From contig CALMJL010000110.1 in the NCBI GenBank assembly GCA_937864425.1, positions 1 to 36,933 of the forward strand: 36,933 nucleotides of DNA, written 5' to 3'. Each line of letters begins with the position of its first letter. Position 1 is the stretch's first letter. This DNA comes from an uncultured Candidatus Planktophila sp. GTDB lineage: Bacteria; Actinomycetota; Actinomycetes; Nanopelagicales; Nanopelagicaceae. Positions 1 to 36,933 of this stretch are shown piece after piece. The notes beneath the pieces were generated by a model that saw nothing but the letters and a program-made list of their open reading frames with translations, searched no databases and was not told the origin of the DNA. A program made the translations under genes and the position numbers.

Positions 1-2018
1 CTGAATTGCGTGAGGGAGATGAAGTCACAATTCTTGCCGAAGTCTTTAGCGCAGCAAGTAGGCGGCTGCATGCCCGAAAAGGCAACTTACTTGAAGTTGT
101 AGTGACAGATGGAACTGCAAAATTATCGCTCACTTTTTTTAATCAAGCCTGGCGCGAAAAAGATTTGAAGGTAGGTAGACAAGGTCTTTTTGCAGGCAAA
201 GTTGGAATTTTTAATGGCAAGAGACAACTCGCTCATCCGGATTATGAATTGATTCCCGATGGCAGTGATGTGGATTCGGCGGTGGCCGGATTTGCGGGGC
301 GTTATCTTCCTATGTATCCCGCCAGCAGCAAATTGCCTTCGTGGAAAATTGCTCAGTGCATTGAGCTAGCAATCGGAGCGCTCGATGATGTTCCTGATTA
401 CTTGCCGCAGTGGATCCTCGACAAATATGGATATCCCTCACTTCATCAAGCCCTCGTTCAACTTCATAATCCAGCAGATCTTGATTCTGCTGAAAAGTCA
501 CGACTTCGCCTTACCTTTGATGAAGCGCTGTTACTGCAACTACTTCTATTAAGCAGACGACGAGAATTAAAAGAGTTAGAAGCGATAGCGCGACCCATTA
601 AAACAGGTGGATTGCTGGAAGCTTTTGATAAGGCTCTTCCGTTTCAGTTAACACCAGGACAAGAGAAAGTTGCAGCAGAAATTAGTCGTGATTTGGCAGA
701 ACCGCATCCGATGCATCGACTTTTACAAGGTGAGGTGGGTTCTGGAAAAACTGTTGTAGCACTTCGTGCTGCACTGACGGTCGTAGATAACGGCGGCCAA
801 GCGGCGCTCTTGGCACCCACTGAAGTTCTTGCCGCACAACATCTACGCACTATTGAAAAATTACTGGGACCTTTAGCTGAAGGCGGAATGTTAGGCGGAC
901 AGGAAAGTGCTACTGGTGTCACACTCATTACCGGATCGCAAAGTGCGGCACAACGTAAAGCTGCACTTGCAAAAGCTGCGAATGGTGAAGCAGGAATAAT
1001 TGTTGGAACTCATGCGCTTTTGAGTGACAATGTTGAATTTAAGGATTTAGGTCTAATCATTGTTGACGAACAACATCGATTTGGCGTTGAACAACGTGAT
1101 GCGCTTCGCACAAAAGCTAAGCGGCCACCTCATCTTTTGGTCATGACTGCAACGCCAATTCCGCGCACAGTTGCCATGACTATCTTTGGAGATCTCGATG
1201 TTTCAACGCTGCGAGAACTTCCACTTGGGCGAGCACCTATCTCGACACATACAGTTCCAGTTCTTGAGAAACCAAATTATCTGGAACGAACCTGGCAGCG
1301 CATCAGAGAAGAAGTTGCTGCGGGCCATCAGGCATATGTTGTTGCACCGCGAATTTCTCCATCTCTTTCTGAAGATGCCGATATAGATTTCCTCATGGGT
1401 AACGAGGAATCGACAAGCGCATGCGTCGAAGAATTGGGACCGATGCTGCAGAGTGGCCCGCTGCAGGGATTACGCATAGCACCTCTGCACGGGCGGCTTA
1501 GCGCAGAAGAAAAAGATGCAACGATGCGTGCTTTTGCTCATCAAGAAATCGATGTTCTCGTTGCAACAACAGTTATCGAAGTTGGCGTGGATGTTCCCAA
1601 TGCAACGGTTATGGTCATCATGGATGCGGATCGCTTTGGAGTTTCTCAGTTGCATCAGCTGCGAGGACGTGTGGGTCGCGGTACTTCGCCTGGTTTATGT
1701 CTTTTGGTCACGCAGGCACCTGCTGATACTCCAGCTCGCGCCCGCTTAGATGCAGTTGCGGCAACCTTGGATGGATTTGAATTAGCACGCATTGATCTAG
1801 AGCAACGACGAGAAGGTGATGTGCTGGGCGCGCAACAATCTGGTTCTCGTTCCCATTTACGATTGCTTAAAGTTTTGCGGGATGAAGCAATGATTGAATC
1901 AGCACGAGCTGATGCCAATCTCGTGCTTGACCAAGGGATGAGTGAGTATTCAGCGCTTGCCCGAGAATTGGCGCGAGTTCAATCAGATGCGGCGGCAGAA
2001 TTTATCGACAAGGCGTAA
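1..2018 (+). CDS. recG: ATP-dependent DNA helicase RecG (5' partial, start lies outside the window)
   Basis: Long ORF to the TAA at 2018 with an OB/wedge-like N-terminal part and helicase motifs: LLQGEVGSGKT (Walker A), IIVDEQHRFG (DEQH), MTATPIPRT, HQLRGRVGRG. Followed by rsmD-coaD, the usual actinobacterial order. Confidence 0.96.
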   Translation, partial: ELREGDEVTILAEVFSAASRRLHARKGNLLEVVVTDGTAKLSLTFFNQAWREKDLKVGRQGLFAGKVGIFNGKRQLAHPDYELIPDGSDVDSAVAGFAGRYLPMYPASSKLPSWKIAQCIELAIGALDDVPDYLPQWILDKYGYPSLHQALVQLHNPADLDSAEKSRLRLTFDEALLLQLLLLSRRRELKELEAIARPIKTGGLLEAFDKALPFQLTPGQEKVAAEISRDLAEPHPMHRLLQGEVGSGKTVVALRAALTVVDNGGQAALLAPTEVLAAQHLRTIEKLLGPLAEGGMLGGQESATGVTLITGSQSAAQRKAALAKAANGEAGIIVGTHALLSDNVEFKDLGLIIVDEQHRFGVEQRDALRTKAKRPPHLLVMTATPIPRTVAMTIFGDLDVSTLRELPLGRAPISTHTVPVLEKPNYLERTWQRIREEVAAGHQAYVVAPRISPSLSEDADIDFLMGNEESTSACVEELGPMLQSGPLQGLRIAPLHGRLSAEEKDATMRAFAHQEIDVLVATTVIEVGVDVPNATVMVIMDADRFGVSQLHQLRGRVGRGTSPGLCLLVTQAPADTPARARLDAVAATLDGFELARIDLEQRREGDVLGAQQSGSRSHLRLLKVLRDEAMIESARADANLVLDQGMSEYSALARELARVQSDAAAEFIDKA

Positions 2019-2021
2019 TAG

Positions 2022-2609
2022 ATGAGAATCATTGCAGGGCTTGCAAAAGGAAGACCGATAGAAGCTGTTGCATCCGTAACACGTCCTACTTCAGATCGGG
2101 CACGTGAGGCACTCTTCTCAACATTGGCATCCGAGTTTGGTGATTTTGCAGGATTACGCATTCTTGATCTTTATGCAGGCACTGGAGCAATTGCGCTAGA
2201 AGCGCTTTCGCGCGGTGCTGATCTGGTGCATGCTGTAGAAAAAGATGAGAAGGCAGCCCGGGCTATCAATGAAAATTTTGATGCCATTAAGAGTGCACAA
2301 TTTCCCGGAACATTTCATCTCTATTCCATGTCTGCACATCGTTTTCTGCAAGATAAAGCAGCGCACCCTTATCACTTTATATATATCGACCCACCGTATG
2401 AAGTAGCAGATATAGATGTCATTGAGATTCTCATTCTGCTGCGCGATGGTGGATTTATTGACAAGCAAGGAATCGTTGGTATCGAGCGTAATAGTCGCGT
2501 CAAAGAAATCTCATGGCCAGAGGGTTTTACACAACTTCGAGAAAAAAATTATGGGCAAGCCACAATTTTCTACGGAATTCCTACGCTTACAGAGGGTACG
2601 GTTGGATAA
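2022..2609 (+). CDS. rsmD: 16S rRNA (guanine966-N2)-methyltransferase RsmD
   Basis: MRIIAGLAKGRPIEAV N-terminus, LDLYAGTGAIALEALSRGA SAM motif and YIDPPYE catalytic motif; 3 nt after recG. Confidence 0.93.
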   Translation: MRIIAGLAKGRPIEAVASVTRPTSDRAREALFSTLASEFGDFAGLRILDLYAGTGAIALEALSRGADLVHAVEKDEKAARAINENFDAIKSAQFPGTFHLYSMSAHRFLQDKAAHPYHFIYIDPPYEVADIDVIEILILLRDGGFIDKQGIVGIERNSRVKEISWPEGFTQLREKNYGQATIFYGIPTLTEGTVG

Positions 2610-2638
2610 GCCCTTCATTCATTGCTAGCGTTTGCACC

Positions 2639-3115
2639 ATGAAACGTGCGGTGTGCCCGGGCTCATTTGATCCCATCACTTTTGGGCATCTCGACATTAT
2701 TGAAAGAGCGAGCGGACAATTCGATGAAGTCATCGTGGCAGTCTTCGTGAATCGCAATAAATCAGGGCTCTTTTCAGTCGAAGAACGGATGAATCTCATC
2801 TCTGAAAATATAGAGAAGTTTCCCAATGTTCGAGTTGATACCGGCAGTGGATTGCTCGTTGAATACTGTAAGAAAAATGGAGTGCAGGCAATAGTTAAGG
2901 GCCTGCGAGCTGTCACAGATTTTGACTATGAATTGCAGATGGCACAGGTTCACATTCAAGCTTCAGGAGTTGAAACCATGTTTATGGCAACATCTCCAGC
3001 GCATTCATTTTTATCTTCATCGATTGTGAAGGAACTGGCTTACTATGGGGGAGATGTTTCTTCTATGGTGCCAGCAAATGTCAATGCTGCACTCAAAGCG
3101 AAGGCAGGAAAATAG
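2639..3115 (+). CDS. coaD: Pantetheine-phosphopantetheine adenylyltransferase (phosphopantetheine adenylyltransferase, CoaD)
   Basis: MKRAVCPGSFDPITFGHLDIIERA and the SSSIVKELAYYGGDVSSMVP C-terminal region. The ORF-track start (2513) is too early; ATG 2639 starts at the conserved N-terminus and has TAGCGT 7 nt upstream. Confidence 0.95.
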   Translation: MKRAVCPGSFDPITFGHLDIIERASGQFDEVIVAVFVNRNKSGLFSVEERMNLISENIEKFPNVRVDTGSGLLVEYCKKNGVQAIVKGLRAVTDFDYELQMAQVHIQASGVETMFMATSPAHSFLSSSIVKELAYYGGDVSSMVPANVNAALKAKAGK

Positions 3116-3117
3116 AA

Positions 3118-3606
3118 ATGACTATGGATTCGATTGAGAAACTCAATACTGCAATTGCTATTGTGGAAGAAGCGCGCGGAGTTCCACTCTCAGCTTCATG
3201 CGTAGTTCACCGGGGAGAGATGCTTGAACTTTTGGAAGATGCACGCTCTGTTTTGCCAGTAGATCTATCCAGCGCTGAAGATATTTTGGCAAAAAGGGAT
3301 CAGATTATTGAAGAGGGCCGAGCGAGCGCAGAAGCCATGATTGCAACTGCTCGAGAAGATGTAGCACGTATGGTTGAGCAAACTTCAATTGTGCAAGCAG
3401 CGCGCGATGAAGCAAAACGTATTCTTGATGATGCGCGTGATTTGGCAGAAGAAGAACGCCAAGAAGTAGAGGCGTATATTGATGGAAGACTTGCCACGCT
3501 GGAAGTAATTCTCAATAAAACGTTGGATGCAGTTGCTCGAGGGCGTGAAAGACTTGAAGGCGCCGATGATAAGGATGTTTTGAGTCAGCTCAACACAGAT
3601 AAGTAA
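3118..3606 (+). CDS. SepIVA/DivIVA-like coiled-coil cell-division protein
   Basis: Coiled-coil, acidic, Ala/Glu-rich 162-aa protein with a DivIVA-like architecture. Its position just upstream of DUF177-rpmF-rnc matches mycobacterial sepIVA (Rv2927c). Confidence 0.75.
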   Translation: MTMDSIEKLNTAIAIVEEARGVPLSASCVVHRGEMLELLEDARSVLPVDLSSAEDILAKRDQIIEEGRASAEAMIATAREDVARMVEQTSIVQAARDEAKRILDDARDLAEEERQEVEAYIDGRLATLEVILNKTLDAVARGRERLEGADDKDVLSQLNTDK

Positions 3607-3613
3607 TTTATCC

Positions 3614-4198
3614 ATGAAGAACCCATATCTGCTCAACACTCACGATCTTCCGCGCCGTGCAGGAGAGATGAAAGAGTATGAGCTAGATATCGAAGCGCCT
3701 GAGCGGGTTGGAGTACCGCTTATTGGGGTTGCTCAGGGTGACATCATTGAAGTTGATGCCCGGCTTGAATCTGTCACAGAAGGAGTTCTACTCAGCGCTG
3801 AAATCTATGCAGTTGCGCGCGGCGAATGTATTCGTTGTCTTGATCCCGTTGAGATGGAAGTAGAGCGCACAATTCAAGAGCTTTATCGTTACGAACCAAC
3901 TCATGACAAGAGCAAACGTAAGCACCGCGATGATGATGACATCGATTTGGAAGCTGAAGATGAATTGCAGATGGATGGTGACGTACTTAATTTAGAGATA
4001 CCGATTATCGATGCAATTATTTTGGCGCTTCCCATTAATCCACTTTGCGATGACGAGTGCCTTGGCCTCTGTCCCGATTGCGGCGAGAAATGGGAAACCT
4101 TGCCCGATGACCACACCCACGATGTGGTGGATCCCCGTTGGTCTGGCCTGAAATCTCTGCTGGATGGCCCTTCCGATTTTGGCAATCAGAGCAAATAA
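3614..4198 (+). CDS. YceD/DUF177 family protein
   Basis: CIRCLDPVEMEVERTIQELY and C-terminal CDDECLGLCPDCG cysteine motif; immediately upstream of rpmF, the conserved DUF177-rpmF pairing. Confidence 0.9.
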   Translation: MKNPYLLNTHDLPRRAGEMKEYELDIEAPERVGVPLIGVAQGDIIEVDARLESVTEGVLLSAEIYAVARGECIRCLDPVEMEVERTIQELYRYEPTHDKSKRKHRDDDDIDLEAEDELQMDGDVLNLEIPIIDAIILALPINPLCDDECLGLCPDCGEKWETLPDDHTHDVVDPRWSGLKSLLDGPSDFGNQSK

Positions 4199-4244
4199 GC
4201 GATACTTAGCGCATAGGTCCGCTGGGCCTTCAGGCAGTGTCAGG

Positions 4245-4271
4245 AAGTAGATTCTCGTAAGTAGATTCTCG
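4245..4271 (+). repeat. Tandem 13-bp direct repeat upstream of rpmF containing a -10-like TAGATT in each copy
   Basis: AAGTAGATTCTCGt AAGTAGATTCTCGa, 14-nt period. Confidence 0.75.
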
Positions 4272-4294
4272 ATAGCAGATTAAGGACGATTACC

Positions 4295-4468
4295 GTGCCA
4301 GTACCAAAGCGAAAGATGTCTCGTTCGAAGACTCGTTCACGTCGCAGCACATGGAAAACAACTGCGGCAGCAATCTCAACCTGCCCACAGTGCCAGCAGC
4401 CAAAGCTCAATCACGTAGCGTGCCCAACCTGTGGCACCTATAACCGTCGCCAAGTCCTCGAGGTCTAA
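4295..4468 (+). CDS. rpmF: 50S ribosomal protein bL32, zinc-ribbon (C+) form
   Basis: GTG start with AAGGACG upstream. Translation [57 protein letters not shown]. 57 aa, shorter than every ORF in the supplied track. Confidence 0.95.
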
Positions 4469-5150
4469 TCTGTACGACCAACTTCTGAAGCAACTAGGAG
4501 TTGAACTTTCTCCGCAACTGCTTGAGTTGGCTTTTACTCATCGCTCTTTTGCCTATGAAACGGGCATCACGACAACAAATGAGCGCCTGGAATTTCTCGG
4601 TGATGCAGTTCTCGGCCTTGTCGTCACTGAAGAGCTCTATCTTAAATATCCAGATCTTGATGAAAGTCGGCTCTCTCCGCTGCGTTCAGGCATCGTCAAT
4701 ATGCGTGCGCTCGCTGATATCGCGCGTTCCCTTGAATTAGGAAAATACATCCGCCTTGGCAAAGGTGAAGAGGTAACAAATGGCCGTGATAAAAATTCAC
4801 TGTTGGCAGATGCGTTAGAAGCGCTGATTGGCGCTATTTATTTAGAGCGTGGCTTTTCACAATCTGCCGAGGTAATTCGTGCGCTGATTAGAGAGACTCT
4901 CGATAGCGCCATGGCTAAGGGTGCAGGGTTAGATGGCAAGACAGCGCTTCAAGAATTGGTTGCAGCTATCGGCAAGGGAGTTCCTGAATACCAGATAACA
5001 GAAACTGGTCCAGATCACGATAAAAGTTTTACCGCATCTGCTCTTGTTGCTGGTGAAGTGATTGCAGAAGGTTCAGGAAAAAGTAAGCGTGAAGCAGAAC
5101 AATCTGCAGCGCGTGCAGCATTTGAAATACTCCACAACCGCAGCGAATAA
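4431..5150 (+). CDS. rnc: Ribonuclease III
   Basis: [21 protein letters not shown] signature and C-terminal dsRBD ([15 protein letters not shown]...[17 protein letters not shown]). Exact start uncertain; GTG 4431 would overlap rpmF. Confidence 0.94.
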
Positions 5151-5218
5151 ACCCTCAAGTTCAACTTTATACGAGTCGCTTTTATACCAATCGTGGCTTG
5201 AAACGATAGGTTTGGCGC

Positions 5219-8200
5219 GTGTATTTGAAGTCGCTTACGCTCAAAGGATTTAAATCCTTTGCATCGGCAACCACGCTTCATCTCGAACCTGGAATCACCT
5301 GCGTTGTTGGACCTAACGGTTCTGGCAAATCAAATGTCGTGGATGCGCTCACCTGGGTCATGGGAGAGCAGGGCGCGAAATCTCTGCGCGGTGGAAAGAT
5401 GGAAGATGTCATCTTCGCCGGCACATCTGGACGCGCCCCGCTTGGTCGTGCTGAAGTTGCGGTCACGATTGATAACACCGATGGCGCACTTCCTATCGAT
5501 TACACCGAAGTTACTATCTCGCGCATCCTCTTTCGCAACGGGCAGAGTGAATATCAAATTAATGGTGAAGCTTCCCGATTATTAGATATTCAAGAGCTGC
5601 TCAGCGATTCAGGTATAGGTCGCGAGATGCACGTCATTGTTGGACAAGGGCAGCTTGATGCCATTCTGATGGCAACTCCCGAAGAACGACGTGGATTTAT
5701 CGAGGAAGCAGCGGGAGTTCTCAAGCATCGCAAGCGTAAAGAGAAAGCGATCCGCAAGTTAGATTCGATGCAGACCAATATGGCGCGCGTCAATGATTTA
5801 ACAGTCGAACTCCGGCGCCAACTTCGTCCGCTCGGTAAACAAGCAGAAGTTGCCAAGAAAGCTGCGACAATTCAAGCAGATTTGCGCGATGCAAAATTGC
5901 GACTCTTAGCGGATGATTACATCGCACTCACCAAGACGTTAGATGCTGAAGTTGCGGATGAAAATGCTTTACGCGAACGGCGCGCACAAGTTGAGAGCGA
6001 ACTCGAAAAAGTACGAAAGCGCGAGGAAGAGTTAGACGCAGAAGCAGCCTTTGAAAGCCCACTACTTCTCAGAGCACAAGAGAATTTCTACTCACTCAAT
6101 TCATTACGGGAAAAATTCCGTGGAACTCAATCGCTAGCCCAAGAACGCTCGCGTTTTCTTGCTGAAGAAGCTGAAGAAGCTCGCATTGCTGGCCGTGATC
6201 CACAATTGCTCGATGAAGAAGCTGCTGCGCTACGGCGTGAAGAAGCGCAATTACGTGACTCTGTTGCGCAAGCGCAGAACCAATTAGCTCATGCCAGCAG
6301 CGAACTTGCGCGAGCTGAATCTGCTCTTCAAGTAGAAGAAGACACAATCGCAGCAGCGTTACGTGCACTTGCTGATCAGCGAGAAGGAACTGCGCGCCAA
6401 GAAGGTCATATCAAATCTCTTGCGGCACGTCTTGATGCCATCAATGAAGAGATTGTGCGACTCTCGACTGCTCGCGAGCAAGCGCAACATCGTTTGGATA
6501 GTGCAAAAGGTGACTATGCCCAATTTGAATTAGAAATCGCAAACGCTGATTCAGGTGAAAAAGGACTTGATGCATCGTATGAAAGTGCAAAGAATTCACT
6601 CGAAGCCGCCAAGAAAACGCATACAGAACTCGTCGATGCAGAACGAGCTGCAGAACGAGAAAAAAATGCCGTCGAAGCAAAAATTGAAACTTTAAAACTC
6701 ACTGCGCAGCTCCATAGTGGAGCAGACGCGCTCCTCAATGATTCACGCGGCATCTCAATTAAGGGAAGCGTCGCATCATTGATAGAGATTGACCGCGGAT
6801 GGGAGAGCGCTGTTGCAGCTGCGCTCGGAAATCTAGCTGATGCAATTGTTGTCAGCGACGTTGATAGCGCAGTTACTGCTCTGCAGATTTTGCGAGATAA
6901 CAATCTTGGAAAAGCAGATGTGCTCATTTATCAAGGTTCCGCAGAAAGTACCGGTGCTCCCGCAGGTTTGAATTCCATACTCACTCACGTACGCTCTAGC
7001 CAGATTCCGAATCTACTTCAATCCCTGCTCGGTAAAGTCGTAACAGCATCAAGCCCGCAAGAAGCTGCGCAAATCGTGCGATCGCATAAAGATGTCACTG
7101 TTGTCACTCAGTCCGGTGACTTAGTATCTGCAGCACGGGCGCGTGGCGGAACTAGCAGCAGCAATTCTCTCATTGAAATTCAATCGCTATCAGATCAACT
7201 CCAAAAAACTTACGAAGAACTTTCTCACACGTGCGACAGACTCAAATTTGAGATTTCAACTGCAGCTAGCGCAGTCGCTACACAACAAGCCGAGTTTGAT
7301 GGTGCGCTAGGAAAGCTCAATGAATCAGATGCTCGCATTGCAGCGCTCACCGAACAGCTTGCAGTTTCGGGACAGAATATTAAATCAGCAACTGCAGAAG
7401 TCGAACGACTTACAGCAGCGATTACTGAAGCAAGCAGTGCGAAATCAAGAGATGAAAACGAACTTTCCATTGCATCAAATCAGATGCACCATGGTGGAGT
7501 AATTTCAGAACCAGATCACTCTCGTGCCAATGAATTACGAAACCAGGTATCAACGCTTCGTACGGCAGAGGTTGAGGCTCGACTTGCAGTTCGTACTTCA
7601 GAAGAGCGTGTTACTTCCATAGCAGCACGTGCACAAGCTCTCGAAGAATCTGCACAGGCAGAACGGGATGCATCTGAGCGTGCTGTCTCACGACGCGGTG
7701 CGCGCGCTCGTGGAGCCATCATTTCTCAATCAATTGCAGAAGCTGCGTATGAAGTACTTATTCATATTGAACGCACAATCGCCCAAGCTGCCACCGAACG
7801 TTCGCGTCTTGAGGCAAAGCGCGGTGATCGTGAAGGTGAGACATTGACCGTTCGAGCACGTAACCGTGAATTAACTGCAGAGTTAGAGCAGCTCACCTCG
7901 AGTGTTCATAGAGATGAAATTGCGCGAGCAGAACAACGCATGCGCGTTGAGGCACTTGAACTCAAGGCGGTAGAAGAACTTGGCATCGATATTCCAACGA
8001 TGATTAGCGAATATGGTCCAGATAAAGACGTTCCAACCTTTATAGAGACTGAAACTGGAGAAATTGTTGCTACTGAGTTGATCCCATATCGTCGTGATCA
8101 ACAAGAGAAGCGCTTAGCATCAGCTGAAAGATCCCTAACCCTACTTGGAAAAATTAACCCACTCGCGCTCGAAGAATTTAGCGCGCTGGAAGAACGATTA

Positions 8201-8752
8201 AAGTTCCTGGCTGAACAACTAGAAGATTTGAAGCGCACCAAGAAAGATTTGCTCGACATTATCAAGGAAGTTGATGACAGAGTTCAGCAAATCTTTATGG
8301 AGGCCTATGAAGATGTAGCTAAACATTTCAAAGATATTTTTGCCAGATTATTCCCTGGTGGCGATGGAAAACTAATCCTGACGAATCCAGATGATCTTCT
8401 CAATACTGGAGTTGATGTAGAAGCCCGTCCACCAGGAAAACGCATTAAAAGACTTTCACTGCTTTCTGGCGGAGAGAAATCTCTTACCGCAGTGGCCTTG
8501 CTCGTTGCCATATTTAAAGCACGCCCAAGTCCGTTCTATGTACTCGATGAAGTTGAAGCCGCCCTCGATGATGTCAACCTTGGACGCTTGCTGACAATTC
8601 TCGAAGAGTTACGTGAAAATTCTCAGCTCATCATCATTACTCACCAGAAGCGAACCATGGAAATCGCTGACGCGTTATACGGCGTCACGATGCGCGGTGA
8701 TGGTGTGACAGAAGTGATTTCGCAGCGATTGCGTGAAGTTGAAACAGCTTAA
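5219..8752 (+). CDS. smc: Chromosome segregation protein SMC
   Basis: 1177 aa; MYLKSLTLKGFKSFA...GPNGSGKSNVVDALTWVMGEQ N-terminus, central hinge, long coiled coils, C-terminal LSGGEKSLTAVALL and FYVLDEVEAALDD. GTG start. Confidence 0.97.
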   Translation: MYLKSLTLKGFKSFASATTLHLEPGITCVVGPNGSGKSNVVDALTWVMGEQGAKSLRGGKMEDVIFAGTSGRAPLGRAEVAVTIDNTDGALPIDYTEVTISRILFRNGQSEYQINGEASRLLDIQELLSDSGIGREMHVIVGQGQLDAILMATPEERRGFIEEAAGVLKHRKRKEKAIRKLDSMQTNMARVNDLTVELRRQLRPLGKQAEVAKKAATIQADLRDAKLRLLADDYIALTKTLDAEVADENALRERRAQVESELEKVRKREEELDAEAAFESPLLLRAQENFYSLNSLREKFRGTQSLAQERSRFLAEEAEEARIAGRDPQLLDEEAAALRREEAQLRDSVAQAQNQLAHASSELARAESALQVEEDTIAAALRALADQREGTARQEGHIKSLAARLDAINEEIVRLSTAREQAQHRLDSAKGDYAQFELEIANADSGEKGLDASYESAKNSLEAAKKTHTELVDAERAAEREKNAVEAKIETLKLTAQLHSGADALLNDSRGISIKGSVASLIEIDRGWESAVAAALGNLADAIVVSDVDSAVTALQILRDNNLGKADVLIYQGSAESTGAPAGLNSILTHVRSSQIPNLLQSLLGKVVTASSPQEAAQIVRSHKDVTVVTQSGDLVSAARARGGTSSSNSLIEIQSLSDQLQKTYEELSHTCDRLKFEISTAASAVATQQAEFDGALGKLNESDARIAALTEQLAVSGQNIKSATAEVERLTAAITEASSAKSRDENELSIASNQMHHGGVISEPDHSRANELRNQVSTLRTAEVEARLAVRTSEERVTSIAARAQALEESAQAERDASERAVSRRGARARGAIISQSIAEAAYEVLIHIERTIAQAATERSRLEAKRGDREGETLTVRARNRELTAELEQLTSSVHRDEIARAEQRMRVEALELKAVEELGIDIPTMISEYGPDKDVPTFIETETGEIVATELIPYRRDQQEKRLASAERSLTLLGKINPLALEEFSALEERLKFLAEQLEDLKRTKKDLLDIIKEVDDRVQQIFMEAYEDVAKHFKDIFARLFPGGDGKLILTNPDDLLNTGVDVEARPPGKRIKRLSLLSGGEKSLTAVALLVAIFKARPSPFYVLDEVEAALDDVNLGRLLTILEELRENSQLIIITHQKRTMEIADALYGVTMRGDGVTEVISQRLREVETA

Positions 8753-8765
8753 GTAGTCAGTAGAT

Positions 8766-9602
8766 ATGGGTTTTCTATCCCGCTTCATTGCGACTGTCCG
8801 CGGAACTTCGACAGCCTCATCGCTTGATTGGGCTGAGCTAGAGAAAGAACTTTTAGCCTCAGATCTTGGACCAGCTCTCGTTGCGCAATTACTCGAAACT
8901 GCCAAGAAAGAACGCGGTGATGATGCAGTTGCTGCGATTACAAGAATTTTAAATGAACAGCTATCCAGCAAGAGTCGCGAACTATCTCAAACAACTGCCA
9001 TGAGTGTTCTGTTAGTTGTCGGAGTTAATGGAACTGGTAAGACAACCTCAGTAGCCAAATTGGCAACTCACTTAACTTCTCGTGGAGAGAAAGTTGTACT
9101 CGGTGCTGCAGATACCTTTCGAGCTGCTGCTGTTGATCAACTTAAAACATGGGGAGAACGTTTACAGATTCCTGTTGTCAGCGGAAAAGAGAACGGCGAT
9201 CCAGCAGCCGTTGCGTTTGATGCGGCAAAAAGCGGAGCAGAGTTAGGTGCTCAACGAGTACTTATCGATACCGCGGGCAGATTGCACACAAAGAGTGATC
9301 TCATGGATGAACTTGGCAAAGTTAAGCGCGTGGTAGAAAAGGTTGCACCTGTTACTGAAGTTTTGCTGGTGATCGATGCAACGACTGGACAGAATGGACT
9401 TGCGCAAGCAAAGGTGTTTAGTGAGGCTGTTGCTGTAACTGGACTTATTTTGACGAAGTTAGATGGCAGTGCCCGCGGGGGAATCGCGTTAGCGGTGGAA
9501 CGTGAACTGGATATTCCCATCAAATTTGTTGGTACTGGTGAGGCCGCCCAAGACTTTGCTCCCTTCGACCCCACGAGCTACATCGCAGGCTTGCTCTCGT
9601 AG
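8766..9602 (+). CDS. ftsY: Signal recognition particle receptor FtsY (NG-domain only)
   Basis: VGVNGTGKTTSVAKLA, DTFRAAAVDQL, DTAGRLHTKSDLMDEL, TKLDGSARGG, FVGTGEAAQDFAPFDP; follows smc as in other actinobacteria. Confidence 0.95.
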   Translation: MGFLSRFIATVRGTSTASSLDWAELEKELLASDLGPALVAQLLETAKKERGDDAVAAITRILNEQLSSKSRELSQTTAMSVLLVVGVNGTGKTTSVAKLATHLTSRGEKVVLGAADTFRAAAVDQLKTWGERLQIPVVSGKENGDPAAVAFDAAKSGAELGAQRVLIDTAGRLHTKSDLMDELGKVKRVVEKVAPVTEVLLVIDATTGQNGLAQAKVFSEAVAVTGLILTKLDGSARGGIALAVERELDIPIKFVGTGEAAQDFAPFDPTSYIAGLLS

Positions 9603-9613
9603 CCTCATGTAAT

Positions 9614-9633
9614 GCCGCTGTAACAAAAGCGGC
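9614..9633 (+). terminator. Weak candidate hairpin downstream of ftsY
   Basis: GCCGCT-gtaacaaa-AGCGGC perfect 6-bp stem 12 nt after the ftsY stop; no real U-tract (ccaattt). Confidence 0.3.
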
Positions 9634-9772
9634 CAATTTGTGACGCGGCCTTAACCTTCTGCGCGCTCAGATGTAACTCCAGGCGGGCACATTTCACCCA
9701 TCGCATCGGTGATGCGGCTCAATGACGAGTTGGCAATCTTTCACGGGCTAGAACAGCTCTAAGGGGAAAATA

Positions 9773-11412
<1,640 letters not shown>

Positions 11413-11429
11413 AAACTAGGATTGGCGCT

Positions 11430-13706
11430 ATGGGTACCCGTGAAAGAAGAACGCGCTCTAATGAGTGCGATCGACTGATTACCCAACTCTTTGAGCAAAG
11501 TAGCGCGGATCCCACTGAGTTAGCAATCGCCGCGGTCGGAGGTTTCGGCCGCGGCGAACTCACTCCAGGTTCAGATTTAGATATTGTCATTATTCACAAC
11601 GGGGATTTACCAGAAAAATCTCTCGCTGAACTCGTCAACAAGATTCTCTATCCCTTGTGGGATACAAAAATAGATGGCCGAACTCTCAAAGTTGATCACT
11701 CAGTTCGCACTCGTGCGCAAATGCGCGATGCGGCGAGTAGTGATCTCAAAGTTGCGCTGGGATTATTGGATATCCGCCTCATCTGTGGAAGCGCTGATTT
11801 AGTTGCAGATGTTCAATTGGATTCACTAGATGCTTGGCGCAAAGATGCGCGGGAGCGACTCTCTGAACTGCAAAAATCTCTCCATGAGCGCCATCAAAGA
11901 ATGGGCGAACTTGCCTACCTTCTCGAACCGGATTTGAAGGAAGCGCGTGGTGGTCTTCGTGACATCACGGCGCTGCGGGCAATTGATCGCGCTAATTTAA
12001 TTGATGTTCCTATTGAGCGAGTTAGTTTTGCTGAATCTCTTTTAGCTAATGTTCGCGAAGCTCTCCATCTTGCAAGCGGTCGCGACAAAGATAAGTTGCT
12101 ATTTCAGGAGCAGGATCAAGTTGCAGTTGCACTGGGGTATTCCGATGCTGATGCGCTGATGAGCGATATTGCAATGGCTGCACGATCAGTGGATTACGTT
12201 CTCGATATTACCTGGCACAGACTTGCATATAAAGGTCGAGATGGACTCGGTAGATTTTTCAAGAAAGTTCGTTCAACGACAGTTTCTCGAAATATATCTG
12301 TCTCAAATAAGGAAATTGTGATTTCCGCTGACGCGGACTTGGGTAGCGATCCCGGTATTGGCTTGCGTGCTGCGGCACATGCAGCGCAGTTAGGTCTACC
12401 CATCTCGGTGGAATCGCTCGGACGCGTAGCTGATCAGTTAAAAAATGGAGTTGGCTCTATTCCAGATCCTTGGCCCCGCGAAGCGAGAGAAAACCTCATC
12501 TCCCTGATTGGAGCAGGACCTGCCATGGTGCAGATTTTTGAGGCGCTCGATCAAGAGGAAATTATTTTTCATTGGATTCCTGAGTGGAAGAGCGTGCGCT
12601 CCCTGCCCCAGAGAAATGTTTTACATCGCCACACTGTTGATCGTCATATGGTGGAAACGGCTGTGCATGCAGCAGCACTCACACGCCAAGTGCATCGCCC
12701 TGACTTACTTCTCTTTGGTGCGCTCTTTCACGATATCGGAAAAGGAACCGATGAAGATCACTCTGAACGCGGTGAAAAATTGATTGCTCCACTTGCTGCC
12801 AGAATAGGTTTTCCACCTGCAGATGTCGACACCATTAAATTACTGGTCAAACACCATCTGCTGTTGTCTGCAACTGCAACAAGGCGAGATCTTGATGATC
12901 CAGCGACGATTGCATCTGTCGTTGAGGTGATTCCAGATTTGCAAACTCTTGAACTGCTGCACGCTCTGAGCATTGCAGACGGAGAAGCGACAGGTAGGGC
13001 TGCTTGGACTGATTGGAAGGCATCGCTCGTTGAGGAGTTGGTAACGCGAGTAAAGCTAGCTCTAACCGATAACACGATTGCACAACAGCCTCACATCACA
13101 GAAAGTCAGCGAGTTCTCGCAGAAACCGGGCAATTCTCGGTTGCAATTACAGATCGCGGAAATCTCTATGCAATTGAAATAGTGATTCCCGATCAACCAG
13201 GACTTCTTTCAACAGTTGCAGGTGTGCTTAATCTCCTGCGTTTAGATGTCAGATCAGCGCGCACTAAATCTCATGGCAGTTCTGCAGTGATGGAGTGGAT
13301 TGTGATTCCAGACCCTCATGCTCCACCTTTAAGTGAATCCGATCTCAAGCAAGAGATGCAGGCAGCACTTGCCAATCGTTCTGCACTCGCGTCACGGATA
13401 GATGAACGAATTGCAGCATATGCACAATTACCGACTATTCCGGTGCCACCACCCGTCGTAGAAACCTTTCTCGACGCAGCAACAGATGCGACCATTATTG
13501 AAGTGCGCAGCCATGATCGCCCGGCGCTGCTCTTTGGTATTGGAGATGCAATTACAAAGTGCAATATTGATATTCGCTCCGCCATTGTGACAACACTTGG
13601 AGCTGAAGCCATCGATACTTTATATGTCACTGAACTCAATGGTGGAGCGCTTCGTGAAGACCGTGCGCATGAAGTCGCTGAAAGATTAAGGTCTGCGCTG
13701 AAGTAG
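11430..13706 (+). CDS. glnD: PII uridylyl/adenylyl-transferase GlnD
   Basis: GGFGRGELTPGSDLDIVI nucleotidyltransferase motif, HD-domain motif LLFGALFHDIGKGTDEDHS, two C-terminal ACT-like domains; follows glnB. Confidence 0.94.
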   Translation: MGTRERRTRSNECDRLITQLFEQSSADPTELAIAAVGGFGRGELTPGSDLDIVIIHNGDLPEKSLAELVNKILYPLWDTKIDGRTLKVDHSVRTRAQMRDAASSDLKVALGLLDIRLICGSADLVADVQLDSLDAWRKDARERLSELQKSLHERHQRMGELAYLLEPDLKEARGGLRDITALRAIDRANLIDVPIERVSFAESLLANVREALHLASGRDKDKLLFQEQDQVAVALGYSDADALMSDIAMAARSVDYVLDITWHRLAYKGRDGLGRFFKKVRSTTVSRNISVSNKEIVISADADLGSDPGIGLRAAAHAAQLGLPISVESLGRVADQLKNGVGSIPDPWPREARENLISLIGAGPAMVQIFEALDQEEIIFHWIPEWKSVRSLPQRNVLHRHTVDRHMVETAVHAAALTRQVHRPDLLLFGALFHDIGKGTDEDHSERGEKLIAPLAARIGFPPADVDTIKLLVKHHLLLSATATRRDLDDPATIASVVEVIPDLQTLELLHALSIADGEATGRAAWTDWKASLVEELVTRVKLALTDNTIAQQPHITESQRVLAETGQFSVAITDRGNLYAIEIVIPDQPGLLSTVAGVLNLLRLDVRSARTKSHGSSAVMEWIVIPDPHAPPLSESDLKQEMQAALANRSALASRIDERIAAYAQLPTIPVPPPVVETFLDAATDATIIEVRSHDRPALLFGIGDAITKCNIDIRSAIVTTLGAEAIDTLYVTELNGGALREDRAHEVAERLRSALK

Positions 13707-13718
13707 TATCTCCTCCTT

Positions 13719-15176
13719 ATGTTTGAGAAATTATCCTCACGCTTCTCTGGAGCTTTTAGCGCGCTTCGTTCGCGCGGCAAGCTTTCAGATAAGGATATTG
13801 AAGCTGCAGTTTCGGAAATCAAAACGGCTTTACTTGAAGCGGATGTAGCACTCGATGTAGCAACTGACCTCACCGGTCGAATTCTTGAAAAATCTCGCGA
13901 GGTGCTTCCAACGCTGCAGTCAGGGACTAACCAAGCGCAGGCGATCTTTGATGTTGTTAATCAAGAACTTACTGAGATTCTTGGCGGTTCTGCTCGCCGA
14001 GTTCGTTTCGCTAAGAATCCGCCAACCATCATTATGTTGGCAGGTTTACAAGGTGCAGGAAAGACAACGCTCGCTGCAAAACTCGCCAAATTCTTTAAGG
14101 ACCAAGGAGAGACTCCACTTCTCGTTGCCTCTGATTTACAAAGACCTAATGCGGTCAACCAATTGCAGGTGGTCGGTGCCAGTGTTGGCGTTCCTGTCTT
14201 TGCTCCAGAGCCTGGCAATGGTGTTGGTGATCCAGTAAAAGTAGCTGAAGCTGGTGTGAAGTTTGCCCAATCAAAATTTCACAGCATCGTGATCGTGGAT
14301 ACTGCAGGTCGTCTCGGCGTCGATGAAGATTTAATGAAGGAAGCAATTTCAATTCGAGATGCGATACAACCTCAGGAGATTCTCTTTGTTGTAGACGCCA
14401 TGATCGGTCAAGATGCAGTGCGAACCGCTCAAGCATTCCAAGATGGCGTCGGATTTGATGGTGTAGTTCTCACAAAATTAGATGGCGATGCACGTGGTGG
14501 TGCAGCGCTTTCGATTGCATCTATTACTGGGCGCCCTATTATGTTTGCATCCACCGGAGAAAAGATTTCGGATTTTGACATCTTCTATCCCGAGCGAATG
14601 GCTTCTCGCATCCTCGGATTGGGCGATGTGGCAACGCTGGCAGAGCAAGCAAAGAAAGCTTTCGATGGTGATTCTGCAAAACGACTGGAAGATAAATTTG
14701 TTGCGGGAGAAGATTTCACACTCGATGACTTTTTAGAGCAACTTGAAGCAATGGCAAAGATGGGCTCGATGGGTAAATTGCTTGGCATGCTCCCGGGTGC
14801 TGGCGCCATGAAGAAACAGATTGAAAATTTTGATGAATCTGAGATAACGCGCACGAAAGCGATAGTGCAATCAATGACGCCACTAGAACGTCGCGATCTC
14901 AAGGTGCTTAATGGTTCACGTCGTGCCCGCATTGCACTCGGCTCTGGTAGAAAAGTTTCCGATGTGAATGCACTCGTCGATAAATTCACGGCAGCGCAAA
15001 AGATGATGAAGCAGATGAGAAATGGTGGGGGATTGCCACAAGGAATGGCGCTTCCACCAGGAATGGCGCTTCCATCAGGAATGCCAATGCCTGCCGCTCC
15101 CAAGAAAGCGGCGCCGCCCAAGGCAAAGAAGTCCCGCTCTGGAAATCCCGCAAAGAGAGCGCTGGAAAACGGCTAA
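13719..15176 (+). CDS. ffh: Signal recognition particle protein Ffh (SRP54)
   Basis: LAGLQGAGKTTLAAKLA, DTAGRLGVDEDLMKE, TKLDGDARGGAALS, Met-rich M domain. Confidence 0.96.
   Translation: MFEKLSSRFSGAFSALRSRGKLSDKDIEAAVSEIKTALLEADVALDVATDLTGRILEKSREVLPTLQSGTNQAQAIFDVVNQELTEILGGSARRVRFAKNPPTIIMLAGLQGAGKTTLAAKLAKFFKDQGETPLLVASDLQRPNAVNQLQVVGASVGVPVFAPEPGNGVGDPVKVAEAGVKFAQSKFHSIVIVDTAGRLGVDEDLMKEAISIRDAIQPQEILFVVDAMIGQDAVRTAQAFQDGVGFDGVVLTKLDGDARGGAALSIASITGRPIMFASTGEKISDFDIFYPERMASRILGLGDVATLAEQAKKAFDGDSAKRLEDKFVAGEDFTLDDFLEQLEAMAKMGSMGKLLGMLPGAGAMKKQIENFDESEITRTKAIVQSMTPLERRDLKVLNGSRRARIALGSGRKVSDVNALVDKFTAAQKMMKQMRNGGGLPQGMALPPGMALPSGMPMPAAPKKAAPPKAKKSRSGNPAKRALENG
15033..15086 (+). repeat. 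In-frame 18-nt tandem repeat x3 in the ffh 3' end
   Basis: ttgccacaaggaatggcg / cttccaccaggaatggcg / cttccatcaggaatgcca encode LPQGMA-LPPGMA-LPSGMP. Confidence 0.85.
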
Positions 15177-15214
15177 TTTCTCGAATTTCAGAAGTGCTGG
15201 CAAGATTAGCCTCC

Positions 15215-15242
15215 TGTTGCAGGGCCCTCTACCCCCGCAACA
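15215..15242 (+). promoter_or_regulatory. Stem-loop between ffh and rpsP (leader or terminator)
   Basis: TGTTGC-a-GGG ccctctac CCC-c-GCAACA: 9 paired positions with one A/C mismatch and an 8-nt loop; no U-tract. Confidence 0.45.
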
Positions 15243-15326
15243 ATCCAATCCACAGTTGGACCTCTTCACTACGCACCCCGCTGTAGTAGTTGCGGATCGA
15301 CACACTTTTTTAGGAGCACTAGTTCT

Positions 15327-15866
15327 TTGTCTACAAAAATTCGTTTAATGCGCCTTGGAAAAATTCGCACCCCTTATTTCCGTATTGTCGTCACAGATTC
15401 ACGTAAGGCCCGTAATGGACTCTCTATTGAAGAGATTGGTCGTTATGTTCCAGGACAAGATCCATCAATCATCGAAGTGAATTCAGAGCGTGCGCAATAC
15501 TGGCTCGGCGTTGGTGCGCAACCATCAGAGGCTGTCACAGCACTTCTTAAAATCACGGGCGATTGGCAGAAGCACAAGGGTCTTCCAGGAACTGAAGGAA
15601 CTCTCAAAGTTGCAGCGCCAAAATCTCCTAAGAGCGTTGCTTACGAAGCCGCTGTGAAAGCTGCTGCTGCAGAACCTGCAGAGGGTGCAACAACGCTCAA
15701 GAAGAAGGCACAAGAGAAACTTGCTAAGAAGTCTGAGCCAGTGGAAGAAGTGCAAGCTCCAGTTGCTGAGGCTGCTGCAGAAGAGACACCTGCTCCCGCA
15801 GAACAGGTTGCTGAAGCTACAACCCCAACTGAAACCACGGACACAGCAGAAACTCCTAGCGAATAA
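15327..15866 (+). CDS. rpsP: 30S ribosomal protein bS16 with long C-terminal extension
   Basis: TTG start, [42 protein letters not shown]; upstream TTTTTTAGGAG; roughly 80-aa A/E/P/K-rich tail. Confidence 0.95.
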
Positions 15867-16105
15867 TGATTGACGAAGCACTCGAACATCTCGTCAAGGG
15901 AATCGTTGATAACCCTGATGATGTCAATGTGAAGGAGAAGACTCACCGACGCGGCACAACGCTTGAGGTTCGAGTTAACCCTGAAGACATCGGCAAGGTG
16001 ATTGGACGTAATGGTCGTACCGCTAAAGCGCTTCGCACAGTTGTAAGCGCGCTCGCTGGTCGTTCGGTACGTGTTGATCTCATCGATACTGACGAGGTTC
16101 GTTAA
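15866..16105 (+). CDS. khpA: KH-domain RNA-binding protein (KhpA)
   Basis: 79 aa, GKVIGRNGRTAKALRTVV KH motif; between rpsP and rimM; 1-nt overlap TAATG. Confidence 0.92.
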   Translation: MIDEALEHLVKGIVDNPDDVNVKEKTHRRGTTLEVRVNPEDIGKVIGRNGRTAKALRTVVSALAGRSVRVDLIDTDEVR

Positions 16106-16120
16106 CTTTCCTTCACATCC

Positions 16121-16624
16121 ATGAAATTAAACGTGGGCAGAATCGGAAAAGCTCACGGAGTTTTAGGTGAAGCAACCATTGAAGTACGCACCGATGATGC
16201 AGCTCATCGCTTTGCCATTGGCGCCGTAGTCGAGACAGAGAACAAAGGTTCTCTCACAGTGGCATCAGCGCGCGTACACAATGGGATTTTGCTTCTGGGA
16301 TTTGAAGGAATCAACGATCGAAATGGCATTGAAGCGCTACGTGATCAACTGCTGTATGCCGATGTTGATATCAATGCACCTGGCGAAGACCAAGATGATT
16401 ATCACGTGATGCAGTTGATCGGTTGCGCTACATTTCTAGAATCTGGTGAACCTTTTGGTGAGGTCACTGATGTACTTAATTTGCCAGGTCAGGATGTACT
16501 AGTGATCAAAAGGTTCGATGATGAGATTCTGATTCCTTTTGTCCACCAACTTGTTCCTACTGTCGATATCTCACACAAGCGGATGACCGTTATTCCTCCA
16601 GATATTTCAGGTGAATTACGATGA
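16121..16624 (+). CDS. rimM: Ribosome maturation factor RimM
   Basis: [23 protein letters not shown]-terminus and PRC-barrel-like C-terminal half ([17 protein letters not shown]); rpsP-khpA-rimM-trmD order. Confidence 0.93.
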
Positions 16625-17304
16625 AAATTGATGTCATCTCAATCTTCCCTGAATACTTGGCGCCACTGCAGCTCTCGCTCTTAGGTAAAGCCCAATCTGC
16701 TGGTTTGGTAGATATTTCTGTCCATGATTTACGGAGCTTTACTCACGATAACCACAACACCGTCGATGACACGCCATATGGTGGCGGTGCCGGAATGGTG
16801 ATGTTGCCACAAGTATGGGGAGAAGCGCTCGACTCTGTGATTGCAGATGGATCCGAAATCATTATTTTGACCCCTGCTGGTAAGACCTTTAACCAAAAAA
16901 TGGCAGAAGAATTATCCGACTCTTCTCAATTGATTTTTGCATGTGGGCGCTACGAGGGCATTGATGATCGCGTGCGTCAGCATTACTCGCACAGTGAATA
17001 TGCTGCACGCAATATTCGAGTTCGAGAAGTTTCGATTGGCGACTATGTACTAGGTGGCGGTGAAGTTGCTGCGATGGTCATGATTGAAGCAATTACCCGA
17101 TTAATTCCCGGAGTACTTGGCAACCCAGATTCCCTTGCTGAAGAATCGCATAACAGTGAGGGTTATCTGGAATATCCCAACTTCACAAAACCGCAAGAAT
17201 GGCGCGGTATCTCAGTTCCCGAGATTCTCTTGAGCGGAAATCACGCTGAGATTGCAAAGTGGCGTAGCCAACAGGCAGATAAGCGCGCAAAAGATAATCA
17301 GTAA
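16621..17304 (+). CDS. trmD: tRNA (guanine37-N1)-methyltransferase TrmD
   Basis: [52 protein letters not shown] overlap with rimM. Confidence 0.96.
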
Positions 17305-17342
17305 CTCGTTAGTAACAGAAGAACTGCCGTACTGTTCTTTCT

Positions 17343-18311
17343 GTGGATGAAGAATCAGCACGTATTCAATCTCGGCTTATTCGAGATCTTGAACCAGTAG
17401 TCGCTGTCGAACTAGAACGCCATTTATCAGTACAGAAAAATTGGTATCCACACGAATATGTCCCATGGTCTGAAGGTCGCGATTATGCAGGACCGCTCAA
17501 TGGAGATGCATGGGAAGCGAAAGATTCAAGACTGACTGCAGTCGCGCAAGATTCGCTCGTTCTCAACTTGCTAACAGAAGATAACCTTCCCAGCTATCAC
17601 ACCGAGATTGCTATCTCTATGGGTCGCGATGGCGCATGGGGCAATTGGATTGAACGCTGGACCGCTGAAGAAGCGCGCCACTCCATTGTGATTCGAGATT
17701 ATCTGATGGCCACTCGTGGAGTCGATCCTTACGAACTTGAAGATCTGCGCATGGCACATATGTCACTTGGGTATCAAACTCCGTACGACAATGACATGTT
17801 GCACACCATCGCATACGTTTCATTTCAAGAATTAGCGACTCGAATTTCTCACCGAAATACAGGAAAGATTTCCGATGATCCAATTGCTGAAGGCATGTTG
17901 CAGCGCGTAGCACTGGATGAGAATCTCCATATGCTTTTCTATCGCAATACTTTGGCGGCAGCTCTTGATCTTGAACCAAATGCTGCAATGCGTGCCATCA
18001 CAGATGTTGTCACAAACTTTGATATGCCAGGTGCCAATATGCCTGGCTTTGGACGTAAGGCGGTGCAGATCGCCCTCGCTGGAATTTATGACTTGCAACA
18101 GCATCTAGACGATGTGGTCGCCCCAGTGTTGCGTAGTTGGAAGGTTTTCGAACGCGAAGATTTAACTGGTGATGGATTGAAAGCGCGTGATGAACTCAAA
18201 GCATTTATGGATCAGACCTATAAAGCCGCTGAAGTCTTTAACGATAAGCGCGAGACTCATTTTGAACGTCAAATAGCGCGTGGAATTCAACCAATTCGCA
18301 TCACCAATTAA
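17343..18311 (+). CDS. Acyl-[acyl-carrier-protein] desaturase (FA_desaturase_2 family)
   Basis: 322 aa di-iron protein with EEARHS and DENLH ligand motifs, PYDNDMLHTIAYVSFQELAT; DesA-type. GTG start. Confidence 0.9.
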   Translation: MDEESARIQSRLIRDLEPVVAVELERHLSVQKNWYPHEYVPWSEGRDYAGPLNGDAWEAKDSRLTAVAQDSLVLNLLTEDNLPSYHTEIAISMGRDGAWGNWIERWTAEEARHSIVIRDYLMATRGVDPYELEDLRMAHMSLGYQTPYDNDMLHTIAYVSFQELATRISHRNTGKISDDPIAEGMLQRVALDENLHMLFYRNTLAAALDLEPNAAMRAITDVVTNFDMPGANMPGFGRKAVQIALAGIYDLQQHLDDVVAPVLRSWKVFEREDLTGDGLKARDELKAFMDQTYKAAEVFNDKRETHFERQIARGIQPIRITN

Positions 18312-18332
18312 TCCTGAAATAAGATGAGCCTC

Positions 18333-19751
18333 ATGGCTCGCACATATCTGGTTGAAACGTATGGCTGCCAGATGAATGTTCACGACTCTGAACGCATTGC
18401 TGGCTTACTTGATGAAGCAGGATATCTTCCTGTGACTCCAGGCGAACAAGCCGATGTAGTTGTTTTTAATACCTGCGCAGTACGTGAGAATGCGGATAAT
18501 AAACTCTACGGAAATTTAAGTTTCTTAGCCCCAATTAAGAAAAAGAACCCTGCGATGCAGATTGCAGTGGGTGGCTGTTTAGCGCAGAAAGATCAATCAC
18601 TGATCCTGAAAAAAGCTCCGTATGTTGATGTCGTATTTGGAACCCACAATGTAGGTTCGCTTCCTGTTTTACTGGAGCGAGCCCGCATCGAAGAAGAGGC
18701 TCAAATCGAAATCTTGGAAGCGCTAGAACACTTTCCATCAACTCTTCCAGCTCGCAGATTTAGCGCCTTTTCATCGTGGGTTTCAATCTCTGTTGGCTGC
18801 AACAACACCTGCACATTCTGCATTGTCCCTACTCTGCGCGGAGTTGAAAAAGATAGACAGCCTGCGGATATTCTCAATGAAATACGTGCACTGGTCGCTC
18901 AAGGAGTGATTGAAGTGACGCTCTTAGGACAGAACGTCAATGCGTATGGAGTTGAATTTGGCAACCGTGGAGCCTTTGCTGAGTTACTTAAAGAGGTAGG
19001 AAAAATAGCGGGACTAGAGCGAGTTCGCTTCATGTCACCTCATCCTCGTGATTTCACAGATGATGTCATTGAAGCAATGGCTAGTACCCCTAATGTCATG
19101 CCGCATTTGCACATGCCATTGCAATCAGGATCAGATGCAATTTTACAAAGTATGCGACGTTCGTATCGCAGCGATAAATATCTCGGAATTCTTGAGCGCG
19201 TTCGTGCGGCGATGCCTCACGCAATGATTACAACCGACATCATCGTCGGTTTTCCGGGAGAAACTGAGGAAGATTTTTCGGCAACGTTAGACATCACAAG
19301 CCAAGCAAAATTTGCGGCGGCTTACACCTATAAATACTCCATCAGACCAGGAACTCCTGCAGGTGCCATGCCCAATCAGGTACCGGAAGATATTGTGGGA
19401 GAGCGCTATACAAGATTGCACGAGCACCAGCAGAAGATTTCTCTCTCAGTAAATCAAGCAGCTATTGGGACAACTCATCGCGCTTTGGTTTCTGAGATTG
19501 AAGGACGACGGGATGAAATACAAGCAAGAATGACTGGCAAAACTGAAGATTTTCGAATTGTGCATTTTGACCATAAAACTGATGCTCGACCTGGCGATTT
19601 TGTTGATGTGCGCATCACCGATGCTTCAGCGCATTATTTGATCGGAGATCCACTTGCAGTGGTTCGCACTCGAGGGGGAGATGCTCATGAAGCGCGCAAT
19701 GCTCCTTCGCAAACGACTCTTGGCATACCTAAAGTTCGCACCAATTCATGA
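18333..19751 (+). CDS. miaB: tRNA-2-methylthio-N6-dimethylallyladenosine synthase MiaB
   Basis: [16 protein letters not shown], radical-SAM CNNTCTFC, C-terminal TRAM region. ATG 18333 preferred over 18324 because of TAAGAT-N7-ATG. Confidence 0.95.
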
Positions 19752-20650
19752 CCAAAGTAATTGTCATTTGCGGCGCTACTGCAACAGGTAAGAGCGAAAT
19801 CGCCTTAGATATTGCTGAGCGCATCGATGGTGAAATCATCAACGCTGATTCGATGCAGCTGTATCGTGGAATGGATATTGGAACTGCCAAATTAGCGATA
19901 GGTGAGCGACGCGATATCCCTCATCATATGTTGGACGTTCTGGCGGTAGATCAAGATGCGACAGTTGCATGGTTTCAGGAAGAAGCCCGCTCACACATAT
20001 CTGATATTCACCAGCGTGGAAAATCCGCAATTATTGTTGGTGGTACGGGCCTTTATATCAAAGCGATATTAGATGAACTAAATTTTCCAGATACAGATCC
20101 AGAGGTAAGAAAAAAATTGGAAGAGATTGGTTCCGAATTGGGAGCCGATTATCTATTTCGCATGTTGCAAGAGAAGGATCCTGCGGCAGCCATCGCAATA
20201 GATCGCGCCAATATTCGAAGAGTAATTCGCGCCCTCGAAGTGATTGAGATAACTGGTGAGCCCTTTACTGCACATCTTCCTCGCGAAGAGAGTTCGCGTT
20301 ATCCAGATGCGCTTCAGTTTGGATTAGTCATGGAGCGCGAACACCTGCGCGAACGTATCGACCAACGCGTGGATCGAATGTGGGATGCCGGTTTAGTCGA
20401 TGAAGTAGATCGATTGATTGAATCTGGAATTCGAAAAGGAACGACTGCGCAACGAGCTTTGGGCTATGCACAGATTTTGGCAATGCGAGATGGCGTGATG
20501 ACTGAGATTGATGCAAAGGAAGAGACGAAACGTGCAACGCGACAATATGCAAGACGCCAAGAGACCTGGTTCTCGCGCGATATGCGTATTACTTGGATTG
20601 CATGGCACCAGCCTCGCCTTGAAACTATTCTCGAAAAGATAAACTCATAG
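19748..20650 (+). CDS. miaA: tRNA dimethylallyltransferase MiaA
   Basis: [53 protein letters not shown] overlap with miaB. Confidence 0.95.
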
Positions 20651-20654
20651 CCCT

Positions 20655-21464
20655 ATGGCACAGCCAATAATCGCCACATATGGTCACGGCACTGAAAATG
20701 ACTTTCTTCTGCTCTTTGACCCTGAAAATCAAATCTCCATAACTCCCGAAGCAATTGCCGCTATGTGCAATCGAGAATCCGGAATCGGAGCAGATGGCTT
20801 TATCAAAATTGTTAAAAAAGAGAGTCATTGGTTCATGGACTATTCCAATGCAGATGGATCAGTTGCAGAAATGTGTGGCAATGGAATTCGAGTGATGGCT
20901 CGCTATTTGGTGGAACGAGGCCATCAGAATGAAGGCATATTTGCCATTAACACTCGAGCTGGAATAAAGCACCTTCGCGTTCCACGTGATAGCGATATTT
21001 CAGTCAACATGGGACAGGTTCGTGACGAGATGGAGCAAGTTGAAGTTTCTCACAATGGGCATACTTGGCCCGCCTTCAACATCAATGTTGGTAATCCGCA
21101 TGCCGTTGTCTTTGTCGACTCACTCAATGAAGTGGGATCACTATCTATCGAACCGAAAGTCACACCAAAATCGTCTTATCCTGAAGGTGTCAACGTTGAA
21201 TTCGTTGAAATGTTAGGTGGCAATGAACTTTCGATGCGTGTCCATGAGCGCGGCAGCGGAGAAACTCGCTCATGTGGAACTGGCACATGCGCAGTTGCAC
21301 TGGCAGCGACGCTTCATACATCAGGAAAATTACCAAGCACCTGGGTGATCTACCCACCAGGAGGTCGACTCGTTGTAGAAATTGATGGACACTCCAATGC
21401 AACTCTTACCGGCCCTGCCGTGCTTCTGAAGGATTGTGACATTACAAAGTATGTGTTGGCATGA
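20655..21464 (+). CDS. dapF: Diaminopimelate epimerase DapF
   Basis: GHGTENDFLLLFDP, SNADGSVAEMCGNGIRVMARYL, ERGSGETRSCGTGTCAVA. Confidence 0.95.
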   Translation: MAQPIIATYGHGTENDFLLLFDPENQISITPEAIAAMCNRESGIGADGFIKIVKKESHWFMDYSNADGSVAEMCGNGIRVMARYLVERGHQNEGIFAINTRAGIKHLRVPRDSDISVNMGQVRDEMEQVEVSHNGHTWPAFNINVGNPHAVVFVDSLNEVGSLSIEPKVTPKSSYPEGVNVEFVEMLGGNELSMRVHERGSGETRSCGTGTCAVALAATLHTSGKLPSTWVIYPPGGRLVVEIDGHSNATLTGPAVLLKDCDITKYVLA

Positions 21465-22933
21465 GCACTGCTGGAGATAGCTACGATCAACTTTTCGACG
21501 AACTGCTTCGCGAATCAGCAAAAGTTGCCGCGGATTTTGATGCAGAAGAGCAGAGTTATGAAGAAAGTGCTCAAGCTGATCTCGTTGATCGTCATGCGCT
21601 CAGGCGAGTTCAGGGATTTTCGACTCAACTTCAAGATATTTCAGAGGCTGAGTATCGCAAGCTACAACTGGAACGAGTCGTATTAGTTGGGGTCTGGACT
21701 GAGGGAAGTGCAGAGATGGCCGAGAATTCACTCGCTGAATTGAAGGCACTTGCCGAAACTGCAGGATCTGAAGTTCTCGATGGCCTAATTCAGCGACGCG
21801 ATAAACCGGATCCTGCTACCTATATTGGTTCAGGAAAAGTTCGCGAACTCCGTGAAATTGTAGTTTCTACTGGTGCTGACACCGTTGTATGCGATGGCGA
21901 ACTTTCACCGTCACAACTTCGTACCCTTGAGGATAAATTAAAGGTAAAGGTGGTGGATCGAGTTGCACTGATTCTCGACATCTTTGCACAACATGCAAAG
22001 AGCAAAGAAGGTAAGGCTCAAGTAGAGCTCGCTCAAATTGCTTATCTTCTTCCTCGTTTACGCGGTTGGGGAGATTCACTTTCTCGTCAGGTTGGTGGTC
22101 GTGCAGCTGGTGGCGCAGGTATCGGTGGCCGCGGACCGGGTGAGACAAAAATTGAAACTGATAGGCGGCGCATCCGCGACAAAATGGCAAAGTTACGTCG
22201 CGAAATTAAAGAGATGAAAACCGCACGCGATACCAAACGGCAGGAACGTCGACGATTTAATATTCCATCGGTTGCGATTGCTGGCTACACCAATGCTGGA
22301 AAATCATCGCTTCTCAATGCACTTACGGGGGCTGGGGTTCTTGTTGAAAATGCGCTCTTCGCAACGCTTGATCCCACCGTACGCAAATGTGAAACAGCTG
22401 AAGGCCGCGTCTACACATTGGCCGACACCGTTGGTTTTGTCAGACATCTGCCACATCAACTCGTAGATGCATTTAAATCTACGCTTGAAGAAGTAACGGG
22501 TTCAGATTTAATTGTCCATGTCGTTGATGGTTCCCACCCAGACCCCTTTGAACAAATTCGTGCAGTGCGCGAAGTTATTGCAGATATCGGTGGCGCAGAT
22601 ATTCCAGAGATTATCGCGATTAATAAAATTGATATTGCAAATCCAGAAGTTGTCATGGAAATTTTGCGAAAAGAGCCAAATAGCTATGCCTTCTCAGTTC
22701 GCACTAAATTTGGAATTGAAGGGTTAATTCATGCGATTGAAAAGTCGCTCCCACATCCTGCTGTTGAAATATCAGCAGTAATTCCGTATCACCGTGGTGA
22801 TTTAGTGAGTGCAATCCACGAAAGCGGTGAAATTTTGAGTGAGGATCATTTGGCTGAGGGAACTGCGATTCATGCCTATGTTGATGGGGGATTGGCTAAA
22901 GCCATCGAAAACGCAGCGCTTCCACCTCAATAA
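21461..22933 (+). CDS. hflX: GTPase HflX
   Basis: GGRGPGETKIETDRRRIRDKM, GYTNAGKSSLLNALTGAGV, DTVGFVRHLPHQLVDAFKSTLEEV; ATGA overlap with dapF. Confidence 0.95.
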   Translation: MSTAGDSYDQLFDELLRESAKVAADFDAEEQSYEESAQADLVDRHALRRVQGFSTQLQDISEAEYRKLQLERVVLVGVWTEGSAEMAENSLAELKALAETAGSEVLDGLIQRRDKPDPATYIGSGKVRELREIVVSTGADTVVCDGELSPSQLRTLEDKLKVKVVDRVALILDIFAQHAKSKEGKAQVELAQIAYLLPRLRGWGDSLSRQVGGRAAGGAGIGGRGPGETKIETDRRRIRDKMAKLRREIKEMKTARDTKRQERRRFNIPSVAIAGYTNAGKSSLLNALTGAGVLVENALFATLDPTVRKCETAEGRVYTLADTVGFVRHLPHQLVDAFKSTLEEVTGSDLIVHVVDGSHPDPFEQIRAVREVIADIGGADIPEIIAINKIDIANPEVVMEILRKEPNSYAFSVRTKFGIEGLIHAIEKSLPHPAVEISAVIPYHRGDLVSAIHESGEILSEDHLAEGTAIHAYVDGGLAKAIENAALPPQ

Positions 22934-22951
22934 ACCTCAAGAGAGAGGTTT
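22932..22951 (+). terminator. Short perfect hairpin overlapping the hflX stop codon
   Basis: AAACCTC-aagaga-GAGGTTT; 7-bp stem, 6-nt loop, no U-tract; may instead be a translational element. Confidence 0.4.
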
Positions 22952-23064
22952 CATGCGGAATAAATCCGACACGCCGAGTGTTGAGGTGCATAGAGAGGGT
23001 TGATGCGTCAATATTCGCGCAGGGCAACCGGCCTTTCTAGAAGAGTGGAAGTGAGGTGAGAACA

Positions 23065-23361
23065 GTGGCAACAGATTACGACACACCCCGAAAAACGGAT
23101 GAAGAACTTCACGAGGAATCGCTAGAAGAACTCAAAGCAAAGCGTGCAGAGGCTCAATCTGGTCAGATTGATGTTGATGAAGCAGAAGCTGCTGAGAATC
23201 TTGAACTTCCAGGTGCTGATTTATCAGGAGAGCAGTTGGCAGTACGAGTTGTACCTGTGCAAGTTGATGAGTTCACATGCTCACGTTGTTTCTTGATACA
23301 TCACATTACACAGCTCGCCAAAGGCGAAGGCGCTAAAGCTATCTGCAAAGAGTGCGCTTAA
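23065..23361 (+). CDS. DUF4193 family protein
   Basis: M(V)ATDYDTPRKTDEELHEESLEELKAKR...CSRCFLIHHITQLA...CKECA; GTG start with GAGGTGAG SD (ORF-track start 23056 is slightly upstream). Confidence 0.9.
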   Translation: MATDYDTPRKTDEELHEESLEELKAKRAEAQSGQIDVDEAEAAENLELPGADLSGEQLAVRVVPVQVDEFTCSRCFLIHHITQLAKGEGAKAICKECA

Positions 23362-23770
23362 GTTCCTCGTATTTTCGGGCGCTGATTAACCAATAAGGCG
23401 TTGGGTCTCTGTCATCGTCAAGGATGATCTGTACGCCCGTTGGAATCCAGAAGGCAATCGCTAGATAGGCGGCAGGATCTGCATCGCGGGTACGTAAGTT
23501 TCGCATGGAGACTTGATCGGCCAGTTTTACTTCCTTGATGTATCCAATCTCAATGTGGGCTTTACCAACGCGCAATTCTTTGCCATCAAAAACTATTTCT
23601 CGGCGCCAGGTAATTGCGATTGCAATGATGGCAATCGTTGCAGCGATCCACGCCAGAAGCGCGGTTTGATTATCAAAAGCAGCCCAGATTGCAATCACTA
23701 GCGACAACAGGAGAAAGTAGATGAAGCCAAGTAGCCACAGTGGAGGCCGAATGACTTCCCGAAAGGTCAT
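23339..23770 (-). CDS. DUF3093 family membrane protein
   Basis: 143 aa with two N-terminal TM segments; adjacent to DUF4193 and the dut cluster as in Mycobacterium (Rv2698/Rv2699c). Confidence 0.8.
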   Translation of the reverse strand: MTFREVIRPPLWLLGFIYFLLLSLVIAIWAAFDNQTALLAWIAATIAIIAIAITWRREIVFDGKELRVGKAHIEIGYIKEVKLADQVSMRNLRTRDADPAAYLAIAFWIPTGVQIILDDDRDPTPYWLISARKYEELKRTLCR

Positions 23771-23828
23771 GCCCGCTAGATTATCGGTGAATTCTCACAA
23801 CGCACACTCCATGAAGTAATCTAACGAC
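23771..23828. promoter_or_regulatory. 58-bp divergent promoter region, leaderless on both sides (predicted)
   Basis: TAATCT-N6-ATG (+, 23817-23822) and TAATCT-N7-ATG (-, 23783-23778). Confidence 0.65.
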
Positions 23829-24413
23829 ATGAGTCGTGTAGCAAGTACTACCCCTCCCGATGGTGCAACGATTCCAGAACGTCATGCTCTCTCACCAAAA
23901 ACTGGCACTCAAATTCCATCACACTTCAAACATTGTTTTGGTTGTGGCGAGCTTCATCCCACAGGATTACATCTAGTAGCCCACGTTGGAGAAGGTGTTG
24001 ATATCACTGCTGAATTTATGGTGAGCGAAAATCACCAAGGAGCACCGGGCCTTGCTCATGGTGGACTACTTTCTTTAGCCTTTGATGAAGCGTTGGGAAA
24101 GTTGATGTGGTTATTACGTGCACCTGCTGTGACCGCGCGACTTGAAACGGATTTTCTCAAGCCGGTTCCCATCGGAACCAAACTTCACATCACAGCACGT
24201 ATTACTGGGCAAGTAAATCGAAAAGTGTATTCAGAAGCTGAAGGAAGATTGGGTGGGCCACAGGGGGACATTGCGGTAAGAGCAGCAGCGCTCTTTGTAA
24301 TTGTTCCCATGAAGCACTTTTTAGAGAATGCACCAGCTGAATATTTGGAGACGATGAAGAAGAATCCAGAACTACTTTCCTTTGTAGATCCAGAGTTTGA
24401 TATCAATCCATGA
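23829..24413 (+). CDS. PaaI-family (hotdog) thioesterase
   Basis: HCFGCGELHPTGLHL, GLAHGGLLSLAFDEALG, ARLETDFLKPVPIGTKL. Confidence 0.85.
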   Translation: MSRVASTTPPDGATIPERHALSPKTGTQIPSHFKHCFGCGELHPTGLHLVAHVGEGVDITAEFMVSENHQGAPGLAHGGLLSLAFDEALGKLMWLLRAPAVTARLETDFLKPVPIGTKLHITARITGQVNRKVYSEAEGRLGGPQGDIAVRAAALFVIVPMKHFLENAPAEYLETMKKNPELLSFVDPEFDINP

Positions 24414-24853
24414 ATAATCTTCAAGTTCTCATTACTCGTCTAGATCCAGATTTGCCGCTTCCAACGTATGCAAAGGGTGGAGATGCTGGAGCCGATATCG
24501 TCTCTCGTATTGATGTCACGCTAGCCCCCGGAGAACGAGCGCTCGTGCCCACGGGAATCTCGATAGCACTTCCCGATGGATATGTTGCGCTGGTGCATCC
24601 ACGATCTGGTTTAGCCATCAAACACGGGGTGACTATGGTCAATGCCCCGGGCACAGTTGATGCAGGTTTTCGAGGTGAACTGCAATGCATCATGATTAAT
24701 CACGATCCCAAGGAGAGCATTACCTTCAAACGAGGTGATCGAATCGCGCAACTAGTCTTTCAAAAAGTGGAGAGAGCAGAATTTATTGAGGTAGCTGAAT
24801 TACCAGGATCTGGTCGTGGGACCGGGGGATTTGGATCAACGGGGCGACAATGA
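24410..24853 (+). CDS. dut: dUTP diphosphatase
   Basis: KGGDAGADI, HPRSGLAIKHGVTMVNAPGTVDAGFRGE, RIAQLVFQKV, GRGTGGFGSTG. Confidence 0.96.
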   Translation: MNNLQVLITRLDPDLPLPTYAKGGDAGADIVSRIDVTLAPGERALVPTGISIALPDGYVALVHPRSGLAIKHGVTMVNAPGTVDAGFRGELQCIMINHDPKESITFKRGDRIAQLVFQKVERAEFIEVAELPGSGRGTGGFGSTGRQ

Positions 24854-25464
24854 GTCAGCACGAAGACCGCGAAAAGGTTTTACAAGCCTTTGGTGGAAAG
24901 AAAGGTTTGATTGATTCTGGAATTCCTGCCGTCATTTTTCTTGTCGTTTTTAATATTGCTGATGCGCTCAGACCCGCATTGATCTCGGCAATTGCAGTAT
25001 CGGCGCTACTGACATTGATTCGCCTCGCTCGTCGCGAGACTGTGCAACATGCAATGAGCGGATTTATCGGGGTGCTGATCTGCGCGTGGTTTGCAAACCG
25101 AACGGGTAATGCCAGCGATTTATACATTCCAAAATTACTTACCAACCTCGGCTACGGAACTGTCTATTTGATTGGCAATCTCGTGGGATGGCCAATCATG
25201 GGACTGGTGCTTGGACCAATACTTGGCGAGAATTTAAAGTGGAGAAATCATCCTGAGCGAAAGCGCGCCTACACATTAGCGAGCTGGCTTTGGGTTGCTA
25301 TGTTCTTTACCCGCATCGCTGTTCAATATCCAATTTATCGAACTGGCAATGTCAATCTATTAGGAACCGTAAATCTGGCGATGGGATATCCGCTATTTAT
25401 TGCAACCGCCTACGGAACCTGGCAAATCATTAAGAACGCTCCCGCGATTCCTACTGAGCGATAA
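24850..25464 (+). CDS. DUF3159 family membrane protein
   Basis: 204 aa multi-TM protein directly after dut; matches the actinobacterial dut-DUF3159 neighbourhood. Confidence 0.78.
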   Translation: MSQHEDREKVLQAFGGKKGLIDSGIPAVIFLVVFNIADALRPALISAIAVSALLTLIRLARRETVQHAMSGFIGVLICAWFANRTGNASDLYIPKLLTNLGYGTVYLIGNLVGWPIMGLVLGPILGENLKWRNHPERKRAYTLASWLWVAMFFTRIAVQYPIYRTGNVNLLGTVNLAMGYPLFIATAYGTWQIIKNAPAIPTER

Positions 25465-26110
25465 AGCAGCCTTTGAGCTGATTTTCGGCAGCAACGGATG
25501 CAACGAAGAGAAGTTCATCGCCAGCGGTAAATACATCACTTGGAGTAGGAGCAATAACACGTCCATCACGCACGATAGCGGCGAGAGATGCATCTTCGGG
25601 AAGTTCAACTTCTTCAACCGTTTTACCAATACAAATCGAGGAATCCGGCAATGTGATTTCTACGAGATTTGCTTGACCTTTTCTAAATGAGAAGAGGCGC
25701 ACGACATCGCCAACGCTGACAGCTTCTTCAACCAGCGCTGCGATGATACGTGGAGTTGATACTGCAACATCAACTCCCCATGATTGATCAAAGAGCCATT
25801 CATTCTTTGGATGATTGATACGTGCAACAACGCGCGGAACACCATATTCGGTCTTACCGAGGAGAGAAGTCACAAGATTCACTTTGTCATCACCGGTAGC
25901 AGCAACGAGAACCTGACAGGTATTGAGCTGAGCCTTATCAAGTGCAGCGATTTCGCAAGCATCTGCCAGTAACCATTCGGCATCAGGCACTGATTCAGTT
26001 TTAAGCGCTTTTGGATCTCGGTCAAGGAGCAATACTTGATGGCCATTGTCGAGCAATTCGCGAGCAATCGCACGGCCAACGTTTCCAGCACCAGCAATAG
26101 CAATTCTCAT
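25451..26110 (-). CDS. TrkA-type RCK K+ uptake regulatory protein (CeoB/CeoC-like)
   Basis: MRIAIAGAGNVGRAIARELLDNGHQVLLLDRD Rossmann motif plus C-terminal TrkA-C domain; paired with the adjacent paralogue. Confidence 0.88.
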   Translation of the reverse strand: MRIAIAGAGNVGRAIARELLDNGHQVLLLDRDPKALKTESVPDAEWLLADACEIAALDKAQLNTCQVLVAATGDDKVNLVTSLLGKTEYGVPRVVARINHPKNEWLFDQSWGVDVAVSTPRIIAALVEEAVSVGDVVRLFSFRKGQANLVEITLPDSSICIGKTVEEVELPEDASLAAIVRDGRVIAPTPSDVFTAGDELLFVASVAAENQLKGCFIAQ

Positions 26111-26113
26111 TCT

Positions 26114-26773
26114 CTATTTACCTGGCCCTTGCGACAGTGCAGATTCAGCAGTTTTCATCTTGGCATTTTCAATCATCATATGTACAAGATCTCCATCTTG
26201 CAGGACTGTCTGCGCATCCGGAGTTAAACCTTCGCCAAGCCGAGTAAGAAATGCGACGCGCGATTCAGAAGCCGCCTCAAGTTCGGAGAGTGGTCTTCCA
26301 TACCAATCGCGGTGCGGATGGACTTCAAGTAGTTGCACAGTTCCGGTTGCATCGCGCCATTCTGAACGAGTTCCTTCAGGAATGAGGCGTCGCAATATTT
26401 GATCGGTTGCCCAAATGACTGTCGCCACTGTTGGGATTCCAAGACGTTGATAAATTTCAGCACGACCTGGATCATAAATTCGCGCAACTACATTTGTGAC
26501 GCCAAAACTTTCGCGGGCAACACGCGCCGCCAAAATATTTGAATTATCGCCGTTGCTGACCGCAGCAAAAGCTTGAGCGCCTTCGATACCTGCTTCTAGC
26601 AAGGTATCGCGATCAAATCCGACACCTACAACTGTGCGACCTTTGAAATCTGGTCCCAATCGCCTAAATGCTTCTTTTGCCTGATCAATAACGGCAACTT
26701 CATGGCCCGCAGCTTCTAATTCGATAGCCAGCGATGATCCAACTCGTCCGCATCCCATGATGACCACATGCAC
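26114..26773 (-). CDS. TrkA-type RCK K+ uptake regulatory protein (second copy)
   Basis: MHVVIMGCGRVGSSLAIELEAAGHEVAVID Rossmann motif; GTG start. Confidence 0.88.
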   Translation of the reverse strand: MHVVIMGCGRVGSSLAIELEAAGHEVAVIDQAKEAFRRLGPDFKGRTVVGVGFDRDTLLEAGIEGAQAFAAVSNGDNSNILAARVARESFGVTNVVARIYDPGRAEIYQRLGIPTVATVIWATDQILRRLIPEGTRSEWRDATGTVQLLEVHPHRDWYGRPLSELEAASESRVAFLTRLGEGLTPDAQTVLQDGDLVHMMIENAKMKTAESALSQGPGK

Positions 26774-26831
26774 AAGGCAAACTTACTACTTTATTCAGGT
26801 ATGCGTGTGCACCTCTACTACGCTTGCCGTT
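26774..26831. promoter_or_regulatory. 58-bp divergent promoter region, leaderless on both sides (predicted)
   Basis: TACGCT-N7-ATG (+, 26819-26824) and TAAGTT-N6-GTG (-, 26785-26780); partial symmetry GGCAA/TTGCC. Confidence 0.6.
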
Positions 26832-28040
26832 ATGTCACCGCAGGAACGAAGCACATTAAGAGTCGGTGAACGAATTAACGTCACAATTGAGAAAATCGCT
26901 CATGGAGGACATTGCATAGCCCGACACGAAGGTGCAGTCATCTTTGTCCGCCATGCAATTCCCGGAGAAAACTGCACTGTTGAAATTACCAGTGTAGGAG
27001 CATCTTTTAATCGAGCTGATGTAGTAGAAGTTCACTCTACTTCTAGTGATCGAGTGAATGCACCTTGTTCATTTGCTCACCCCAATGGATGTGGAGGATG
27101 CGATTTCCAACATATCTCAGAGAGCCGGCAGCGAAAACTTAAGGCAGAGGTAATCAAAGAACAGTTTTCTCGTATTGCGAAGATGGATATTGAGATTGAT
27201 GTTGAGGAGGTAGGTCCTTCGCTTGGGTGGCGAACCCGTTGCATCGCTCATGTCTCCGCTCAAGGAAAAATTGGTTTCTATCAATCTCGTAGCCACACAG
27301 TCGTAGAAATTTCAAAGTGCCCAATTCTCGCGCCACAACTGCAATTTGAAGAATTGGCCAAGTCCCAATTTACTCCGCAGGCAACTTTAGAAATCGCAAC
27401 CTCGAATACAGGCGAACGTACCGTTGCTCTCAATGAAAAAGATTCTCGCCACAAGGTGATTCAGGGTTCTGAAATATTGCACCATAAAGTCGCTTCAAAA
27501 AATTTGGAAGCCCACTACCAATCTTTCTGGCAGAGCCATATAAGCGCTCCAGAAGTATTAACCAAATGTGTTCTCGAATTTGCTGAAGTACAAAGCGGAG
27601 ATCAAATATTGGATCTTTATGGCGGAGTTGGTCTCTTCACTTCTGTCCTCATCGACCGCATTGGGTCCAGTGGCTCGATCACGCTCGTTGAGGGAAGCAG
27701 GCGAGCCACTGCAGATGGACTCAGAAACTTTGCAGATTATTCGAATATCAAAGTTGTTACTGGTGATGTTTCCAAAATCTTGCCAAGAATTGCCAGCGCC
27801 GATGTCATCATCCTTGATCCGCCGCGAGAGGGAGCAGATAAATCTGCACTCACCGAAATGATTCGCATGCGCCCACGACGCATCGTCTATGTCTCTTGCG
27901 ATCCAGCTTCGCTTGCTCGAGATGCGCGCATATTGCACGATGCCGGTTTTCCACTCGCGAAACTGCGCGCTTTTGACCTCTTTCCCATGACCCACCACAT
28001 CGAATGTGTTGCACTTTTTACATCAGATAAGGTATCTTGA
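26832..28040 (+). CDS. Class I SAM-dependent RNA methyltransferase, TRAM + 4Fe-4S (TrmA/RlmCD-like)
   Basis: N-terminal TRAM-like region, CSFAHPNGCGGCDFQH cluster, LDLYGGVGLFTSVL, ILDPPREGAD, YVSCDPASLARD. Start moved from 26757 to ATG 26832. Confidence 0.9.
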   Translation: MSPQERSTLRVGERINVTIEKIAHGGHCIARHEGAVIFVRHAIPGENCTVEITSVGASFNRADVVEVHSTSSDRVNAPCSFAHPNGCGGCDFQHISESRQRKLKAEVIKEQFSRIAKMDIEIDVEEVGPSLGWRTRCIAHVSAQGKIGFYQSRSHTVVEISKCPILAPQLQFEELAKSQFTPQATLEIATSNTGERTVALNEKDSRHKVIQGSEILHHKVASKNLEAHYQSFWQSHISAPEVLTKCVLEFAEVQSGDQILDLYGGVGLFTSVLIDRIGSSGSITLVEGSRRATADGLRNFADYSNIKVVTGDVSKILPRIASADVIILDPPREGADKSALTEMIRMRPRRIVYVSCDPASLARDARILHDAGFPLAKLRAFDLFPMTHHIECVALFTSDKVS

Positions 28041-28050
28041 CGTCAAGATA
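28033..28050. promoter_or_regulatory. 18-bp perfect palindrome upstream of acnA (candidate operator)
   Basis: TATCTTGACGTCAAGATA is identical to its reverse complement; 20 bp before the acnA ATG. Confidence 0.65.
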
Positions 28051-28070
28051 TCTCGGAAAGCGAGCTCGCC

Positions 28071-30728
28071 ATGAGCAAGAACTCACTCGGCACAAAGAAG
28101 AATCTCACCGTATCTGGTCAGTCATATGAAATTTTCGATATTTCGCAGGTCGCCGGAGCTGCTGATCTACCCTTTTCATTAAAGGTACTTCTTGAAAATT
28201 TGCTTCGCACCGAAGATGGCGCAAATATCACTGCAGAGCACATCACAGCGCTAGCGCAATGGGATCCATCTGCAGAACCTGATACTGAAATTCAATTTAC
28301 TCCCGCACGAGTCGTGATGCAGGACTTCACTGGAGTTCCATGTGTCGTTGATCTTGCCACGATGCGCGAAGCAATCGTTGATTTAGGGGGAGACCCTGCC
28401 AAGGTAAATCCGCTAGCACCTGCTGAATTGGTGATTGATCACTCAGTGATTGCTGATGTTTTTGGTACAAAAGATTCTTTTGAAAAGAATACCGACATTG
28501 AATACGAACGTAATCGCGAACGTTATCGCTTCTTGCGTTGGGGACAAGGCGCCTTTGATGAATTTAAAGTAGTTCCTCCTGGAACTGGCATTGTGCATCA
28601 AGTAAATATTGAGTACTTAGCTCGTGTTGTCATGGTGCGCAATGTTGATGGAGTTAACCGCGCTTATCCAGACACCGTTGTAGGTACAGATTCACACACA
28701 ACCATGGTCAACGGATTAGGTGTGCTTGGGTGGGGAGTCGGCGGAATTGAAGCTGAAGCAGCTCTGCTTGGCCAACCTGTATCCATGCTGATCCCTCGTG
28801 TCGTTGGATTTAAATTGTCAGGCGAACTTCCAGTTGGAACGACTGCAACGGATATGGCGCTCACCATTACAGAGATGCTTCGCAAACATGGCGTCGTTGG
28901 GAAATTTGTGGAATTTTATGGCCCTGGAGTTGTTTCAGTTCCGATGGCTAACCGAACCACTATTGGAAATATGTCACCAGAGTATGGATCCACGTGTGCC
29001 ATCTTCCCTATTGATGATGAAACTTTGCGCTATCTGAAACTTACTGGTCGAAGTGCAGAACAAGTTGCCCTGGTCGAGCAATACGCCAAAGCGCAGGGCA
29101 TGTGGCATGACCCTGCCGCAACGCCGCGCTTTTCAGAACATATCGAACTTGATCTATCGACTGTGGTCTCTTCCATTGCTGGGCCAAAGCGTCCACAAGA
29201 TCGCATCTCGCTCACTCAATCTAAGAGTGCATTTGAAAAATCACTCCCAACCTATTTCACCGAAAAGACGGGCAAATCTTCCTATCCCGTGAAGGTGGGA
29301 GATACGGCAACCACCATTAAGAATGGTGATGTCGTCATTGCATCTATTACCTCATGTACAAATACTTCAAACCCTTCCGTCATGATTGGCGCTGCGCTGC
29401 TTGCCAAAAAAGCAGTGGAGAAAGGGTTACGTTCTAAGCCTTGGGTAAAAACAACGCTTGCACCGGGATCAAAAGTTGTTACTGATTACTACAACCGCGC
29501 GCAACTCACCCATTACATGGAAGAACTTGGATTTAACTTGGTGGGTTATGGGTGCGTGACATGTATCGGTAATTCAGGACCACTTCCTGTTGAAATAAGC
29601 AAGGCGGTCAATGAGAACGACCTTGCGGTATCAGCAGTGCTCTCTGGTAACCGCAATTTTGAAGGCCGCATTAGCCCTGATGTGAAGATGAATTATTTAG
29701 CTTCTCCACCACTTGTTGTTGCCTATGCTTTGGCCGGCACTATGAATCATGATTTTGAAAAGGATTCACTAGGCTCTGATAAAAATGGAAATCCAGTATT
29801 CCTTAAGGATATTTGGCCATCCGCTGCTGAAATCCAAGAAGTTATCGATTCATCTATTTCTTCAGAGATGTTTACTAAGGATTACGCAACGGTTTTTGAT
29901 GGAGATCACCGCTGGAAATCACTTGATACCCCAACAGGAAAAACATTTGAGTGGGATCCACAATCTACCTACGTCAGAAAACCTCCTTACTTCGAAGGAA
30001 TGCCAGCGCAACCAAGCCCTGTCACTGACATCAATGGTGCTCGAGTACTTGCTATCTTGGGAGATTCCGTCACTACGGATCACATCTCACCTGCCGGAAA
30101 TATCAAGGCCGATTCACCTGCCGGAAAATATTTAGAGGCGCATGGTGTTGCGCGAAAAGATTTCAATTCGTATGGATCTAGGCGCGGAAATCATGAAGTA
30201 ATGATTCGTGGAACTTTTGCCAACATTAGGTTGAAGAATTTATTACTCGATGGTGTAGAGGGCGGCTTTACTCGCAACTTCCTTGCTGGAGGCGAGCAAA
30301 CAACGATTTATGATGCATCGGTTGCATATCAAGCTGCCAATGTGCCGCTTGTCATTCTTGCAGGAAAAGAATATGGCTCGGGTTCATCACGAGACTGGGC
30401 GGCGAAAGGCACTGCACTACTTGGCGTGCGTGCCGTGATTGCCGAAAGTTTTGAGCGCATTCATCGATCTAATTTGATTGGAATGGGCGTTCTTCCACTT
30501 CAATTTAAATCAGGCGAAAGCGCTCAGTCACTTGGATTAAAGGGCGATGAAATCTTTTCAATCTCTGGAGTCACTGCACTTAACAATGGAGTTACTCCAA
30601 AGGAAGTGACAGTTACAGCAGGGGATAAGACCTTCACCGCCGTAGTGCGAATTGATACGCCAGGAGAGGCGGATTACTACCGCCATGGCGGCATCATGCA
30701 GTACGTGCTGCGCCAACTACGCGGCTAA
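28071..30728 (+). CDS. acnA: Aconitate hydratase A
   Basis: 885 aa; [72 protein letters not shown]. Confidence 0.97.
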
Positions 30729-30742
30729 TCTAGACTTACGGC

Positions 30743-32659
30743 ATGCTTGAATCTATCAAGAGTCCGCAGGACGTTCGTGCGCTCACACACGCCGAACTCT
30801 CAGAGCTCGCAGAAGAGATTCGCCAATTTCTGATCACGAAAGTTTCCAAGACTGGCGGCCACTTAGGCCCTAATTTGGGCGTCGTCGAACTCACCATTGC
30901 GCTGCATCGCACCTTTGATTCCCCTAAAGATGTCATTCTCTTTGACACAGGTCATCAGTCTTATGTTCATAAAATTTTAACTGGTCGTGGCGATCAATTT
31001 GATTTGCTCCGTCAACGCGGTGGAATTGCAGGATATCCAAACCGCCGCGAAAGCGAACACGATGTTATCGAGAATTCTCATGCATCAACTGCGCTTTCTT
31101 GGGGCGATGGAATTTCTCGCGGATTCGCAATGACAGGACAAGATGATCGCCATGTTGTTGTAGTAGTTGGAGATGGCGCGCTCACCGGCGGAATGTCGTG
31201 GGAGGCGCTCAATAACATTGCAGCTGCTGAATCTCGTAACCTGATCATTGTCGTCAATGACAACGAACGCTCGTATTCACCCACTATTGGCGGACTTGCC
31301 ACTTATCTTGCAACGCTACGCGTCACCCGTGGCTATGAGCGATTCCTGGATTGGGGCAAAGATGTTCTCGCCAAAACTCCAGTAGTTGGTGCGCCAATTT
31401 ATGAAACCTTGCACGGAATGAAGAAGGGGCTGAAAGACATCGTCGCTCCGCAAGGAATGTTCGAGGATTTGGGTCTTAAATATGTTGGACCGATCAATGG
31501 CCATGATGTAGCAGCAATGGAACGTGCGTTGGTGCAGGCTAAAGAGTTTGGAGAGCCAGTTCTCGTTCATGTCATCACTGAAAAAGGTCGTGGCCACAAA
31601 CCTGCCCTGGAAGATGAGGCAGAGAAATTCCATGCAGTTGGTGTTGTAGATCCAGAGACCGGAACCCCGCTTGGAAAATCTGTCACAAGTTGGACCAGCG
31701 TCTTTGCTGATGAATTAGTCGCACTTGGAAAACAGCGGAGCGATATTGTGGCAATTACTGCGGCGATGCTTGGACCTACTGGACTTGATAAATTTGAAAA
31801 GCATTTTCCAGAGCGCACGATTGACGTTGGAATCGCCGAACAACATGCCGTCACCAGCGCTGCTGGTTTAGCGTTTACAGGATTACATCCTGTTGTTGCG
31901 GTGTATTCCACATTCCTTAATCGTGCATTTGATCAGATGCTACTTGATGTTGCGCTGCATAAGGCCGGTGTCACTTTTGTACTCGATCGAGCTGGAATTA
32001 CTGGAGATGATGGACCTTCTCACCACGGAATCTGGGATCTGGCGCTGACTGGAATTGTTCCAACGTTGCATGTTGCCGCACCTCGAGATGGTGCAAGACT
32101 TCGTGAGACTCTGCGCGAATCTCTCGATATCAAAGATGCACCTTCATTAATTCGTTTTCCAAAAGGTGCAGTACAAAGTGATATTCCAGCGTTCGAGCGT
32201 CGCGATGGCATTGATGTGCTTTATCGCGGAGAGAGCGCAGATGTATTGCTTGTCAGCGTGGGTGCAATGGCAGCAATTGCAGTCGAAGCTGCATCACAGG
32301 CATACCGAGAAGGTGTTGGTGTGACAGTCATTGATTTGCGTTGGGTGAAGCCACTTCCGCAATCAGTCGTTGCGATGGCACAACGTTATAAGAGCGTCGT
32401 TGTCCTAGAAGATGGAATCCGCCATGGAGGAATTGCCAGCTCAATTTCAGAGTTGTTCCGTGATGCAGGAGCAGTGATTGCGCTGCACAGCATTGGCGTT
32501 CCGCTTGAATTTATTGAGCATTCCAAGCGCTCTGAAATCTTGGAAGATCTCGGAATTACTGCGCAGAAGATTTCACGCGATATTGTCGAGTGGAGTTCTA
32601 GTGTGGAAGGGATGCAATTCCCGGCGCATGAAAACGCTGACCGCAAACAGACTCACTAA
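30743..32659 (+). CDS. dxs: 1-deoxy-D-xylulose-5-phosphate synthase
   Basis: [65 protein letters not shown]. Confidence 0.97.
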
Positions 32660-34709
32660 TTCCTTCGCGATCTAAATACGGCAAAATGCCGCCTAGATGC
32701 ATCGGCCAGCCCGCTCCCATCAACATACAAAGGTCAATCTCTGCAGGTGTTGCTACAACGCCTTCATCGAGCATCATGCGCGCTTCTTCGGCAAGCGCCT
32801 TGAGCGCACGTGCACGAACTTGTTCAGCTGTCGATGGAGTATCGCCTTTGTGGATCAGCGCCACTGCTTCTGGATTGGGCGCAAAGGAACCGTCTGCTCC
32901 TTTCATATAGAAAGTTTTTACTCCCGCTTTCACCATTGCTTGCATTGTGGGGGAGATGCGATAGCGCGGACCGAGATTCTCGTGCAGGGTTTCAGCAACA
33001 TGCAGTGCAACGCCAGGCCCAACTAATCCCAATAACTCAAAGGGTGACATAGGAAATCCAATTGATCTCATAGCGTTATCTGCAACTGCTGGATCAGTTC
33101 CTTCATCAACAGCATCGGTAATTTCACCCATGAATCGAGTAAGTAAACGATTGACCACAAAGCCAGGAGCATCTTTACAGATGATCATAGTTTTCTTTAA
33201 CTCTTTTCCGATATTGACTGCCGTTGCAGTAGTTGCATCATCAGTCTTTGATGTGCGCGCAATTTCAAGGAGCGGCATGATGGCAACTGGATTGAAGAAG
33301 TGAAAACCGACGACACGTTCTGGATTCTGCAAACCTTCACTCATACGCTCAACAGAAAGTGAAGATGTGTTGGTTGCCAGAACGCACTCTGGTCCAACAA
33401 TCTTCTCTAGCTTCTTAAATAACTCTTGCTTGAGCGCTAATTCTTCAAAGATTGCTTCAATCACAAAATCGCAACCGGCAAATACGTTCTGATCTGCACT
33501 TCCTGTTACTAATTTGGCAAGGCGACCGGCAACTTCGGGATTGAGCCGTTTCTTTTCCACTAACTTGTTAAGTTCGTTATGCACCCACGCCACGCCTTTA
33601 TCGGCACGGGCTTGATCAATATCTGTCATCACAACGGGGCACTTGAGATTACGTACTAAGAGCAGGGCAAGTTGAGAGGCCATCAGCCCAGCACCAACAA
33701 CACCGACCCGCGCTACTTTGCGAGCTAGCGCTGGTTTGGGTGCGCCTTCAACTTTTTTACGCTTCTTCTGAATCAAGTTAAAGGCGTAGAGAGATGCGCG
33801 AAGTGGATCTGACATTGTGAGATCAGCGAGCACTGAATCTTCGGCATCAAATCCTTCGCCCTTCTTATTGTGCTGCGCAGCTTTGATTAGCTCGAGTGCG
33901 CGCATGGGAGATGCGATTTCAGCCCCGCCATATTTCTTGAGAGCAGCAGCGCGACCTGCAGCGAGCGCTGTATCCCAGGCAGGATCAGATGAATAATCTT
34001 TTCGCTCAATTTTCTTGTCGCCCTTAAGGACGGCAGCCACAAATGAAACAGATTTTTCGAGAAAATCAGCAGGTTCGTACACTGCGTCAACAACTCCGAG
34101 TGCAAGCGCATCTTTAGCTTTCATCATCGTGTTGTTATTGAGCGCATTATGGATAATCACCTGCACGGCGCGTTCTGGCCCAATCAATTTGGGAAGAATA
34201 GTTGCACCGCCCCAACCGGGAACGAGACCTAAGAAAACTTCAGGGAGCGCGGTGAATGCAGTACTTGCCAAAGTTCGGTAGTTGCAATGCAACCCAACTT
34301 CTAGCCCACCACCGAGCGCTAACCCATTGATAAATGCAAAGGTGGGAATACCAATTTCATCAAGTCTGCGAAATACATCATGACCTAATTTTCCGATAGC
34401 GAGCGCTTGATTGCGTTCTTTCAGAAATGCCAGCGCTGACAAATCTGCTCCAGCTGCAAAGATAAATGGCTTTCCAGTAATTGCAATTGCTGCCGGCTTG
34501 CGGGCTGCTGCATCTGTAATGGCCGCATCAAGTGCCTGCACTGATTGTGGACCGAAAGTATTTGGACGAGTGTGATCAAGGCCGTTATCGAGCGTGATGA
34601 GCGCAAGAGTTCCGGCAAATCCAAAGGGCGTTAAATCAACATCGCGCACTAATGCATGCGTAACAACTTCTTCTGGCGCACCTTCAGGCAAAGTGATCGT
34701 TGTTGTCAT
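32598..34709 (-). CDS. fadB: 3-hydroxyacyl-CoA dehydrogenase / enoyl-CoA hydratase (FadB/FadJ-like)
   Basis: N-terminal crotonase domain ([32 protein letters not shown]) and HCDH domain ([44 protein letters not shown]). [10 protein letters not shown] start at 34709; the ORF-track start reaches back into fadA. Confidence 0.94.
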
Positions 34710-35905
34710 TACTTCGCTCCTTTGTAATGTGGGTTCTCCCAAATAACAGTTCCGCCCATGCCAAGTCCGATACACATAGTGGTGATTCCATAGCGAACAT
34801 CGGGCTTTTCTTCGAAGGTGCGCGCCAAATTGAGCATGAGACGAACGCCAGAGGATGCAAGGGGATGCCCTACCGCAATCGCGCCACCGTATGGATTGAC
34901 CCGTGGATCATCATCTGCAATTCCGAAATGATCGAGGAAGGCAAGCACCTGTACTGCAAATGCTTCATTAATCTCAATGGCGCCAATATCTGCAATAGAA
35001 AGCCCGGCCTTTTCGAGGGCTTTGATGGTTGAAGGAACTGGACCATAACCCATAACTTCTGGCTCTACTCCGGCAAAAGCATAGGTAACAAGACGCGCTT
35101 TAATGGAGAGCCCTAATTCCTGCGCTTTCGCTTCACTGGCAAGTAGCGCTGCAGTTGCTCCATCATTTAGACCTGATGAATTACCAGCAGTGACGCGACC
35201 GGCAGGGCGAAATGGAGTTTTTAATCCAGCAAGACCTTCCATTGTTGTAGTTGGGCGTGGAGCTTCATCGACTGTTGCAATACCCCAACCTAATTCGGGA
35301 TTGCGTGCTGCTGTTGGAATGAGGTCGCGTTGCAATTTTCCATCAGCATATGCTTTGGCTGTTTTCATCTGAGAGTTATAGGCATATCGATCGGCGCGCT
35401 CTTTTGTTAATTGTGGAAAACGATCATGCAATCGCTCTGCTGTTGCACCCATGGCGAGTGCATCTTGTTCTACTAATTTCTCGGCTAAATAGCGCGGATT
35501 TGGATCCATTAATTCGCCCATTGGGTGATTACCCATATGTTCAACGCCACCAGCAATAGCAATATCAATTGCACCCATCGCAATCGCACCAGCAATCGTT
35601 GTGGTTGCTGTCATTGCACCTGCGCACCAACGATCAATCGAATAACCTGGAACCGATTGGGGAAGACCAGCAAGCAATGTGGCGCTACGACCAATGTTCA
35701 TACCTTGATCACCGGTTTGAGTTGCTGCTGCAATGGCAACATCTTCAATTGCATCTGGTGCAACTTTGGGATTGCGTTCAAGGAGGCCACGCATGGCACG
35801 CACCATCAAATCGTCGGCGCGTGTTCCGGCATACATGCTGCCTGCTTTTCCAAATGGGGTACGAACGGCATCAACGAGCACGACGGTGCGAAGTGATTGC
35901 GACAT
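34709..35905 (-). CDS. fadA: Acetyl-CoA acyltransferase (thiolase)
   Basis: DAVRTPFGKAGS, catalytic Cys in DRWCAGAMTA, NEAFAVQVLA, GGAIAVGHPLASSG, CIGLGMGG; 1-nt overlap with fadB. Confidence 0.95.
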   Translation of the reverse strand: MSQSLRTVVLVDAVRTPFGKAGSMYAGTRADDLMVRAMRGLLERNPKVAPDAIEDVAIAAATQTGDQGMNIGRSATLLAGLPQSVPGYSIDRWCAGAMTATTTIAGAIAMGAIDIAIAGGVEHMGNHPMGELMDPNPRYLAEKLVEQDALAMGATAERLHDRFPQLTKERADRYAYNSQMKTAKAYADGKLQRDLIPTAARNPELGWGIATVDEAPRPTTTMEGLAGLKTPFRPAGRVTAGNSSGLNDGATAALLASEAKAQELGLSIKARLVTYAFAGVEPEVMGYGPVPSTIKALEKAGLSIADIGAIEINEAFAVQVLAFLDHFGIADDDPRVNPYGGAIAVGHPLASSGVRLMLNLARTFEEKPDVRYGITTMCIGLGMGGTVIWENPHYKGAK

Positions 35906-35907
35906 AG

Positions 35908-35960
35908 AAAAACCTCTCCAAACGGGTATGTTGCTAGGTTACCCGCCAGTAGAGGTTTTT
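35908..35960 (-). promoter_or_regulatory. Nested inverted repeat in the fadA 5' region
   Basis: Minus strand: AAAAACCTCT actgg CGGGTA acctagcaaca TACCCG tttgg AGAGGTTTTT ct ATG; outer 10-bp and inner 6-bp perfect arms with 5x5 symmetric internal loop; the 3' arm contains the SD. Confidence 0.7.
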
Positions 35961-35964
35961 GCTA

Positions 35965-35978
35965 GGCGCGATCGCGCC
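35965..35978. repeat. 14-bp perfect palindrome between efeU and fadA
   Basis: GGCGCGATCGCGCC. Confidence 0.7.
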
Positions 35979-35986
35979 GTAAAGGC

Positions 35987-36808
35987 TTAGGCGTTGATGA
36001 GGCGCTTGGACTTCTTGGCAGGTGCCAAGTAGGCGCTCAAAGTAAGGCCAAGGTATGCAAGCCAGACAATGAATTGCAACCACGATGTGGTGGTGTCGAA
36101 TCCGATTGTTCCGCCGAGCGCTGCTGCGATAAATGAATCCTTTGGCATCCACGAAGTGACATCCCAGATGAAAGCATCTTCACCAGGTAGCAATCCAAAT
36201 TCTTGGAATTCATGAATGCCATACGAGAGAACTCCGGCGGCAACGATAATCAACGCAACGCCTGAGTATGTAAAGAATTTCGAAAGATTGATTTTTACAG
36301 CTTGACGATAAATCCCAATTCCAAGTCCGACTGCCAGGCCGAGACCGAGAATCAAACCGAGTGTGGCAGTTGAAAATGCACCCACTGCTTGGAAATTTGT
36401 ATAGAGAAAGAGTGATGTTTCAAGTCCTTCACGAGCAACTGCAAAGAAGGCAAGGAGAGCGAGCGAGAGCGCACCAGATGCAACTGCAACTTCTGCTTTG
36501 CCATTGAGTTCATCGCGAAGGCCGCGAGCAGTGCGCTTCATCCAGAAAACCATCCAGGTCACAAGTCCCACTGCAACAAATGATGTTGTACCTGCAAACA
36601 TCTCTTCACCTTTAGGAGTGAGTTCTGCTGAGGTGTAGGTAAGAAATGCACCGAGAGCAAGGCTTGCAACGAGAGCAACAGAGACACCGATCCAGAGCGG
36701 GCGCAGATGGTGGCGGCGATCTGTCTTGACGAGGTAGGCAACCAAGATTCCGACAATGAGCGCGGCCTCTAGGCCTTCGCGTAGGGCAATGGTGAATGTA
36801 CTGAGCAT
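35987..36808 (-). CDS. efeU: FTR1-family iron permease (EfeU-like)
   Basis: MLSTFTIALREGLEAALIVGILVAYL with two REGLE motifs (REGLEAALIV, REGLETSLFL), multiple TM helices. Start moved from 36868 to ATG 36808. Confidence 0.88.
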   Translation of the reverse strand: MLSTFTIALREGLEAALIVGILVAYLVKTDRRHHLRPLWIGVSVALVASLALGAFLTYTSAELTPKGEEMFAGTTSFVAVGLVTWMVFWMKRTARGLRDELNGKAEVAVASGALSLALLAFFAVAREGLETSLFLYTNFQAVGAFSTATLGLILGLGLAVGLGIGIYRQAVKINLSKFFTYSGVALIIVAAGVLSYGIHEFQEFGLLPGEDAFIWDVTSWMPKDSFIAAALGGTIGFDTTTSWLQFIVWLAYLGLTLSAYLAPAKKSKRLINA

Positions 36809-36833
36809 GCCAGGAGCGTAATAGATGGGGCGG

Positions 36834-36863
36834 GAATTACGCAACTTGAGTGTTGCGTAATTC
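36834..36863. promoter_or_regulatory. 30-bp inverted repeat (12-6-12) overlapping the predicted efeU -35 region
   Basis: GAATTACGCAAC-TTGAGT-GTTGCGTAATTC; perfect 12-bp arms. Confidence 0.65.
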
Positions 36864-36864
36864 A

Positions 36865-36933
36865 TCACTCAACGGCGGATTGTTCCTCACCCTCGGGTAC
36901 CTCGAGCGGCTCGGTTTCACGCAGCGCCGCCTC
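36865..36933 (-). CDS. C-terminal end of a partial CDS (product not identifiable; RNase D possible from synteny)
   Basis: Minus frame EAALRETEPLEVPEGEEQSAVE* open to the window edge, stop at 36867-36865; too short to identify. Confidence 0.4.
   Translation of the reverse strand, partial: EAALRETEPLEVPEGEEQSAVE

Follow-up and report, generated by a model that had tools for sequence, protein, structure and literature searches.

A putative SufR operator at the efeU promoter of Candidatus Planktophila points to Fe-S cluster-dependent control of iron uptake in Nanopelagicaceae

The gene for the Fe(III) permease EfeU of an uncultured Candidatus Planktophila species is preceded by a long inverted repeat, which raises the question of what this element does and which protein, if any, recognizes it. 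The window, i.e. the whole stretch of DNA analysed, comprises 36,933 nt. The repeat reads GAATTACGCAAC-TTGAGT-GTTGCGTAATTC; as an earlier note on this DNA had claimed, it is a perfect 12-6-12 dyad, both 12-bp arms matching without exception. No other inverted repeat in the window combines arms of 10 bp or more with a loop of 3-10 nt. First-order Markov shuffles of the window (n = 60) yielded on average 0.32 repeats with arms of at least 10 bp, and arms of at least 12 bp occurred in none of the 60. The genome contains one copy of the dyad, allowing up to three mismatches. An Rfam search of the dyad region matched no family, and a literature search with the half-site string retrieved only unrelated papers.

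The features of the locus are given in Table 1. The positions reported earlier for the efeU start codon, the -10 hexamer and the upstream stop codon are correct, and the -35-like hexamer indeed lies inside the promoter-proximal arm of the dyad. The efeU start is conserved among relatives. An orthologue of the upstream gene (L279) matches PF01612 and PF18305; this RNase D-type gene is without functional link to the dyad.

Table 1 Features of the efeU locus in the window
Feature	Position	Strand	Basis or remark
Dyad, proposed SufR operator of efeU	36834..36863	.	Perfect, 30 bp, 12-6-12
Core CAAC-N6-GTTG of the dyad	36842..36855	.	Exact; identical to published SufR operator core
efeU, FTR1-family Fe(III) permease, 273 aa, regulated gene (ATG at 36808)	35987..36808	-	PF03239, 2e-55
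-35 TTGCGT, within promoter-proximal arm	36839..36844	-	Spacer to -10 of 18 bp
-10 TACGCT; transcription start predicted at the ATG, leaderless	36815..36820	-	Sequence
3' end of upstream gene; RNase D-type 3'-5' exonuclease in relatives	36865..36933	-	Stop 36865-36867
Acetyl-CoA acyltransferase (thiolase)	34709..35905	-	Downstream neighbour; serves only to mark the locus

The arrangement of dyad and promoter is strongly conserved. Among 114 distinct efeU promoters, TTGCGT and TANNNT were 17 bp apart in 84, and in a further 26 they were separated by 18 bp. The first base of TANNNT was at -12 or -13 relative to the start codon in 110 of the promoters, and the transcript is hence predicted to be leaderless. 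The right arm of the dyad forms the -35 in 110 of the 114, so that the core promoter is overlapped. Since the TTGCGT of the right arm lies at a fixed distance from the -10, the site covers the -35, a place suited to a repressor. Flanking positions left free by the search pattern were conserved in the 114 promoters as well, with A at position -2 (100%), T at position 25 (99%), and A or T at positions -1 and 24. Those fbpA promoters that were inspected by eye showed an equal spacing.

The dyad was found throughout the genus and the family. It was matched with at most three mismatches in 94 of 101 Planktophila genomes, mostly as a single perfect copy. A class-level scan matched 41 of 42 Nanopelagicaceae genomes with at most one mismatch, with zero control hits; the remaining genome carries a two-mismatch dyad at efeU, and the element is thus present in all 42. 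At every efeU locus of the same genus among those listed, the dyad spans about 54 to 25 bases 5' of the start codon and its loop is largely variable. The family consensus is AWTTACGCAAC-N6-GTTGCGTAAWT, and the outer pair covaries (GAATT../..AATTC versus GATTT../..AAATC). Named genomes were scanned as well and yielded at least 119 exact loci, most of them from Ca. Planktophila and other Nanopelagicaceae. Among the 119 exact loci listed, 84 lie before efeU, mostly at a distance of 27-28 nt, 23 before fbpA and 12 elsewhere. FbpA resembles ferric-iron-binding proteins of solved structure (best E-value 5.3e-73). Genomes that lack efeU have the dyad at fbpA, and where both genes are present each has one dyad. 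Exact matches that adjoin no iron gene (L067, L104, L123, L124, L137 and L168 among the matches listed) come mostly from unrelated bacteria; their number is close to chance, as roughly four are expected by our own estimate for 18 fixed bases in 257 Gb.

The genes efeU and fbpA interchange across Nanopelagicaceae while the dyad is kept (L287, L288, L059-L061). The exchange sometimes occurs at one and the same locus, beside the RNase D gene or the thiolase gene.

The genomic contexts of the dyad, i.e. efeU following the RNase D gene, fbpA divergent from the thiolase gene and fbpA divergent from other genes, bear on the alternative proposed in the earlier note that the dyad is the intrinsic terminator of the upstream RNase D gene. 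The element starts right after the upstream stop codon and would form a strong RNA hairpin (-16.7 kcal/mol, z-score -7.3). However, a U-tract is absent from the minus-strand 3' side, as had already been remarked. The dyad is kept before fbpA next to a different or divergent neighbour, and other families have this element at siderophore, FeoB and FbpA genes, beside IdeR boxes. Because the upstream gene differs between dyad loci and the spacing to the efeU -10 is fixed at 17-18 bp, the terminator reading was rejected as highly improbable, and the dyad is not classed as an intrinsic terminator. The expectation tied to an operator, namely that the dyad would stay at iron genes despite a changed upstream gene, holds at both the efeU and the fbpA loci.

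An operator calls for a regulator. The usual candidate, DtxR/IdeR, is missing. A first screen for PF02742 detected the protein in none of 28 Planktophila genomes and in 17 of 18 outgroup families; in a second screen it was missing in 27 of 28 Nanopelagicaceae. Both screens combined, 53 of 54 distinct Nanopelagicaceae genomes lack DtxR/IdeR. The genome under study encodes no PF02742 protein, and its efeU has no TTAGGTTAGSCTAACCTAA-like DtxR/IdeR box; the dyad does not belong to this class, which agrees with the dissimilarity recorded earlier. In G445, the single exception with a retained DtxR, efeU has a two-mismatch dyad and, after it, an IdeR box. At efeU of several outgroup families, IdeR-like boxes take the place of the dyad. 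Within f39, a further family of this class, the DtxR-less genomes G233 and G460 carry a one-mismatch dyad at efeU and a TTATGCAAC-N6-GTTGCATAA version at fbpA, respectively. A weaker dyad is found at efeU of G473, no dyad was recognized at efeU of G480, and the DtxR-positive G242 has IdeR boxes only. In G242, dtxR is located directly 5' of efeU twice (L358 and L364), with IdeR boxes in between and no SufR-type dyad.

Could a Fur-family protein, similar to Zur or PerR, bind the dyad instead? Genes for such proteins occur in most Planktophila, but the two paralogues are distributed patchily: the genome under study has one and genome G024 (88% complete) has neither, and both carry the dyad. To our knowledge, the motif is also unlike Fur boxes. 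Binding by a Fur-family protein thus appears very improbable. The sole Fur-family gene found in the genome (L250, G000:C20) adjoins a gene for a ZIP-like metal transporter and therefore probably encodes Zur.

The central part of the dyad pointed to another regulator. Its core CAAC-N6-GTTG is exact and equals the operator core of SufR in PMC8593673 and PMC13421787; the same core is reported for the SufR operator of Streptomyces avermitilis in PMC11995493. The SufR motif was taken as a candidate first and then tested at the suf locus. The genome encodes its own SufR (G000:C173:9848-10519) immediately 5' of sufB, and the same order is seen in those Nanopelagicaceae loci that extend far enough to show it. 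The genes sufBD were present in all 14 genomes examined and sufR in 45 of 46 genomes tested. SufR matches TIGR02702 over nearly its full length with an E-value of 3.5e-22; its score of 79.1 bits is below the cut-off of 178.8 bits of this model, which is a cyanobacterial equivalog. Four cysteines (C157, C161, C174 and C202) are near-invariant in 36 sequences and, judged from this conservation, could hold a [4Fe-4S] cluster. No solved structure matched the protein by sequence.

The sufR genes themselves carry related sites. The site at sufR in the genome under study, GAATTACGACAC-AATACT-GTTGTGAAA, differs from the efeU dyad in the right half and in two positions of the left arm. Most Nanopelagicaceae have GAATTACGCAAC-N6-GTTGTGAAA or GAATTACGACAC-N6-GTTGTGAAA in the sufR start region, and the left half of most Planktophila sufR sites is CAC, not CAAC. 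With this left half, and with the right half lying over the sufR start codon, the efeU and sufR operators are similar and not identical. At sufR (L299, L301 and other sufR loci), the apparent GTG start codon falls within the right half of the operator, which is consequently constrained by coding there. Because the promoter position differs at sufR, the shared left arm reflects protein binding and not a shared -35. A 9.2-Mb outgroup genome (G054) has GAATTACGCAAC-AATGGC-GTTGTGAAA at sufR; this site agrees with the layout in S. avermitilis, in which the operator encloses the -10 AACAAT. When 20 genomes were scanned with the pattern TTACGMMAC-N6-GTTGYGWAA, allowing at most one mismatch, nearly all matches consisted of one sufR site and one efeU or fbpA site. 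The exceptions were a match inside a gene in G212 and a match 5' of a Cys/Met-metabolism gene in G063. The latter, a SufR-like dyad (TTACGAAACAGAGTTGTTGCGAAA, L378, 1806-1829) before a PLP-dependent enzyme of Cys/Met metabolism, suggests that the regulon occasionally reaches into sulfur assimilation.

Similar dyads occur outside the family. Seven exact matches from other actinobacteria were read among the matches listed, i.e. two from Arthrobacter (L068 and L139) and one each from Demequina (L107), Timonella (L135), Promicromonosporaceae (L080), UBA1416 (L106) and locus L175. All seven adjoin iron-uptake genes of the FecB/CD/E type, feoB or fbpA, and six of them have an IdeR-like box beside the dyad, as judged by eye. 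Second sites with one to three mismatches in these genomes are mostly located at FepB-type, FecCD, FbpA, SIP and FeoAB genes. The sufR operator of Arthrobacter (L296) is more divergent, TTAGGTCAT-N6-GTTGTGTAT, and the assignment of dyads outside Nanopelagicaceae to SufR is therefore weaker; the sufR site of Timonella (L303) was not recognized. Such iron genes with a dyad in genera whose sufR promoters are divergent or unrecognized would also fit an operator of another dimeric regulator of iron uptake that shares the core CAAC-N6-GTTG with SufR by chance, as would the dyads at efeU and fbpA being more perfect than the sufR sites. Within Nanopelagicaceae, however, sufR is almost the only other gene at which the extended half-site is found again, and the core is exactly the published one of SufR. 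The alternative would demand that another regulator recognizes an identical, equally unusual 12-bp half-site. We consider this alternative unlikely.

In eight genomes of one genus in family f20 (L251-L258), a one-mismatch dyad was observed, mostly as TTACGCAGC-N6-GTTGCGTAA. In one of the two f20 loci read, it lies about 140 bp 5' of a geranylgeranyl-reductase-like gene.

The dyad at efeU is thus very probably the operator by which SufR, a [4Fe-4S]-cluster repressor, controls Fe(III) uptake. This gives a name to the regulator that the earlier note had left unnamed, and supports its view of an operator for an iron-uptake regulator other than DtxR/IdeR. We infer the binding of SufR to the dyad from the sequence, and repression with cluster-dependent release by analogy with characterized SufR proteins, whose holo form represses suf and whose apo form at low iron permits derepression (PMC13421787). 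When clusters are plentiful, holo-SufR dimers would bind CAAC-N6-GTTG and its extended flanks. With the -35 of the promoter-proximal arm covered by the bound protein, RNA polymerase would be blocked at efeU or fbpA. Upon shortage of iron or clusters, apo-SufR would leave, and both uptake and Fe-S assembly would be derepressed. In Nanopelagicaceae, the SufR site would have taken over the place of the DtxR/IdeR boxes of other actinobacteria. Activation by SufR from this same site would also be compatible with the centre of the dyad, which, at about -40 relative to the predicted start of transcription, has the position of a class II activator site. This seems quite unlikely, as the SufR proteins that have been characterized repress in their holo form, the -35 and -10 match reasonably well unaided, and the -35 lies inside the site.

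The proposed system shares several traits with SufR of cyanobacteria, S. avermitilis and Mycobacterium tuberculosis, i.e. the CAAC-N6-GTTG core, an operator at the sufR promoter, a winged-helix N-terminus and conserved C-terminal cysteines. In contrast, the known actinobacterial target of SufR is the suf operon, whereas the targets here are genes for Fe(III) uptake, and the sites are longer and perfect, with arms of 11 to 12 bp over the -35. A review describes SufR as dedicated to suf (PMC8593673). Control of iron uptake by SufR was not found described in the titles, abstracts and passages covered by the literature search, and nothing relevant to iron regulation or sensing in Planktophila or Nanopelagicales appeared by title or abstract. 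Target genes and promoter role are in common with IdeR/DtxR boxes, and outgroups have an IdeR-type box at efeU or fbpA; the sequence is different, and the proposed signal is Fe-S clusters instead of Fe2+. In proteobacteria, RirA and IscR of the Rrf2 family exert Fe-S-cluster-based control of iron homeostasis. Their protein family and operator are unrelated to SufR, and the analogy is one of logic only. Both the regulator and its operator were already known. Novelty seems to lie in the genes targeted, in the extension of the site and in the substitution for DtxR/IdeR.

Nanopelagicales (acI) rank with the most abundant bacteria of lakes. For them, the present analysis puts forward a regulator with its operator and a regulon of two promoters, suf and Fe(III) uptake, all directly testable, and it would widen SufR from a regulator called suf-dedicated to one of iron uptake. 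Dual-box promoters offer a plausible stepwise path for the replacement of DtxR/IdeR. Probably, this whole genome-reduced freshwater family swapped DtxR/IdeR for SufR as its main regulator of iron uptake, and G445 as well as several other actinobacterial genera preserve an intermediate in which one promoter bears sites for both SufR and IdeR; this would imply an overlooked SufR branch of the actinobacterial iron regulon.
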